DNA of 64,000 bases. Origin: Magnetococcales bacterium. GTDB taxonomy: Bacteria; Pseudomonadota; Magnetococcia; Magnetococcales; UBA8363. Below are positions 1 through 64,000 of this stretch, piece by piece. The notes beneath the pieces are model-generated. The model worked only from the letters and a program-made list of their open reading frames with translations. It had not been told where the DNA came from and did not search any database. Location of the stretch: the NCBI GenBank assembly GCA_015228815.1, contig JADGCV010000022.1, forward strand, positions 1 to 64,000, written 5' to 3'. Positions within the stretch are counted from its first letter, which is position 1, and every line of letters starts with the position of its first letter. A program made the translations under genes and the position numbers.

Positions 1-76
1 GGCCGGATATATGGGTGCAACTCTTCCTTCACTATCGATGAAATTTCCTCTCGCATCTGCGGGGTGGACCATATAT

Positions 77-143
77 GGGGGATTGCCCCCAGGGTTTTGA
101 CTTTGTTTTTGACTTTGTTTTTTTTTCCACGCGCCATTTCACC
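77..143. repeat. Dispersed repeat arm (copy 1), upstream of mqnD
   Basis: A G5-ATTG-C5 hairpin is followed by T-rich tandem 12-mers of the GACTTTGTTTTT type and then by CACGCGCCATTTCACC. The same order of blocks is seen in the left arm of the large element at 2652-3052 and, reverse-complemented, in its right arm. The copy ends about 15 bases before the mqnD start codon. Bases 1-76 before it show no gene I can support. Confidence 0.75.
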
Positions 144-157
144 AATCATCATCTTCC

Positions 158-961
158 ATGCACTTTTCCCTGGCGTTTTCTCCCTGTCCCAACGACACCT
201 TTCTGTTCGGCGCCATTGCCCTGGGTCTGGTCCAGTATCCGGAGACGGACTGGAAGGTCCATCTGTTGGATATTGAAACATTGAATCGATCCGCACTCGA
301 TGGGTCTTTCGATGTCACCAAACTTTCGGTACACGCCTGGATGTCGGCACGGCATCAATACACACTTTTGCATATCGGCGGCGCCTTTACCGACAGCGAA
401 GGACCGGTCGTGGTCGCCAACCGTCCATGCACCATACAAGACCTTGCCGGTCGGCGCCTGGTATTTCCGGGACGGTATACCACCGCCTATCTGTTGTACC
501 GCATGCTGGTCCCAGGCGAGGGAGACCATCATTTCCTCCCCTACGACCGGATCGCCCCGGCAATCGCCTCGGGAGCATTCGATGCCGGGGTCATCATTCA
601 TGAAACCCGGTTTACCTTCGCCGACCACGGCCTCGAACACGTTCTGGACCTGGGTCGGTGGTGGCGGCAAGAAACCGGTCTGCCCCTTCCTTTGGGGTGT
701 TGCGCCATCCGTTCCTCGTTGCATGCCGAATGGGGACATGCGGTGGAAACCCTCATGAAACAAAGCCTTTCCCTGGCCCGTCATGGAAGTTCCGACCTTG
801 AGGACTACATGCGCCGGCATGCCTGTGAAATGGCCCCCGAGGTATTGGATCGTCATGTGCGACTTTTTGTCAACCGGTATACCGAGGATTTTGGCGACAG
901 GGGTTGGATGGCGCTTTGTGAATTGGAGTCTCGGGCACATCGCGCGGGGTTGCTTTCATGA
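158..961 (+). CDS. mqnD: 1,4-dihydroxy-6-naphthoate synthase MqnD
   Basis: This enzyme converts cyclic dehypoxanthine futalosine to 1,4-dihydroxy-6-naphthoate in the futalosine route to menaquinone. The 267-residue protein has the periplasmic-binding-protein-like fold expected of the family, and its N-terminal SPCPNDTF motif is the family hallmark. The length is typical. The stop overlaps the start of mqnB in an ATGA arrangement, so the two are likely translationally coupled. Four other menaquinone genes lie within the next 4 kb, which supports the assignment. A dispersed repeat arm sits immediately upstream and I see no clear Shine-Dalgarno sequence. Confidence 0.95.
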   Translation: MHFSLAFSPCPNDTFLFGAIALGLVQYPETDWKVHLLDIETLNRSALDGSFDVTKLSVHAWMSARHQYTLLHIGGAFTDSEGPVVVANRPCTIQDLAGRRLVFPGRYTTAYLLYRMLVPGEGDHHFLPYDRIAPAIASGAFDAGVIIHETRFTFADHGLEHVLDLGRWWRQETGLPLPLGCCAIRSSLHAEWGHAVETLMKQSLSLARHGSSDLEDYMRRHACEMAPEVLDRHVRLFVNRYTEDFGDRGWMALCELESRAHRAGLLS

Positions 962-1641
962 ACCCCATGAACGTTGGCTGGATCTTTGCCGCCCGTTGGG
1001 AGGCTTCTCCTTTTCTGCGGCGAAAATCGGCCCTGAAAGTTGCCGACGCCCCATTTCCACTGTACCGCATGGAATCAGAAGAAGCCGTTTCCTGGGCCAT
1101 TGTGACCGGAATGGGACCCGAGGCTGCCCGTGCGGGAACCTGGGCGTTGATCGAGAAATGCGAACCCCAGGGAATCGTCAATGCAGGTTTGGCTGGAGGA
1201 TTGACGCCCGAGATGACGATCGGGTCGAAAATCAAGGTGACCCATGCCTCATTGATCGACACGGATCGACCCTTGTCACCTGTTTTCTGGTATGGTCGCG
1301 AGAATCCAGGGAAACCGGAGGCTTCCTTTGGTGCCGCCCGGAAGGAAAAAAGGTTGTTGACCGTCACGGAACCGGTGTTCGATACCCGTTTGCGAACAAC
1401 GCTTTCCCAGTGGGGCGACCTGGTGGACATGGAAGGGGCGGCGATTGTCGCGGTCTGTCATGAAGCGGAAATTCCCTGCACCCTGATCAAACTGATCAGC
1501 GACCTGGCGGACGATGGCGCCAGGAAAGGGTTGCAGGAAAACATGAAAACCCATTGTCGTCTTCTGGCCGATCTCCTGGAACCCTTGTCCCCCGACGAAC
1601 TGGAAATGAATCCATGGAAACCCATACATCCAACCGCCTGA
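958..1641 (+). CDS. mqnB: Futalosine hydrolase MqnB
   Basis: A 227-residue nucleoside phosphorylase/hydrolase family protein that would remove the base from futalosine or aminofutalosine. It carries the family's NAGLAGGL stretch and the C-terminal DMEGAAI motif, where the Glu contacts the ribose, followed by an Asp near the end (KLISDLADD) expected to act on the purine. The start overlaps the mqnD stop (ATGA) and the end overlaps mqnE by 28 bases, giving an mqnD-mqnB-mqnE unit. If the pathway here runs through 6-amino-6-deoxyfutalosine (mqnE present), this enzyme would act on that compound. Confidence 0.9.
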   Translation: MNPMNVGWIFAARWEASPFLRRKSALKVADAPFPLYRMESEEAVSWAIVTGMGPEAARAGTWALIEKCEPQGIVNAGLAGGLTPEMTIGSKIKVTHASLIDTDRPLSPVFWYGRENPGKPEASFGAARKEKRLLTVTEPVFDTRLRTTLSQWGDLVDMEGAAIVAVCHEAEIPCTLIKLISDLADDGARKGLQENMKTHCRLLADLLEPLSPDELEMNPWKPIHPTA

Positions 1642-2660
1642 ATCGGACCGAAGCATGGACCCTGATCGTCCAATCCCGGGAAGACCACTGGTCCACCGTG
1701 GGGACGCTGGCCCACGGGCAACGCCTTGATCGTCATGGGAAAACAACGACCTACGTCCATAATCTGCATGTCAATCCTTCCAATATCTGCCATGCCGGAT
1801 GCAAGGTGTGTCGGTTTGGCGTATCTCCCGGTTCCTCAAAGGGATATGTTCTTGGTTTACCGGAAATTCTTGACCGGGTAGCCGAGAGTGAACCGGATGA
1901 GGTTCATATTGTCGGTGGTTTGAACGACATGTGGAACCTTGCCCGTTCTCTGGAACTGGTCGGAGCTTTGCGACGGTGTCATCCGCGCATGACCATCAAG
2001 GGATTCACTGCGGTCGAGATCGACTGGTTCGCCCGGAACACGGAACTACCGGTAGCGGTGGTCCTGGAGCGGTTGCAAAAGGCAGGACTCGATGGTTTGC
2101 CGGGGGGCGGGGCGGAACTGTTTTCCGAGAACATACGTAAACAATTGTTCCCCAACAAAATATCATCGGAACGATGGCTCCAGATCCATGAGACGGCGCA
2201 TCGTTTGGGCCTGTTCAGCAACGCGACCATGCTTTGTGGGCTGGGGGAAGGGTGGATGGAGCGGATCGATCATTTATTGGCGTTACGTGATCTTCAGGAT
2301 CGGACGGGTGGATTCACGGCGTTCATTCCATTGACGAGACAGTTTTCCAATCCTGCCGATTCCCGGTCCTTATCTCCTTTGGAAAACCTGGCGATCATCG
2401 CCATGTCTCGTTTAATCTTGGACAATATTTCGCACATCAAGAGCTATTGGCCGATGATGGGGATTGAGACAGCGGCGGTGGGGTTGTCCTGGGGGGCGGA
2501 TGACATGGACGGGGTCATTGGCCAGGAACGCATTGCCCACGCGGCGGGGGCCGATACCCCGGCGGGCCTGACACCAAAAGCGTTGAGGGCGATCATTCGC
2601 GGAGCGGGGTTTGATCCCGTGCGAAGGGATGGTCGGTTTCAATTGTTGAAAAATTATTGA
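1614..2660 (+). CDS. mqnE: Aminofutalosine synthase MqnE (radical SAM)
   Basis: A 348-residue radical SAM enzyme joining the MqnA product to SAM-derived adenosine to give aminofutalosine. The cluster-binding CxxxCxxC is at residues 59-66 (CHAGCKVC). The following VHIVGGL, KGFTAVEI and GLPGGGAELF stretches are typical of MqnE rather than MqnC. I chose the ATG inside the mqnB end; an earlier start at 1554 would add 20 residues lacking family character. The last codons and stop lie inside the end of the repeat element beginning at 2652, so the C-terminus (LKNY) may have been set by insertion of that element. Confidence 0.92.
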   Translation: METHTSNRLNRTEAWTLIVQSREDHWSTVGTLAHGQRLDRHGKTTTYVHNLHVNPSNICHAGCKVCRFGVSPGSSKGYVLGLPEILDRVAESEPDEVHIVGGLNDMWNLARSLELVGALRRCHPRMTIKGFTAVEIDWFARNTELPVAVVLERLQKAGLDGLPGGGAELFSENIRKQLFPNKISSERWLQIHETAHRLGLFSNATMLCGLGEGWMERIDHLLALRDLQDRTGGFTAFIPLTRQFSNPADSRSLSPLENLAIIAMSRLILDNISHIKSYWPMMGIETAAVGLSWGADDMDGVIGQERIAHAAGADTPAGLTPKALRAIIRGAGFDPVRRDGRFQLLKNY

Positions 2661-3052
2661 AAAAAAAAAGGGGTCTGGGGGATTGCCCCCAGGGTTTTGT
2701 TTTTGACTTTGTTTTTCCACGCGCCATTTCACCCGAAGCGAATTTCCGCGGTTTTTGCGGAAATTCGCGCAGGCGCGCGCCCTTGTCCTGGTCTTTTCGC
2801 GGTTTTTGCGAAAAGACCAGGACACATTGCAAGTTTCCAGGCTGCACAACCAGCAGTGCGTTTGCCCTTCTTCGCAAAAACCGCGAAGAAGGGCAAACCA
2901 AGGCGCGCGCCTACGCAAGATTCCCGCAAAAACCACGCGGGAATCTTGCTTCGGGTGAAATGGCGCGTAAAAAACAAAATCAAAAACAAAATCAAAAACA
3001 AAATCAAAACCCTGGGGGCAATCCCCCAGACCCCTTTTTTCTTTCAATAATT
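2652..3052. repeat. Large composite palindromic element between mqnE and mqnA
   Basis: The left arm (2652-2739) and right arm (2948-3052) are imperfect reverse complements. Reading inwards, each has AATTATTGAAA, a purine run, GGGGTCTGGGGG, a G5-ATTG-C5 hairpin, T-rich 12-mer tandem repeats, CGCGCCATTT and CACCCGAAGC. About 210 bases between the arms hold four stem-loops, listed separately. Open reading frames exist across the element on both strands but are low-complexity by-products of the repeats. This looks like a non-coding mobile or structured element (MITE/REP-like); no transposase is nearby. Confidence 0.85.
2738..2949. repeat. Array of four stem-loops with constant loop and variable stems
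   Basis: Four perfect or near-perfect hairpins. Stem 2738-2749/2757-2768 (12 bp) has loop GGTTTTT. Stem 2785-2800/2808-2823 (16 bp) has loop GGTTTTT. Stem 2861-2875/2883-2897 (15 bp) has loop AAAAACC. Stem 2915-2927/2937-2949 (13 bp) has loop AAAAACCAC. All stems close with CGC/GCG at the loop but otherwise differ in sequence. The first two and last two loops are reverse complements, so the array is itself palindromic around an unstructured centre (2824-2860). GGCGCGCGCC blocks flank each half (about 2772-2781 and 2901-2911). Confidence 0.85.
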
Positions 3053-3079
3053 AAACCCGGGGGTACCTGGGGAGTTACT

Positions 3080-3171
3080 CAAAATCAAAAACAAAGTCAA
3101 AAACAAAGTCAAAACCCTGGGGGCAATCCCCCAGACCCCTTTTTTCTTTCAATAATTAAACCCGGGGGGGT
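3080..3171. repeat. Extra direct copy of the element's right arm
   Basis: Tandem AAAATC/AAAGTC-type 12-mers, the CCCTGGGGGCAATCCCCCAG hairpin, a T-rich stretch with TCAATAATT, and AAACCCGGGG repeat the block at 2990-3065 in the same direction. A third fragment (TTTTTTCAATAATTTTTTCC) follows at about 3187-3208, just before mqnA. It may also serve as a strong terminator-like structure between mqnE and mqnA. Confidence 0.75.
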
Positions 3172-3220
3172 GCCTGGGCAGTTACCCTTTTTTCAATAAT
3201 TTTTTCCCTGGAACACCATC

Positions 3221-4014
3221 ATGCGTCTCGAACCCGCCATCGGAATCGTCCCCTATCTGAACATGCGTCCCTTTGTCCTGATCCCCCCCCCCCCCCCGGA
3301 TGCCACCAGGTATTGCGGACACCGCAACAAATGATCCAGGAATTGTCACATGGTAAACTGATCGCGGGAGCGATTCCCGTTGGCGGATTACATCTTGTTC
3401 CTCAAGATAAATTTGAATTATTAAACTTTGGCCTGGCCGCTCGTGGCCCGGTACGGAGCGTCGCCCTCTTCTCCAGAATCGCCTTTGACGCATTTTCATC
3501 ACAATCCACCGTTCGTATCACCACGGAATCGGTCTCTTCCGTCCGCCTCCTGTCACTCCTCTGGAAAATGCGAACACATCATCCCGGAATCCCCACCCTC
3601 GCCACCCCGGAAGATACCCCCGATGGCGAACTCCTCATCGGAAACGCCGCCCTCATCCGCCAACGACACGGAAACGATCAATTCATTACCGATCTGTCAC
3701 AGCGCTGGTTCATCAATACCCAACTTCCATTCGTCTTCGCCCGCTGGGTCATGGCATCTACCATCAATCCACAACAGAAAAATGACATCCACTCCTGGCT
3801 GTCGGAAATCGACGCCCGACGCGAAGAACTGCTGCAACAAACCGCATACGAACCCAATAACCTCATGCCCCCACAGGAAATCCTCTCCTACCTGAAGCAC
3901 ATCTCCTGGAAACTCGGTCCGGAAGAGGAAGCAGGTCAACATCACTTTCTCAACACATGGAAACAATTGGGCAACGAACCCGTATTCCAGGAAAGAAGCT
4001 ACAAAAATATATAA
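3221..4014 (+). CDS. mqnA: Chorismate dehydratase MqnA, frame broken at a 15-C tract
   Basis: MqnA makes 3-enolpyruvylbenzoate from chorismate, the first step of the futalosine route. From the ATG at 3221 the reading begins IGIVPYLNMRPF, a typical MqnA N-terminus, then enters 15 Cs (3283-3297) and stops soon after. The rest of the enzyme is open in another frame from about 3298 to 4014, including GAIPVGG and the C-terminal helices. C16 or C13 would join both parts into one protein of about 264 residues with a short proline run. Either the sequence has a homopolymer error or the gene is phase-variable. Without the shift only a TTG start at 3313 would give a shortened protein. Confidence 0.85.
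3283..3297 (+). repeat. Homopolymeric C15 tract inside mqnA
   Basis: Fifteen consecutive Cs lie about 20 codons into mqnA and coincide exactly with the change of reading frame. Tracts of this length are prone both to slipped-strand mispairing in cells and to length errors in sequencing. Confidence 0.95.
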
Positions 4015-4022
4015 GGAACAAT

Positions 4023-5111
4023 ATGTTATCAAAAGAAAACACCACCCCACCGGAGAAACCGGTTGTTCCAGAGATCCATTCCCGAGAACGGCTCAACCGG
4101 ACCCAGGCCCTGGAATTCTTGACCCGATCCCCCCTTGGCGAACTCATGCGCCAGGGATTGGCAATGCGAAAACACCTCCATCCCGGCAATGAAGTCACCT
4201 GGGTATTCGATACCAATCCCAACCATACCAATATCTGTCACACCCGGTGTTCCTTCTGCGCCTTCTGGCGTGATGAAAAGGACGGTTATCGCCTGACCAC
4301 GGAAGAACTCATACAAAGATTGACCCCAGCTGTTTCCCAAGGGGCGACCACAGTACTGATTCAAGGGGGGCATGATCCCGCCCTGACCCTGGACGACTGG
4401 GTCGCCCTCATTCGGGCCATCGTTTATGCCTTCCCCCAGATCCATCTGCATCCGTTCAGCCCTCCCGAAATTCTGTTCATGGCCCAACAGGAGGAAACAA
4501 CCGTCGAACATGTCCTGAAAACACTGTGGGATGAAGGCATTCGCACCATCCCCGGCGGCGGTGCGGAAATTCTTGCGGATTCCGTTCGACAACGAATCTC
4601 TCCCGCCAAATGCCGTGCCGATGAATGGCTCGACCTCATGGAATCGGCCCACGGAATGGGATTCAAGACGACCGCGACCATGATGTACGGTCACATCGAA
4701 ACCGCCGAAGACATCGTGGATCACCTGTTGTCCCTCCGTTCCCTTCAAGAACGAACAGGCGGATTTTCATCATTCATCCCCTGGTCGTTCAAACCAGGCA
4801 CAACCCCCCTGGGACGGCAGATCCGGCAACCAGCCCCGGCCATCGATTATCCACGCCTGATTGCGCTGGCGCGGCTGGTGCTGGATAACATTCCCCACAT
4901 TCAAAGTTCATGGTTCAGCGAAAACATGCGTGCCGGGCAACTGGGCCTTCTGGCGGGGGCCGACGATTATGGCGGGTTGTTGTTCGAGGAAAACGTTCTT
5001 GACCAGGCAGGGCACGCCCCGAAAAACGATAAAAACCGAATTCTCGACAGCATCCGGGCCATGGGATTCCAACCGGTCCAACGGGATGGTTTCTACCGAC
5101 CGATCAACTGA
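4023..5111 (+). CDS. mqnC: Cyclic dehypoxanthinyl futalosine synthase MqnC (radical SAM)
   Basis: A 362-residue radical SAM enzyme that cyclises dehypoxanthine futalosine. The iron-sulfur motif CxxxCxxC is at residues 72-79 (CHTRCSFC), preceded by NPNHTNIC. Downstream LIQGGHDPAL, HLHPFSPPEI and TIPGGGAEIL are the blocks that separate MqnC from MqnE. I chose ATG 4023 because AAGGAA lies just upstream; starting at 3957 would overlap mqnA. It follows mqnA by 8 bases and ends 22 bases before the convergent tgt. Confidence 0.94.
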   Translation: MLSKENTTPPEKPVVPEIHSRERLNRTQALEFLTRSPLGELMRQGLAMRKHLHPGNEVTWVFDTNPNHTNICHTRCSFCAFWRDEKDGYRLTTEELIQRLTPAVSQGATTVLIQGGHDPALTLDDWVALIRAIVYAFPQIHLHPFSPPEILFMAQQEETTVEHVLKTLWDEGIRTIPGGGAEILADSVRQRISPAKCRADEWLDLMESAHGMGFKTTATMMYGHIETAEDIVDHLLSLRSLQERTGGFSSFIPWSFKPGTTPLGRQIRQPAPAIDYPRLIALARLVLDNIPHIQSSWFSENMRAGQLGLLAGADDYGGLLFEENVLDQAGHAPKNDKNRILDSIRAMGFQPVQRDGFYRPIN

Positions 5112-5133
5112 AACAAAAAATACCCGTCATGGA

Positions 5134-6267
5134 TCAATATTCAGGCTTTTCCCCCGCCAGGGCACCATGAAACGCCCGTTGAAATGCGGTAAACCCCTTG
5201 CGACGGATGGCATCCTTCATGGCGCGGGTCAAATCGAGATAAAAATGAAGATTGTGCAACGTCATCAGGCGCATGCCCAGGATTTCGCGACCGATATACA
5301 GGTGTCGCAGATAGGCGCGACTGTAGTGGCGGCAGGCATCGCAACCACAACAAGGATCGATCGGTCCCGGATCGTCACGATTTTCGGCCCGCTTGATATT
5401 GAATGGTCCCTTCCGGGTAAACAACTGTCCATTGCGTGCATTCCGGGTCGGCAACACGCAATCGAACATGTCCACGCCAAGCGCCACGGCATCGACGATG
5501 TCTTCCGGTTTGCCCACCCCCATGAGATAACGGGGTTTTTCGCTGGGCAACAATTGTGGGGCATAGGACAGGACCGCCATCATCGTCGCCCGTGACTCCC
5601 CTACCGACAACCCCCCGATGGCATATCCGTCGAACCCCAGATCCACCAGTCCCGCCGCCGATTCACGCCGCAACGACTCATCGCTGCCCCCCTGCATGAT
5701 GCCAAACAGGGCACGATCCGATTTTTCCGGATCGCGGGCCGACTTGCACCGTGCGCCCCACCGCAATGACAGAGCCATGGCCGCGGCCACCCGCTCCCGC
5801 GGGGCATCGCCCGCAGGACATTCATCCAACTGCATCATGATGTCGGACCCGAGAGTTTCCTGCACCCGGATCGCCTCCTCGGGACTCAGGAAATGCCTTG
5901 AACCATCGATATGGGAGTGAAACAAGGCCCCCTCTTCGCTGATACGGCACAGAGGCCCGAGACTGAATACCTGATAGCCGCCCGAATCGGTCAGAATCGG
6001 CCGCTGCCAGTTCATGAACCGGTGCAAACCTCCCAGACGGGCAATGCGTTCGGCCCCAGGCCGCAAGAACAGATGGTAGGTATTGGCCAGGACGATCCTG
6101 GCCCCCAGGTTCTCCAGTTCCCCCGGAGTCATCGCCTTGACCGTCGCCTGGGTCCCCACGGGCATGAAGATCGGGGTTTCGACGATTCCGTGGGCCGTGT
6201 GCAGCCGACCCAACCGGGCGCCGCAGGGATCGGTGGCAATGGATTCGAAAGAAAAAGGGGAACTCAT
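5134..6267 (-). CDS. tgt: tRNA-guanine transglycosylase Tgt
   Basis: This enzyme exchanges guanine-34 of certain tRNAs for preQ1 during queuosine formation. The 377-residue protein contains the catalytic Asp in LTDSGGYQVFSLG, a second Asp region ECVLPTRNARNG-like (here DCVLPTRNARNG), and the structural zinc site CxCxxC plus His near the C-terminus (DPCCGCDACRHYSRAYLRHL). I chose the ATG giving the usual length; an upstream start would overlap queA. It lies downstream of queA, the enzyme that acts next in the same pathway. Confidence 0.95.
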   Translation of the reverse strand: MSSPFSFESIATDPCGARLGRLHTAHGIVETPIFMPVGTQATVKAMTPGELENLGARIVLANTYHLFLRPGAERIARLGGLHRFMNWQRPILTDSGGYQVFSLGPLCRISEEGALFHSHIDGSRHFLSPEEAIRVQETLGSDIMMQLDECPAGDAPRERVAAAMALSLRWGARCKSARDPEKSDRALFGIMQGGSDESLRRESAAGLVDLGFDGYAIGGLSVGESRATMMAVLSYAPQLLPSEKPRYLMGVGKPEDIVDAVALGVDMFDCVLPTRNARNGQLFTRKGPFNIKRAENRDDPGPIDPCCGCDACRHYSRAYLRHLYIGREILGMRLMTLHNLHFYLDLTRAMKDAIRRKGFTAFQRAFHGALAGEKPEY

Positions 6268-6323
6268 CGGATTCCATGCACGATTCGAGGATGGGTCATG
6301 GTCATGGCACGTCTTCTTGTTTT

Positions 6324-7391
6324 TCAGGCCCGCTCGGGCCACACCAGTGATGCGTCGCCATAGGAATAGAATCGATAACCATGCGCCATGGCATGCGCAT
6401 AATCACGGTCCAAACGGCCAAGCCCGGCAAAAGCCGCGACCAACAATAAAAGACTCGATCGTGGCAAATGAAAGTTGGTGATCAAACCATCGACGACATG
6501 GAACTCATCTCCCGGTTGGAGAAACAGGTTGGTCTCCCCCTGCCAGGGATGAAGCCCGCCCAGACGACGGCGGACACTCTCCAAGGTTCGCACCACGGTT
6601 GTCCCGACGGCGACCACCCTTCCCCCCCCCTTTTTGGTCTCCTCGATGGCCGCCACCGTCTCCAGCGAAAGACGGCACCATTCCGCATGAAGTGTTCGTC
6701 CCGAAATCGCTGTCCCGCGCAAAGGTTGAAAGGTTCCCAACCCCACATGCAACGTCGTCCATGCGCAACCGATGCCACGTTCCTTCAACGACTGGAACAA
6801 TTCCGTGGTAAAATGCAACCCCGCCGTTGGCGCCGCCACCGCCCCGGCATGACGGGCAAAAACGGTCTGGTAGCGTTCGCGATCACCACGATCGGGATTC
6901 GGCGCGATATAGGGCGGCAACGGCACCTGGCCGTGGCGCTCCAATACCTCTTCAACCGACCGGCCAGGGTGATGCAGCAATACCCTGAAACCCGCCTCGG
7001 TCCGGTCCGTGACGACAACCTCGAAATCCGCGCCGACGATGACCCGTTGTCCCGATGAAATTTTCTTGTTGCTCTTGACCAATGCCTCCCAATGGCCCAC
7101 CTCTTCCAGGGGACGCAGCAGAAAAACCTCCATGTGACCGCCGGTCGGCTTTTTTCCCGACAATCGGGCCGGAATGACCCGGGTATCGTTGAATACCAGA
7201 AGATCACCAGGATCGAGGAGAAGCGGCAGGTCGCGAACCATACGGTCCCCAACCCCCTCCCGATGACTCACCAGCAGACGGGCCGCATCCCTCGGGGATG
7301 CCGGCGTCTGGGCAATACGCTCCCGCGGAAGATCATAATCGAAGCGATCCAGATCCAACGGAGCGGAAAAATCAAACACGGATCGATCCAT
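6324..7391 (-). CDS. queA: S-adenosylmethionine:tRNA ribosyltransferase-isomerase QueA
   Basis: This enzyme adds epoxycyclopentane from SAM to preQ1 in tRNA, giving epoxyqueuosine. The 355-residue protein begins with the typical FDYDLPxERIAQTP block, followed by DLLVFNDTRVIPARL, and ends with NFHLPRSSLLLLVAAF and YRFYSYGDASL, all strongly conserved in QueA. It sits 33 bases after znuB and 56 bases before tgt on the same strand, so queuosine genes appear to share a transcript with the zinc-uptake genes. Confidence 0.96.
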   Translation of the reverse strand: MDRSVFDFSAPLDLDRFDYDLPRERIAQTPASPRDAARLLVSHREGVGDRMVRDLPLLLDPGDLLVFNDTRVIPARLSGKKPTGGHMEVFLLRPLEEVGHWEALVKSNKKISSGQRVIVGADFEVVVTDRTEAGFRVLLHHPGRSVEEVLERHGQVPLPPYIAPNPDRGDRERYQTVFARHAGAVAAPTAGLHFTTELFQSLKERGIGCAWTTLHVGLGTFQPLRGTAISGRTLHAEWCRLSLETVAAIEETKKGGGRVVAVGTTVVRTLESVRRRLGGLHPWQGETNLFLQPGDEFHVVDGLITNFHLPRSSLLLLVAAFAGLGRLDRDYAHAMAHGYRFYSYGDASLVWPERA

Positions 7392-7424
7392 GGATCATGA
7401 ACGCCACCTCCGTCACCATTGATT

Positions 7425-8228
7425 TCATGGATCGTTGACCTTGCGCAGCCGGGAATAAAGAAGACTCGACAGAAAAAGAACCATCGCCGACACCACGATG
7501 GACGGTCCGGAAGGGATATCCCAATGATAGGAGGCCGTCAAGCCGACAGATACCGCAACCACCCCGAACATGGCCCCGAACACCGCCATGGCTTCCGGAG
7601 TTCGAATCAAATTGCGTGCCGTGGCGGCGGGAATGATCAACATCGAGGTCACCAGAAGAACGCCGACGATTTTCATGGTCATGGCGATGACGATTGCGAT
7701 CAGCAGCATGAAAACAAGTTGCACGCGATCCACCGCGATCCCTTCGGCACGGGCCAGGTCTTCGTGAACGGTGACAAGCAGCAAGGGATTCCAGATCCTG
7801 GCCAGGATCGCCAGGACAACCGCCCCCCCCACCAGGATGCCCACGACATCCGCCAGGGAAACCGCCAGAATGTCGCCAAAAAGGTATCCCATCAGATCGA
7901 TCCGAACCCAGGTCATGAAGCCCAGGACCACCAATCCCAGGGACAAGGCGCCATGGGACAGGATTCCCAACAGGGTATCGCTCGCCAGTGTCCGTTGTCG
8001 TCGCAACAGATACAGAAGCACCGCGATGGTGCCACTCACCGCCACGACCCCGACGGTTGGATCCCCCTCCCCGATCATCAAGCCGGCAGCCACGCCCAGC
8101 AAGGCGCCATGGGACATGGTATCGCCAAAATAGGCCATCCGGCGCCAAACGACGAAACATCCCAAAGGTCCGCTCACCACCGCCACCCCCAGCCCCGCAA
8201 GCCAGGACAGCCACAGGATGTCCACCAT
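7425..8228 (-). CDS. znuB: Zinc ABC transporter permease ZnuB
   Basis: A 267-residue inner-membrane permease of the ABC-3 (Zn/Mn) family with about eight hydrophobic segments. The typical GCFVVWRRMAYFGDTMSHGALLG block lies near the N-terminus, and TSMLIIPAATARNLI later in the protein is another family block. The start was placed at the Met opening the first membrane segment; an upstream Met at 8270 is possible. It follows znuC by 57 bases in a zur-znuC-znuB run and would pair with the separate ZnuA encoded on the other strand. Confidence 0.93.
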   Translation of the reverse strand: MVDILWLSWLAGLGVAVVSGPLGCFVVWRRMAYFGDTMSHGALLGVAAGLMIGEGDPTVGVVAVSGTIAVLLYLLRRQRTLASDTLLGILSHGALSLGLVVLGFMTWVRIDLMGYLFGDILAVSLADVVGILVGGAVVLAILARIWNPLLLVTVHEDLARAEGIAVDRVQLVFMLLIAIVIAMTMKIVGVLLVTSMLIIPAATARNLIRTPEAMAVFGAMFGVVAVSVGLTASYHWDIPSGPSIVVSAMVLFLSSLLYSRLRKVNDP

Positions 8229-8285
8229 CAAGACCAACCTTTCCCCGAAAACATCACCCACCCCCGCCACCGCGGATCCACGGTG

Positions 8286-9023
8286 TCAATGGTCGTTGCA
8301 TCGGTGATGGTGGTGATACACCGCCAAGGCCCGGACAACCTGATCGCCAAAAAGTGCTCTGAATTGCGGATGGTTGCTGACCTGCTCCGGTTGCCCGGTG
8401 CAGCAGACATGATGGTTGAGACAGACCACCCGATCGGTCGCCCTCATGACGATATGCAAATCGTGCGACACCAGAAGAACCCCCCAACCAAAACGATCGC
8501 GCAACGTCCCGATCAGTTGATACAGTTCCATCTCTCCCGAATAATCGACCCCCTGGACCGGTTCATCCAGAATCAAGACATCCGGATTGCCCAACAACGC
8601 CCGAGCCAGAACCATCCGTTTGAATTCCCCTCCCGACAATCCATGGACCTGGGCATCGAACAAATGGGCGATTCCGGTCATGTCCAGGGTCTGACGAAGC
8701 GTCTCCTCCGAACGTTTTTCCACACCGAGCCTGAGAAACCGGGCCACGGTCAATGGCAGAACCGGATCGATGGGCATGTTCTGGGGCACATAACCCAGGC
8801 GAATCCCCGGTTTGCGCCAGATTCGCGACGCGGCGACCCCGCGAATCCCGAGAAGGACCTTGAGCAGGGTCGTCTTGCCCGCCCCATTCGGTCCGATGAC
8901 CGTCACGATCTCTCCCGCATGAACTTCAAGATCGACCCGATCCAGCACCTTCCGCCCCCCAAGGATACAATCGACCCCACGCGCCGCGAGCAACAATTCA
9001 CCCGTCGTCCTGATCGAGGTCAT
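8286..9023 (-). CDS. znuC: Zinc ABC transporter ATPase ZnuC
   Basis: A 245-residue ABC ATPase that powers zinc import through ZnuB. Walker A is GPNGAGKTT, the signature is LSGGEFKR, and Walker B is VLILDEP followed by the H-loop LLVSHDLH. The start is fixed by the ATGA overlap with the zur stop. The tail is His-rich (HHHHRC), a feature common in metal-transport proteins. Neighbours zur and znuB support zinc rather than manganese as substrate. Confidence 0.93.
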   Translation of the reverse strand: MTSIRTTGELLLAARGVDCILGGRKVLDRVDLEVHAGEIVTVIGPNGAGKTTLLKVLLGIRGVAASRIWRKPGIRLGYVPQNMPIDPVLPLTVARFLRLGVEKRSEETLRQTLDMTGIAHLFDAQVHGLSGGEFKRMVLARALLGNPDVLILDEPVQGVDYSGEMELYQLIGTLRDRFGWGVLLVSHDLHIVMRATDRVVCLNHHVCCTGQPEQVSNHPQFRALFGDQVVRALAVYHHHHRCNDH

Positions 9024-9520
9024 CCTTCCCCCCGCCGATTCCCCTGGGAACGGCACGCGCCGCAGGTCCCCTCCACTTCCACATTGACCGATTCCAACGC
9101 GAATCCCAGGTCCCGCGCCTCCCTGGGCAAGACACGGTCCAGGGTGCTCGATTCGGTTTCGCCGACCCAGCCACAATGGCGACAGATCCAAAATTGAATC
9201 CCCCGACCGTGCCCCGGTGCGACGCAGGCAACATAGGCGTTGCGGCTGGCAATGCGATGGACGAATCCCATATCCATCAAAAACTCCAAGGAACGATACA
9301 CTGCCATCGGCGCCGGTCTCCTTCCCTCTGGCCCAACCATCCGTTCCAGGATGTCATAGGCCCCCAGACAGCGATGGCTTGCCGATAAAATGGTCAAGAC
9401 CTCGCGTCTCTGGGGTGTCAGACGAACATTTTCCCGTTCACAAATCAAATCCGCCTGCCCCAGAATTTTTTCCCGGCAATGGTCATGGTCGTGCTCCAGG
9501 GATGGAAAAACCGATTGCAT
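9020..9520 (-). CDS. zur: Zinc uptake regulator Zur (Fur family)
   Basis: A 166-residue Fur-family repressor. It has the winged-helix block LTPQRREVLTIL, AVYRSLEFLMDMGFVHRI, and two CxxC pairs (CRHC and CGAC) for the structural zinc. An acidic-histidine cluster (EHDHDHC) near the N-terminus may also bind metal. I chose ATG 9520 because GGAGCGGAGA precedes it; a TTG six codons upstream is less likely. Its position as first gene of the znuCB run and divergent from znuA identifies it as the zinc member of the family, probably autoregulated through the palindrome at 9586-9601. Confidence 0.92.
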   Translation of the reverse strand: MQSVFPSLEHDHDHCREKILGQADLICERENVRLTPQRREVLTILSASHRCLGAYDILERMVGPEGRRPAPMAVYRSLEFLMDMGFVHRIASRNAYVACVAPGHGRGIQFWICRHCGWVGETESSTLDRVLPREARDLGFALESVNVEVEGTCGACRSQGNRRGEG

Positions 9521-9585
9521 TCTCCGCTCCAGGCTCAATACAGGAAGATAACGGACTACCGAACAGAAAATTGACCTTCAATCAG

Positions 9586-9601
9586 TGATGATATATCATT
9601 A
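9586..9601. promoter_or_regulatory. Candidate Zur operator
   Basis: TGATGATATATCATTA is a 16-base palindrome with one mismatched pair, AT-rich like Fur/Zur boxes, in the 155-base space between the divergent zur and znuA genes. Its position would let a repressor control both. It is inferred from symmetry and position only. Confidence 0.55.
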
Positions 9602-9675
9602 ATTCGTGGAGGCCAAATCAATTTCCCGAATTCTTCAGGCCGTCGTTTTCTCAAGCCCTTGCCCGCGAAAACCCA

Positions 9676-10620
9676 ATGGCTCGTTCCATGACGCTTCAAT
9701 CCGGTCTGCTCGCCGTCTGGTTTTTGTTTCTGGCCATTTTTCCCCTGGAGGGGTGGGCGGGTCCGCGGGTCGTCGTCAGCATCAAGCCGATTCATTCCCT
9801 GGTCGCGGGTGTCATGAAGGGAACCGGTGAACCAGATTTATTGTTGCCGGGAATCGCCTCACCGCATGCGCACGCCCTCCGTCCCTCGGAAGCGGCCCTG
9901 TTGCGCCATGCCGACGTGGTGTTCTGGATTGGCCGGGATCTGGAGACCTTCCTGGTCAAGCCTTTGGCGCAACTGGCGACCAATGCCAAAGTCGTTGCTC
10001 TGCATCAAACCCCTGGCCTGGTCCTGCTACCCAATCGGGAAACCGTTGAACGTTTGGCAACCGATGAAACACCCGCGGTCGATGGAAACCACCACCCTGG
10101 CACATCGGACATGCATCTGTGGCTCGATCCGGTCAACGCCGTCGCCATGGTACGATGGATTGCGCAAACCCTCGAAGAAATCGATCCCCCCATGGCTGCC
10201 CGATACCGCGACAACGCCCTCGGGTTGGAAAAAAGGATCGAACGATCGACCGCCGACTTCCAAAAGCGGCTGTCACACGTACAAGGAAAACCGTTTCTCG
10301 TCTTTCACGATGCCTATCACTATTTCGAGAACCGGTTTGGTTTGACTTGCGCCGGCTTCATCAGCATCAATCCGGAACGTCCGATTTCCGCCCACCGCCT
10401 CAAGGAAATCCATACCCGGATCGTTCAGTCGGGAAGCCGATGTATTTTTGCGGAGCCGCAGTTCGAACCCGCCATCATCGACACCCTCCTTGCCAACCAC
10501 GCCATCCGCAAAGGAACGCTCGATCCCCTGGGCAGCGACGGGCCGATGGGTGAAGAAGGTTGGTTCGTGCTGATGGAGCAACTTGTCACCCGCCTGAGCG
10601 AATGCCTGGACCGGCCCTGA
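9676..10620 (+). CDS. znuA: Zinc ABC transporter substrate-binding protein ZnuA
   Basis: A 314-residue periplasmic zinc-binding protein of the cluster 9 family. An N-terminal signal peptide is evident (hydrophobic stretch ending near GWAGP). Likely metal ligands are the His in SPHAHALRP, the His of DMHLWLDP, the His in VFHDAYHYF, and Asp near the end (DPLGSDG). The usual His-rich loop is reduced to a short GNHHPG stretch. It is divergent from zur, with a palindromic operator candidate between them. A start at the second Met (MTLQS) would also work. Confidence 0.93.
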   Translation: MARSMTLQSGLLAVWFLFLAIFPLEGWAGPRVVVSIKPIHSLVAGVMKGTGEPDLLLPGIASPHAHALRPSEAALLRHADVVFWIGRDLETFLVKPLAQLATNAKVVALHQTPGLVLLPNRETVERLATDETPAVDGNHHPGTSDMHLWLDPVNAVAMVRWIAQTLEEIDPPMAARYRDNALGLEKRIERSTADFQKRLSHVQGKPFLVFHDAYHYFENRFGLTCAGFISINPERPISAHRLKEIHTRIVQSGSRCIFAEPQFEPAIIDTLLANHAIRKGTLDPLGSDGPMGEEGWFVLMEQLVTRLSECLDRP

Positions 10621-10658
10621 CCCCTGGACGACGGTCCCGTCTTCCCGATCAGGACCGG

Positions 10659-11666
10659 TCAGATCCGGGTTTCGACGAAGTTCAATTCGCGCCAGCGAAC
10701 CGTTCCCAGCCCCCGTTTTTCCGCCACGGCGAGAAACGCCACCTGTTCCGGCTGCAATTCGAGAAATTTAAGACAATAACTGTCGAGGGCGACCTCATCG
10801 AGCGAGGCAATCAGGGTATCTTCCCGTGCCACATCCTCCAGGCTGCCGCCCGTCGGTCCATTGTGTTTCAATACCCGCACGGCATCCATGACCGTCAGAG
10901 TCGGTCGAACCGCCGCCGCCAGATCGGCAATGGAGGCATGAATATCCTGATGCAACTGGTTGCGCCGCCCCCCGAGAACACCATACCAATTTTTCATCGC
11001 CAACGTGCATCCACAGAGGGAATGATGTTTGACGATCGGAAGATTGATGACCTTGTCCACCTCATGAAACAAACGGTTGACCGGCCAGATGTTCAGGACG
11101 CGCCCCCCCATGTCGGTGGGGAGAAAGTCGTCCTTCCCCGGAAGAAACACCCGGGCGCCCGCCTGGTGGGCCGCCGCCTCGATCCCGGAGCGAAAAAAAC
11201 AACGCCCTGGATCGTTGAGGGAAACATCGGTCACCCATACCGTTTGCGCCCCCGCCTCCCGACACAATCGGACCATCGCCCCCACCAGTTCGGGTCCGGT
11301 ATTGGCCGCCTGCTCCGGCATCCGGTCCCAACCGACATTGGGTTTGAGCAGAACCCGATCACCCCTTTGAATGAACCGTCCCAGACCGCCAAGGGTGTCC
11401 AGGGCGGTTCGAAGCATCGTTTCCACCTCCTGCCCATGAACGATCGCCATCAGGGGAAACCTCTGGTCCGCGGCGATGCGAAAATCCTTCAATGTGGCAA
11501 TCCGTTCCTCCGGATGGCGCACCGGTTGTTCTCCGTGCAACAACACCCCGCCACCAACCAGAGTCGCCGAAATTCCCACAAGGGTTCCCATGCGCCAAAC
11601 AAACTGGCGCCGGCTGAATTCGGATTGAACCTTGACGATGGTCCGGCTTTTCCGGTGGCCACTCAT
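10659..11666 (-). CDS. DUF362 domain protein with Tat signal
   Basis: A 335-residue DUF362 protein. The N-terminus has a twin-arginine motif (SRRQFV) followed by a hydrophobic stretch, so it is likely exported folded. DUF362 blocks include VLLKPNVGWD and KVINLPIVKHHSLCGCTLAMKN, the latter with the conserved HH and Cys. Unlike some relatives, no ferredoxin-like cysteine cluster is present. The start is fixed by ATGA overlap with the upstream gene at 11663-12655, suggesting the two products work together. The reaction is unknown. Confidence 0.8.
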   Translation of the reverse strand: MSGHRKSRTIVKVQSEFSRRQFVWRMGTLVGISATLVGGGVLLHGEQPVRHPEERIATLKDFRIAADQRFPLMAIVHGQEVETMLRTALDTLGGLGRFIQRGDRVLLKPNVGWDRMPEQAANTGPELVGAMVRLCREAGAQTVWVTDVSLNDPGRCFFRSGIEAAAHQAGARVFLPGKDDFLPTDMGGRVLNIWPVNRLFHEVDKVINLPIVKHHSLCGCTLAMKNWYGVLGGRRNQLHQDIHASIADLAAAVRPTLTVMDAVRVLKHNGPTGGSLEDVAREDTLIASLDEVALDSYCLKFLELQPEQVAFLAVAEKRGLGTVRWRELNFVETRI

Positions 11667-12655
11667 GGCTTGAAAAATTTTTTCAACGCCCCCTCCAATG
11701 GAGAAAAGGCCATTCCGAACACCCCAAGCATCCGATATTCCCGTTCCACCAGAAACCAATCCCCTTCATAGGGATCATGGATCACCCTGTGGGGCAGGCC
11801 GCCATCCGCCACCATCGTGGTGGGAATTTTTTCCCGGGCCAGAAACTCCAGCAAGGCATTGTTGCGTTCCGCCAGCGACCGAGGTGTTCCTGTCAGGAGG
11901 AATGCCTGGAAAACAGTATCTTCCCGTTTGAATGTGCGTTCAAGAACATCGTCGAAAAATTCCAGGCCGTGATAGTTCTCCTTGATGAAACGGGTCGCGA
12001 CCACCGTTCCCAGCTCGGGAAATCCGATCACCAGTTCGGAGGGTTCCGTTGTTTGCGCCAATCGTTCAGCCAGCTGTCTTGCCATCGCTTCCGTGGCCAG
12101 ATCCGGTGCGAACGCGGTCACCTTGACGAACCATCTGCCCTGAATGAAATCAATCCCCTGCCCCATGTCGAACCCCATGGCGCCAACGGCCACTTCGCGG
12201 ACGTTGGCCGGGATTTCACTCATGAGCATGCCAAAGGCGTGCAACGGCTGACCCATGTCATAGATATCGACGGTCAGACGCGGCGATTTTTCCTCACCCC
12301 GAAAACCATATTCCGCCACGATCAATCCTTTGAAACCCGCGCTCAGGTAGGCCTCGGCATGGCCATTGACATAATCGGACAGGTTGTCCTTGTCAAACTG
12401 TCGCAGGGCGCCCTGCCGAAACAAAGGCGGCATCTCCGAAGGAATCCAGGAAAGATCACGATTCCCGCTTCCGGTCCCTCCCGATGAAGCAAGGTCAAGC
12501 ACGTCGGGATCATAGCGTTGCCCATCCCGCCAGATCAAAAAAGCAAGGAAAGGCAGCACAAGAAGCAATGCCCACCGGATCAAGGGGTGGGGCTCTTTGG
12601 CAACCACCTTGGTGGCATCGTTTCCGGAAGTTGAAATTTCATGCACCAAAGACAT
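11663..12655 (-). CDS. Membrane-anchored protein of unknown function (DUF6599-like)
   Basis: A 330-residue protein with one membrane segment near the N-terminus (WALLLVLPFLAFLIW) and a large, presumably periplasmic remainder. The middle part (YVNGHAEAYLSAGFKGLIVAEY, then DIYDMGQPLHAFG) resembles DUF6599-type proteins often seen beside DUF362 or ferredoxin proteins. It is translationally coupled to the DUF362 gene. The start is uncertain: 12673 is an alternative, and both overlap the end of the Rpn gene upstream. Confidence 0.6.
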   Translation of the reverse strand: MSLVHEISTSGNDATKVVAKEPHPLIRWALLLVLPFLAFLIWRDGQRYDPDVLDLASSGGTGSGNRDLSWIPSEMPPLFRQGALRQFDKDNLSDYVNGHAEAYLSAGFKGLIVAEYGFRGEEKSPRLTVDIYDMGQPLHAFGMLMSEIPANVREVAVGAMGFDMGQGIDFIQGRWFVKVTAFAPDLATEAMARQLAERLAQTTEPSELVIGFPELGTVVATRFIKENYHGLEFFDDVLERTFKREDTVFQAFLLTGTPRSLAERNNALLEFLAREKIPTTMVADGGLPHRVIHDPYEGDWFLVEREYRMLGVFGMAFSPLEGALKKFFKP

Positions 12656-13658
12656 CCCCCAGAGACCGGGCATCCAACACCCGATCGGTCCAGATGATAA
12701 GTTCTTCCAACGTTCCCTGTTGCAACTTTTCCTCCACCGCTGCGGTCAAGACCGGACCAAATTTATGGACCAGCAGGCGTCTCAGGGTCATGACCGCGCC
12801 CTCGTGACGCCCCTCCTGACGCCCCTCCTGACGCCCCTCCTGACGCCCTTTCCTTTCACCGGCGAGCAGTCCTTTTTTCAACCATTCCGGCTTTTCCCGA
12901 GCAATGATCTCCCGGGCAAACTTCGACATCATCTTTTCCTCCTCCTCCGGGTGAACCCACCGGATCATCTGGCGTACCGCCTGATCGTCAAAGGTGACAA
13001 ACGTTTCGACAATATAACGAACGATCAGATGGAATTCCTCCATCGTCGTGTTCTTCAATGATTCGACAAGGGCGCCAATGACATTTCCTTGTAATTGATC
13101 CCGGGTTGCGTATTTGGCCGCCAACAACCAGGCATCAAGACCTGGTTTCCGTGACAGCAAACGATCCTCGATGGTACCAAGATCCATGACGTGAAATCGA
13201 AAATCGAGAAGATACGGCTTCCACCCTTCTTCCGCATCCACCAGGGAGATAAAATCCTTGGGAATTTTCCATTCCGTGGCGCCATGGTAAAATACAAACG
13301 GAATGATGGCCGGAAGACGCTCCCATGAAACCTGCTGCCTTTCCCATTGTTTCAGGGCTTCCACCAGGTACCGCAGCAACTGCCATCCAATTTTCGGCGC
13401 CGGCTGGCTTTTGTGTTCGATCAGCACGTACAGCAAGGCGACGAATCCTCCACGAGTCCGCACCTGGAACAGGCGATCACTCAGGTGGGAACGCAAGTGT
13501 TCATCGATGAAGGATCCTGAAACAAGTGTTGGCGCCTCGGAAGAAAGATGCCTCACAATCTCCGGTGGCAGTCGTTCATGCAACAATGCCTTTGCCCGCT
13601 CCGGATCGGAAAGCATGATTTTCAGAAATTGATCATGGGGACGCGATTTTTTGCTCAT
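12639..13658 (-). CDS. Rpn family recombination-promoting nuclease/putative transposase
   Basis: A 339-residue protein with an N-terminal PD-(D/E)xK-like nuclease domain (start HDQFLKIMLSDPERAKALL; core LYVLIEHKSQP with E-x-K; FVFYHG), as in YhgA/Rpn proteins. The C-terminal 60 residues resemble the DUF4351 domain (LLVHKFGPV...LDARSLGDVF). Between them lies a charged linker of GRQE repeats, matched by a 12-base DNA tandem repeat. Two related genes occur at 29172 and 58144. Known Rpn proteins are DNA nucleases active in recombination; whether this one is active cannot be read here. Confidence 0.85.
   Translation of the reverse strand: MSKKSRPHDQFLKIMLSDPERAKALLHERLPPEIVRHLSSEAPTLVSGSFIDEHLRSHLSDRLFQVRTRGGFVALLYVLIEHKSQPAPKIGWQLLRYLVEALKQWERQQVSWERLPAIIPFVFYHGATEWKIPKDFISLVDAEEGWKPYLLDFRFHVMDLGTIEDRLLSRKPGLDAWLLAAKYATRDQLQGNVIGALVESLKNTTMEEFHLIVRYIVETFVTFDDQAVRQMIRWVHPEEEEKMMSKFAREIIAREKPEWLKKGLLAGERKGRQEGRQEGRQEGRHEGAVMTLRRLLVHKFGPVLTAAVEEKLQQGTLEELIIWTDRVLDARSLGDVFGA
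12805..12852. repeat. 12-base tandem repeat in the Rpn gene linker
   Basis: Three exact units of TGACGCCCCTCC plus a fourth degenerate unit encode the repeating GRQE tetrapeptide on the minus strand. Because the unit is a multiple of three, copy number can change without breaking the frame. Confidence 0.95.
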
Positions 13659-13766
13659 CGCCCATCCTTCATGACTGCCGAGTTCCGTATTGCCCCAAGG
13701 GACATCGCACGCTCCAAGGAAAAATCAAGACTCATCAAGGCACTGTGACGCTCCCCCTTCAGGAGC

Positions 13767-14999
13767 TTATGCCATGAACGACAGGGTCAACGTTTTGTGT
13801 GCCGCGACAAGCCGGGAGGCGATCGGCAAACCGTGGGGACAGGCGTTGGCGCATGCCCGGTTGGTACATTCCAGGCAGGGACGCGCCGATCCATCGAGGG
13901 CGGCATAGGATTCCATGGCCCGTTTTTCATCGCCATAATTTTGAAAATACATCTGATAGCGCAGGATCGTGGCAATATCGACCTTTTGCTCGCAAACCCC
14001 GGCGCACTCGCCACATCCGGTACGGCAATACTGGTCGCCGTGCAGGGCGGCATAGTGTTCAAGAATGGTTCGATCCCCGGCAGTCATGGTCTGCCCCGAG
14101 GCGGGAAGAAAAAGATCCAGATCCTGGACCGACTTGAAGGTCACGACCAGACCACTGACCTCCTCATGGTTCAGGACCCATTTGAGGGCCGCCTGTTCGA
14201 ACTGTCCCGCTTCGAGTTTGGCCCCACTCTCCCTGGCCCCCGCCAGGGTCTTCATGGCGATCACCCCGACCCCTTTTTGCCGCGCCAGGCGCATGATTTC
14301 GGGAATACGAGGGAATTTCATAAAGTTGAAAGCCATCATGACAAGATCGAAATGACCCGAGTTCACTGCCTCCAGCATCAAGGATTCCATGCCATGGGGC
14401 CCGTGGGACGACACCGCCAGGTGTCGGATCTTCCCTTCCTTTTTCAGGCGGTCCACGGCGGTAAGCATGTTTTCATCAAGCATGCGCCGCCGTTCCTGTT
14501 CCAGATCATTCCTTTCCCCGATGGCGTGGACAAACACCACGTCCAGATACCCGGTGCCCATCCGTTTGAGGCTGTTGTCCACCGCGGCGATGTATTCCGC
14601 GACCGTGGTTCCGAGACCCAGATGACTTTTCCCTTCCTGGTAGGGAATGGGATGACAAAATTTGGAGGCGATCTTTATTTTTTCCCGGTCCTTGATACGT
14701 TTCATGGCTTCGCCAAAATGATCCTCGCTGGGACCATAGTCGGGAGCGGTGTCGAAATAGTTGATTCCGCGGTCGATTGCCCGCAGTATCAGGGAGCCGG
14801 AAGGGACACTCCCCGCGCCGAAGGAAATGTCGCTCATGCGGATTCCGGTTTTTCCCAGGTCGCGAAAACGACGAATCTCGGCCCGGGGCGTGGCGCCGGG
14901 GGGGGTGTTCGCGGGCGAGGTCTCGGCAAGCGCCGGAGCCCCCCAGGCCATGGCGGTCGCGGCCAGTGCGGAAGATTGGAGAAATTCTCGACGTTTCAT
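13767..14999 (-). CDS. Tat-exported aldo/keto reductase with C-terminal Fe-S cysteines
   Basis: A 410-residue protein. A twin-arginine signal (KRREFLQSS, then a hydrophobic run ending ALA) precedes a TIM-barrel aldo/keto reductase domain: NYFDTAPDYG with the catalytic Asp and Tyr, IASKF with Lys, and FVHAIGE. The C-terminal 90 residues carry CxxxCxxCxxxC (CRTGCGECAGVC) and a second cluster CLECTNRACANACPHG, consistent with iron-sulfur binding. Such AKRs are common in anaerobes and some respirers, but the substrate is unknown. It is divergent from pcm. Confidence 0.85.
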   Translation of the reverse strand: MKRREFLQSSALAATAMAWGAPALAETSPANTPPGATPRAEIRRFRDLGKTGIRMSDISFGAGSVPSGSLILRAIDRGINYFDTAPDYGPSEDHFGEAMKRIKDREKIKIASKFCHPIPYQEGKSHLGLGTTVAEYIAAVDNSLKRMGTGYLDVVFVHAIGERNDLEQERRRMLDENMLTAVDRLKKEGKIRHLAVSSHGPHGMESLMLEAVNSGHFDLVMMAFNFMKFPRIPEIMRLARQKGVGVIAMKTLAGARESGAKLEAGQFEQAALKWVLNHEEVSGLVVTFKSVQDLDLFLPASGQTMTAGDRTILEHYAALHGDQYCRTGCGECAGVCEQKVDIATILRYQMYFQNYGDEKRAMESYAALDGSARPCLECTNRACANACPHGLPIASRLVAAHKTLTLSFMA

Positions 15000-15130
15000 G
15001 ATTCAACTCCCCGTAAAGCGGTGACCACAATGACGATGATCATGATTTTATACGATTCCCATCACGCCGCAAGCGCTTCTTTTTCTGTCGGATCCCGGAT
15101 TCCTGTCTCCGGAAGACAAGGAGGACCCTT

Positions 15131-15838
15131 GTGACTCGGGAAAATGCATCAACCAGGGAAACGTCCATCGATGATCCGGACGTACATCACTTGCGCGAAG
15201 AGATGATCGAACGTCACCTTCGTCCGCGTGGTATTGGCCATCCCCTGGTATTGGCGGCGATGGCCACCATCCCCCGGGAACGCTTCGTTGCCGCCATTCA
15301 CCGCGAAGAGGCCTATGGCGACGGTCCATTGCCCATCGAAGCGGGCCAGACGATCTCCCAACCCTACATGGTGGCCATCATGGCCCAATTGCTCAACCCC
15401 GACGGTCAGGGAACCATTCTTGAAATAGGCGCGGGGTCGGGATACGGCGCGGCCATCCTTTCCCGACTGGCAGCTCGGGTCATCACCCTGGAACGGATAC
15501 CCGCTCTTCTGAATGCAGCGCGACAACGATGGCATGCCCTTGGACTCGACAATATCGAGGGAATTCACGCCGACGGCACCCTGGGATACCCGGAACAGGC
15601 CCCCTACGATGGCATCGTCGTCACCGCCGGGGCTCCTTCGATTCCGCCTCCTCTGCTCGAACAACTCAAACCCGTTCATGGAACACTCGTCATCCCCCAC
15701 GGCAGCCGTTCCCTGCAAACGCTTGCAACCGTCACCCGCGACGAACAGGGGCGACCAACCGTCACATCCCATTTTGGCTGCACCTTTGTCCCATTGATCG
15801 GACGGCACGGCTGGGAAAGAATTGTCGCGTTGCGATAA
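15131..15838 (+). CDS. pcm: Protein-L-isoaspartate O-methyltransferase
   Basis: A 235-residue repair enzyme that methylates isoaspartyl residues using SAM. It has the family's GQTISQPYMVA block, SAM motif I LEIGAGSGYGAAIL, and a YDGIVVTAGAP post-motif. The GTG start is chosen because AAGGAGG lies seven bases upstream. It begins 131 bases from the divergent aldo/keto reductase and is followed by mfd after about 158 bases. Confidence 0.93.
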   Translation: MTRENASTRETSIDDPDVHHLREEMIERHLRPRGIGHPLVLAAMATIPRERFVAAIHREEAYGDGPLPIEAGQTISQPYMVAIMAQLLNPDGQGTILEIGAGSGYGAAILSRLAARVITLERIPALLNAARQRWHALGLDNIEGIHADGTLGYPEQAPYDGIVVTAGAPSIPPPLLEQLKPVHGTLVIPHGSRSLQTLATVTRDEQGRPTVTSHFGCTFVPLIGRHGWERIVALR

Positions 15839-15996
15839 AGTCCCGAAAATGGGTTGTGTGCAAACGTTCGCCTCATAAAAAAGAAGGTTCCCGTGGAAAT
15901 TCCTTGACCCAGGCGCTGAAACGGCTCAACCATCCCAGGTATTTTTTTCGACGGATCACCCTTCAGCGCAGCCGGCCACGGTTGCATTCGCCCCCT

Positions 15997-18900
15997 ATGG
16001 AATCGACGCTGCTGACCTCCTTTCTGATGGAACGGGTGCATGGGCGCTTCGCCAGTACGGGAAGACCTTATGGCATTCTCAATCACCTGCCCGGGGCCAC
16101 CATGAGCCTGATGGCCCTCGAATGGGCCGGGCAACTGCCCCATCCCCTGGTGATCGTCACCGGAAAAACAACCCGTGCCGAGGCCATCTATCGTGAACTG
16201 TTGCTTTTTCAGGGAAGCCGGCACCTGCCTGTCGCCATTCTCCCCTTTCCCGCCTGGGAAATACTGCCCTTCGAACCACTCTCCCCTTATGGTCCCATCG
16301 TCGGTGAACGGATCTCCACCCTTTATCGCCTGACCCAAATGTCAGGCACCGGAGTCGTTCGCCCCGAAAACGCGGCGGGATTCCGCCAGGCCATCGTCAT
16401 CACCACCCCCATGGCGCTGATGCAACGGCTCATGCCACGCCAACTGCTGGCACAACACGGATTTTCGCTTCGGGAATCGGACCAGCTCGACATTTCCGCC
16501 TTCAAGCGGTTCCTGATGACCTCCGGCTACCGTCCCGCCACCCAGATCGAAGAGCCGGGAGAATTCGCGGCACGAGGAGGAATCATCGACCTTTTTCCTC
16601 CGGGTTTCGAGGAACCGGTCCGACTGGAACTGTTCGGCGATCAGGTGGAAACGATCCGCCATTTCGACATACAATCACAACGTTCCACCCGGCGGACCGC
16701 CCAGGTGGAAACCCTCCCCATGAGCGAGGTCCTCCTGACCGAAGAGACCATCCGTTGTTTCCGGACGCAGTATCGGGAAACCTTCGGCGGCAAGTCGGCC
16801 CAGGATGAAATCTACAAGGCGGTCTCACTGGGGGGAAAATTTCAAGGGATGGAACGTTTCCTCCCCCTGTTCTACGAATCGACCGATCTGTTGATCGACT
16901 ATCTTCCCCCGGAAACCCGGATCCTTCTGGACGAAGATGTCGAACCCGCCGCGGTCGCCTTCGCCGAGAAGGTGCATCACCAACGTGAACAACTCTCCCG
17001 CGAGGATAACGCCGAAAACGCCCGTCTGCTACCGATCGACCGGTTTTATGACACCCCGAGCGGATTGATCGCCTCCTTCGACCTGTTCCATGTCGTGACG
17101 GTGGCAGAAGGGGACACGGGGACATCGTTCGGTTTTGCGGCGATTCCCGAATTCGACGCCGCGGGACACGAAGAGCCGTCACCGGGCAATCCGGCCCTGG
17201 AACAGGTCATTTTCCGGATCATGGACGGTCGAAAACACCAGCACCGCATCATCATTTCCGCCCGTTCGATGGGACAACGCGACCGGATCGGTACACTTCT
17301 TTCGGACCACCACCTGAAATCGGAAAATGCCCGTTCGTGGAACGAAGCCCTGAATCGTCCCCCCGAACGGATTCAACTGGTCCTGGGCGACCTGGCCCGC
17401 GGTTTCACCCAGGCCCAACTGCGCCTGAGTGTCTTCAACGAAGGAGACATCCTGGGGACACGCGCCCGGCGCAAACAAACCGATCCGCAATTTCTCGACC
17501 GGATTCTGGCGTCGTTTCGCAACCTCAAGGAAGGAAGTTTCGTTGTTCACGCCGATCATGGCATCGGCTGTTTTGGCGGTCTCAACACCCTGACGGTCGG
17601 AGGGATCCAGAATGATTTTCTCCTCCTGACCTATGCCGACGCGGACAAACTCTACGTGCCGGTGGAAAACCTCGATCGGGTCAGCAAATATGCCGGGTCC
17701 GAGGCAGTGGTTCTCGACCGGCTCGGGGGGACGAAGTGGAAAAAGACCAAACAGAAGGTCAAGAAGAAAATCCTGGAAATGGCGGCGGAACTGGTCGGGG
17801 TTCAAGCACAGAGGGAGTTGGCCCGAGGGATCCGGTTTTCCAGCCCACATGCCGCGGATCATGAATTCGCCACATCCTTCCCCTACGACGAAACACCCGA
17901 CCAGAGCCAGGCGATCGAGGCGGTTCTTTCGGACATGGCCTCGGAACGCCCGATGGATCGGCTTATCTGCGGCGACGTCGGGTTCGGCAAGACGGAAGTG
18001 GCGCTGCGCGCGGCCTTTCGCGCCGTCATGGATGGAAAACAGGTGGCCATTCTCACGCCGACCACGATCCTGGCGCAGCAACACTATGAAACCTTCTCCC
18101 GTCGCTTCGCCCCGTATCCGTTCAACGTGTCCATGATGTCACGGTTCAAAACCGCCCGGGAACTCACGGAACTGGCCGGAAAAATCGTTGAAGGAAAGGT
18201 GGACATCGTCATCGGCACCCATCGCCTTCTCCAGGAGGACGTCCGGTTCAAGGACCTTGGCCTGCTGGTCGTGGACGAGGAACAACGGTTCGGTGTCGGC
18301 CACAAGGAACGAATCAAGAAAATGCGGGCCAATATCGATATTCTGACCCTGTCCGCCACCCCCATCCCACGGACGTTGCATATGGCCATGTCGGGAATCC
18401 GCGACATCTCCATCATCGCCACCCCGCCCAGCAACCGACTCGCCATCCGCACCTTCGTCACCGAATATTCTCCCGCCCGGATTCGCGAAGCGATTCTCCG
18501 GGAAATCTATCGGGGGGGGCAGGTGTTCTATGTCTACAACAAGGTCCAGGAAATCGAACGGATGGCCAGCCGGTTGATGGAACTGGTTCCCGAGGCGAAG
18601 GTGGGAATCGCCCACGGGCAAATGGCCGAAGGGCGACTCGAACGCATCATGGTTTCGTTCTATCGCCAGGAGTTCAACCTGTTGCTGTGTACCACCATCA
18701 TCGAAAACGGTGTCGATATTCCCAGCGCCAATACCATCATCATCCACCGGGCCGACCATTTTGGCCTGGCCCAGCTGCATCAACTGCGGGGACGGGTCGG
18801 ACGATCACGCCATCGGGCCTATGCCTACCTGCTGACCCCGCCCCTTCAGGCCCAATCCGCCGATGCCCGCAAACGACTCGAAGCCATCGAAACACTTGGG

Positions 18901-19644
18901 GAACTCGGATCGGGATTCATGCTCGCCAGCCAGGATATGGAAATCCGCGGGGTCGGCAACGTCCTGGGAGAAGAACAGTCGGGTCACATCAAGGAGGTCG
19001 GTTTCGAACTCTACAACCAGATGCTCAAGGAGGCTGTCGATGCGGTCGGCGTCCGTGGAGAAGCCGCCAACCGGTCCCTCCCGACCGAGGAGGAAGAGAT
19101 CGTCCCCCTGATCAATCTCAACCTTTCGACCAACATTCCCGACACCTATGTCTCGGACATGAATCTGCGCCTGACCATGTACAAACGGGTCGCCGAGTTG
19201 AAATCTCCCGAGGAAACGGCGGAAATGAAGATTGAATTCATCGATCGCTTCGGACCGCTTCCCGCCTCGGTGGAACATTTGCTCCAGTTGGTGGCCATCA
19301 AAAGAAGGTGTATCCACCTCAAGGTCGTCAAACTGGAAGCCGGTCCCAAGGGGGCGGCGGTCACCTTTCATTCCCAACCCAACATCCATCCATCCGCCCT
19401 GATCGACCTGATTCGCAATGGTGGCGGCACGGTCGCGTTCAATCAGGAAAAGAACCTCCTGTCCTTCAAGGAACGCCCCTGGGATGACCCGCGCTCGCGA
19501 CTGCTGGACCTGGAATTGATTCTGGACGCACTGGCCGGAAAAAAAGTGGTCGTTCCGGTGGTCGAAAAAAAACAACCCCCGCCGGCGCCACCACCGGTAC
19601 ACAGAAAAAAGCTCGTCCGAACCTTGAACAGAGGACGCCGATGA
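15997..19644 (+). CDS. mfd: Transcription-repair coupling factor Mfd
   Basis: A 1215-residue DNA translocase that removes stalled RNA polymerase and recruits UvrA. Domains in order: the UvrB-homology region (about 30-480; FPAWEILPFEPLSP near 80); the RNA-polymerase-interacting CarD-like domain (about 510-590; VVHADHGIGCFGG); the RecG-like helicase with Walker A CGDVGFGKTEVA, DEEQRFGV and TLSATPIPRTLHMAMSG; then the TRCF C-terminal domain. The ATG chosen lacks a strong RBS. A TTG at 15904 preceded by GGAA would add 31 residues and cannot be ruled out. The stop overlaps the next ATG, an unusual coupling to a restriction-modification gene. Confidence 0.95.
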   Translation: MESTLLTSFLMERVHGRFASTGRPYGILNHLPGATMSLMALEWAGQLPHPLVIVTGKTTRAEAIYRELLLFQGSRHLPVAILPFPAWEILPFEPLSPYGPIVGERISTLYRLTQMSGTGVVRPENAAGFRQAIVITTPMALMQRLMPRQLLAQHGFSLRESDQLDISAFKRFLMTSGYRPATQIEEPGEFAARGGIIDLFPPGFEEPVRLELFGDQVETIRHFDIQSQRSTRRTAQVETLPMSEVLLTEETIRCFRTQYRETFGGKSAQDEIYKAVSLGGKFQGMERFLPLFYESTDLLIDYLPPETRILLDEDVEPAAVAFAEKVHHQREQLSREDNAENARLLPIDRFYDTPSGLIASFDLFHVVTVAEGDTGTSFGFAAIPEFDAAGHEEPSPGNPALEQVIFRIMDGRKHQHRIIISARSMGQRDRIGTLLSDHHLKSENARSWNEALNRPPERIQLVLGDLARGFTQAQLRLSVFNEGDILGTRARRKQTDPQFLDRILASFRNLKEGSFVVHADHGIGCFGGLNTLTVGGIQNDFLLLTYADADKLYVPVENLDRVSKYAGSEAVVLDRLGGTKWKKTKQKVKKKILEMAAELVGVQAQRELARGIRFSSPHAADHEFATSFPYDETPDQSQAIEAVLSDMASERPMDRLICGDVGFGKTEVALRAAFRAVMDGKQVAILTPTTILAQQHYETFSRRFAPYPFNVSMMSRFKTARELTELAGKIVEGKVDIVIGTHRLLQEDVRFKDLGLLVVDEEQRFGVGHKERIKKMRANIDILTLSATPIPRTLHMAMSGIRDISIIATPPSNRLAIRTFVTEYSPARIREAILREIYRGGQVFYVYNKVQEIERMASRLMELVPEAKVGIAHGQMAEGRLERIMVSFYRQEFNLLLCTTIIENGVDIPSANTIIIHRADHFGLAQLHQLRGRVGRSRHRAYAYLLTPPLQAQSADARKRLEAIETLGELGSGFMLASQDMEIRGVGNVLGEEQSGHIKEVGFELYNQMLKEAVDAVGVRGEAANRSLPTEEEEIVPLINLNLSTNIPDTYVSDMNLRLTMYKRVAELKSPEETAEMKIEFIDRFGPLPASVEHLLQLVAIKRRCIHLKVVKLEAGPKGAAVTFHSQPNIHPSALIDLIRNGGGTVAFNQEKNLLSFKERPWDDPRSRLLDLELILDALAGKKVVVPVVEKKQPPPAPPPVHRKKLVRTLNRGRR

Positions 19645-20882
19645 TGCCCAAAACACGCCGCAGGGGCAAAGATGCAATGACAGGACTCACAATGATCGAT
19701 CTGTTCGCTGGAGCTGGCGGCCTTTCCGAAGGATTGCGGGAAGCCGGGTTCGCTGGCCTTTATGCCAACGAGATCCAGGTCCGCCATTCCGAAACCTATG
19801 CGCTCAACCACCCAGGCTCCATGATCGATCAGCAAGATATCCGGGAAGTCGATGCAAGTTTCGTCAGGAACCGCCTTGGAATCAGGAAAGGCGAATTGGA
19901 CCTGATCGCTGGCGGACCCCCATGCCAAGGCTTTTCCATCAACGCCCCATTGCGCTCCACGGATGACGAAAGGAACCACTTGTTCAAGGAATTCCTCCGC
20001 TTCGTGGACGAATTCGATCCCAAGGCGGTACTCATCGAGAATGTGCCAGGCTTGGTATCCTTTGAAGGAGGAATGACGCTTCAGGCAATCCTGACTGCCC
20101 TGGAGAAGCATGGCTATCATTCCGATGTCCGGATCCTGTACGCGCCACACTACGGTGTTCCTCAAACCCGCTGGCGGACAATCATCATCGGCGTGCGCGA
20201 TGCCGATGCTCCAACGGCGGCTTTCCCGGAACCCGTGCGCCAAGCGCCGATTCGGGTGAATTTCACTTCCCGTTTTGATGGCCGCAACATCGTTTCCCTG
20301 CCAGGAAAAATTGAACTGCCTCCGTTCATTTCAGTGAAGGACGCCATCAGCGACCTGCCTGTCCTGAGAAACGGTGAAGGAGGCGATGCGGTCAAAAAGT
20401 ACCGCACCAGGCCAGTCAATGATTTTCAACGCGCCATGCGCGCTGGATCAAATGGCGTTGCAAACCATGAAGCCGCACGTCTGAGCAAGATCAACCTGGA
20501 ACGGTTGGCTCATATCCCCCCTGGGGGCAATTGGACGGATATCCCGGAGCACTTGTTGCCTCGGGGAATGCAGCGCGCCCGGCGGTCCGACCACACAAAA
20601 CGCTATGGCCGGGTAGATCCCGACGGCCTGGCTTCCACGATTCTGACCAAATGCGATCCACACTGGGGGGCCTATTTCCATTACAATCAAGACCGGGCAT
20701 TCACTGTCCGGGAAGCCGCCCGGCTCCAGACGTTCCCCGATACATTCCGCTTTGCCGGCTCGCGGGTGGAGCAGTACGAACAAGTTGGGAATGCAGTGCC
20801 TCCATTGTTGGCAGCCGCCATCGGGCGTTCCCTTGCCGGCGCACTGGGCCATGAGGCCAAAGCGTTGACAAGGGCTCTGTAA
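19641..20882 (+). CDS. DNA (cytosine-5) methyltransferase of a type II R-M system
   Basis: A 413-residue C5-cytosine methyltransferase. Motif I is DLFAGAGGLSEGL, motif IV GGPPCQGFS with the catalytic Cys, motif VI ENVPGLV, motif VIII close to QTRWRTIIIG, and motif X EQYEQVGNAVPP. The first ATG overlaps the mfd stop (ATGA); an internal ATG at 19677 (MTGLTMIDLF) may be the true start. The gene is followed at a one-base overlap (TAATG) by a NotI-type endonuclease, so it should protect the same site, probably a CGGCCG-containing sequence if specificity follows NotI/EagI. That last point is inference. Confidence 0.93.
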   Translation: MMPKTRRRGKDAMTGLTMIDLFAGAGGLSEGLREAGFAGLYANEIQVRHSETYALNHPGSMIDQQDIREVDASFVRNRLGIRKGELDLIAGGPPCQGFSINAPLRSTDDERNHLFKEFLRFVDEFDPKAVLIENVPGLVSFEGGMTLQAILTALEKHGYHSDVRILYAPHYGVPQTRWRTIIIGVRDADAPTAAFPEPVRQAPIRVNFTSRFDGRNIVSLPGKIELPPFISVKDAISDLPVLRNGEGGDAVKKYRTRPVNDFQRAMRAGSNGVANHEAARLSKINLERLAHIPPGGNWTDIPEHLLPRGMQRARRSDHTKRYGRVDPDGLASTILTKCDPHWGAYFHYNQDRAFTVREAARLQTFPDTFRFAGSRVEQYEQVGNAVPPLLAAAIGRSLAGALGHEAKALTRAL

Positions 20883-21811
20883 TGGCTGGGACGATTTGGG
20901 AGTTCTTCGGATACCGGTCCGGCGACATGTCGGCAACGGCATGTGGAGCCGCCGAACGGCAACATTGCCCAATCGTGGACGATACGTGCGAAAAGACATT
21001 CAACGATGGCACGGTCTCCGGTGTCTGCACCCTCAAGCCGATGACCAGCGATCCGGTAATTTGCTGCCCAATCCGGCTCTATGCCGGAGAATACAGAATC
21101 CTTCACGATGTGGTCCAGAAAGCGTTTGGGGCCAAACTCAGCCTCATTCCAGGGAGAGAGGCGGTTGCTTCCGCGCAGACGAACGGAAAGCCATGCATCG
21201 CCGTATTCGGAAAACGATGGGGAGGAGAACTCCGCCTTCCTCAGAAATCCGGGAAGGGCGGATACTTCGTGGACTGGGTGCTCGCAAAGCTGGATGCCAA
21301 TGGGGATCTGGAAGAGTTTGTTGCTGTCGAAGTCCAGACAATTGATACGACTGGCAATTACCGGAACGGGTTCGCAGCGCTCACAAAGGGCCGGCAGGTC
21401 GTCAAAACGACTGCCGGGTTGAACTGGGAAAACGTATCCAAACGCATCCTTCCCCAACTCATTTACAAAGGGCAAGTGCTGCAACGCGAAGAGTTGTGCA
21501 AAAAGGGGTTGTTTTTCCTCTGCCCTGAACCAATCTATGAGCGCATCATGAGCCGGCTTGGCGGCCAAGATGGGCTCGTCCGGTATGCCCTCCAGCCTGC
21601 ATCGATTACATTCGTGGCCTACAATCATGCTTCTGGCCAGGAGAACGCCGATGGCAGCCTGGTCCCGCTGACGGAAACGCTGACCCAATCGACCACGGTC
21701 TACAAAGTGCAGGAAGCATTCAATAACGTTACCCTTCCCGAAGAGAACGTTTACAAGAATGCCATCCTCAAAGCCCTTGGAAAAGAACAGGTGATCAGAT
21801 TCCCGCCCTGA
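20882..21811 (+). CDS. NotI-family type II restriction endonuclease
   Basis: A 309-residue protein resembling NotI/EagI. It starts with IWEFFGY, a family hallmark, followed by cysteines spaced for the iron-binding fold of NotI (C in TACGAAERQHCPI, DTCEKTF, SGVCTLK, ICCPIRLY). The catalytic region is a PD-(D/E)xK type: GGYFVDWVLAKL and FVAVEVQTIDTTGNYR, where D, E and Q would hold the metal. It is directly coupled to the C5 methyltransferase upstream. Intact length and motifs suggest an active enzyme. Confidence 0.85.
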   Translation: MAGTIWEFFGYRSGDMSATACGAAERQHCPIVDDTCEKTFNDGTVSGVCTLKPMTSDPVICCPIRLYAGEYRILHDVVQKAFGAKLSLIPGREAVASAQTNGKPCIAVFGKRWGGELRLPQKSGKGGYFVDWVLAKLDANGDLEEFVAVEVQTIDTTGNYRNGFAALTKGRQVVKTTAGLNWENVSKRILPQLIYKGQVLQREELCKKGLFFLCPEPIYERIMSRLGGQDGLVRYALQPASITFVAYNHASGQENADGSLVPLTETLTQSTTVYKVQEAFNNVTLPEENVYKNAILKALGKEQVIRFPP

Positions 21812-21827
21812 AGAGAACACCCAAGGA

Positions 21828-22598
21828 TCAATCGTTTTCCTTTGCTTTCTTTGGTTTGCGTACTTCCCGAATGTGCCAAGCCATCGCCTCCCGTTCGTCG
21901 AAGGGTTTGTTGTGGCGTTTGATGTAATCGAGATAGGTCCCCTCCTCGGGATTGTCTTCGAGGGAATCAAAGTTAAACTCCAGCGACCGGGCCCGTCCCA
22001 GTTTTATTTTGAGTTCGGGCAACCAGTTGGTGCGGTAGAGATCCGTGAAATCATCGGCAATTTTCGGATCGTTCAGGGTATAACGCTTGAGTTTGAGAAC
22101 ATTGAGGATTTCGTCCCGTGTTTCATCGACCTTCACGACGTATTGCAAGGCGCCGTAATAAAGAAATCCCACGGCGAAGACAAAGACGAACAATTCGATG
22201 ATGACCAGACGGTCGATGGTCGTCACCGAACGGCGTTGTCTCATGTCCGCTTCCTTCCAATCCTTGTGTCTCCTTTCCCGGAACCCTTTTTCATACAGGA
22301 CCCGTTCGGGATGGTCCTTGGGAAGTTTTTTGATCCGTTCGGGAAGGCCCGCCTTTTTTTCTTCCATGACCGTATGGAGTTCCTCCAACGGTATTTTTTC
22401 AACGGGCTTTTTCTTGCCCTTGGCCGCGTCCTCCTCACGCTGTTGCCGAATTCTTTCCGCCTCTTCCTGAAGGCGCAAGGCTTCCTCGTTGCGCCGGGTT
22501 TCTTCGAGTGCGCGAATCTGATCGAATGAAAGTTCATCCAGAGCCACCTTTTCCTTGGTGGCTGCCGAAGCTCCGTTCTTTGCGTCTGATCTGGCCAT
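21828..22598 (-). CDS. Hypothetical protein with charged coiled coil and one membrane segment
   Basis: I do not recognise this 256-residue protein. The N-terminal half (about 20-125) is very rich in Glu, Lys and Arg and likely helical or coiled coil (ALEETRRNEEALRLQEEAER). One membrane segment follows at about 130-152 (VIIELFVFVFAVGFLYYGAL). The C-terminal 100 residues are soluble, with a TYLDYIKRHNKPFDEREAMAW stretch. Orientation by the positive-inside rule would leave the charged half in the cytoplasm. It is convergent with the NotI-like gene and preceded by a long AT-rich region. Confidence 0.6.
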   Translation of the reverse strand: MARSDAKNGASAATKEKVALDELSFDQIRALEETRRNEEALRLQEEAERIRQQREEDAAKGKKKPVEKIPLEELHTVMEEKKAGLPERIKKLPKDHPERVLYEKGFRERRHKDWKEADMRQRRSVTTIDRLVIIELFVFVFAVGFLYYGALQYVVKVDETRDEILNVLKLKRYTLNDPKIADDFTDLYRTNWLPELKIKLGRARSLEFNFDSLEDNPEEGTYLDYIKRHNKPFDEREAMAWHIREVRKPKKAKEND

Positions 22599-23136
22599 GG
22601 TTCATCTCTCTCAACACAAGAAATTCACGGTGACGCACGATTGAATTCAAACCAACCGTCAGCGGCGATGGATTGCCCGCCCTGTCCCCTTGTGTATTCC
22701 GGGGTTGCGGTCCGTGGTTTTGGAATTCTCATGAACAACAAAATATATTGATACCGTAAAAGTTGAGTTCAATACCCTGCCATTAGCCTCATCCTTGAGA
22801 TGCTTGAAGATAAATTTGAAAGATCCACATTTTCTCCCTTGACAGCCATTCTACTTACTTTTCATTGCCAATTCAAGCACAAAGAAAGGAGCGGAGAACA
22901 TTTTTTACCCGATCTTTATATTTTCCTTATTTTATCATCGATTGCGACATTTTTTTAATTGATAATAAACGTTTATATTTTATTTCTTATTTTTTCTCGA
23001 TCAACCTGAGTCAACTCAAGACATTTTCGCGCGTCGGTTCCCGGTCGAACGCCCATCCCGGTCTTTACCATCGACGGGTTGACATCGGCATGGAAACGCT
23101 CCAAGGTGGAAATTGAAGGTGGTTCGGCCTATTCCA
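22599..23136. other. AT-rich intergenic region between divergent genes
   Basis: About 540 bases without a supportable gene. From about 22730 to 23030 the sequence is far richer in A and T than its surroundings. It contains a perfect 12-base palindrome ATAAACGTTTAT at 22965-22976, which could be a regulatory site. The region would hold the promoters of waaF and of the hypothetical gene at 21828. A short open frame at 22865-23116 has no coding character. Confidence 0.6.
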
Positions 23137-24186
23137 ATGTACGATAAGTGGATTATTGAAACCTTGAATCAGGTATACGCAATTCTCGTGGTCGGACCTT
23201 CCTGGGTCGGCGACATGGTGATGGCCCATCCCCTGTTCAAGATTCTCAAGGACCGGTTCCCGAATGCCGCCATCGACTGCCTGGCCCCGTCCTGGAGTCA
23301 ACCGTTGATCGAACGGATGCCCGAAATCCGTCAAGGAATCGACCTTCCGTTGCGACATGGCCAGTTGGGCCTGGGTATCCGCCATTCGCTGGGACGTGCG
23401 CTCCGCGGATGTTACCAGCGTGCCATTGTTCTGCCCAACTCGTTCAAATCGGCGTTGATCCCTTTTTTTGCCCGCATCCCCCGGCGCACCGGGTTCATCG
23501 GTGAAGCGCGCTGGGGTTTGCTCAACGATGCCCGCCGACTCAAGCGCCGGGCGCTTCCCCGAACGACCGAACGCTTCGCGGCCCTGGGCCTTGAACGGGG
23601 GGAAGCCCTCCCCGACCCCCTCCCTTTGCCCCATCTGGAACACCTGCCCCATCGGGTTTGTGCCACTTTTCGCGGCCTGGGACTTCCCCTCGATGGCCGT
23701 CCCAATATCGCCTTCTGCCCCGGAGCCGAATATGGTCCCGCGAAACGCTGGCCTGTGCATCATTTCAAGACCTTGGCCAGCCACTGTAGTCATGAAGGAT
23801 GGCGGGTGCTGGTTCTCGGATCCGGAAAGGAACAATCCCTGGGCGCGGAGATTGCCGCCGCGGCGGGAACAAACGGGTGCAATCTGGCCGGGGCGACCTC
23901 ATTGGGGGAGGCTGTCGATCTGCTGTCCTTCGTTCAGGCGGTCGTGACCAATGATTCGGGACTCATGCACATCGCCGCCGCTCTGAACCGTCCGCTCGTC
24001 GCCATTTTCGGCTCTTCCGACCCGCATCACACCCCGCCCCTTTCCCCCCAGGCGCACATTCTGACCGGCAACCATCCCTGCGCCCCCTGTTTCAAGCGCC
24101 ACTGCCCCCTTGAAGAACCGGCGCCATGCCTTGAGGAAATCACCCCACAAATGGTCATTGATTCATTGAAGACAATTTTGTCATAG
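23137..24186 (+). CDS. waaF: Lipopolysaccharide heptosyltransferase II
   Basis: A 349-residue GT9-family enzyme that would add the second heptose to the LPS inner core. It has the WaaF-type start ILVVGPSWVGDMVMAHPLF, a PGAEYGPAKRWP block near residue 200, and C-terminal VTNDSGLMHIAAALNRPLVAIFG, which binds the ADP-heptose donor. CAPCFKRHCPL near the end is usual for WaaF. A TTG at 23113 would add eight residues. It leads an inner-core run with waaC and a WaaE-like gene. Confidence 0.9.
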   Translation: MYDKWIIETLNQVYAILVVGPSWVGDMVMAHPLFKILKDRFPNAAIDCLAPSWSQPLIERMPEIRQGIDLPLRHGQLGLGIRHSLGRALRGCYQRAIVLPNSFKSALIPFFARIPRRTGFIGEARWGLLNDARRLKRRALPRTTERFAALGLERGEALPDPLPLPHLEHLPHRVCATFRGLGLPLDGRPNIAFCPGAEYGPAKRWPVHHFKTLASHCSHEGWRVLVLGSGKEQSLGAEIAAAAGTNGCNLAGATSLGEAVDLLSFVQAVVTNDSGLMHIAAALNRPLVAIFGSSDPHHTPPLSPQAHILTGNHPCAPCFKRHCPLEEPAPCLEEITPQMVIDSLKTILS

Positions 24187-24216
24187 TGCGAAAGGCTGCA
24201 ACCATTGAACTATTGC

Positions 24217-24290
24217 GGGTCCAGGGGGATCATCCCCCTGGTGGGGTCCAGGGGCAAAGCCCCTGGCAGGGTCCGGGGCAAAGCCCCGGT
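24217..24290. repeat. Three tandem GGTCC-type GC hairpins between waaF and waaC
   Basis: Three consecutive hairpins, each preceded by GGGT: stem CCAGGGGGA/TCCCCCTGG at 24221-24241, CCAGGGGC/GCCCCTGG with loop AAA at 24248-24266, and CCGGGGC/GCCCCGG with loop AAA at 24273-24289. The spacing is about 25 bases. They could act as terminator, RNA stabiliser or REP-like sequence; no T-tract follows. Confidence 0.85.
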
Positions 24291-24322
24291 AATTTCATTT
24301 CCGTCGGTCAGAACTGTCTTGC

Positions 24323-25333
24323 GTGAACATTCTCCTTGTCAAAACCTCCTCTCTGGGAGATGTTGTACATACCCTGCCGGCGGTGACCGATGCGGCCCGG
24401 AGTATTCCCGGATGCCGTTTCCATTGGGTGGTCGAAGAATCTTTGGCGGAAATTCCCACCTGGCATCCCGCCGTTGAGGCGGTAATCGTTTTCCCCTGGC
24501 GCCGCTGGCGGCGACGTCCCTTGCAGGCATGGATCGATGGAGAGCCACGGAGGTTTCTCAATCGACTGCGCCAGGATGCCTACGACATCGTCATCGATGC
24601 CCAGGGATTGTTGAAAAGCGCCCTCCCTGCCCGAATGGGGCGTGGGCCGGTCTGGGGTTTCGACAAGGACAGCGCCCGCGAGCCCCTGGCCAGCCGATGT
24701 TATCACCATCGAATCGCGGTTCCCAAGGAGATGCACGCCATCGAGCGGATTCGCCATTTGTTCTCGCAAGCCTTGAACCATTCCCTCCCCATCCACCCTC
24801 CCGACTATGGTCTCGATTCCTCCCTGGCCTCTGCCACGAACCGGGGGGATCATGTTGTTTTCATCCACGGTACCACCTGGAAAAGCAAACTTTGGCCCGA
24901 GGTCCATTGGCGGGATCTGGCCAGAAGGCTTGATGGACGCTGCCCGATTCTCCTTCCCTGGGGCAACGAAACGGAGAAACGGCGGGCCGAGACCATCGCC
25001 GCTGCTGCCCCCGGTTCGGCCAGAATCCTCGAAAAAACAACCTTGACGCAATTGGCCCGGGTCATCGCCACCGCCCGGGGAATCGTCACCGTCGATACTG
25101 GCCCCGCGCATTTGGCCGCAGCCCTGTCCACCCCGGCATTTTGTCTGTATGGTCCCACCGACCCGGCCCGTGTCGGAACCGTTTGCCCGCATCACCATCA
25201 CCACCGTGGCGATTGTTTCCTGGCCCCATGCCGGCAGCGGATTTGTCCACGGGTTCCCGATGGCGCCCCGTCTCCCTGCATGCTGACGATCACTCCCATG
25301 GAGGTCGAGGAATGGCTGCGTCCGCGTCCCTGA
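24323..25333 (+). CDS. waaC: Lipopolysaccharide heptosyltransferase I
   Basis: A 336-residue GT9 enzyme that would add the first heptose to Kdo. It begins with the family's ILLVKTSSLGDVVHTLPAVTD, has YDIVIDAQGLLKSAL, the HGTTWKSKLWP block, and VDTGPAHLAAALSTPAFCLYGPTDP. GTG is the start that opens this block. The gene overlaps the next glycosyltransferase by 22 bases. Confidence 0.92.
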   Translation: MNILLVKTSSLGDVVHTLPAVTDAARSIPGCRFHWVVEESLAEIPTWHPAVEAVIVFPWRRWRRRPLQAWIDGEPRRFLNRLRQDAYDIVIDAQGLLKSALPARMGRGPVWGFDKDSAREPLASRCYHHRIAVPKEMHAIERIRHLFSQALNHSLPIHPPDYGLDSSLASATNRGDHVVFIHGTTWKSKLWPEVHWRDLARRLDGRCPILLPWGNETEKRRAETIAAAAPGSARILEKTTLTQLARVIATARGIVTVDTGPAHLAAALSTPAFCLYGPTDPARVGTVCPHHHHHRGDCFLAPCRQRICPRVPDGAPSPCMLTITPMEVEEWLRPRP

Positions 25334-26094
25334 ACCGAATGCCCCTGTCGGTGGTCCTCATCACCAAGGATGCCGCCAAGGTACTTGAACCTTGTCTGGA
25401 GAGCGTCCTTTTCGCCGATGAACTTCTCGTCGTCGATTGCGGCAGTCAGGACAGGACCCTGGAAATCGCCCGGCGATTCAATGCCAGAACCCTGTATCAA
25501 TCCTGGCTCGGCTACGGTCCGCAGAAACGTTTCGCCGTATCCCAGGCAACCCACGATTGGGTGTTGTGCCTGGATGCCGACGAACGGGTCACACCCCGGT
25601 TGCGGGAAAGCATCCAGGAGGTATTGCGGCACCCATCCCGCACAGCCTATCGATTTCCCCGCCGCAACCGGTTTCTTGGACGATGGCTCGCCCATGGCGA
25701 GGGGTATCCCGATTTAAACCTGCGCCTGTTCCATCGTGCGCACGCCACCTGGTCCGTCGATCCCATCCACGAAAAGGTGGAAACCGATGAACCGGTCGGT
25801 CTTCTCGAAGGGGACCTCAACCATGAATCGGAACAAACACTGGCCGATTATCTCGCCAAGCAAAACCTGTACACCACCCTTCAGGCGGAACGGATGTATG
25901 CCGCGCACCATCCCATTCCACGAATGCGCATCGTTCTAAGCCCACTGCTCCGTTTCATTCGTTTTTATTTCCTGCGCCTGGGTTTTCTCGATGGCCTGCC
26001 GGGGCTGATCCATATTTCACTGGGGGCCTTCAACAGTTTTGTCAAATATGCCAAACTCCATGCCAAACATCTGGAATCCCGACCTTCCGGTTGA
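25312..26094 (+). CDS. GT2 family glycosyltransferase, WaaE/KdtX-like
   Basis: A 260-residue family 2 glycosyltransferase. It starts PLSVVLITKDAAKVLEPCLESV, has LLVVDCGSQDRT in place of the usual donor-binding Asp block, and LCLDADERVTP for the second Asp motif. DLNHES in the second half and a hydrophobic C-terminal region fit the WaaE group that puts glucose on heptose I. The ATG overlaps waaC, with GAGGA upstream; MPLSVV at 25339 is an alternative. Acceptor and sugar are inferred from context. Confidence 0.82.
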   Translation: MAASASLNRMPLSVVLITKDAAKVLEPCLESVLFADELLVVDCGSQDRTLEIARRFNARTLYQSWLGYGPQKRFAVSQATHDWVLCLDADERVTPRLRESIQEVLRHPSRTAYRFPRRNRFLGRWLAHGEGYPDLNLRLFHRAHATWSVDPIHEKVETDEPVGLLEGDLNHESEQTLADYLAKQNLYTTLQAERMYAAHHPIPRMRIVLSPLLRFIRFYFLRLGFLDGLPGLIHISLGAFNSFVKYAKLHAKHLESRPSG

Positions 26095-26281
26095 CCATGA
26101 CCTTCCCGATCCCCCCCATGGCCGATGCCTCCCGCGCGCACATCGACAAACGGGTGGTTTACTTTTTCACCGGGAACAAATAACATCGGCATGACAATTG
26201 GTTGCACGATACCTGGCATTCACTTGCGCGCCGGCGCCCATCGAGTTTGCAACGCTGCCGCCACCATCCTCAAGGACACGC

Positions 26282-27622
26282 TTGAACACCAAAATCAAAC
26301 CCAGGGCCTTTGACCGACGAAAACCGGGCTTTGACCGGCGAAACGCCGCGGACGACGCACCCTGTCTTTCCGAAGACCGGCGCAAGTCGGGCGGGGACCG
26401 ACGGCAGATGGTGCTCGAACGCCGCCAACAATTGCTGGCCGATGGTTTGGGCTCGGATTCCAAGTCCGCCGTCGAAGCCCGTTGTTTCGGCTCCTACCAG
26501 AAACACCTGCTGACGACCGGAATGGCCGATCCGGAAGCCTCCCTGAAAGTCATTCAAAATTTCTCGGTCTATCTGCACAATATCTCGAAATATCTTCTGG
26601 ATGTCACCGAGAAGGACCTGGAAAATTTTCTCCGCCTGATCAATAACCGCCATCAATCGGAAGCGATCACCCGAAAAAATGCCTCGGTCCTGATTGACTT
26701 CTACCTGTTGTTGATCCAGGAGGGAGTCCTGGTCAGCAACCCCCTGATTCACCTCTACAAGCTCCTTGCCGACGACCATTTCATCGACCAGGCCAAAGGA
26801 CTCGAACTCGACCGGTTCGCCACGGCCCTGTCGGAAGGAAACCGGTCGGAAGAGCCCATGTTTTTCAGGGTCGAACCTTCGATTCCACCCAGAGGATCCG
26901 ATCCTCCCGACGTTGCGATCCCTCCGGCATGGGACCGGGTTCCCCCACCACGACGACCGCGGTCCGGTTCACGATTCAGTTTTTCCTGGCGATGGTTTTT
27001 TGCCGGTCTGGTCCTCTTCATGGGACTGGGAGGCATCCTCCTGGGGATCCCCCTGGTAAAAAAAGAAATGTCCCAATGGTCCGCAACCGGAGACCACCCC
27101 CAGGAGATGGAACGTGTGCGCCAGGGCGACCCGGAACCCGCCGCCGAGGTCACAACAACCATGACCTCCGCCGGAAACGACCGACCGACCGATGGCAAAA
27201 CAAAGGTCCATTCGGTCCAGCGTGGCGCCAAAATCGATCGCATCTCCTACTTCTATCAGCATGGCCTGGAAAATTATTATTGCAAGGTCTACCTCAATAC
27301 CCTGTGTAATCAACAATCATTGAACATCAACCCGTTGAAGACCGATCTGCGGGCCCTGGAGGAGGGCGGTTTCCTGTATGCCAAACACTGCGCCCGCTGT
27401 CATGGCGCCAAGGGAAGAGGAATGGGGGTCGATGCGTCGCAACTGGAGATTCCCCCTTCCCGCCTCGATTTCGTCGCCGACCGGGTATTGGAAAAGGATG
27501 CCTACCTGTTCTGGTCCATTGCCGAAGGGGGCGTCCCCTTCAAATCGGGAATGCCCCCCTACAAGGAAATTTTGTCGGAAAAGGAAATCTGGTCCATCAT
27601 CGTCCATCTGGGCATGCTCTGA
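26282..27622 (+). CDS. Membrane-bound cytochrome c with recombinase-like helical domain
   Basis: A 446-residue multidomain protein. Residues 1-60 carry repeated DRR units (FDRRKPGFDRRN, SEDRRKSGGDRR). About 84-162 resemble the SAM-like core-binding domain of tyrosine recombinases (VTEKDLENFLRLI, then ASVLIDFYLLLIQEG, NPLIHL), but no recombinase catalytic domain follows. A proline-rich stretch and one membrane segment (about 240-260) come next. A class I cytochrome c domain ends the protein, with CARCH near residue 370 and a Met ligand candidate in GMPPYKE. The start is TTG with AAGGA five bases upstream; an earlier TTG at 26198 is possible. Topology puts the haem in the periplasm. Confidence 0.75.
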   Translation: MNTKIKPRAFDRRKPGFDRRNAADDAPCLSEDRRKSGGDRRQMVLERRQQLLADGLGSDSKSAVEARCFGSYQKHLLTTGMADPEASLKVIQNFSVYLHNISKYLLDVTEKDLENFLRLINNRHQSEAITRKNASVLIDFYLLLIQEGVLVSNPLIHLYKLLADDHFIDQAKGLELDRFATALSEGNRSEEPMFFRVEPSIPPRGSDPPDVAIPPAWDRVPPPRRPRSGSRFSFSWRWFFAGLVLFMGLGGILLGIPLVKKEMSQWSATGDHPQEMERVRQGDPEPAAEVTTTMTSAGNDRPTDGKTKVHSVQRGAKIDRISYFYQHGLENYYCKVYLNTLCNQQSLNINPLKTDLRALEEGGFLYAKHCARCHGAKGRGMGVDASQLEIPPSRLDFVADRVLEKDAYLFWSIAEGGVPFKSGMPPYKEILSEKEIWSIIVHLGML

Positions 27623-27749
27623 GGTTCATGCCCGCAAGGCCGATCACTTCGTTGGCCCCGAGTTTGCGTAAACAAATCCACTGCTCCCGGCTTTTTGTCC
27701 CCAACGACAAAAAATCAACATCGGCGATCCAAAAGGGTGGAATACGGCC

Positions 27750-29069
27750 ATGAATCAGGACACTCGGTACACCTCGGAAACTCCCTTCGCCATGGATTCG
27801 GGTCTCGCTGCCTTCCATCCTGGCGGTCAGCGCCGGGCGATCCTCGACGCCCTGGAATGGCTTGTGATGGAGGGGGGCGGATTGATCACCGTGACCGGGG
27901 AAAAAGGTTCGGGGAGGACAACCCTGGCCCGGCTGCTCGGCCAGGAACTGAAGGAACGGGTTCATTTCATCCATGTCACCGACCCCAATCTTTCCCCCGA
28001 GGGTTTGTATCGCGCCATACGTGCCTCGTTGCATCCCGGAACCCGGGAGGAATCGGGCAATCATTCCCAAAGACGCCTGGTGCAGGAATCATTGGCTCTG
28101 TTGGCATCGCAAAACAGAAAAGGGGTATTGATCATCGAAGAAGGGCAATCCATCGCGCCGGAAACCTTCGATGCCATTCATTTCCTCGACACTCTGGAAA
28201 CCGATGGAAAGAAAGTCGTGCGGATCATCCTCATGGGACAGGAGACGCTGGAACGGATTCTGGAACGCCCCTCGCTGCAACCGATCCGTGACCGTGTCGT
28301 CCGCCATATTCGGATCCCTCCTCTGTCGCTGGAGGAAACGAGAGAACACTTGAAACACTGCGTCGATCACGCCCATGGTGGATCGCCTTTTCCTGCCTTC
28401 TCGGAGGAGGCAATGGTCAGGATTCACCAGGCGGCGGAAGGAAATCCGGGTCGTGTCAATCTTCTGGCACACCAGGCCATCCATCTGGCCCTGTTGGAGG
28501 CATCCACCGTCATTGAGGAAAAACATGTTCGCGACGAACCGTTGTCACGAAAGGTTTCATTTTCGACCTCATGGCGTCCCAAATTCCACTCCTGGGGCAG
28601 AAAAACGAGCCATCCCACAGTGGCCATGGCCAGGACGATCCGCATTCCCGTTCCCAGGCCGATGACAGCCGCCCTGGGTTCACTGGGAATGCTCTGTTTG
28701 GCAGGCATCCTTCCGTTTCTGATGAACCAACCCGCCACGGTAAACGCCAGGAACATCGATCCCGCCGTCGATGTTTCCACCAGAGGGGAAATTCTGCCTC
28801 CAGAATCCACCCTCGAAGCCGTCCCCCATTCCGGAATCACCGCGAACGAAGCACCCGTCATCGCCAAGGGGCCATCCATCCCGAGCAAAAAGGAGCGCCA
28901 GACCAACAGGACGGCCAAGGTTTCTCCCGTTCCGGCCACCACCCTTCAACCCGATGGACCCATTTCCGTGCCGATTCTGTCCCTCGCCTCCCGGACCAGG
29001 AAAATCCCCCCCATGGAAGTGGAAATGCGGAAAACCGCTTCGGGCCGGACCGGAAACGAAATTCCTTGA
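27750..29069 (+). CDS. ExeA/MshM-type AAA ATPase with membrane segment
   Basis: A 439-residue protein. The N-terminal 270 residues form an AAA ATPase of the ExeA/GspA and MshM group: Walker A TGEKGSGRTT, Walker B GVLIIEEGQ, a sensor-like IILMGQE, and LSLEETREHLKHCV. One membrane segment lies at about 305-325 (AALGSLGMLCLAGILPFLM), followed by a Pro/Ser/Thr-rich periplasmic tail. Relatives drive assembly of secretion or pilus complexes. Lying just after the membrane cytochrome, it has no secretin or pilin gene near it here. Confidence 0.8.
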   Translation: MNQDTRYTSETPFAMDSGLAAFHPGGQRRAILDALEWLVMEGGGLITVTGEKGSGRTTLARLLGQELKERVHFIHVTDPNLSPEGLYRAIRASLHPGTREESGNHSQRRLVQESLALLASQNRKGVLIIEEGQSIAPETFDAIHFLDTLETDGKKVVRIILMGQETLERILERPSLQPIRDRVVRHIRIPPLSLEETREHLKHCVDHAHGGSPFPAFSEEAMVRIHQAAEGNPGRVNLLAHQAIHLALLEASTVIEEKHVRDEPLSRKVSFSTSWRPKFHSWGRKTSHPTVAMARTIRIPVPRPMTAALGSLGMLCLAGILPFLMNQPATVNARNIDPAVDVSTRGEILPPESTLEAVPHSGITANEAPVIAKGPSIPSKKERQTNRTAKVSPVPATTLQPDGPISVPILSLASRTRKIPPMEVEMRKTASGRTGNEIP

Positions 29070-29171
29070 CCGCCCTCCCTGGGGCATATTCCCAGCGCCA
29101 TCGGTCATGCGTTGGGTATCGACTGGTTACCTGAAAAGATGTACACCGTTCACCGTTCTCGGAAAATGGTG

Positions 29172-29510
29172 TCACACCTTGTCCGAAAAAACGTCATCCA
29201 GGGACTGGGCGTCTACAAATCGAAGGCTCCATTCTTCCAGGGAAGATGGTTCGGCTTTGACGATTTTTTCGCTGGCCCAATCAGGCACAGTGCCAAAGCG
29301 GCGTTGTAGTTGGCGGGTTAGAATCTTGGCCTCACCATCGCGTTCGCCGTCTCGATGAGAGATTTCCAGTCGATGCCCAAACTTCGGCAAGGAGAAAAGC
29401 TCTTCATCAGGTGTTGTGTCTATAAGAAAATCAAGCCATTCTTTTCCGAGTTGAGTGACGTACTCCGGAGTAATCTCTTCCATCTCGGGGCTATTCAATA
29501 CACTTTTCAT
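29172..29510 (-). pseudogene. Rpn/DUF4351 remnant
   Basis: A 112-residue product matching only the C-terminal part of the Rpn-type protein at 58144-59058: both share GEAKILTRQLQ, RFG(T/S)VPDWAS and the SL(D/E)DVF ending. The nuclease domain is missing; instead there is a short unrelated start (MKSVLNSPEMEEITPEYV). It may be a remnant or a stand-alone DUF4351 protein. It follows the PIN toxin gene by 17 bases on the same strand. Confidence 0.6.
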
Positions 29511-29526
29511 TTCCGCGCTTATTGGG

Positions 29527-29925
29527 TTACATCTCCAACACATTGACTGCAAGTCCAGGCACCGCAGCCGCCAAACGGTTGTCGTTGGTCCAAAGCGTAT
29601 CGCATCCGTGGTACATGGCTGCCGCCAGGTGCAAAGCGTCTGGTGTCTTCAAACCATGACGGGCACGCAATTCGGCGGCCAGGATAAAGACGGAATCGGC
29701 CATGGACAACCGCCTGCTGGCAGCGAAGAACCGACGGAACCGGCGGATCAGTCCCTCCTGCCCTTGACGTATGGGCAACACCAGTGATTCCAATTCCACC
29801 AAGGCACTGTGGCAGATCACGGCAGACACTCTGGACAGTGCGTTCTCCACAACTGGCCCACACAACGGATGTTCCTCCACCAGATCGATGGCGATGCAGG
29901 TATCAAGATAGATGGTGGAACTCAA
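29527..29925 (-). CDS. PIN domain ribonuclease toxin (VapC-like)
   Basis: A 132-residue PIN domain protein. Expected acidic residues are seen in STIYLDTCIAIDL (first Asp), ALVELESL (Glu), KTPDALHLAAA (Asp) and TLWTNDNRL (final Asp). I chose the TTG that overlaps the antitoxin stop (TTGA) because GGGAGG lies just upstream; the upstream Met would put it far inside the antitoxin gene. It forms a toxin-antitoxin pair with the preceding gene. Confidence 0.85.
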   Translation of the reverse strand: MSSTIYLDTCIAIDLVEEHPLCGPVVENALSRVSAVICHSALVELESLVLPIRQGQEGLIRRFRRFFAASRRLSMADSVFILAAELRARHGLKTPDALHLAAAMYHGCDTLWTNDNRLAAAVPGLAVNVLEM

Positions 29926-30311
29926 TCCCAAGCCTCCCTTTCCGCTGCGATTTGGGCGTCGATCTCTTCGCCAGTCATGCATTCCTTACGCGGCAACCGG
30001 TTCTCTCGCAGCAAGCGAAGCAACGCCACGCTGTTGCCCTGGATTGTCTTCTCCGATGCTGATTTGTGTTGATTTTCCGTCACCCATTGGTTGGCAGATT
30101 GCATTTGCACCCATGCATCGTCCTCCCCGGATCGTTCCCTGTCCTGGGACAGCGCACGCTTGGCAACTTGCGACATCGCTCGATCCATTCCCTCATCCGA
30201 CACGGATTCCAACACCGTGACCACGGCGCGACAAGGACCGTGCAACCGGGTTGGTTCCAACAATCGAATACGGCCATGGATGTCGATTTCCGCCTCATAG
30301 GAATGCATCAT
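29922..30311 (-). CDS. VapB-like antitoxin
   Basis: A 129-residue protein. The N-terminal 35 residues look like a small beta-strand domain (YEAEIDIHGRIRLLEP). The C-terminal part, LLRLLRENRLPRKECMTGEEIDAQIAAEREAWD in sense (positions about 97-129), is the toxin-binding tail typical of antitoxins encoded before PIN toxins. AAGGAG lies seven bases before the ATG. The start overlaps the stop of the upstream membrane-protein gene (ATGA), and the stop overlaps the toxin start. Confidence 0.82.
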   Translation of the reverse strand: MMHSYEAEIDIHGRIRLLEPTRLHGPCRAVVTVLESVSDEGMDRAMSQVAKRALSQDRERSGEDDAWVQMQSANQWVTENQHKSASEKTIQGNSVALLRLLRENRLPRKECMTGEEIDAQIAAEREAWD

Positions 30312-32107
30312 GGCCTGTCTCCTTCCAGATTTATCGGCGCACCTTGGAGAAGGCGCAAGTCCAGGACGACCACATCCTTCATGGAAAAGGTCTGGGCATG
30401 GGGAATCTGACGGATCACTTCGAACCCACGACTCTGTCCCTCCCGTTTCTTCTGGTTGGCGAATTCGATGAACGGACTGAAATATTTTAATTTTCCCTTG
30501 TCCAGAATCCGTGGTTCGACAACCAGATACATCACTCCATAACGCTCCCTGAGGGCGATCAACGGTTCCGGAGTGGTTGCCAGGTACGCCTCCATCAGGG
30601 CATAGGTCCGGGCACGCATTTCGTCGGTGAATTCTTTGTGAAAAGGCCAATGGGTTTCCTGATTGACCAGGACGGAACGGTGCGCGAGCAAGGGAATGGA
30701 TTCCGTGATCCCCTTGGGCCACCCGGCGATCAGGGCGTCCTTGGGCAGGGTGCGCAGATAGTTCATGAGGGGTGCGGCGCCGGTGAGGTCCTTATCGATT
30801 CCACCATACTGCCCGCCCCGCCCCCCCAGCGTCAACAGACACGCCCCACCGACCAGCAGAACCGCCGTGGATCGTACAAAAGGACGACGCAACCAGGAAC
30901 CGTTCCATCGGTTGCCAAACCAGACGGCCAAAGCGGCAACCGTCGCGGGAAGGGCAATCAGCAAAAAGAGTGACACCGTTTTTTCAAGATAGCGGAGCGG
31001 ATAATAGAATTGAGGAGCAAACGGCTGCGAAAAAACATACCCCACCCCCCCCGCAGCCAGAAGGATCAACAAACGACGACCCGTCGGATCCCGAACAAGG
31101 TTCAGGCCATAACCCGCCAACATCACCAGCAGGAACATGCCGACCAGGAACCGGTCACGGGAGATGCCCAGGCTGGCCAGTTTCCATTTGGCCATGACCC
31201 TGAGGTCATAGAACCAGGGGTCCCCCCGATGCAGATCGGTCAAGGTCGCGAGGGAAAGATTGGCAAGGGTTTCCACCAGTGGTGGGGGTGGTTGACAGAC
31301 GCTGACGACTTCCAGTCGTCCTTGTGGTCCGCTTTCGGGATAGGCATCACAGTATTTAGCCGTCAGCAAAGGACCATATCCTTCGGAGCCAAACCACTGT
31401 TTGCCCTCCAGCACCAGACACAAAAAAGCCGTTGCCGCCAGAAACAACACCCGTGATTTGAAGGACCAGGTACGCGCATCGCCACGATCGGATGCCGGCC
31501 AGACGATCAGCCACAGAAACAACATGCACCCACCGAGAACCGCGACCGGAGGATAGAACATCGCCGCGACCAGCACCACGGCGGCAACCAGGATCACCCG
31601 ACCATACAACAATGCCGCCACGGCCAAGGCCAGCAGAGGAATGGAAAAATTACGTGGCATGCCACTGAGTTCCGGTCCGGAGGAAAGCATCAGCGCCATG
31701 GAAACCCAGACCCCAGCCCACCCGCTCAAACGATACGATGCCAACCCAACAGCCATCAAACCAAGAAAAAACAGCCCCACTCCCAGCATCTTGCTGAACA
31801 GGAGCGGTTCCATCCAGTGGGATGACAGGGCATAGATGGCCTGATAGCCGATGGGAGAGAGCCATTTGATATAGTCGAGATCCGGACTGTTGGGAAACAG
31901 TTCCGGATCGATGAAACGCAGCGCCGGGACGACGTAGGAGCGAGCGTCCCCATTGAAACGATACGGGTCCAGACCCAATTCAAGATAGTGACTCCAGATG
32001 GGACCGAACATCACCACCAATGCACCCACGAGCAACAAAAGAGGCCAACCGGATCGGACGACAACACGCCACATGGGTGGCCTGGAGAAATCAGAAGATA
32101 AACTCAT
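30308..32107 (-). CDS. Polytopic membrane protein, possibly GT-C type
   Basis: A 599-residue protein with roughly ten or more membrane segments and a soluble C-terminal part of about 150 residues. After the first membrane segment comes a loop with an Asp (YRFNGDARSYV), reminiscent of the catalytic loop of GT-C glycosyltransferases. The family is otherwise not recognised. Context, at the downstream end of a sugar/methyltransferase cluster, suggests a role in building or moving a surface glycan. It is translationally coupled to the toxin-antitoxin pair. Confidence 0.6.
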   Translation of the reverse strand: MSLSSDFSRPPMWRVVVRSGWPLLLLVGALVVMFGPIWSHYLELGLDPYRFNGDARSYVVPALRFIDPELFPNSPDLDYIKWLSPIGYQAIYALSSHWMEPLLFSKMLGVGLFFLGLMAVGLASYRLSGWAGVWVSMALMLSSGPELSGMPRNFSIPLLALAVAALLYGRVILVAAVVLVAAMFYPPVAVLGGCMLFLWLIVWPASDRGDARTWSFKSRVLFLAATAFLCLVLEGKQWFGSEGYGPLLTAKYCDAYPESGPQGRLEVVSVCQPPPPLVETLANLSLATLTDLHRGDPWFYDLRVMAKWKLASLGISRDRFLVGMFLLVMLAGYGLNLVRDPTGRRLLILLAAGGVGYVFSQPFAPQFYYPLRYLEKTVSLFLLIALPATVAALAVWFGNRWNGSWLRRPFVRSTAVLLVGGACLLTLGGRGGQYGGIDKDLTGAAPLMNYLRTLPKDALIAGWPKGITESIPLLAHRSVLVNQETHWPFHKEFTDEMRARTYALMEAYLATTPEPLIALRERYGVMYLVVEPRILDKGKLKYFSPFIEFANQKKREGQSRGFEVIRQIPHAQTFSMKDVVVLDLRLLQGAPINLEGDRP

Positions 32108-32154
32108 TCATGTTTTTCCTTGGAAGAAGGAGTATCATCTCCTTCACGAGACGG

Positions 32155-32817
32155 TTATTCGTACCGCTTTTGCGCGGTAAAGACCCAACTGTACAAAAAA
32201 TATTTGTCTACATCGACCTGGTAGCGCCGATCCATCAACCGATCCCTGATCACCACGTGATTTCGGATAAAAAATTCCTGATCCACCCGTTCCTCCTCGA
32301 AGGCCTCGCGCAAGGCACGCAAGGGCGGCGAGATCGGTCCCAACATACGGGTCGCCAATTCGACCATGCGCAGCATCCACAAACGGCCTGGTTCCATGAT
32401 GAAAATTCTTCCTCCCGGCTTAAGCACCCGGTCCAACTCTTGACACGCCGCCGCATAGGCCGCCACACCCTTCAAATGGTGCAGCACCCCGTAGACAAAA
32501 AGGGCGTCAAAGGTCGCATCCGCAAACCCCATCGATTCCATCCGGTCGTTACGTACCTGGGCAATCCCCTCGGGAATATTGGCAATCAACGCCACATCCG
32601 GCTCGATCGCATGAAGACGGCGGTACCCCTTGGCGTAGAACTCCCGAAGGAAAAATCCAGAACCACACCCGACATCCAGAATGGCGGCCTGGCGGTCGGG
32701 CAGCAGCGCATACAACCGTGACAGGGCGACAATCCGATGCCGATGGCCCCTCGCAAGCCAACTTTCCTGCATTACGAGAGAATTTTGATTCCATCGCTCG
32801 GTATTGATATTCGACAT
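32155..32817 (-). CDS. Class I SAM methyltransferase
   Basis: A 220-residue methyltransferase. Motif I is ILDVGCGSGFFLREF; the acidic post-I residue is in HAIEPD; the motif IV/V region runs FDALFVYGVLHHLKG; LKPGGRIFIMEPG is the usual post-III strand. The substrate is unknown; the surrounding glycan genes suggest a sugar or lipid-linked glycan. It lies between the membrane protein and the glycosyltransferase-methyltransferase fusion. Confidence 0.85.
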   Translation of the reverse strand: MSNINTERWNQNSLVMQESWLARGHRHRIVALSRLYALLPDRQAAILDVGCGSGFFLREFYAKGYRRLHAIEPDVALIANIPEGIAQVRNDRMESMGFADATFDALFVYGVLHHLKGVAAYAAACQELDRVLKPGGRIFIMEPGRLWMLRMVELATRMLGPISPPLRALREAFEEERVDQEFFIRNHVVIRDRLMDRRYQVDVDKYFLYSWVFTAQKRYE

Positions 32818-32877
32818 GATCCATCCCCATGGATCTGGAGAAATGAAAACATGGTGCCCTGCCAGGAAGGCAATTTT

Positions 32878-34335
32878 TTATTCCGGTACATCCCGATGGA
32901 TTATTTTTTCCGCCACGATCACCTGGTATGTAAACAGATCGTGTACCCCGAAATAAAATTCACGCAACGCAAAACCACTTTGATCCAACCAACGGCCCGT
33001 CTGTTCCCTGGAAACGATATGCGTCAATTCAGGCGGATGCAATTGGATCTTATCGTCGAACACCCGATGCAACATCCAATGCACCCCCTTCAGGACCCGG
33101 ACCGTCAACCCATAGGCGGGTGGCCAGAACAGAACGATACACGCTCCTGGTTTGATGACCCGGTTGAATTCGCGCAGGATCGGAACGATTTGATCTTCCG
33201 GAAAATGCTCCATGACCCCCAGATTGAACAGTCCGTCATAGTATTGTGGCGGAGAAGGGATGGCAAAGATGGACCCATGGATCAACGTGACGTCACCGGA
33301 GTGATGTCGGGCATATTCGGTCAAGGCCTGTGCCGAGATGTCCAGGGCATCGATCCGCAACTGCCGCGCCATATCGATGTCCACCAGGCCGCTGCCGCAC
33401 CCCGCATGAAGCACGCGCGCATTGCGCTCGAAAGTAGCACCAAGAAAGCGATTGACCAGAGGACGGATAATGAATCGTCGGTAAAAAATCGCGATCAGAT
33501 CATAAAGCCATTTGCCACGATGACTTTGCGGCATCCAATAATCATTCCATGCAGTCTCTTCGGTCGATGGTACATGTCCGGTGACAGGCGCAAACGGTGC
33601 ATGGTATCTCAGCGCACCCGAGGCAAAGCGGGTTTGCACTGCAAGCTTCATCAGATTTTGGATGCCCGAGAGTATATCCTTCAATCGGACCTTGGAGCGC
33701 CCGTAAGCCCGGGCCGGCAAAACAATGGGCACCTCCCGAATGGATACGCCGTTGAAGTGCAGCCGGTGCAGACTTTCGAAAAAGAAACCATAGCCTGGGT
33801 GTTGGACCATATCGAAAATTCCCCGGGGAATCCGGGACAGTCGATACAGCCGGAAAGCACCGGTGGCATCGTAGGGGAGTCCAAGGAGCCTGGAAGTCAA
33901 AAAGTGTCCGGTATGCGTCATCCATTTCCGCCACCAGATCCAGCCAGGAAGGCTGTGGCGGTCGGTAAACCGGGAACCGACCACCACGTCGGTCACGTCC
34001 GATTGTGCCAGGAATCGGGGAATCTCCTCCGGGGAATGGGTCAGATCCGAATCCATGGTGATGAGAATATTATAACCATTATCATAACTCCAGCGAATAC
34101 CATCACGGTGGGCCGAACCGACACCCAGCTTGCCGGGACGGTGGAGAACATGAATCGTGGGGTCCTCGATGGCCTTCCGGGCCAGGAGCGCCCCTGTGCC
34201 ATCCGGGGAATTGTCATCCACAAACAGCAGGTCGCTGTCCAGACCAAGATTTTTGATGCTTGAGATCACGATGCCAATGTTGTCGGCCTCGTTGTAGGTC
34301 GGGATCAAGATCAATATTTTCGATGATGCGTGCAT
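32878..34335 (-). CDS. Fusion of dolichol-phosphate-mannose-synthase-like GT2 and methyltransferase
   Basis: A 485-residue two-domain protein. Residues 1-240 are a family 2 glycosyltransferase: LILIPTYNEADNIG, FVDDNSPDGTG, and ITMDSDLTHSPEEI with the metal-binding Asp pair, like DPM synthases that load sugars on polyprenyl phosphate. About residues 270-485 are a SAM methyltransferase (VLHAGCGSGLVDIDMA; DALDIS; FNLGVMEHF; IKPGACIVLFWPP). No membrane anchor typical of many such GT2 proteins is evident. It may glycosylate and methylate the same intermediate. It starts 3 bases after the dehydratase-like gene. Confidence 0.85.
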   Translation of the reverse strand: MHASSKILILIPTYNEADNIGIVISSIKNLGLDSDLLFVDDNSPDGTGALLARKAIEDPTIHVLHRPGKLGVGSAHRDGIRWSYDNGYNILITMDSDLTHSPEEIPRFLAQSDVTDVVVGSRFTDRHSLPGWIWWRKWMTHTGHFLTSRLLGLPYDATGAFRLYRLSRIPRGIFDMVQHPGYGFFFESLHRLHFNGVSIREVPIVLPARAYGRSKVRLKDILSGIQNLMKLAVQTRFASGALRYHAPFAPVTGHVPSTEETAWNDYWMPQSHRGKWLYDLIAIFYRRFIIRPLVNRFLGATFERNARVLHAGCGSGLVDIDMARQLRIDALDISAQALTEYARHHSGDVTLIHGSIFAIPSPPQYYDGLFNLGVMEHFPEDQIVPILREFNRVIKPGACIVLFWPPAYGLTVRVLKGVHWMLHRVFDDKIQLHPPELTHIVSREQTGRWLDQSGFALREFYFGVHDLFTYQVIVAEKIIHRDVPE

Positions 34336-34338
34336 GTC

Positions 34339-35268
34339 TCAGATATCCTGTTCCAGCTCGGCCTGGACCAGAATGGCCGCGAGGCGGGCCAGATTCGTCG
34401 TCGGGGCCCATCCTGTTTCCCGGTGCAGACGGGAGTAATCGCCAACCTTCGTGCCAGGAAGTTCCTGTTTTTTGAGCACGGAAGGATCCACGGACACATG
34501 ATCGCGCCAATCCAGGCCGACCTGGTCGAACACCTCTGCCACGAAATCACGCACCCGATGCAACGAACCCGAGGCAATGATAAAATCATCGGGCCGGTCA
34601 AGCTCCAGAATCCGGACCATCGCATCGACATATTCGGGGGCATATCCCCAATCAACCTGGGCCTCCAGATTGCCCAACACCAATTGACGTTTTTCTCCCC
34701 GATGAATGGCGACCGCCGCCTGGACAATCTTTCGGGAAAGGAAATGACTCCGGCGTCTGGGGGATTCGTGGTTGTACAAAAACCCGACACTGCAATACAG
34801 GCGATGCCGATGCCGGTACATCCGGCACAGTTGAACACCCGCCGCTTTGGTGATGCCATAGGGACAGAGTGCATCCATGGGAGTATTTTCGTCCTGAGGG
34901 GTCTGCCTCGGCGTGCCGAATACATGGGAAGATGCGGCGTAAAACAGACGACTCTCCAGGGAATGGATGTGCATCGCCTCCAGGAAAGCCAGCAGCCCAA
35001 GCACATGAACCTCGACGCTGCGCCGCATGATTTCGCCGTCGTCCCGCATCATCTCTTCGGCGGAGTGATGATAGGCGGCCAGATGGAAGATTCGTTCTGG
35101 TCGCAGTTCCAGGAGAATGTTCCCGATCGAGACATCAGGTTCCAGCGTCCCGTCCGGAAGGTGCAGACCTTGACGACCGAGGCCGTACACCGCCACCCCC
35201 CGGGCCTTGAGATGTTCGGTCAAATAGCTCCCATCCTGACCGAGGCAACCCACCACCAATGCGTTCAT
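34339..35268 (-). CDS. NAD-dependent epimerase/dehydratase, GDP-mannose 4,6-dehydratase-like
   Basis: A 309-residue extended short-chain dehydrogenase. The N-terminal VVGCLGQDGSYLTEHL is the GxxGxDGSYL nucleotide-binding motif characteristic of GDP-mannose dehydratases. The active-site Ser is in SSHVFG with TPQDENTPM after it, and the catalytic YxxxK is YGITK. QVDWGYAPEYVDAM is also a family block. The start is fixed by ATGA overlap with the upstream C-methyltransferase. It may act on a GDP- or other NDP-sugar for surface polysaccharide. Confidence 0.85.
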   Translation of the reverse strand: MNALVVGCLGQDGSYLTEHLKARGVAVYGLGRQGLHLPDGTLEPDVSIGNILLELRPERIFHLAAYHHSAEEMMRDDGEIMRRSVEVHVLGLLAFLEAMHIHSLESRLFYAASSHVFGTPRQTPQDENTPMDALCPYGITKAAGVQLCRMYRHRHRLYCSVGFLYNHESPRRRSHFLSRKIVQAAVAIHRGEKRQLVLGNLEAQVDWGYAPEYVDAMVRILELDRPDDFIIASGSLHRVRDFVAEVFDQVGLDWRDHVSVDPSVLKKQELPGTKVGDYSRLHRETGWAPTTNLARLAAILVQAELEQDI

Positions 35269-36566
35269 GGCGCGGCGGCAATCTGTTCGATGGCAGGCAA
35301 GGGCAGGATCATCCGACCGCCTTGGCGCAGAAATTCGGCCTCTCTCCGAAGAATGAACGCGCGAAAATGCCACGGAAGAACCAAAAAACAATCGGGGTTC
35401 ATGGCTTTGGCATCCTGTTCCGAGGCGATGGGGATGTGGCTTCCCGGAGTGACGCAACCCCATTTATCCTCATTGACATCGGCGATCAACGGTATCTCCC
35501 GCCGGGTCAGTCCACAAAATTGCAACAGAACGTTGCCTTTGGTCGAGGCGCCATAACCGAGTACCCGATGCCCCTCCCGCAGGTGGTGATCGATGACCTC
35601 GCGCAGGGCATCCCGATGAAGATGAACGCCTCTGGCAAATTCCCGAAAGGGTTCCATCCCATCCAGTCCGCGCTGTCGTTCACGTTCCAGCATGACGCTC
35701 AGGGAGTCGTCTGCCAAGCCCAACCCCAGGTTTTCCTTCGGGGTCAGAAAAATCCGGAAACTGCCGCCGTTGGCGTCATTGCAGGCGACACTCAGAATAC
35801 GAAAACCGGCCCGTTGCGCCAGCCAGTGAATCTGATGCAGACCATAATATTCAAGATGTTCATGGCAGATGGTATCATAGGCAAGCCGTTCGAGCATCAA
35901 GGGCATGTAGCTCATCTCGATGACCCACAGGCCATCATCCGCCAAACACTCTCGAACCTCGCGCATGAAGGCCAAAGGTTGGGGCAGGTCATAAAACATG
36001 GCAATCGCGGTGATCACCCGGGCCTTGCGACTGCCAAACACACCTCGGAACCGCTGGGCGGCAAAGAAATCCGGGATCAGGGAGACGCCGGGGGGATAGA
36101 AACGTTCAAACTTGATGCCCGTCGGATCCATCCCGACCCGGTCCATGGCCTCGGGGTAGGCGGCCAGCAATGTGCCATCGTTGCTGCCAATATCCAGAAT
36201 CAAATCCCCCGGAACCAGGGAAATCCGGGAGCGAATCTCGGCGACCAACCCGTGGAGGTGCTGCACCATGGAGGCGTTCAGCCCGGAACGATAACCATAG
36301 TTCATTCCGTACATCTGTCCAGGATCGAAATTATGGGCCAGTTGCAGCAAGCCGCATTCGGCCTCGCCCTCTCCGGCACATTTGACCAGTTCCAGAGGCC
36401 CAATCGGGACAGGATCCCGTTCATCCTTGGGAAAAATGCCTGTCATGGCCATGTCGCCAAGAGAAAGAACAGGCAACAAATGGTCCGACCCGCAGATGCG
36501 GCAACGGGAGATGGGATGAACGTGACCGGTTTGGGCGGTGAACGCCCGGCTGTCGGATTGCCGCAT
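35265..36566 (-). CDS. Sugar C-methyltransferase (zinc-binding, NovU/TylC3-like)
   Basis: A 433-residue three-part methyltransferase. An N-terminal zinc domain has CRICG and a second Cys pair further on (KCAGEGEAECGL). The central SAM domain has LILDIGSNDGTLL; HEHLEYYG is the conserved active-site block. The C-terminal domain contains GYGASTKGNVLL, also found in this family. Known members put a methyl branch on NDP-keto-deoxysugars, which fits the dehydratase-like partner next to it. Start chosen at the ATG preceded by GGGAAGG. Confidence 0.88.
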   Translation of the reverse strand: MRQSDSRAFTAQTGHVHPISRCRICGSDHLLPVLSLGDMAMTGIFPKDERDPVPIGPLELVKCAGEGEAECGLLQLAHNFDPGQMYGMNYGYRSGLNASMVQHLHGLVAEIRSRISLVPGDLILDIGSNDGTLLAAYPEAMDRVGMDPTGIKFERFYPPGVSLIPDFFAAQRFRGVFGSRKARVITAIAMFYDLPQPLAFMREVRECLADDGLWVIEMSYMPLMLERLAYDTICHEHLEYYGLHQIHWLAQRAGFRILSVACNDANGGSFRIFLTPKENLGLGLADDSLSVMLERERQRGLDGMEPFREFARGVHLHRDALREVIDHHLREGHRVLGYGASTKGNVLLQFCGLTRREIPLIADVNEDKWGCVTPGSHIPIASEQDAKAMNPDCFLVLPWHFRAFILRREAEFLRQGGRMILPLPAIEQIAAAP

Positions 36567-36759
36567 GAAGCACCTTCCCGCACTGGAAGCGTAACGAAAA
36601 AGCGAGGTTCTCCCACCGCTCCACCACCATCGGTTCCAATGGCAATACGGACGGATGGGCCCACTTATTCCCGGTCCACCAGGCAATCGATTTCCAGTGG
36701 ACAATCTTCAATCATGGTACACGCAACGGAGACCATAAAGGCACTTTCGGTAAAACATG

Positions 36760-37470
36760 TCAAGAACAGAATCCGGAATCGACCCGTACCGCCTGGAAGA
36801 GGATAAACCAGGGATGACGCGACAGTTTGGCAAAGGTTTCCGGGGCCGTTTGCCGCATTTGCGGCTGGGGCCTGGGTTCGACCACCTTTTCGATTTGAAA
36901 TCCCGCGCCGCCGAGGTCGGCGATCATTGACGAAAGCGGACGTCGATAAAAGACCATTGGGTATTCCCTCGGGCCGAATTCCGACCAGACCTGGGTCAAT
37001 CGCTCCACGGCAAAATAATCGCTCCCCCCCCAGGACTGATCGGCGCACGGGTGATGGGTGGAAAACAGCAAGCGCCCTCCTCTGACCAACACCCGGTGAA
37101 ACTCCGCAAAGACCGACTGCCAATCGGCAAGGTAGTGCATCGTCAACGAACAAAACACCAGATCCACCGATCCTTCATCGAGAAACGCCAACGGCTTCGC
37201 CAAATCGGCAAGCACCACCCGTCCATCCTCGCCAAGGCGTCTTCTGGCAAGTTCGACCATGGATGGATCGTTGTCCACCGCCACCACCCGAGCGCCACGC
37301 TCCTGCATCCAGGCCGCATGATAACCCACGGCGCATCCGGCATCGAGAATTCGCACCCCCCGCAGATCCTCCGGCAAGAGCGCCCTCATGGCGGGACGTT
37401 CGTACTGGGCATTGTAGGCGTTGTCACCGCTAAAATGGTCATAGGCGGCGGCAAAAGATTTAAATTCCAT
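36760..37470 (-). CDS. Class I SAM methyltransferase
   Basis: A 236-residue methyltransferase. Motif I is ILDAGCAVGYHAAWM, post-I VVAVDNDPSMVE, then VDLVFCSLTMHYLADW and LVRGGRLLFSTHHP. The N-terminal FAAAYDHFSGDNAYNAQYE fits UbiE-like small-molecule methyltransferases. It is the first gene of the minus-strand glycan cluster; 193 bases separate it from the next gene and show nothing distinct. Confidence 0.82.
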   Translation of the reverse strand: MEFKSFAAAYDHFSGDNAYNAQYERPAMRALLPEDLRGVRILDAGCAVGYHAAWMQERGARVVAVDNDPSMVELARRRLGEDGRVVLADLAKPLAFLDEGSVDLVFCSLTMHYLADWQSVFAEFHRVLVRGGRLLFSTHHPCADQSWGGSDYFAVERLTQVWSEFGPREYPMVFYRRPLSSMIADLGGAGFQIEKVVEPRPQPQMRQTAPETFAKLSRHPWFILFQAVRVDSGFCS

Positions 37471-37514
37471 GGTTTCGCTCCCTCAACGCCACGACATGTC
37501 GGGCCAACAGGTTC

Positions 37515-38180
37515 TCATCCCGAATGCTCGACCGGAAACTCATCCTGTCGCCACTCCGGAAACCCCTCCTCCAATCGCCTGGCGTCGAACCCCTTTTCCC
37601 GCAGGCGCGCCACCGCTTCAAAAGACAGGACACAGTAGGCGCCCCGGCAGTAGGCCACCACCTCCCGTTCCTGGGGCAGTTCGTGAAACCTGCGCTCCAG
37701 TTCCCGCAGCGGAATATTGAACGCCTTGGGCAAATGCCCCGCCGCATATTCTTCCGGTGGCCGCACATCCAGCACGGTCACCGTCCCGGCGCGCATTCTT
37801 TCCAGTAACTCCCCTCTGGGAATCGGCTCCATCCCATCCCGGGTCAAGAGATAATTTTGCACCAGTGCGTTGACCTCATCCAGCCTGCGTTCGGCGATGC
37901 CGCGAATGACCCGCAACAGAGTCACCACCTCCGGATCACCCAGCGCATAATGAACATAAAGTCCCTTCTTGCGCCCCGTCACCAGTCCGGCATGCCGCAA
38001 CTGCTGCAAATGTTTCGAGGTATTGGCCACCGACAACCCGGAAATCTGGGCCAATGATTCCACCGTTCGTTCGCCCTGCGCCAGATACTCCAACAAGGCC
38101 AGCCGGTGTCCCTGCCCCACAGCCTTGCCGATGCGGGCCAGATGCTCGAACAATTCCTGCTTGAAAAAATCGCTTGACAT
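37515..38180 (-). CDS. ArsR-family regulator fused to rhodanese domain
   Basis: A 221-residue protein. Residues 1-100 form an ArsR-type winged helix (GHRLALLEYLAQGERTVESLA, then VANTSKHLQQLRHAGLV). Residues about 115-215 form a rhodanese domain with TVLDVRPPEEYAAGHLPKAFNIPL and the active-site Cys in AYCRGAYC. Fusions of this type are thought to sense sulfane sulfur or related reactive species. Divergent from a redox cluster whose products include a DsrE protein and another rhodanese fusion, it probably controls that cluster and itself. Confidence 0.88.
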   Translation of the reverse strand: MSSDFFKQELFEHLARIGKAVGQGHRLALLEYLAQGERTVESLAQISGLSVANTSKHLQQLRHAGLVTGRKKGLYVHYALGDPEVVTLLRVIRGIAERRLDEVNALVQNYLLTRDGMEPIPRGELLERMRAGTVTVLDVRPPEEYAAGHLPKAFNIPLRELERRFHELPQEREVVAYCRGAYCVLSFEAVARLREKGFDARRLEEGFPEWRQDEFPVEHSG

Positions 38181-38195
38181 TATGTTTTACTTTTT

Positions 38196-38230
38196 GGTTG
38201 AATATTCTTCGATCATATGGTTGAATAATC
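38196..38230. promoter_or_regulatory. Candidate operator: direct repeat GGTTGAATA
   Basis: GGTTGAATATTC at 38196-38207 recurs as GGTTGAATAATC at 38219-38230, 23 bases apart (about two helical turns), in the AT-rich stretch just upstream of the ArsR-rhodanese gene. The placement suits autoregulation; the assignment rests on repetition and position only. Confidence 0.45.
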
Positions 38231-38400
38231 CAGTGAGCGTTGTCCACCCGTTCTTCTCGGGACGGATCGTTCCATGGATCGTTCCAGAAAAGATCTTCCA
38301 TGACAAGAAGTTTTTCATCCCCATGAAACCAATGGCATGATGCCAGGGATCGTCTTCCCCCGCGATCCTCGCGCCAATGCGCCAACCGGAGAAAAAGAAA

Positions 38401-39222
38401 ATGCACGATGAATCAATGCTGCGATTGGGAGTTTTTCTTGGCGTGCTTGCCGCCATGATGATCTGGGAAGTGATCGCGCCGCGCCGCGGTCGCACCCTTT
38501 CGCGCAAGGAACGATGGCTGCCCAATCTGGCCCTTGTGGCCATCGACACCTTTCTGGTCCGGCTGCTGTTTCCCATCACGGCGGTGGGTCTGGCCAGTCT
38601 CGGACAGGAACGGGGATGGGGCATGCTCAACCAGTTCACGCTCCCCGGATGGCTGGAACTGCTGCTGGCCCTGATGTTGCTGGATCTGGTCATCTATCTT
38701 CAGCATGTCGCCTTTCACGCCTTGCCGGTCCTGTGGCGATTGCATCTGGTGCATCATGCCGACCTCGATTTTGATGTGACCACCGGCTTGCGTTTTCATC
38801 CCATCGAAATCATCCTGTCCATGGGACTCAAACTGGCGGCGGTTCACGCCATCGGCGCCTCTCCCGCGGCGGTGATGACGTTCGAGATTCTGCTCAACGC
38901 CATGGCCCTGTTCAACCATGGCAACGTGCGCCTGCCGGAAGGGATCGATCGGGTGCTGCGTTGGTTCGTCGTCACCCCGGACATGCACCGCTCGCATCAT
39001 TCCCACCTCTCCCCGGAAGCCAACATGAATTTTGGGTTCAACCTTTCCTGGTGGGATCGTATTTTTGGAACCTATTGGCCCCGTCCCGCCGAAGGCCACG
39101 AGGCCATGGAGATCGGTCTGGAACATCAGAGAGAACCAGAAAAATGTCAACCCTTGACTGCCCTGCTGCTCATGCCCGTGTACTCCAGGCTGGGGGAATA
39201 CACCATCAATCGGCGCTGGTAG
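38401..39222 (+). CDS. Sterol desaturase/fatty acid hydroxylase family membrane protein
   Basis: A 273-residue di-iron membrane enzyme with about four membrane segments. The His boxes are visible: HVAFH, HLVHHADLDFD, RFHPIE and DMHRSHHS, matching the eight-His pattern of the superfamily. GGAG lies nine bases before the chosen ATG; an in-frame ATG at 38377 is less favoured. Its substrate could be a membrane lipid. It is the first gene of the plus-strand redox cluster. Confidence 0.88.
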   Translation: MHDESMLRLGVFLGVLAAMMIWEVIAPRRGRTLSRKERWLPNLALVAIDTFLVRLLFPITAVGLASLGQERGWGMLNQFTLPGWLELLLALMLLDLVIYLQHVAFHALPVLWRLHLVHHADLDFDVTTGLRFHPIEIILSMGLKLAAVHAIGASPAAVMTFEILLNAMALFNHGNVRLPEGIDRVLRWFVVTPDMHRSHHSHLSPEANMNFGFNLSWWDRIFGTYWPRPAEGHEAMEIGLEHQREPEKCQPLTALLLMPVYSRLGEYTINRRW

Positions 39223-39244
39223 ACCACGAAAAAGGATGGGGTCC

Positions 39245-40495
39245 ATGCAACCGATCGGTCAGACCGCCCTGTCGGGTGAGAAAAAAAACGCGCCAAGTCA
39301 CGATGCCGACCTCCGGTCCCCGGCCAGGGTCTGTCCCGCAAAACCTCGCCCAAAACGATTCATGCCCGTGGGTCAACAACGGTCACTCGCGGGACGTTAC
39401 CCATGGTGGGTCAAGGGGGTGTCGCTGTTGGCGTTTTTCTGGGCGTTCATGGGTTGGCTCAACGAAACCTGGTTCTTCAAGTTCGACAATGCCATCTGGC
39501 TCAATCGTTATACCGAAATGGTCCTCATCCTGGCGTTTGGCCTCTGGCGCATCGTCGCGGAAAAAAATCCATACAATCGGCGACGTTTGATCATCCTGGT
39601 GGGCAACGTCACGGTGTTGTGGTGGCTGATCCCGTGGCTGTTTCCCTTCATCGAGCCTTATGTTGGCTATCTGGGGGTCCTGCCCGCCTTTCCCTCGCTG
39701 CACACCCCGGGCACGATCACCTTTTTCCTGGTGCTGGGAGCGGTGTTTCTTTTCGGCAGGCGAATCATCTGCGGGTGGAACTGTCCCTGCGTCGGCATCC
39801 GAGAGGTGGTGGGGTTTCCCTTCCGTCAGGCGGACCATGTCCCCCGTGGTCCCTGGGCCTGGCGTCTGCGGCATCTCAAGTGGTTCTGGCTGGCCCTCTA
39901 CGTGGGGGCAATGTGGGTCATGACCCGTCCGGCGAACAACATCACGGCGGGTTATCTGGGCTTTTTCGGACTGATGGTGGCATTTCCCTATTTTATTTCC
40001 ATGATGCTCTCTCCCTGGGTCGGCAACCGCGGGTATTGCCGTTATTTGTGCCCCTATGGCGCCACATTCGGATTGTTGAATAAAGTCGGACCGTTTCGTA
40101 TCGATTATACTGCCGACACCTGCACCCGGTGCGGCCTGTGCGAGAAAGTCTGTGATATGGGCATTGCCGTATGGAAGATGGGCGCGGCACGAGGCACGAT
40201 CGACACCACCGAGTGCATGGGGTGTGGCCGTTGCGTCAGCGAATGCCCGACCAACAGTCTGGCCTTTCACGATGCCCGCAATCTGTTGTTTCCGGCGCTG
40301 CGCCAGGACCGCTTCCGGTTGCGTCGTCTGGCAGATTGGAACCGGACCGCCACCCGGTGGCAGAGTGCCGGATTTGCTCTGGCGCTGGCCCTGGCGCTGG
40401 CGGGGGGGTGGTATTATTCCGGTCGCATCGGCAGCGGCAGGGAACTCATCGACAATTTGGGGACACTATGCGGATTGGCCATTTCAACCTGGTAG
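39245..40495 (+). CDS. NapH/CcoG-like 4Fe-4S membrane polyferredoxin
   Basis: A 416-residue inner-membrane electron carrier. It has about five membrane segments, two CxxxCP-type motifs facing one side (CGWNCPCVG and CRYLCPYG), and two ferredoxin clusters (CTRCGLCEKVC and CMGCGRCVSECP), followed by one more membrane segment. Proteins of this family (NapH, NosR, RdxA) pass quinol electrons to periplasmic reductases. It overlaps the octahaem cytochrome gene by 28 bases, which suggests they form an electron-transfer pair. Confidence 0.85.
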   Translation: MQPIGQTALSGEKKNAPSHDADLRSPARVCPAKPRPKRFMPVGQQRSLAGRYPWWVKGVSLLAFFWAFMGWLNETWFFKFDNAIWLNRYTEMVLILAFGLWRIVAEKNPYNRRRLIILVGNVTVLWWLIPWLFPFIEPYVGYLGVLPAFPSLHTPGTITFFLVLGAVFLFGRRIICGWNCPCVGIREVVGFPFRQADHVPRGPWAWRLRHLKWFWLALYVGAMWVMTRPANNITAGYLGFFGLMVAFPYFISMMLSPWVGNRGYCRYLCPYGATFGLLNKVGPFRIDYTADTCTRCGLCEKVCDMGIAVWKMGAARGTIDTTECMGCGRCVSECPTNSLAFHDARNLLFPALRQDRFRLRRLADWNRTATRWQSAGFALALALALAGGWYYSGRIGSGRELIDNLGTLCGLAISTW

Positions 40496-41793
40496 CCGTG
40501 CTGCTCGTCTGCCCCTGGCTGGCGTGGTCCGGCCTGCCGGAAAACCCCAGGGGAACAGGCGAAAATGCCGATCATTGGCAGCCCGATCCCATGCACGAAT
40601 ACTGGGATCCAGGCACCTTTCACCGTCCCGAGAAGGTGGTCGAGGGGGTATTCAAGGCCGAAGAATGTCTGGAATGCCATACCGCGTTGACACCGGGCAT
40701 CGTCAAGGATTGGCAGGCCAGTCGTCATGCCAGCGCCAAGGAGCCGGTGGCCTGTCCCGCGTGTCATGGAGCGGATCACCAGAAACTGGTATTTCCGACA
40801 CCCCAGACCTGCGGCGCCTGTCATCCCCAAAGGCTGGCCCAGATGGAGGAGGAAAAAAAATATGGCTTCCCCAGTCATGCCCTGGCCATGGAACGGGCCG
40901 TGGACAGCAAACACTTTGCCGACAAACCCAAGGCGGAAGTGGCTTCTTGCCTGCAATGCCATTCGGTGGCCACCAAATGCGATTCCTGTCACACCCGCCA
41001 CCGCTTCGACCCCGCCGAAGCGCGACGGCCCGAGGCCTGTCTGACCTGCCACAGTGGTCCGCCCCACCCCGACGACGATGCCTATTTTTCCAGCGCCCAT
41101 GGAAAAAAATACATCGCGGAAGGAACCTCGTGGAACTGGAACAAACCCCTGACAAAGGGCCATTATCCCATCCCCACCTGTGCCTATTGTCACATGAAGG
41201 ATGGCAACCATCAGGTGGCGGACAAGGCGGTATGGAAATTTGGCATCCGTGAGGTCAACCCGGAAACGGCGGAAAACAAAATCAAACGCAAACGTTGGTT
41301 TTCAACCTGCGCCGATTGTCACCCGCCCGAGACCGCCCCGGCTTTCTTTCGGGAACTGGATAACGAACGCCGGTCGGCCTGGCAAAAACTCTACGGCGTG
41401 GAACGACTGCTCAAGGATCTGCGCAGCGCTTCCTTGTTGCGCCCACAGGCCCGGGAACGCCCCCCCTACCCCATGGACTGGCTGGCAAGACTGTGGCCCA
41501 GGGAACGGATCGGTTTCTACGAAGGGCAGGCTTCCGCCTTCTACAATGTCAGCGCCATCGAACGCGACTATTTTGAGATGTGGTATTTTGACAACCTGGG
41601 GGCCTATAAAGGGATGGCCCACGGTGCGAAGGAAATGTCCCATCGCTTTCATGATCGCCTGGACGCCAAGGCCCGCGACATCGCCACGACCGGCCAACGT
41701 TTGCGCAAGAGCGATGAAATCGATGCAACGGTAACGCCAAGCCCCCTGTGGATGGATGGGGAATACACCCGGTTCAACCGGGATCACAATTGA
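40468..41793 (+). CDS. Octahaem c-type cytochrome, hydroxylamine oxidoreductase (HAO) family
   Basis: A 441-residue exported cytochrome with a signal peptide and eight CxxCH sites, at about residues 67, 96, 115, 161, 171, 191, 238 and 281. Sequence around them (CHTALTPGIVKDWQASRHA, CDSCHTRH, PEACLTCH, CAYCHMKDGNH) follows the HAO family. The cross-linking Tyr of classical HAO was not identified, so a reductive role like that of epsilon-type Hao, or a sulfur-compound role, is possible. ATG 40468 was chosen because it opens the signal peptide. The partner is the NapH-like protein upstream. Confidence 0.85.
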   Translation: MRIGHFNLVAVLLVCPWLAWSGLPENPRGTGENADHWQPDPMHEYWDPGTFHRPEKVVEGVFKAEECLECHTALTPGIVKDWQASRHASAKEPVACPACHGADHQKLVFPTPQTCGACHPQRLAQMEEEKKYGFPSHALAMERAVDSKHFADKPKAEVASCLQCHSVATKCDSCHTRHRFDPAEARRPEACLTCHSGPPHPDDDAYFSSAHGKKYIAEGTSWNWNKPLTKGHYPIPTCAYCHMKDGNHQVADKAVWKFGIREVNPETAENKIKRKRWFSTCADCHPPETAPAFFRELDNERRSAWQKLYGVERLLKDLRSASLLRPQARERPPYPMDWLARLWPRERIGFYEGQASAFYNVSAIERDYFEMWYFDNLGAYKGMAHGAKEMSHRFHDRLDAKARDIATTGQRLRKSDEIDATVTPSPLWMDGEYTRFNRDHN

Positions 41794-41810
41794 CCTGAAG
41801 GAATAAAAAC

Positions 41811-42323
41811 ATGATTCAGAAACAAATGCTCACCCTCATAATGGCCCTGGTCCTCCTTGTCTGTTCCCCGGTGCCAGGAATCTCCGCTCCGGAGCAACCC
41901 CTCAACGATGCCGATGCCCTCAAAGGGGTCACCGAGGGCAAAGTGGTCTTCGACATCGGCATGGCCAACGCCCAGACCCTGCCGCTCTATCTCAAGGTGA
42001 TTGCCCAAACCCATGCAGACCTTGTGCGACAACAGGTCAAACCGTCCATCGTCCTGGCGTTCCATGGTGGCGCGGTAAAACTGGTCTCCACCAACAGAGA
42101 GGCGTTCCCTCTGGAGCAACATCCCTTCCTGGCGGAAATCGCCAGCCTGCTCACCGATTTGCAGAAAAAACCCGGCGTTCGCATGGAGGTCTGCGGCCTG
42201 GCCACCAGGCTCTTCGGAGTGGAAAATGCCACCATTCTTCCAGGCATCAAAGTGGTCGGCAACACCTTCGTGTCCCTGACCGGATACCATGCCCAGGGAT
42301 ATGCCGCCATTCCGATCTATTGA
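41811..42323 (+). CDS. Periplasmic DsrE family protein
   Basis: A 170-residue protein with a signal peptide (about 1-26, LIMALVLLVCSPVPGISA). The rest is a DsrE-like fold: KVVFDIGMANAQTLPLYLKVI, then SIVLAFHGGAVKLVS, and MEVCGLATRLFG with a single conserved Cys that could carry sulfur. It lies 17 bases after the octahaem cytochrome gene. A role in periplasmic sulfur transfer is inferred from family and neighbours. Confidence 0.8.
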   Translation: MIQKQMLTLIMALVLLVCSPVPGISAPEQPLNDADALKGVTEGKVVFDIGMANAQTLPLYLKVIAQTHADLVRQQVKPSIVLAFHGGAVKLVSTNREAFPLEQHPFLAEIASLLTDLQKKPGVRMEVCGLATRLFGVENATILPGIKVVGNTFVSLTGYHAQGYAAIPIY

Positions 42324-42368
42324 GGCGCCGACATTCATGATCATGACACCATGCAAGGAGTCCTCCCG

Positions 42369-43367
42369 ATGAACACACCTTCCCCTGCCACCGCACAAAG
42401 CGATACTCCAACCATCATTCGTTGGATGACAGGTCTTCTGCTCCTGGTCGCCATCGCCCTGGCGTTTCATTATCGGGCGCAGCTGGATCCGGCGCGGTTG
42501 GAATCCCTGGTACACGGATGGGGGAAATCGGGCATGGTGTTGTTCGTCGTGCTGTATGCCCTGGCCACGGTGCTTTTTTTGCCGGGATCGGTCCTCACAC
42601 TGGCCGGAGGGGCGACGTTCGGTCCCTGGCTGGGAGGTATTCTCTCCCTGCTGGGGGCAACACTTGGCGCGGGGATTGCTTTTCTCATCGCCCGTTATCT
42701 GGCCGGAGCGTGGGTTGCCAAACGCGCGGAGGGATTGGCCGGGCGTTTGTTGGCCGGCGTGGCGGCGGAAGGGTGGCGTTTCGTGGCCTTTGTACGCCTG
42801 GTACCCGTCTTTCCTTTCAATCTGCTCAACTACGCCCTGGGACTGACCCGTATCCGTTTCAGCCACGCCATGATCACCTCTCTGATCTGCATGGCCCCCG
42901 GCGGCCTGGCCTACGCCTGGCTCGGCCATGCCGGACGTGAGGCCGCCACGGGTTCCGCCGATGCGGTGCGTGCCGGCATGTGGGCGCTGGCCCTGTTGTC
43001 GGTGGTGTTGTTGATTCCCCGTTGGGTCAAACAGGCGCGTCAGGCCAAAAGTCGCTTGACCATCACCCACCTCAAGGAAATGTTGGCGTTGGCAAATCCT
43101 CCCGTGGTGTTGGATGTCCGCGATGTCGCCGATTTTGTCGGAGAAAACGGTCACATCCCCGGCTCCATCAACATCCCGTTGCCCGAGCTGGAACAACGCC
43201 TGGACGAGATACGTTCCATCGCCCGTCCCCTGGCGATCATCTGCCATACCGACCGCCGGTCCGCCGAAGCGTTCCGGCGGCTGGATGCTCTTGGTATCGG
43301 CCCGATTTATTTGGTAAATGGTGGAATCAAACAGTGGCGACTGGATGGTTTTCCGGTAGAACAATGA
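42369..43367 (+). CDS. TVP38/TMEM64 (DedA-like) membrane protein fused to rhodanese
   Basis: A 332-residue protein. The first about 215 residues form a SNARE-associated/VTT membrane domain: FLPGSVLTLAGGATFGPWLGG, FVRLVPVFPFNLLNYALGLT and further membrane helices. The last 100 residues are a rhodanese domain (VVLDVRDVADFVGENGHIPGSINIP) with the active-site Cys in IICHTDRRSA. AAGGAG precedes the chosen ATG by eight bases. The stop overlaps the pentahaem cytochrome start. The rhodanese part should face the cytoplasm. Confidence 0.87.
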   Translation: MNTPSPATAQSDTPTIIRWMTGLLLLVAIALAFHYRAQLDPARLESLVHGWGKSGMVLFVVLYALATVLFLPGSVLTLAGGATFGPWLGGILSLLGATLGAGIAFLIARYLAGAWVAKRAEGLAGRLLAGVAAEGWRFVAFVRLVPVFPFNLLNYALGLTRIRFSHAMITSLICMAPGGLAYAWLGHAGREAATGSADAVRAGMWALALLSVVLLIPRWVKQARQAKSRLTITHLKEMLALANPPVVLDVRDVADFVGENGHIPGSINIPLPELEQRLDEIRSIARPLAIICHTDRRSAEAFRRLDALGIGPIYLVNGGIKQWRLDGFPVEQ

Positions 43368-44212
43368 TGAAATCAATAATGAAACTGTTATTGCTTGGTC
43401 CATGCCTGAGCATCTGCCACCTGGCCTTCCCCGCGGAGGCCGCGAATGCGAAGCCCCGTCATGCCATCGTGGCGGATTGTCTTTCCTGCCACCGGGAACG
43501 GGATACGGCCCTGGTCACGGTCTGGGAAAAAAGCCGACATGCCCAGGCCGGGATCGCGTGTTCCGCCTGTCATGGCACGGAACATCAGGGATCCATGGCA
43601 GCCCGTTCCCGACGCAACGAGACCTGCATCGGGTGTCATCCGAGGGAGAGCGGCAGTTACACCCTGTCCAAACATGGTGTGATCGTCACCCTGGAGGGGA
43701 CACGATTGGACCTTACCCAACCCTTGAAGGAGGGAAACCAACGCGCCCCCACCTGTCCCTATTGTCATTTTCACGATGGCGCCCATGATTCGGCGGCAGG
43801 AATTCTCCCTTTGGACACCCTGGGCGATCTCCCGTCCCCGAACGCGGCCATCCGCGCCGAGGCCCGCGCCACCCCTTGCCAGGACTGCCATTCGCCGCGC
43901 TTTGTGGCGACCTGGTTTACGACCGGTGACCGCATGGTGGCGATTGGACGCATGAAGGTCCGCGAGGCGATGCAGGTGGCGACAAACCTTGATGATCCGG
44001 AATCCAAGGCCATTCTGCAGCGCATGATCGACGACCACCTGCAAAATGTTCGCCTGGGGGTTGGGCATCAATCTCCGGACGACCAGTGGTGGCATGGCCA
44101 TCCCGCCCTGGATGGTGATTTATTGCGCATTAAATCGCTGGCTGGGGATCATCTGTTACGCCGTAACCCGTCCGGATCGCCGTCTCCATTCCGGACCGGG
44201 CCATCGGACTGA
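43364..44212 (+). CDS. Pentahaem c-type cytochrome related to HAO family
   Basis: A 282-residue exported protein with a signal peptide and five CxxCH sites at about residues 39, 66, 88, 131 and 172. The contexts match parts of the octahaem gene product upstream: ACSACHGTEH, the SKHGVI segment, APTCPYCH. They look like the first two and last three haem sites of an HAO-type protein with the middle ones missing. It may be an electron carrier derived from that family. The start overlaps the TVP38-rhodanese stop (ATGATGA). Confidence 0.8.
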   Translation: MMKSIMKLLLLGPCLSICHLAFPAEAANAKPRHAIVADCLSCHRERDTALVTVWEKSRHAQAGIACSACHGTEHQGSMAARSRRNETCIGCHPRESGSYTLSKHGVIVTLEGTRLDLTQPLKEGNQRAPTCPYCHFHDGAHDSAAGILPLDTLGDLPSPNAAIRAEARATPCQDCHSPRFVATWFTTGDRMVAIGRMKVREAMQVATNLDDPESKAILQRMIDDHLQNVRLGVGHQSPDDQWWHGHPALDGDLLRIKSLAGDHLLRRNPSGSPSPFRTGPSD

Positions 44213-44318
44213 AAAAAAACAGGGACGCCCGCGAACAAACGATCCACGGCGCATGAATATGGAAACGCTGCCGTTGACGATTCCTCAGAGGGCGGAACGA
44301 ACTGCCCTGGAGAAAGAA

Positions 44319-45425
44319 ATGGACGATGCTGCCATGACCCGGAAATCCTCCGGCGGATTGACCGTGCGCAACAGCACGGCGGAGTTCCTCATTTTCACCC
44401 GGCAAGCGGAGGAAGATGGCATCGAGGTCCGTTACCAGGAGGATACGATCTGGCTGAGTCAGAAGCTGATGGCAGAGTTGTTCGGCGTGGATGTGCGCAC
44501 CGTCAACGAACATCTGAAAAACATTTTCACCACCGGCGAATTGGCTCCAGAAACAGTTATCCGGAAATTCCGGACAACTGCAACCGATGGAAAAAATTAC
44601 CAAATCAAGTTCTACAATCTCGATGCCATCATCTCCGTGGGCTACCGGGTCAACTCGGTGCGCGCCACTCAGTTCCGCCAATGGGCGACGGGGGTACTGC
44701 GAGAATTTACCATCAAGGGCTATGTGTTGGACCGGCAGCGCATGGAGAACGGTACCTTTCTGGGCGAAGACTATTTTGAACGTTTGCTGGCGGAGATCCG
44801 GGAGATCCGACTCAGCGAGCGGCGTTTTTACCAGAAGATCACCGACATCTATGCCACGGCAGTGGATTACAACCGAAACGCCCCCACCACCCGATCCTTT
44901 TTCGCCAAGGTGCAGAACAAGCTGCACCATGCCATTCACGGCCACACCGCCGCCGAGCTGATCCGGGAACGAGCGGATAGCCGCAAGCCGCACATGGGGC
45001 TGACCAGTTGGGAATCCGCCCCAGAGGGGAAAATTCTCAAGACCGACGTGGGGGTGGCCAAAAACTACCTGACCGCCGAGGAGTTGGAGTCCCTGGGCCG
45101 CATCGTCAATGCCTATCTGGACCTGGCCGAAGAGCGCGCCCAGCGCAAGATCCCCATGACCATGGAGGACTGGGCCAAACGGTTGGATCGGTTTCTGGAA
45201 TTCGATGACCGGGAAGTGCTCCAGAATGCGGGCCGCATCAGCGCCCAGGTGGCCAGGGACCATGCCGAAAGCGAATTCGAGAAGTACCGGATTATCCAGG
45301 ACCGGATGTTTGAATCGGATTTTGATAAAGATGTGAAACAGATTGAAATCCAGACAAAGAGGCCGTTGGAACGGACCGGAAAGAAGGCCATTTCCTCCCG
45401 CAAAAGGCAGGGAGAGGAATGTTGA
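44319..45425 (+). CDS. RhuM family protein
   Basis: A 368-residue protein of the Virulence_RhuM family. The characteristic block is DTIWLSQKLMAELFGVDVRTVNEHLKNIF, a helix-turn-helix-like element, followed by FYNLDAIISVGYRVNS and FRQWATGVLREF. I chose the ATG with GGAG six bases upstream; a start at 44253 lacks an RBS and would overhang the family's N-terminus. RhuM genes are usually found on genomic islands and phage-like regions; the molecular role is not established. It is convergent with the secretion locus. Confidence 0.85.
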   Translation: MDDAAMTRKSSGGLTVRNSTAEFLIFTRQAEEDGIEVRYQEDTIWLSQKLMAELFGVDVRTVNEHLKNIFTTGELAPETVIRKFRTTATDGKNYQIKFYNLDAIISVGYRVNSVRATQFRQWATGVLREFTIKGYVLDRQRMENGTFLGEDYFERLLAEIREIRLSERRFYQKITDIYATAVDYNRNAPTTRSFFAKVQNKLHHAIHGHTAAELIRERADSRKPHMGLTSWESAPEGKILKTDVGVAKNYLTAEELESLGRIVNAYLDLAEERAQRKIPMTMEDWAKRLDRFLEFDDREVLQNAGRISAQVARDHAESEFEKYRIIQDRMFESDFDKDVKQIEIQTKRPLERTGKKAISSRKRQGEEC

Positions 45426-45463
45426 TCGCGCTTTGGTTGGACGGATGTCGGTCCAGGAAACGA

Positions 45464-47530
45464 TCAAAAAAGAATATTGCCAAGGATCCAGATACGGCCA
45501 TTCTTGCTGGTACCGTCGCTGTCGGCCCCGGTACTCGTGGGATTGGGATTGTCGCCAATCTTTCGTGCCCAGGTGATGTGAACGCCGCCATGTTCGTCGG
45601 TCACCAGCGCGGCGCCGACGCCAAAACCGGACAGGGAATAGTCGTTGGGGGTGCCGGTCGCCAGGGCGTCTTCCCAGAGCTGATCGTATTGCGTGATGCG
45701 TCCAGTATCGTAGAAGGTAAAAAGTTGCGGTTCGCCAAAGTCGGTGCGACCAAAACTGTAGCGCAGTTCCGTGTTGCCCAGCCAGCCGAAATCTCCCAGC
45801 CCCTCGCCGACCGGATAGGCCCTGATCCCGGTGGGACCACCCAGTTGAAACTTTTCGGCGCTGTCAAGATTCTTCGAGGCGAACATGCCGTTGGCCGCCA
45901 CGGTCCAGGAAAGAGATTCGGCCAACGACTGCCGTCGTTGCAGGCTCCAGTTGAATTTGCCGAAGTTTCCTTCCGTCCGGGCAGTCGTGGCATCGGTCGA
46001 TTGATAGGAAACATTCCCGCCTAAATCAAGATTTCCCAGGCCATAGGTCAGATTCCAGGCAAGCTGTCCCTCAAAAGGATCGATCAGATCGCCCGCCGCG
46101 CCAAAGGTGTAGAGGTCAATCCACCGATCGTTAAGATTTTCACCGCTGAAAATGTTTTCGACATGTTTGCCATCATAGTTGGTCGAAAGCCAGACATTCT
46201 GCTGGCTGCTTCTTTTGAGAGGATAGCTGGCAAAGACCGAAAAGACGCTGGTATCGCTCGACAGGTTTTGCGGGACGATGGTTTCATCGATGTCAAGCTG
46301 CAACTGGGAATAGGACGTTCCCAGCTTGGCCCCGGTGGTTCCGAGGGGCATTTGGAAGGCCGCCTTGCCGGAAATCATCCCCTCGGCAGCGGCAGCGTTG
46401 ATGGAAAACTGTTCCCCCATTCCGGCGGCGCTGTTGATGTTGACCTGCGCGTTGAGACGGTTGGTGCCGGTAAAACGGCTGCCGTAGTTGTCTCCCCAGA
46501 GGGTACCGGTAAAAAGACCCGATTCCTCGACCTTGGCCACAACATGCGTGGATCCGGGAAGACTGCCGGGTTCGAGGGTGGTCTTGACCGACTTGATCCC
46601 GGGAGTGTCGTTGGCAAGCAGGACAGCCCGTTCCAGGTCGTCCAGGCGCAGCGGGCTTCCCGGAGTGACGCCACTGGCAAGCTGCTTTTCGATAACTTCT
46701 GTTTTTACCACCTGACCGCCGCCATCGACCAGAATGCCCTCGAATCCCTTGCTCCCATCGACCACCCCTTCCTGAACCGCGATCCGGACCTGTCCGCCAT
46801 CGATCTTCTGCGGTGGCAGATAGGCCTGTACCAGGGGATACCCCTTGGCCCGCAGGTGCGAAGCGACCGTTTCGGAGGCCTGTTTGATCTCATCCATCGT
46901 CAGGGCCCTGCCGGTCATGGGTTTGAGCAGATCATCGATCTCCTCGCGACTGGCGATGGTAACCCCGGTCACATCGAAACCCTTGACCTCGATCCGGGGG
47001 ACGACCTCTTCTCCCTTGGGCTTCAGGGCCAGTTGCGACAGGGGGACCTTGAGACCCTGGATGGCCACGGCAACCTTGCCACCACTGACGACAGCCCGGG
47101 AAAGTTTCACCTCGGCATCGGGATGTCCGTTGCCCCGCAGATAGGCGGCGACGGCATGGACCGCCATCTCAAATTCGGGAAACCCAAGCTCCCGATTTTT
47201 CCACGGTTGCAACACCTGGTCGATCGCCTCGGCGGAAATCTCCGACAACCCCTCGATACGAAATTCATCGATCGACAACCTGAGCCGGGTCAGGGAGGTG
47301 GAAAGTCGCGGCATGTTGGCGCGGATCACCGTTTTTTTCGATCCCCCCGGCGACACCGCCGTTGCCGCGGCTTCGTCGGCGTGACGCTGGATTTCCGCCT
47401 GCAACCCTCCATCCAGATAGCGTTCATCCTCGGTGTTGGCGAGGGCCACCATGGCCGGAGAGGCCAGAAGAATCAAACCGATCCCTGACAATGGATGGCG
47501 GAAAAAACGCCGCGGCGGGTGGGTGGTCAT
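45464..47530 (-). CDS. POTRA/beta-barrel outer-membrane protein (ShlB/FhaC/TpsB-like)
   Basis: A 688-residue outer-membrane protein with an N-terminal signal peptide (hydrophobic stretch then VALA). Successive POTRA-like repeats occupy about residues 75-320 (for example ALTMDEIKQASETVASHLRAKGYPLVQAYL). A C-terminal beta-barrel follows with the GGPTGIRAYPVGEG motif, the counterpart of the VRGY/F tip motif of the TpsB/Omp85 superfamily. It ends in an aromatic residue. More POTRA-like sequence is present than in usual TpsB proteins. The start overlaps the stop of the adaptor gene (ATGA). No TpsA substrate gene is next to it. Confidence 0.87.
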   Translation of the reverse strand: MTTHPPRRFFRHPLSGIGLILLASPAMVALANTEDERYLDGGLQAEIQRHADEAAATAVSPGGSKKTVIRANMPRLSTSLTRLRLSIDEFRIEGLSEISAEAIDQVLQPWKNRELGFPEFEMAVHAVAAYLRGNGHPDAEVKLSRAVVSGGKVAVAIQGLKVPLSQLALKPKGEEVVPRIEVKGFDVTGVTIASREEIDDLLKPMTGRALTMDEIKQASETVASHLRAKGYPLVQAYLPPQKIDGGQVRIAVQEGVVDGSKGFEGILVDGGGQVVKTEVIEKQLASGVTPGSPLRLDDLERAVLLANDTPGIKSVKTTLEPGSLPGSTHVVAKVEESGLFTGTLWGDNYGSRFTGTNRLNAQVNINSAAGMGEQFSINAAAAEGMISGKAAFQMPLGTTGAKLGTSYSQLQLDIDETIVPQNLSSDTSVFSVFASYPLKRSSQQNVWLSTNYDGKHVENIFSGENLNDRWIDLYTFGAAGDLIDPFEGQLAWNLTYGLGNLDLGGNVSYQSTDATTARTEGNFGKFNWSLQRRQSLAESLSWTVAANGMFASKNLDSAEKFQLGGPTGIRAYPVGEGLGDFGWLGNTELRYSFGRTDFGEPQLFTFYDTGRITQYDQLWEDALATGTPNDYSLSGFGVGAALVTDEHGGVHITWARKIGDNPNPTSTGADSDGTSKNGRIWILGNILF

Positions 47531-48321
47531 GGCTCGGATCCAGGCGGCTCGAAGTTGATGGCGCATCGTTGTCCGGGTGGCAGTTCAAACTTGGGATTGG
47601 GTACCAGCAATCGGACGCGGAAGGTCGAACTGGCGGCATCGATGACACGATCGATGGTGGCCACCTTGGCGATAAAGGGACTTCCGACCAGTTTCGGCAC
47701 CACCTCGAAAAATTGCCCGATCTTGATGCGACCAAAAAGAGTGGCCGGCAATACCGTTTCCACATGCAGGGGATCGAGTTGAGCAATACGAAAAATCCGC
47801 TCCTGTTTGACCAGATCACCTCGATTGCGATACCGATCAACGATGATACCACGGATCGGACTGGTGATGCTACGAAGCCGGATCTGCTCCCGCCGTTCCT
47901 TGAGTTCCAGTTCCGCCAGTTTTTGTTCGGTGGCGATTTCGTCGAGTTCCTGGCTGGAAAGAAGTTGACGCTGATGCAGGTCGGCATTGCGTTCGTAACG
48001 GCGGGCGCCATAGGCCGCCTTGGCCGCCAACACGTTGGCTGCCGCCTCCTGAACCGAGGAATCCAGTTGCGCCAGCAACTGATCCCGCTCCACCAGGTCG
48101 CCCCGATCCGCCTTGACCATCTTCAGGGTACCATCAACCGGCGTCCCGACATCGATTTCCATGGAGGGTTCGATCAGACAGATGGCGGCATTGTCCGATC
48201 GGGACGCGACGGTGGCAAGGGTCGTTTCGGACAGATCATCCGGAGCTGTCGCCAACGCCCTCGTGGCACCCAGACCACACACAAAAACAAAAAACATGAT
48301 GATTGCACTTATTATTCTCAT
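47527..48321 (-). CDS. Periplasmic adaptor (HlyD/RND membrane-fusion type)
   Basis: A 264-residue exported adaptor. A signal peptide (1-24) is followed by a biotinyl-lipoyl-like half (DVGTPVDGTLKMVKADRGDLV), a short alpha-helical hairpin (about 90-145, ANVLAAKAAYGARRY), the second lipoyl half (RSITSPIRGIIVDRYRNRGDLV) and a beta-barrel domain. The helical hairpin is short. It is coupled by ATGA overlaps to both the SecA-like gene and the outer-membrane gene, so it probably bridges the inner-membrane fusion protein and the outer-membrane channel. Confidence 0.82.
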   Translation of the reverse strand: MRIISAIIMFFVFVCGLGATRALATAPDDLSETTLATVASRSDNAAICLIEPSMEIDVGTPVDGTLKMVKADRGDLVERDQLLAQLDSSVQEAAANVLAAKAAYGARRYERNADLHQRQLLSSQELDEIATEQKLAELELKERREQIRLRSITSPIRGIIVDRYRNRGDLVKQERIFRIAQLDPLHVETVLPATLFGRIKIGQFFEVVPKLVGSPFIAKVATIDRVIDAASSTFRVRLLVPNPKFELPPGQRCAINFEPPGSEP

Positions 48322-50324
48322 TCCAGGGTCCCCGAAAAAGAGAGTGCCTGCCTCATCTGGAAATCAAAATCGAGTTGGCGGCGGCGAATGCGGCGATGGA
48401 GACGTTCGACCCGCCACTGCGCAAAACGATAAAATAAACGGGCCATGGCCTGAAGAACAGGACTGTCGCGCCAGACAGCCAACATCAGGGCAAGAAGATA
48501 ACGCAAAGGTGGAAGAAAATCCTTGACCAGGTCATCTTCGAGCGACAGGAGAAACTGGGCGCTCCCCGGATCACCCTGCCGGGCGCAGCGACCGATCATC
48601 TGACGATCGACACGGGCATTGTCATGACCTTCGGTCAGGATCACATGCAATCCGCCTGCGGCCAAAACCGAATCATCCGGTTGGATGTCGGTGCCACGTC
48701 CGGCCATGTTGGTGGCGATGGTCACCCGGGGCCCCATGCCCGCCTTCCTGATGGTTTCCGCTTCGGTCTTGTCCTGTTTGGCGTTGAGGACCCGGTGGGC
48801 GATCCCGGCGGCGTCCAGGCGTGCCGACAACGCCTCGGAGGCAGCCACCGTCCGGGTGCCGACCAGGACCGCCTGTCCCTTGTCGCGTCGCTCGATGATG
48901 GCCCGAAGCACCGCCTGCCACCGCTCATCGGCAGTCGCGTACAGGCAGGACGGAAGAAGTTGCCGCCGCGACCGCCGTTGCGGTTGCACCCGCACCACCC
49001 CGACGCCGTAGACATCCATCAATTCACGGGCCACCTCGCGGCAGGTTCCGGTCATCCCCGAAAGGCGCAGATAGCGGCGAAAAAACGATTGATAGCTGAT
49101 TCGCGCCATCACCTCCTTTTCGGGACTCACCGGAACGCCTTCCTTGAGTTCGATCAATTGCTGCAAACCCCGTTCCCAGGAACGATCAGGCATCACCCTC
49201 CCGGTATGTTCATCCACAATCATGACTTTGGCAACCCCCTGATGCTCCCGCACGATATAGTGAACATCGCGCTGAAAACCATGCAAAGCCCAGAGTGCCT
49301 GGCGGATGGTCTCCTGGGAACGCATGTCGCCACGCCACAGTCCGGAAAGCCCCCGACGCATCCCTTCAAGTCGCTCGCGGCCCGCATCGGTCACATGGGG
49401 GACCCTGCCTTCCATTTCATAATCCTCTCCGGCAATGAGTTGACGTGCCAGGGCGATGGCCTCGGCGTGAAATTCTTCCGCGCCCGGATCGCGGCGTTCG
49501 GCGGAGATGATCAATGGCGTGCGTGCTTCGTCGATAAAAACGCTGTCCGCCTCATCGACGATGGCAAACTGTAAACCGTGCAGCATGATGGTGTCACGCA
49601 TCCGTCCTGTCAGTCGGTCCAGGGACATTATCAATGGTTTCATATGCCTTCCAAGGGTGATTCTGTCGCGCAGATAGTCGAATACAAGAGTTTTATTGGT
49701 GCAATACACGATATCCTGCCGATAAGCCTGAATCTTTTCTTCGGAAGGGGTCCCTTCGAGCACCAATCCCGTGGATAAACCAAAGGCAGCATACAACGGT
49801 TTCATCAGGTTGGCATCCCGTTGCGCCAGATAATCGTTGACCGTCACGACGTGGACCTTCATTCCCGACAAGGCGACGGTAATGGCCGGCAAGGTGGCCA
49901 TGAGGGTTTTTCCCTCCCCCGTATCCATTTCGACCACCCGTCCATGCAACAGGTGATACCCTCCGCGAAGCTGCGCCGGGAAATGGCGCATTCCGAGAAT
50001 TTCACCCGCCAGGGTGCGAACAAGGGCAAAACATCGGGCGACATTGGCACCGGACAGGCCATGGCATCGCAGTTGCCGGCGAAGTTCGGCAAGCAAGGGG
50101 GATCGATCCCCTGGGAGGACACTCTGGAGGAGCTCTTCTTCCCGTTCGATCCGGGCCAGGACCCAATCGATCCGTCCCGGACGGGCGAGGAGGTGCGTTT
50201 CAAGGGTCAGCCGAAACCATTGGGCGATCCGGTCGATCGAGGACCGTCCTTCCCTGACGTGGCGTTGGGGATAGGGATCTCCGATGAGGGCTTGGGCGGG
50301 TATCGGATTCATGCCTGGGACCAT
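48318..50324 (-). CDS. Shortened SecA paralogue
   Basis: A SecA-type translocase ATPase of about 668 residues; housekeeping SecA is near 900. Walker A MDTGEGKT is at about 133-140, DEADS (DEVDS in usual SecA) at 257-261, followed by FIDEARTPLIIS, the preprotein-crosslinking region with VMIVDEHTGRVMPDRSWERGLQQ, LSGMTGT, and TNMAGRGTDI with DRQMIGRCARQGDPGSAQF. The C-terminal wing, linker and zinc-binding tail are lacking. The start is uncertain: 50324, 50312, or a TTG at 50351 overlapping the preceding gene. In this operon it probably drives one class of substrate. Confidence 0.85.
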   Translation of the reverse strand: MVPGMNPIPAQALIGDPYPQRHVREGRSSIDRIAQWFRLTLETHLLARPGRIDWVLARIEREEELLQSVLPGDRSPLLAELRRQLRCHGLSGANVARCFALVRTLAGEILGMRHFPAQLRGGYHLLHGRVVEMDTGEGKTLMATLPAITVALSGMKVHVVTVNDYLAQRDANLMKPLYAAFGLSTGLVLEGTPSEEKIQAYRQDIVYCTNKTLVFDYLRDRITLGRHMKPLIMSLDRLTGRMRDTIMLHGLQFAIVDEADSVFIDEARTPLIISAERRDPGAEEFHAEAIALARQLIAGEDYEMEGRVPHVTDAGRERLEGMRRGLSGLWRGDMRSQETIRQALWALHGFQRDVHYIVREHQGVAKVMIVDEHTGRVMPDRSWERGLQQLIELKEGVPVSPEKEVMARISYQSFFRRYLRLSGMTGTCREVARELMDVYGVGVVRVQPQRRSRRQLLPSCLYATADERWQAVLRAIIERRDKGQAVLVGTRTVAASEALSARLDAAGIAHRVLNAKQDKTEAETIRKAGMGPRVTIATNMAGRGTDIQPDDSVLAAGGLHVILTEGHDNARVDRQMIGRCARQGDPGSAQFLLSLEDDLVKDFLPPLRYLLALMLAVWRDSPVLQAMARLFYRFAQWRVERLHRRIRRRQLDFDFQMRQALSFSGTLE

Positions 50325-50340
50325 CGCAAACCGCGGGGGG

Positions 50341-52485
50341 TCATACCGCAAACCGTTTCAGGAACAATTGCCGCAGTTCCCGATACCATTGGACGGCAAG
50401 CGGGGCATCCTCATGGACAAAGCGGACATGGATGCGGTTGCCCAGGGCCTTGGGAATCCTGTCACCGGAAAAGGCGAGTTCAAACTGGAACAAAGGCGTC
50501 AGCGCCTTGGGTTCGGGGGCATCGGGATTGAGACCGATGGTCCCCCCCCCCGCCAGAGACAGGGCCAGACTCGGCAAATCATGGGTGGCGGCGGGGACCT
50601 CGCGGACGATCCTGGCGGGCAGCAGATCCCAGATGCGATCCACGGCACGCAACTCCACCCCGAGGGTATGATGACGCACCAGATCGACCGCCCCCTGAGG
50701 CACCACGGCCAGCAACGTGAAGCGCGACGGATCCAGAACGAAGGCCACGACATCGCCCCGCTTCAGATAACGACCCGGATAATCGACCGGGGCCGCCATC
50801 ACGAACATTCCTTCATGAGGGCTTGTCATGGTCATCGCCTTGCGACGGGATTCAAGATCGGCCAGTTGTTCGGCGACATGGTCAAGTTCGAACGCGGCAA
50901 TCTGCGCCTGCATCCGGTCGAAGGTGGCGGCCAGTTCCAGACGCGAGGCGACCTCCCGGCGCTGTTGGCGCAATTGTTTGTGACGGGCCTCCAGTTCCGG
51001 ATCGGCGCAGGTCAGGAGCGGCTCGCCGGTCCGGACATCCGTTCCCGGCATACGGAGGACCGCATCCCCAAGACAATGCAGAGGGGCGCGGATGCGCGAT
51101 TCCTCGGGCATCCAGATCACCCCCTCGGTCATGGTCCACGCCGACACCGGAACCAGGCCGATCCCGATCAAAAGAAGTACCGCTCCCAGGCCCGACAACC
51201 CCGCCGCCCGAAGGCGATGACCTTCAAGGCTGGGGCTTGTGGCCAGGGACTTGATCTGCCGCCAGAGGGGAGCGATCAACATTCCCCAGGCCGACCAGAA
51301 GGCCAATAGAACACCAATGAAAAAATAATTTCCCGCAACGAGCAGAATGATCGCCACGGCAATGAACATACGATAGAAAAACGAGGCGACGGCATAAACC
51401 AGGAGCCATGCGGCCTCTCCCGGAGTCATCGGCGGGGGTTGGCTCTCGGCGACGCCGAACAGATGACGATGGACAATGTGTCCCAGATACTGATTGGACT
51501 TCTGACCCAGATTGGGAATTTCCAGGGCATCGGAAAAAATATAGTAGCCATCGAAGCGGATCAGGGGATTGATGTTGAATATGAGGGTCGTCAATCCCGC
51601 CACAAGAATGATTTCATGCAGAATGGCCCGTCCCAGACCGGGACTGATCTCGACCCAGAGGGCCATCGCCACCGAAGCGACCGCCAGTTCCGCCATCATT
51701 CCCGCGGCCCCGACCTGCATTCGCCTGAATTTATCGGGAAAGGCGATGGTGGCGGAGGCATCGACATAGGGAACGGGAACCAATACCAGAAACATCAGTC
51801 CCATCTCGTGACAGGCACCACCATGATGTTTGACCACCAGGCCGTGCCCCATCTCGTGAACCGCCTTGAGGATCGGAAAGACGAACCAGAGCAACAGTAT
51901 GTTCTCGGCGGTGAACGCCCGTGCCGTCAGATCCCGGGTCAGTTCATCCCAATGCATCGCCGCCTGGATCGCCCCGGACACGACCAGAATCAGCCACAGC
52001 CAGGGGATCATCACCATGAACCATCGCGGGACAAGCGCCAGAATGCGACGCAAAAGCCGATCGGGGTCGAAAAGTGGTATTTTCAGGGAAAGGGGATTGG
52101 CGATGTACTGTTTGAGCTTTTGCCAGTGAACCCGCGACCGGCGTTCGCTCATGTCTTCGAGGTCGGGGGAACGATCGGTCAGAAGAACGTTGGCCTGATG
52201 GAGTTGATTGAGCAACTGGACGATTTCATCCTGGGTTGGCGCGTTGTCGCCATTCCGTTCGCACAGATGCTTCCAGATTTCATCCAGGGAATGAAAACCG
52301 TCAAACATCGACACCACGCCATAGGCGGCGGGATTCAGTCGCAAAAACCGGCCACTGGCCCGATCCTGGAGAATATGCCACCGCTGACCGCGATAGAAAT
52401 GACGCAGCACCCGGGCCTGTCCACGCAATCGCGGTCGGAGCAGGGCGACTCGATACCATGAATTGGAAAAAATAGCCGAAGACAC
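50341..52485 (-). CDS. PqqD-like / M50 metallopeptidase / HlyD-like fusion membrane protein
   Basis: A 714-residue three-part protein. Residues 1-110 resemble PqqD-type peptide-binding domains (RFLRLNPAAYGVVSMFDG). Residues about 150-430 form a polytopic M50 site-2-protease-like domain with zinc ligands HEMGH (210-214) and the Asp of NPLIRFDGYY (Asp 312). The C-terminal part from about 440 is an HlyD-like adaptor with a membrane helix, a short coiled coil (EARHKQLRQQRREVASRL) and lipoyl-like half motifs. GTG is the only in-frame start close to the block. It is the first gene of the secretion operon; the peptidase may process the exported substrate. Confidence 0.85.
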   Translation of the reverse strand: MSSAIFSNSWYRVALLRPRLRGQARVLRHFYRGQRWHILQDRASGRFLRLNPAAYGVVSMFDGFHSLDEIWKHLCERNGDNAPTQDEIVQLLNQLHQANVLLTDRSPDLEDMSERRSRVHWQKLKQYIANPLSLKIPLFDPDRLLRRILALVPRWFMVMIPWLWLILVVSGAIQAAMHWDELTRDLTARAFTAENILLLWFVFPILKAVHEMGHGLVVKHHGGACHEMGLMFLVLVPVPYVDASATIAFPDKFRRMQVGAAGMMAELAVASVAMALWVEISPGLGRAILHEIILVAGLTTLIFNINPLIRFDGYYIFSDALEIPNLGQKSNQYLGHIVHRHLFGVAESQPPPMTPGEAAWLLVYAVASFFYRMFIAVAIILLVAGNYFFIGVLLAFWSAWGMLIAPLWRQIKSLATSPSLEGHRLRAAGLSGLGAVLLLIGIGLVPVSAWTMTEGVIWMPEESRIRAPLHCLGDAVLRMPGTDVRTGEPLLTCADPELEARHKQLRQQRREVASRLELAATFDRMQAQIAAFELDHVAEQLADLESRRKAMTMTSPHEGMFVMAAPVDYPGRYLKRGDVVAFVLDPSRFTLLAVVPQGAVDLVRHHTLGVELRAVDRIWDLLPARIVREVPAATHDLPSLALSLAGGGTIGLNPDAPEPKALTPLFQFELAFSGDRIPKALGNRIHVRFVHEDAPLAVQWYRELRQLFLKRFAV

Positions 52486-52809
52486 TTGAAATTGCGTCCA
52501 CCCTTGACGGTTTCCGGTCCACCACGATTGCCATCATTCCACACCGGCGCGACGACAAAGATTCCAGGAAGACAGCATATTCCATTTGCCTGTCCAGGGG
52601 AAGAACGCCGGTCTTTTTCCAAAGATCCAGCCGATCGAAAGCCTCTGTGTCAGGCATAAAGTCAATTGAACGATGATCAGTTCATATTATTGTATCCTGG
52701 ACGAACCCGCTTGATATTTTACTGGAAACACTTGTGAAAGAAGAAGCGCGGGAGTAAAAGGATATTCAGTCACAATCGATTCGTTCCTGCATGGTCTGGA
52801 TGGAAACCG
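52486..52809. other. Divergent intergenic region
   Basis: A 324-base gap between the secretion operon (leftward) and cheB (rightward). It holds no gene I can support. The part near 52660-52745 is AT-rich and is the likely promoter area for one or both directions; no specific promoter was convincing. Confidence 0.5.
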
Positions 52810-53511
52810 ATGTCGCTGCACATGGAACACGCCTGTCGTCCCGTGAACAAGGTGCCGCCCAAACGGACGGCCGACTGCATTCTGCTGCCCGTGGAACGGT
52901 ATGCCTGTCCCCGGATGCCACAAAAGATTGTCGTTGTCGGGGCTTCGACCGGTGGTACCGATGCCTTGAGGGAATTTCTGCAACCGATGCCTGCCGCCAT
53001 GAACGGCATTGCCATCGTCCAGCACCTGCCCCACGACTATAACGCCATGCTGGCCAGGCAGTTGCAGAACCATTGCGCCATGGAGGTGCGGTTGGCGCGC
53101 AATGGCGATGAAATGCGGCAAGGGTTGGTGTTGTTGTCTCCGGGGGATCGCCACATGTTGCTTCATCGCCGGGGTTCTTCCTTTTATGTCGAACTCAGGG
53201 AGGGACCTCCGGTCCGCCGTCACCGGCCCAGCGTCGATGTCCTGTTCCGTTCGACGGCCAACTGTGCCGGGGCCAACGCCATCGGAGTCATCCTCACGGG
53301 AATGGGCGATGACGGGGCCTCCTGCATGGTCGAAATGCGCCGGGCCGGCGCCTTGACCATCGCCCAGGACAAAAAAACATCCGTCGTCTTCGGAATGCCG
53401 GCTGAAGCAATCCGCCGGGGAGGCGCATGGCACACCCTTCCCCTTCCGGCCATCGCGCCAAAGGTAATGGCCGCCTGTCTCAAGATGAATCCAAAGATGA
53501 AGGATCCGTGA
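52810..53511 (+). CDS. cheB: CheB-type methylesterase, catalytic domain only
   Basis: A 233-residue protein-glutamate methylesterase/deamidase domain acting on chemoreceptors. The catalytic triad is visible: Ser in GASTGGTDAL, His in IVQHLP, Asp in TGMGDDGA. The receiver domain of ordinary CheB is missing; instead there is an N-terminal stretch of about 37 residues with no recognised domain. It is followed by a hypothetical gene and has a solitary cheW 2 kb away, so it may belong to a split or specialised chemosensory set. Confidence 0.88.
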   Translation: MSLHMEHACRPVNKVPPKRTADCILLPVERYACPRMPQKIVVVGASTGGTDALREFLQPMPAAMNGIAIVQHLPHDYNAMLARQLQNHCAMEVRLARNGDEMRQGLVLLSPGDRHMLLHRRGSSFYVELREGPPVRRHRPSVDVLFRSTANCAGANAIGVILTGMGDDGASCMVEMRRAGALTIAQDKKTSVVFGMPAEAIRRGGAWHTLPLPAIAPKVMAACLKMNPKMKDP

Positions 53512-53536
53512 TCCATGGGAAAAACCGGGGGAGGAA

Positions 53537-54766
53537 ATGGACATCGACGCGGTGGTGGAACGGTTGATTCTGGAACGAGGACAACTGGATCCTCTGCTCC
53601 TTCTCCGTCAGATCGGCGTTCTTTCCGACTCCGGACTGACGGCGTGGCGTCAGGGGCAGGTCGGCAGTCTTGATGATGTGTTGACCGGAGATCCCCTCTG
53701 GATCGACGGATGTTTGCGACAAGCCGCCCGCATGGCCCGAATCCTTGGGCTGAAGCCGAAAACAGTCACCAGCCACGGCATGGATTCCGCGGGAATCCGA
53801 ATCGACCTCAAGGTGGATGCCGGTGGCAACCCCGGTCGGATGGCATTGTTGACGACCCAGTACCATCGTCCCGAACCGGGTGTGGGGAGCAGGCAGATGG
53901 ACCTGTTTCTCGACAATCCCGAGACAGGATTGATCAACGATCTGCTCCACGCCATCGCCCGACATGACCTGGAGCGCGTCAGAAGCCATTCCATACGACT
54001 TGAGAAATGGAACCCGGAAAACAGTCTCCTCAAGGAACTGCGACCGATGATGGCCGCGATCGAAAATCGGGAAGCGTGGCGCGACAATCCCCAGGAAGGA
54101 TACCGGTGGTTGGAACGGGAAATCATCCCCCACGCCGCCGGGCTGTTGGGCAACCTGGAGGGAATGTTTCTCAAACCATTCCATCAAACCCTCGACCAGG
54201 CCCTGACCGGCGTCCCCTTCGACCCCAACGAGCCAAACATCCATCGATCCTGGACGCTGGAACGCCTCGGCGATTGGAAATCGCTGGTGGAATGCGTGCT
54301 CCTGGAGGAAGGATGGACCAGGCAGCCGGTCTTGCTGACCCGACTGGCCATGGCCTTGCACAAACTCCGGCGGTTGGAGGCCAATCGGCAGGTGTGGATA
54401 CGATTCTTCTGGGAATTTCCCGAAATCGCCGGACGGACCCTCGAAACACGCGGCGACAAGGACCTGCTGCGCATGTGGCACGCCTTTCTGGACCGGAATC
54501 CCGCCGAAAAGGAAATGTTTCCCGCCTGGATGCTGCTCGAACAGCCCCGGCTGGCCGAAAACGAAGGGGAATGGTTGGACATGGATGGGCCGGACCCCGT
54601 TCCAGGAAAGCAGGCGTTTTCGATGTTGGCCGAGTTGTTGCGCCTGGAACAGGAAATGCCGGACTCGGTCGAAACCCTTGCGCAACGGCGTCGCCTCAAG
54701 GAAGCCTTTCCCGAGGTCTTTTCAATGTTTCTTCAGACGGTGCATCGCACGACCATTTCGCGCTAA
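53537..54766 (+). CDS. Hypothetical protein
   Basis: I do not recognise this 409-residue protein. It is mostly predicted alpha-helical from composition, lacks a signal peptide and membrane segments, and is rich in Trp and Leu. The start (MDIDAVVERLILERGQLDP) has a GAGG stretch upstream. It begins 25 bases after cheB on the same strand, so the two may be co-transcribed. No catalytic motif was found. Confidence 0.65.
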   Translation: MDIDAVVERLILERGQLDPLLLLRQIGVLSDSGLTAWRQGQVGSLDDVLTGDPLWIDGCLRQAARMARILGLKPKTVTSHGMDSAGIRIDLKVDAGGNPGRMALLTTQYHRPEPGVGSRQMDLFLDNPETGLINDLLHAIARHDLERVRSHSIRLEKWNPENSLLKELRPMMAAIENREAWRDNPQEGYRWLEREIIPHAAGLLGNLEGMFLKPFHQTLDQALTGVPFDPNEPNIHRSWTLERLGDWKSLVECVLLEEGWTRQPVLLTRLAMALHKLRRLEANRQVWIRFFWEFPEIAGRTLETRGDKDLLRMWHAFLDRNPAEKEMFPAWMLLEQPRLAENEGEWLDMDGPDPVPGKQAFSMLAELLRLEQEMPDSVETLAQRRRLKEAFPEVFSMFLQTVHRTTISR

Positions 54767-54815
54767 ATCACAACCATCCTGGAACACGTCGTTTCCGAAC
54801 GTCATTCCCTGCTAC

Positions 54816-54865
54816 GGCGGGAACCCAAAACGTTGCTCGGTCGCGTTGCGTTCTGGATTCCCGCC
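54816..54865. repeat. 17-bp imperfect inverted repeat
   Basis: GGCGGGAACCCAAAACG at 54816-54832 pairs with CGTTCTGGATTCCCGCC at 54849-54865, with two mismatches and a 16-base loop. It begins 50 bases after the hypothetical gene and could be a terminator or a REP-type repeat unit. Confidence 0.7.
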
Positions 54866-54983
54866 ATTGAAAAATGAATCATGTCTCCGAATCTCCTTGG
54901 TTCACTTCCGGACCGCAAGACGTTATTCTGTCCATGTCGTCAAGGGGGTCCCCAAGCCTGATCTCAAAAACAAGGTTCACGTC

Positions 54984-55223
54984 ATGGACACCAACGCCCA
55001 CATCGTCAACGACCCGAACATCTGCGGAGGCGCCCCGGTCTTCAAAGGCACCCGCGTCCTACTGCGCACCATCCTGGCCAGCCTGGCGGAAGGGGACGAT
55101 CCCGAGGAACTGCTCAAGGACTTTCCTACCCTTACCATGGAAGATCTCCGCGCTGCCATCGCCTTCGCTGCGGCATCGGCCGTGGAGGACCTGCCCTGGC
55201 CGGGAACGCCCAAGGTTGCATGA
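54984..55223 (+). CDS. DUF433 antitoxin-like protein
   Basis: A 79-residue DUF433 protein, a small winged-helix family usually paired with DUF5615 PIN-like toxins. It has IVNDPNICGGAPVFKGTRV, the family hallmark, and DDPEELLKDFPTLTMEDLRAAI. AAGG lies upstream of the ATG. The stop overlaps the ATG of a truncated toxin reading frame (ATGA), so the antitoxin now lacks an intact partner. Confidence 0.85.
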   Translation: MDTNAHIVNDPNICGGAPVFKGTRVLLRTILASLAEGDDPEELLKDFPTLTMEDLRAAIAFAAASAVEDLPWPGTPKVA

Positions 55224-55282
55224 AGATCAAGCTCGACGAAAACATGCCCTTCCGGTTAGCTGCGGACTTGAGTTCCCTGGGC
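55220..55282 (+). pseudogene. Truncated DUF5615 PIN-like toxin
   Basis: The first 21 codons, MKIKLDENMPFRLAADLSSLG, match the N-terminus of DUF5615 toxins. After that the frame runs into an inverted repeat and then through the antisense strand of cheW with no toxin character, although it stays open to 55888. The rest of the toxin is absent, so this is a broken gene. Confidence 0.75.
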
Positions 55283-55284
55283 AC

Positions 55285-55323
55285 GGATCATGGAACAAGT
55301 GGAAACCGCTTGTTCCATGATCC
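55285..55323. repeat. Perfect 15-bp inverted repeat at the toxin breakpoint
   Basis: GGATCATGGAACAAG (55285-55299) and CTTGTTCCATGATCC (55309-55323) are exact reverse complements around a nine-base loop. It sits precisely where toxin similarity ends and 31 bases downstream of the cheW stop. It could be an excision scar or a cheW terminator; no T-run follows on the cheW strand. Confidence 0.8.
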
Positions 55324-55354
55324 AGCCAAGACCGTTGTCGGGAATTTCCTTCCT

Positions 55355-55861
55355 TCAAGCGGCGGCTTCGGCGTTGACCTGTCCCTGTCGGACTGCACGA
55401 AGTTCCTGGGCGGAGAAAATCTTGTCGGTGTCGAGGATCATGATGAACTTGCCCTCGTGCTTGCCCATCCCGCGCAGATAGTCGGCCCGCAGTTTGGTCC
55501 CGATCTTGGGTGGTTTTTCGACGTTGTCGGGTTGGAGTTCGAAGACCTCGCGGACCGAGTCGGCCATGGCGCCGACGACGGTCTGGGTTCCCTCCTCGGT
55601 CATCACCTCCATGATGATGAAACAGGTATTGACGGTCGGTTGGGTCTGGGGCATGGAAAACTTGGCGCGCATGTCCACCAGGGGGACGACGCTGCCGCGC
55701 AGATTGATGACCCCGAGCATGAAATCGGGGGTCCGGGGCACCTTGGTCACCTTGGTATACTCCAGAACCTCGCGCACCCGGGCGATTTCGACGGCGAATA
55801 CCTCGCTTCCCAGGTGGAAGGTCAGAAATTGGGTCGGTTCGGTAATTCCTTCTACACTCAT
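55355..55861 (-). CDS. cheW: Chemotaxis coupling protein CheW
   Basis: A 168-residue CheW domain protein that links chemoreceptors to CheA. It has FLTFHLGSEVFAVEIARVREVLEY, the KVPRTPDFMLGVINLRGSVVPLVDMR block, and the later VGAMADSVREVFEL strand. No other chemotaxis gene is in its run; cheB lies 2 kb away on the other strand. The 317 bases upstream separate it from a divergent membrane-protein gene. Confidence 0.94.
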   Translation of the reverse strand: MSVEGITEPTQFLTFHLGSEVFAVEIARVREVLEYTKVTKVPRTPDFMLGVINLRGSVVPLVDMRAKFSMPQTQPTVNTCFIIMEVMTEEGTQTVVGAMADSVREVFELQPDNVEKPPKIGTKLRADYLRGMGKHEGKFIMILDTDKIFSAQELRAVRQGQVNAEAAA

Positions 55862-56178
55862 CGGTCTACCCCTCGATTGGTTACTTGAGTTAGCGCCTCC
55901 CCTGCGGCCTTTTCCGCATTTCCCATTTTATACAACATACCTGCGTCACTTCCAATCCCCGTGAAAAAAAATGGTCTGTTTTTCCATTTCTCCCCCCTGG
56001 CCCCGTGGTATCCCGCCGATGGCAATGCCCGCCGAACATCCAACGTTCGACATGATCGGTTCGCGGTCACGCCAAGGAAGTTCCTATCTTTTTTTCAATG
56101 GCTGCAACACAATATCCCCAATGCGGGGACAGCAGCCCCGCCATTTCATCCTTCAACGCCCAAGGACCATTCATTCTC
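55862..56178. other. Divergent intergenic region
   Basis: About 317 bases between cheW (leftward) and the TauE/SafE-like gene (rightward). It is expected to hold both promoters. A run of A residues occurs near 55968, but no gene, hairpin or clear operator was found. Confidence 0.5.
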
Positions 56179-56973
56179 ATGGAGCGATTTTCCCTTCTGG
56201 TTCCGCTGCTCCTGGCATTGTCGAGCACGCCTCATTGCCTGGGAATGTGTGGTGGAATCGTGGGAGCCGCGGCATTCCACCGGGCGCGGTTTCATGGCGG
56301 ATTCCGCGAGCAATGGCCTTTTCTCCTCGCCGCCAACGCCGGAAAGATGGTCAGTTATGCCATGGCGGGTGGCATGGCGGCGACGTTCGGTCACTCGCTC
56401 CTGTCGCGGCTTTCCCTGGAAAACGGTCATCTGTGGCTGCTTGGCGGATCGGGATTGATATTGATCGGCAACGGAATGTTTCTCCTGGGACACTTCCCCC
56501 TGATGCGCCATCTGGAACGCCTGGGCAACCTGGTGTGGCGCCTCCTGGAGCCGTTGGCGCGGCAATTGATCCGGGCCTCCGGCATGGGACAAGGTTTCTT
56601 GTTGGGGATGGTGTGGGGATGGTTTCCATGCACCCTGGTCTATGGGGCCCTCCTCTGGAGCAGTGCCGCCTGCTCTCCGGCATCGGGGGCCCTGGTGATG
56701 GCCCTGTTCGGACTCGGAACCTTTCCCGCCATGATCGGCGCCGGATGGTTGACCGGATGGCTCGCCCGCTTCGGCGGAATCGCCCGCTTCAGTACGATCA
56801 TCGCTTGGCTCGTGACCGGTTTTGGGATATTCTGCATAATAATCGCTGTATGGTCCGGATACCATCCACACATGTCGATTGTTGATTCTGTCCCGTCGTG
56901 TCATGATCCCCAGGGGGTACCGGGACATGGCCATGACCTCTTCCCTCTGGCATTGTGTCCGATTGCTCCATGA
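56179..56973 (+). CDS. TauE/SafE or UreH_2-like membrane protein
   Basis: A 264-residue membrane protein with about six segments. It has SSTPHCLGMCGGIVGA near the N-terminus and GMVWGWFPCTLVYGALLW in the middle, the two Cys-bearing blocks typical of the UreH_2/DsbD-like cytochrome-biogenesis family. Relatives are often linked with metal delivery to cytochrome oxidases. The C-terminal tail is rich in His and Cys (SCHDPQGVPGHGHD), suggesting metal binding. The stop overlaps the sigma-54 activator start (ATGA). Confidence 0.82.
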   Translation: MERFSLLVPLLLALSSTPHCLGMCGGIVGAAAFHRARFHGGFREQWPFLLAANAGKMVSYAMAGGMAATFGHSLLSRLSLENGHLWLLGGSGLILIGNGMFLLGHFPLMRHLERLGNLVWRLLEPLARQLIRASGMGQGFLLGMVWGWFPCTLVYGALLWSSAACSPASGALVMALFGLGTFPAMIGAGWLTGWLARFGGIARFSTIIAWLVTGFGIFCIIIAVWSGYHPHMSIVDSVPSCHDPQGVPGHGHDLFPLALCPIAP

Positions 56974-58001
56974 AACTCAATGAATCCAAAGAAGAATCGA
57001 TCGATGCGACCGGAAACGCTCCCTCCTTCCAGGCGGTCATGCGGGCGGCGCGACTGGTGGCGGCGACCGATACGACCGTCCTGATTCTCGGAGAATCGGG
57101 GGTCGGCAAGGAACTCCTGGCCCAATCGATCCACCAGTCAAGCCACCAGGCCGGTGGACCGTTCGTCCCGGTCAACTGCGCCGCCCTGTCGGAATCACTG
57201 GCCGAAAGTGAACTGTTCGGACACACCCGGGGGGCCTTCACCGGCGCCGTCGGAGAGCGGACCGGACGCATTGCCGCCGCGCATGGCGGAACGCTGTTTC
57301 TCGATGAGATCGGCGACATGCCCCTGTCGGTTCAGGCCAAGGTGCTCCGCTTTCTGGAAACGGGAGAATGTCAGGTCCTGGGGCGGGAACGTCCACGCCA
57401 GGTCACGGTCCGGATCATCGCCGCGACCCACCGCAATCTGGCCGAAATGGTCGCCGAGAACCGGTTTCGCGCCGATCTGTTCTATCGTCTGCATGTCGTG
57501 CCCCTCCATCTTCCCCCCCTTCGCGAACGGGGAAACGATGTCGTCCTTCTGACCAAAAGGTTTCTCACGCACTTTTCCCGCCGCCTCGGGGTGACGACTC
57601 CGAACATCGCCCCCGCCGCCATCGAACGGTTGTTGCAACACGACTGGCCGGGAAACATTCGCGAATTGCGCAACCTGTGCGAGCGGGCCGTCGTCTTCCA
57701 GGGCGGAAACACGATCGACGAAACCTTCATCACCGGACAACTGGCGGCTTTGCGGACCCCTTTTCACAGGGATCCGGCACGATCCGCCGCGACGGCCATT
57801 CGCGAGTCCGCCAACCAACAATCGCTCTCTTTACAGGGACCGCACATTCCCCAGGAAGGGATGAGCCTGGCGGCATTGGAAAAGGAACTGATCCAAAAAG
57901 CGCTCGCACGCACCAACGGCAACCGCACCCGCGCCGCGAAACTCCTGGACCTTACCCGGGACACCCTTCTCTACCGCATGAAAAAATATGCCCTGCGGTA
58001 A
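56970..58001 (+). CDS. Sigma-54-dependent activator without sensor domain
   Basis: A 343-residue bacterial enhancer-binding protein. The AAA+ domain begins near residue 20: Walker A LGESGVGKELLAQ, the sigma-54-contacting GAFTGA loop, Walker B GGTLFLDEIGDMP, and the R-finger region RADLFYRLHVVPLHLPPLRER. A Fis-type helix-turn-helix ends the protein (NRTRAAKLLDLTRDTLLYRM). No receiver, GAF or PAS domain precedes the AAA+ part, so its control may be by level or by a partner. The ATG overlapping the membrane-protein stop is preferred to a GTG at 56955. Confidence 0.9.
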   Translation: MKLNESKEESIDATGNAPSFQAVMRAARLVAATDTTVLILGESGVGKELLAQSIHQSSHQAGGPFVPVNCAALSESLAESELFGHTRGAFTGAVGERTGRIAAAHGGTLFLDEIGDMPLSVQAKVLRFLETGECQVLGRERPRQVTVRIIAATHRNLAEMVAENRFRADLFYRLHVVPLHLPPLRERGNDVVLLTKRFLTHFSRRLGVTTPNIAPAAIERLLQHDWPGNIRELRNLCERAVVFQGGNTIDETFITGQLAALRTPFHRDPARSAATAIRESANQQSLSLQGPHIPQEGMSLAALEKELIQKALARTNGNRTRAAKLLDLTRDTLLYRMKKYALR

Positions 58002-58143
58002 CATGTTCCAATGCGATCGCTTCGGGTTCATGCGTAGCGACCGGAAACGGGTGGCCGCCAACGATTTTGATGGACGGCACACCCCTTTCACGGAACAATG
58101 AACCATCGGACACACCTTCCCGATCAACCGCAAGGAACACGTC

Positions 58144-59058
58144 ATGAAGTTCATCGATCCACGCATCGACTTCGCCTTCAAGAAGATTTTCGGCAGCGAA
58201 GACGCGAAGGATATCCTGATCTCCTTTCTGGAGAGTCTGCTCGGGTTGGATGGGAACCGGCGCATCGTGGAATTGACAATCCTGGACCCATTTCTGGCGC
58301 CACGCATCAAGGACCTCAAGTCTTCCGTGCTGGATGTGCGCTGCAAGGATCATCGCGGCATCTCGTATGTGGTGGAGATGCAGATGGAGAAAGTCGCCGG
58401 ATTTCTCAACCGCATCCAATACAACAGTGCCAAAGCCTATTCCGGACAGATCGGCAGGGCTGAAGACTACCCCAAATTAAGACAGGTCATCGCGATCACC
58501 ATCACCGACTTTATCCTGTTCCCAAACTTCGACCACAGCGTTTCCTGCCACCAGTCCCAGGAAACCATCACGGGCGATTCGTACCTGAGCGATATTGTCC
58601 ATTATTTCGTGGAGTTGACAAAATTCACAAAAACCTTGGAAGAGTGTGACGGAATCCTTGACAAATGGATCTATTTCATTCGCCATGCCGACACCCTGGA
58701 ACGGGTACCCGACCCGTTGGACCTGCCACCATTCCGGCATGCGTTCGAAAAGGCCATGGTCGCCAACATGACGCAGGATGAGCTGGATCTTTATGACAAG
58801 GCCGGCATCGCCATTGCCGATGCACGCGGACGGATCGAACTGGCACGAGAGGAAGGCATTCAAACGGGCGAAGCCAAAATTCTGACCCGCCAGTTACAAC
58901 ACCGTTTTGGTTCCGTACCCGATTGGGCCAGCAAAAAAATCGCCAAAGCCGAACCTCCTGTCCTGGAGAAGTGGAGCCTTCAATTCTTGGAGGCCACGTC
59001 CCTGGAGGATGTATTCGCGGAAAACCAGGGATCCACCCGGATTGAGAAAAAACTTTGA
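58144..59058 (+). CDS. Rpn family nuclease with DUF4351 tail
   Basis: A 304-residue PD-(D/E)xK nuclease family protein. The N-terminal FIDPRIDFAFKKIFGSEDAKDIL opens the family; catalytic residues are suggested by SSVLDVRCKD and YVVEMQM (D...E-x-Q). The C-terminal 60 residues form the DUF4351-like domain (GEAKILTRQLQHRFGSVPDWAS, TSLEDVF), shared with the remnant at 29172. It is distinct in sequence from the Rpn protein at 12639. Members are mobile-like and often multicopy. Confidence 0.85.
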   Translation: MKFIDPRIDFAFKKIFGSEDAKDILISFLESLLGLDGNRRIVELTILDPFLAPRIKDLKSSVLDVRCKDHRGISYVVEMQMEKVAGFLNRIQYNSAKAYSGQIGRAEDYPKLRQVIAITITDFILFPNFDHSVSCHQSQETITGDSYLSDIVHYFVELTKFTKTLEECDGILDKWIYFIRHADTLERVPDPLDLPPFRHAFEKAMVANMTQDELDLYDKAGIAIADARGRIELAREEGIQTGEAKILTRQLQHRFGSVPDWASKKIAKAEPPVLEKWSLQFLEATSLEDVFAENQGSTRIEKKL

Positions 59059-59218
59059 TCAGGCAAAGGGGAAGGAATCTTAAATGCGATTGCCCTGGCA
59101 CATGCGTGGCAAACCATTGCCATAATCCGATGGTCGTGTTAGCCTTCCTTTTTTAATCTCAGGCCGACATGTCGCCGATCATGTTTCCCCCCGTCACGGC
59201 CGAGCTAAGGAGAGGCCC

Positions 59219-59437
59219 TTGAGCAAGGAAGATGTCATCGAAATGGAAGGGACGGTCCTCGAAAACCTTCCCAATGCCATGTTTCGCGTGGAACTTGAAA
59301 ACCAGCACAAACTTTTGTGTCATATTTCGGGAAGGATGCGCAAGCATTACATCCGGATCCTCCCGGGGGACAAGGTTACGGTGCAACTGACCCCCTACGA
59401 TCTTTCCAAGGGCAGAATTTCCTACCGTCACAAGTAA
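59219..59437 (+). CDS. infA: Translation initiation factor IF-1
   Basis: A 72-residue S1-fold protein binding the ribosomal A site during initiation. [38 protein letters not shown] and [11 protein letters not shown] are highly conserved IF-1 blocks. The start is TTG, with AAGGAG seven bases upstream, which is notable for a housekeeping gene. It stands alone here with 160 bases upstream and 213 bases downstream holding no other gene. Confidence 0.97.
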
Positions 59438-59650
59438 CAACCCCTTTCCTCCATCCCTCCCAAGGTACATGCCTGGAGGAAGAACGGGTTCGTCATCCCT
59501 TGGAACATCCGGTTGCCGCGAAAGAAAAACCCATCGACAAAGGGTAAAATCGGAATTTTCGACCGCCGGTCCTTTACAGAGACAAAAAAAGGTTCGATAG
59601 TCTCCCTTTGAAACCGAGCGTTGCAACCATGCGCCAGGAGCAGTCCGGTC

Positions 59651-61669
<2,019 letters not shown>

Positions 61670-61720
61670 GGCCATTACGGAATGGACCCGAGTCAATTTT
61701 TCCATTGATCAACTGAAGAT

Positions 61721-63193
61721 ATGGTCTTGCCGGTGTTGAGCGTCCTGTTACTTCTTCCCCTGGCCGGAGCGGTCGTGGTGGCCCTTCTGCCCATCCGATA
61801 CCTGGAGCGGGTTCGTTGCATCGCCATCGCCCACGCCTGGATCGCCTTGCTGATCGCCTTGTCGCTGTGGCAAAAGTTCGACCCCCATGCGGCAACCATG
61901 CAACTCGTCGAACGCTACGTCTGGAATCCCCGCCTGGGAACCTACTATTCCCTTGGCATCGACGGATTTTCCTTTCCCATGGTGGTCCTGACGACACTGC
62001 TGTCCCTGATTGCGCTGATGGCCTCCAAACATGTGGAAAATGCCGGAAAAGGCTATTATGCCCTGATGTTGCTGCTGGAATCGGCCATTCTTGGCGTCTT
62101 CATGGCCCAGGACTGGGCCTTGTTCTATCTTTTCTGGGAATTGACCCTCGTTCCCTTGTTTTTCCTGATCGATCGCTGGGGCGGTCCCAACAGGGACAGC
62201 GCCTCCATCAATTTTGTTCTCTACACGATGGGCGGATCGGTGTTCATGCTGATGAGCCTTCTGGTTCTCTTCGATACCTCGATCGGCCATTCGTTCGAAA
62301 TGACCGCGATGGCCACAGGGGCGCTCGATCTGGACACCCGAACGCAATTGCTGATCTTCGCCGGCTTTCTCATCGGCTTCGGAGTCAAGATTCCCCTGGT
62401 GCCCCTGCATGGGTGGCTGCCTCTGGCCCATGTCGAAGCCCCAAGCCCGGTGAGCATTCTGTTGTCGGGGGTGCTCCTGAAAATGGGCGCCTATGGGTTG
62501 ATCCGGGCCGCGACAACCCTGCCCAAGGCCATGGTCGTCCTGCAACCCTACCTGGCGACCGCCGCCTTCGTCGGTCTCCTGTATGGCGGCATACTCGCAT
62601 GGAGACAACAAGACCTGAAACGGATGATCGCCTACTCCTCCGTGAGCCACATGGGCGTCGTCGTCCTGGGAATCTCCGCCCTCAATCAACCCGCCATCCT
62701 CGGGGCAACCATGCAGATGGTCGCCCACGGACTGGTTGCCGGAAGCTTGTTCCTCCTGATCGGCCTTCTTTATGAACGGACCCATACCCGGGACGTCACG
62801 GCCTACAGCAACCTGCTCCGGGTAACCCCCCGCTTCGCCCTGTTCACCATTCTGGCCTTGTTGGCGGCAATGGGGTTGCCCGGAACGGCAGGCTTCATCG
62901 CTGAATTGCATACCCTCATCGGCGGCTATGAACGTTGGGGATGGTTCGTGGTCCTCCTCACCATGTCGGTTCTGATCAGCGCCGCCTACGCCTTTCGCAC
63001 CATCGGAAAGCTGTTTACCGGACCAGAACGTCAAGAAATGTCTAAAATTCAGGATATGAATCCATTCGAGATGCTGGCCGCATCCCTGCTGGTCGGCGCC
63101 ATTCTTCTGACCGGATGGTTTCCGGCATTCGTGCTCGATACGATGTCCACATCGGTCAACGTGTTCAGTGCCACCTTTTCATCCCGATTCTAG
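61721..63193 (+). CDS. NuoM-like proton-conducting membrane protein, probable DabB-type subunit
   Basis: A 490-residue PF00361 (proton-conducting membrane transporter) protein with about 13-14 membrane segments. It has the NuoM-like block FYLFWELTLVPLFFLI with the key Glu, the helix with KIPLVPLHGWLPLAHVEAPSP, and later conserved Lys in LKMGAYG and DLKRMIAYSSVSHMG. No other complex I gene is near; the next gene is a DUF2309 protein. That pair matches the DAB (DabA-DabB) inorganic-carbon uptake systems, in which this subunit would carry the cation gradient. Confidence 0.85.
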   Translation: MVLPVLSVLLLLPLAGAVVVALLPIRYLERVRCIAIAHAWIALLIALSLWQKFDPHAATMQLVERYVWNPRLGTYYSLGIDGFSFPMVVLTTLLSLIALMASKHVENAGKGYYALMLLLESAILGVFMAQDWALFYLFWELTLVPLFFLIDRWGGPNRDSASINFVLYTMGGSVFMLMSLLVLFDTSIGHSFEMTAMATGALDLDTRTQLLIFAGFLIGFGVKIPLVPLHGWLPLAHVEAPSPVSILLSGVLLKMGAYGLIRAATTLPKAMVVLQPYLATAAFVGLLYGGILAWRQQDLKRMIAYSSVSHMGVVVLGISALNQPAILGATMQMVAHGLVAGSLFLLIGLLYERTHTRDVTAYSNLLRVTPRFALFTILALLAAMGLPGTAGFIAELHTLIGGYERWGWFVVLLTMSVLISAAYAFRTIGKLFTGPERQEMSKIQDMNPFEMLAASLLVGAILLTGWFPAFVLDTMSTSVNVFSATFSSRF

Positions 63194-63204
63194 CGTGGTG
63201 TGAT

Positions 63205-64000
63205 ATGAATCATAACCATCATTCCACAGAATCAGATCCGAAGAGCCGCATCCGTCAGGGACTCCACCATATGGAACACCGCCTGATCGCCCAGGCGCCG
63301 CTAAAAGATTTTGTCCATCACAACACCCTTCATGCGTTCCAGGAACATCCGTTTCGCGAGGCGTTGACCATCGCCTCCCGTGAAACCGGAACCCGCATGT
63401 TCCTGTCGAACCACCGTTTTCGCGAATTGTTTCGTCAGGGACGGATCACGAGGGAAGAACTCCTGGAGGTCATTCTCGACGATGCCACACTTGATGCCCG
63501 GGCCACGATCGCCGCGGGAGATGATTTTTGCGTGGCGAAAAAAGATGTGTACCTGTGCGGACTGATTCATGATCTGTCCGCCGTCGAAGCGCTGCAACTG
63601 TCCTGGCAGATTGAGGAAAACCAGGCACTGAACCGTTTTCCGCCCGATCTTCCCCGCGAAACCGGAACAAAGATTCTTCAGTGGTCCGGACTGAAGGGAG
63701 AAGCGGAAGCGGTTGCCGATCTCTGGTCCGCCGCCCTCGAAGCCCTGTCATTGGGTCATGAACCGGTTCATCCGGAACAATTGCTCGATCTTTCCGCCGA
63801 TCAGGCGGAGGCGATGATCAGCGAGATTGCCCGCAACGCACCCGCCCAGGAAGGTGCGTCGTTCCAGGTCCGCATCCAGATCCGCATGGAATCGGATTCA
63901 TTGCTCGATGATCTCATACATCGAATCGGCCCCGAATGGACGATCCGCCGTTTTCTTCAGGCATTGACCGGTACCGACATCCTTGAGGCAATTCAACCGC
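63205..64000 (+). CDS. DUF2309 (DabA-type) inorganic-carbon transporter subunit, cut off by the window
   Basis: An open frame from the ATG at 63205 to the window end, 265 codons and continuing. The N-terminus contains APLKDFVHHNTLHAFQEHPF, the hallmark start of DUF2309/UPF0753 proteins (family pattern P-FVHxNPLHAFQ). DabA proteins are zinc-containing, carbonic-anhydrase-like partners of a NuoL/M-like DabB; metal ligands lie further on than the part seen here. It starts 11 bases after the NuoM-like gene, supporting one operon. Full length and active-site residues cannot be checked. Confidence 0.85.
   Translation, partial: MNHNHHSTESDPKSRIRQGLHHMEHRLIAQAPLKDFVHHNTLHAFQEHPFREALTIASRETGTRMFLSNHRFRELFRQGRITREELLEVILDDATLDARATIAAGDDFCVAKKDVYLCGLIHDLSAVEALQLSWQIEENQALNRFPPDLPRETGTKILQWSGLKGEAEAVADLWSAALEALSLGHEPVHPEQLLDLSADQAEAMISEIARNAPAQEGASFQVRIQIRMESDSLLDDLIHRIGPEWTIRRFLQALTGTDILEAIQP

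Follow-up and report, generated by a model that had tools for sequence, protein, structure and literature searches.

What is the array of hairpins, with constant loops and variable stems, that lies between an mqnE-like and an mqnA-like gene of a Magnetococcales bacterium? The window analysed here comprised the first 64,000 nucleotides of contig JADGCV010000022.1 (assembly GCA_015228815.1). The initial annotation had described four hairpins at positions 2738–2949 with stems of 12–16 bp, a GGTTTTT loop that is reversed in the second half, and closing CGC/GCG pairs. All four hairpins were present (2738–2768, 2784–2824, 2860–2898, and 2915–2949), although their stems were 12, 17, 16, and 13 bp long, respectively. 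The loops were, in order, GGTTTTT, GGTTTTT, AAAAACC, and AAAAACCAC; three were thus as described and the fourth had 9 rather than 7 nt. A CGC/GCG pair closed each of the four hairpins beside its loop. Moreover, the array was real but only its middle had been noted. A nested palindrome at 2719–2968 enclosed the four hairpins and was flanked by two-way terminators. Its 19-bp outer stem (2719–2737/2950–2968) surrounded the outer hairpins, and an 11-bp GC-rich stem (2771–2781/2902–2912) surrounded the inner hairpins together with a fifth, weaker hairpin at the center (2825–2859). The features identified, and the evidence for each, were as follows.

2674–2693, no strand assigned: left two-way terminator hairpin, CTGGGGG-ATTG-CCCCCAG, with T tracts on either side (sites on both strands)
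2694–2718, no strand assigned: low-complexity T-rich tract (TTTTGTTTTTGACTTTG...) between terminator and core (sequence)
2719–2737, plus strand: core outer stem, left arm ACGCGCCATTTCACCCGAA (sequence, DNA fold)
2738–2768, plus strand: outer left hairpin, class A stem GCGAATTTCCGC, loop GGTTTTT (sequence)
2771–2781, plus strand: inner stem, left arm AGGCGCGCGCC (sequence, fold)
2784–2824, plus strand: inner left hairpin, class D stem (T)GTCCTGGTCTTTTCGC, loop GGTTTTT (sequence, covariation)
2825–2859, plus strand: weaker central hairpin, CATTGCA...AGCAGTG (covaries in relatives, helix 3)
2860–2898, plus strand: inner right hairpin, class E stem GTTTGCCCTTCTTCGC, loop AAAAACC (sequence, covariation)
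2902–2912, plus strand: inner stem, right arm GGCGCGCGCCT (sequence, fold)
2915–2949, plus strand: outer right hairpin, class C stem GCAAGATTCCCGC, loop AAAAACCAC (sequence)
2950–2968, plus strand: core outer stem, right arm TTCGGGTGAAATGGCGCGT (sequence, fold)
2969–3010, no strand assigned: A-rich tract, mirror of the left T-rich tract (sequence)
3011–3030, no strand assigned: right two-way terminator hairpin (terminator scoring)
3063–3078, minus strand: right IS66-type end GTAACTCCCCAGGTAC, one mismatch to GTAACTGCCCAGGTAC (sequence)
3080–3185, no strand assigned: tandem duplicate (offset 105 bp, repeat family D1) of the A-rich tract, terminator, and right end (sequence)
3170–3185, minus strand: second right end GTAACTGCCCAGGCAC inside the tandem duplicate (sequence)

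The single-stranded DNA fold of 2715–2970 had an energy of −114.9 kcal/mol, vs. −48.1 ± 3.9 kcal/mol for 200 shuffles (z = −17.4). In addition, GCGGTTTTTGC occurred three times in the window, all within the array, vs. 0.10 occurrences expected.

The array was not unique to this locus. Genome counts were derived from searches together with the retrieved stretches. In the 4.2-Mb genome, CGCGGTTTTTGCG was found 36 times and its reversed control was not found at all, and the core motif of the outer-stem left arm matched 75 places with at most two mismatches. A BLAST search with the 256-bp core returned 89 matches over both strands, many of which were cut at contig ends, while a covariance model of the inner core gave 45 matches across the two strands and therefore roughly two dozen places with an inner core, besides which there were many truncated copies. 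No match to the element was found among the plasmid and phage records searched. An exact 16-mer search over named genomes returned at least 119 scattered single matches in unrelated phyla, which were read as chance and not used. The stem sequences do change in a compensated manner, but free drift, as the initial annotation had it, was not what was observed: within one genome, the stem positions were mostly filled from a few discrete variants, which were A (GCGAATTTCCGC), B (GCGGTTTCTCGC), and C (GCAAGATTCCCGC) for the outer hairpins and D (...TCTTTTCGC) and E (...CTTCTTCGC) for the inner hairpins.

Three families of the order (f1/g1, f5/g5, and f7/g7) contained the core according to the covariance model, with 18 of the 48 genomes searched being positive. 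In a phylum-wide sample, 14 of 200 genomes possessed the core and all 14 were within the order; in the sampled genomes outside the order it was found in none. Given the many copies at contig ends, which are expected where palindromes break an assembly, it could be argued that the array arose by chance or by misassembly of palindromes from short reads. The same layout in 18 separately assembled genomes of the order, with 8-bp duplications in two of them, and its confinement to the order among the genomes sampled make such an artefact hardly credible. The stems were kept as structure in relatives. Between the genus members with a full core, the core was 71–84% alike, and the best DNA match of one flanking gene was ~70%. 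The copies of family f7 (L089, L107, and L347) kept the layout with inner stems of 21–25 bp, different sequences, and other terminator hairpins, and GTAAC ends were absent from these three copies; the shared unit is therefore the bare terminator-core-terminator. The f7 cores of L089 and L347 (genome G039) were flanked by two to three successive palindromic terminator-like hairpins (CCAGGGGGATTATCCCCCTGG, CCAAGGGCGAAGCCCTTGG).

The suggestion that either selection or a generating mechanism keeps the stems paired was borne out by many copies with compensating changes. The alignment used comprised 29 cores, oriented alike and drawn from six genomes of the genus; that of the inner core comprised 23 sequences. 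RNAalifold predicted 63 pairs for the 29 cores, and 31 of these showed changes on both sides. In the inner-core alignment, 96.8% of cells were paired vs. 86.4% in shuffles (35–57% in slid controls), the cells with both sides changed numbered 134 vs. 46.8, and the covariation score was 0.335 vs. 0.138, with none of 500 shuffles as high; the shuffles leave relatedness in and the cells counted are not independent events, and the covariation is therefore strong but not a probability. The loops and the CGC/GCG closures were conserved while the stems changed. Divergence was highest in the inner left hairpin, at 0.274 differences per site, and yet only 2.6% of its cells were non-Watson-Crick, the lowest share of all. 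The respective values were 0.177 and 6.5% for the inner right hairpin and 0.126 and 5.1% for the long-range core stem, and the long-range inner arm, with 0.096 differences per site, was the most mispaired (9.8%). Paired indels were also found, namely two extra base pairs in the D stems of G003 and one in L256. Finally, mismatched hybrids were seen directly in sequence: in L038, L264, and L266, unlike arms were joined at the shared loop. This pattern of covariation and mispairs fits arm-to-arm recopying in the short hairpins plus recombination in the loops.

The very stable fold would also suit a transcribed structured RNA or an mRNA 3′ stabilizer. Transcripts of bacterial MITEs often fold as stem-loops (PMC10969869). 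For the 14 copies whose neighbors were readable, crude gene calls placed about 7 between convergent and 6 between tandem genes, and 1 within a divergent pair, a placement that is also consistent with a function at mRNA 3′ ends. However, the core is flanked by two-way terminators, and no promoter-like site was found in window positions 2600–3260. A search of Rfam gave only sub-threshold matches, all below the gathering scores of their families, and both strands fold alike. Moreover, helix 2 showed ~80 changes on both sides vs. one one-sided G-U change. The ratio of G-T to A-C mispairs in the inner hairpins was 19:16, about equal, as expected for DNA; counting against a DNA-level reading, G-T exceeded A-C mispairs in the inner right hairpin alone (16:10) and in the inner arm (13:3). 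With terminators on both sides, no promoter-like site, and no clear G-T excess in the inner hairpins, the small-RNA role implied by the initial annotation is not supported, and we regard an RNA function as improbable. The results point to pairing that is kept at the DNA level by template switching rather than by selection on RNA. Template switching that creates and repairs stems has been described for RNA genes (PMC8794818).

The left and right sides of the core were compared as well. The inner left and right stems were never of one class in the 29 copies, and their arm identities did not exceed 0.75 (mean 0.64); arms of the same side had an identity of 0.88 when different copies within a genome were compared. 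In this genome, the outer left and right stems differed in 14 of 14 copies, where 4.2 of the same class were expected (permutation p = 0.005). A rule that the outer hairpins always differ was rejected, as both were of the same class in G005 L260 and L261. Kissing loops between the left and right inner hairpins were also rejected, as loop complementarity was not kept in G002, G003, and G004. Bacteria tolerate very long palindromes poorly. Identical sides would form one very long palindrome, which is a likely reason why the sides are unlike.

The unlike inner sides are also what would be seen if the branched fold itself were required, that is, if the core were a functional DNA structure, such as a putative protein-bound cruciform or hairpin or a site of recombination or replication, whose pairing is kept by selection and whose mobility is secondary. 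The same architecture in three families despite different stem sequences, the constant loops and closures beside variable stems, and the similarity of the core within the genus relative to that of the flanking gene are all in line with such selection. Conservation of the architecture across families is beyond what would be expected of passive MITE filler, and therefore selection may also act. However, the long-range inner arm pairs worse for its divergence than the short hairpins, while selection on the whole fold predicts otherwise. The same-class outer hairpins in G005 and the lost complementarity between left and right loops also argue against it. Thus, template switching is the best fit to the data; selection on the DNA fold, unlikely as it is as the primary explanation, is a serious rival.

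The initial annotation knew of no repeat type with this layout. Many copies, however, possessed IS66-type ends and several were flanked by 8-bp target duplications, and the layout therefore resembles those of known bacterial MITEs. The sequence GTAACTGCCCAGGTACC was found ~100 bp outside the core in many copies, and in 27 of 70 core halves it was present within one mismatch. A strict GTAAC..CA end of any kind was found in 28 of 51 half-flanks of the genome. The other 23 lacked a strict end within 330 bp; several of these had decayed ends and some had none. For instance, L032 and L037 were without ends on either side. GTAAC-type ends were also lacking in almost every copy observed in families f5 and f7. 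Two core elements with GTAAC...GTTAC ends had perfect 8-bp target duplications, one of 435 bp at C1:238333-238767 (ACAATATA) and one of 415 bp at C80:1033-1447 (AAAAATAT). A third such element, on C12, was 395 bp long with an 8/8 duplication (GCTGAGGC) and a partly deleted core, and a 450-bp core-bearing element of family f7 (L352) also had an 8/8 duplication (CGCACTTT). For the other candidate end pairs, hybrids included, the flanking 8-bp repeats did not match. With lengths of 395–450 bp, these elements are too short for a transposase gene. At L352 (1341–1830), this 450-bp element with its 8-bp duplication was inserted in the loop of another copy's outer hairpin. In addition, a 227-bp element at L333 (G000:C17, 210–436) had GTAAC-type ends (GTAACCGTTCAGACCCCC) and an 8-bp duplication (CCTCAATC) and lacked the hairpin core; it represents another IS66-type MITE family.

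Transposases of the IS66 family were present in all 8 genomes of the genus. In G005 (L323), the C-terminus of an IS66 transposase, cut by the contig start, was followed by the end GTAACTGCCCAGGTACCCCC, as in the element, and an IS66 found in G001 (L319) was complete, with GTAACTATTCAGCACC at its ends and a flanking repeat that matched at 7/8 positions. Similar ends, GTGACTACTCAGCA/GTAACTGCTCAGCA, and an 8-bp repeat were reported for ISDge4, an IS66 element of the ISBst12 group caught transposing in Deinococcus (PMC12898284). Inverted ends beginning with GTAA and an IS66-family element that matches them were both found; in the window copy, only the right-hand ends are present. Within G000, the assembly that contains the window and whose 96 contigs may miss repeats, no IS66 transposase with matching ends was found; it possesses only an IS66 gene fragment with other ends (GTAAGCGCC), and the partner with matching ends is in G005. 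The matching ends suggest that copies with intact ends were moved in trans, probably by an IS66-type (ISBst12-like) transposase. The IS66 ends can account for how some of the copies moved, but not for the spread of those without ends.

The window copy itself is best explained as an old insertion, now with its right end but without its left end, between the mqnE-like and mqnA-like genes. On the left, element sequence (AATTATTGA) extends into the last part of the mqnE-like frame, whose stop codon is at 2658–2660; on the right, two ends are retained because 105 bp were duplicated. Empty-site comparisons were made for two copies: the C80 copy gave weak matches to one side only, the genus being too diverged, and at the window locus the mqnE-like neighbor was absent from most relatives. 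A protein search for it in the 7 other genomes of the genus found one distant relative (37% identity, 1 of 7). The final codons and stop of the mqnE-like gene (2640–2660) appear element-derived (AAAAATTATTGA), and the insertion may therefore have rewritten its C-terminus. The probable mqnA frame starts with an ATG at 3221, is broken by a frameshift in a stretch of 15 C (3283–3297), and resumes in another frame at ~3313; this reflects either variation in the length of the C tract or an error in sequencing. The element lies among futalosine-pathway (mqn-like) genes at 158–5111. In a survey, genes of this pathway were found in very few Magnetococcia (PMC11707229).

Taken together, the array is read, with a probability of roughly 60%, as the core of a non-autonomous MITE-like element that combines IS66-type movement in trans, upkeep of stems by template switching, and recombination in loops. 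A full copy of ~395–450 bp would consist of an IS66-type inverted end (GTAAC...), a two-way terminator, a T-rich tract, the nested palindrome, and the mirror image of these parts. In the predicted fold of its single strand, the palindrome branches into an outer pair and an inner pair of hairpins and a weak hairpin at the center. Template switching during replication would recopy one arm from the other; both arms would thus change together, which would keep the short hairpins paired. Copies may also recombine, with crossovers in CGCGGTTTTTGCG, the loop that they share, which would reshuffle the stem variants and occasionally yield mismatched hybrids. A broader and more tentative view is that of an order-wide element class in which the branched fold is a conserved functional unit, with stems rewritten yet paired, inner sides unlike, and transposon ends optional.

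Similar to the MITEs moved in trans by IS elements, such as QMITE1/2, Chunjie, and MITEPsy1 (PMC10969869), the element is small, multi-copy, mostly intergenic, and without a transposase gene, and it shares with them IS-like inverted ends, target duplications, many truncated copies, and stable folds. Different from known MITEs, its interior is a nested five-hairpin palindrome of which the architecture, not the sequence, is kept across three families, it has two-way terminators on both sides, and many copies lack mobile ends. Similar to the IS66 elements of the ISBst12 group (ISDge4; PMC12898284), it has GTAACTGCTCAG-type ends, an 8-bp direct repeat, and single-gene IS66 relatives in the genus. 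Unlike the element, members of that group encode a transposase. To our knowledge, no such hairpin core has been described for the group. Like REP, BIME, and REPIN sequences, the copies are dispersed extragenic hairpins that are often near gene 3′ ends, but the element is much larger, nested, and, as far as its ends show, mobilized by a different class of enzyme. Moreover, instead of the conserved GTAG foot of those sequences, the outer-hairpin linker was GTAG or GCAG depending on the copy. The repetitive hairpin-forming elements of sponge mitochondria (PMC2800124) are likewise dispersed hairpins of few types; their stems are conserved and their loops variable, whereas here the loops are conserved and the stems vary with compensation. 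The compensated multi-base stem changes proposed to arise in one event by template switching (PMC8794818) are also similar, although that case concerned RNA genes and the present one a non-coding mobile DNA element.

Our verdict is that the array is a new structured variant of bacterial MITEs, known in kind and new in structure. With it, the bacterial MITEs gain a structured, IS66-linked member; the review of this class names none and makes no mention of IS66 (PMC10969869). About thirty related copies, with short- and long-range stems in the same molecule, provide a natural experiment on hairpin pairing and permit template-switch repair to be compared with selection on structure. Covariation, which is usually taken to prove that an RNA is functional, may in this case stem from a DNA copying process.
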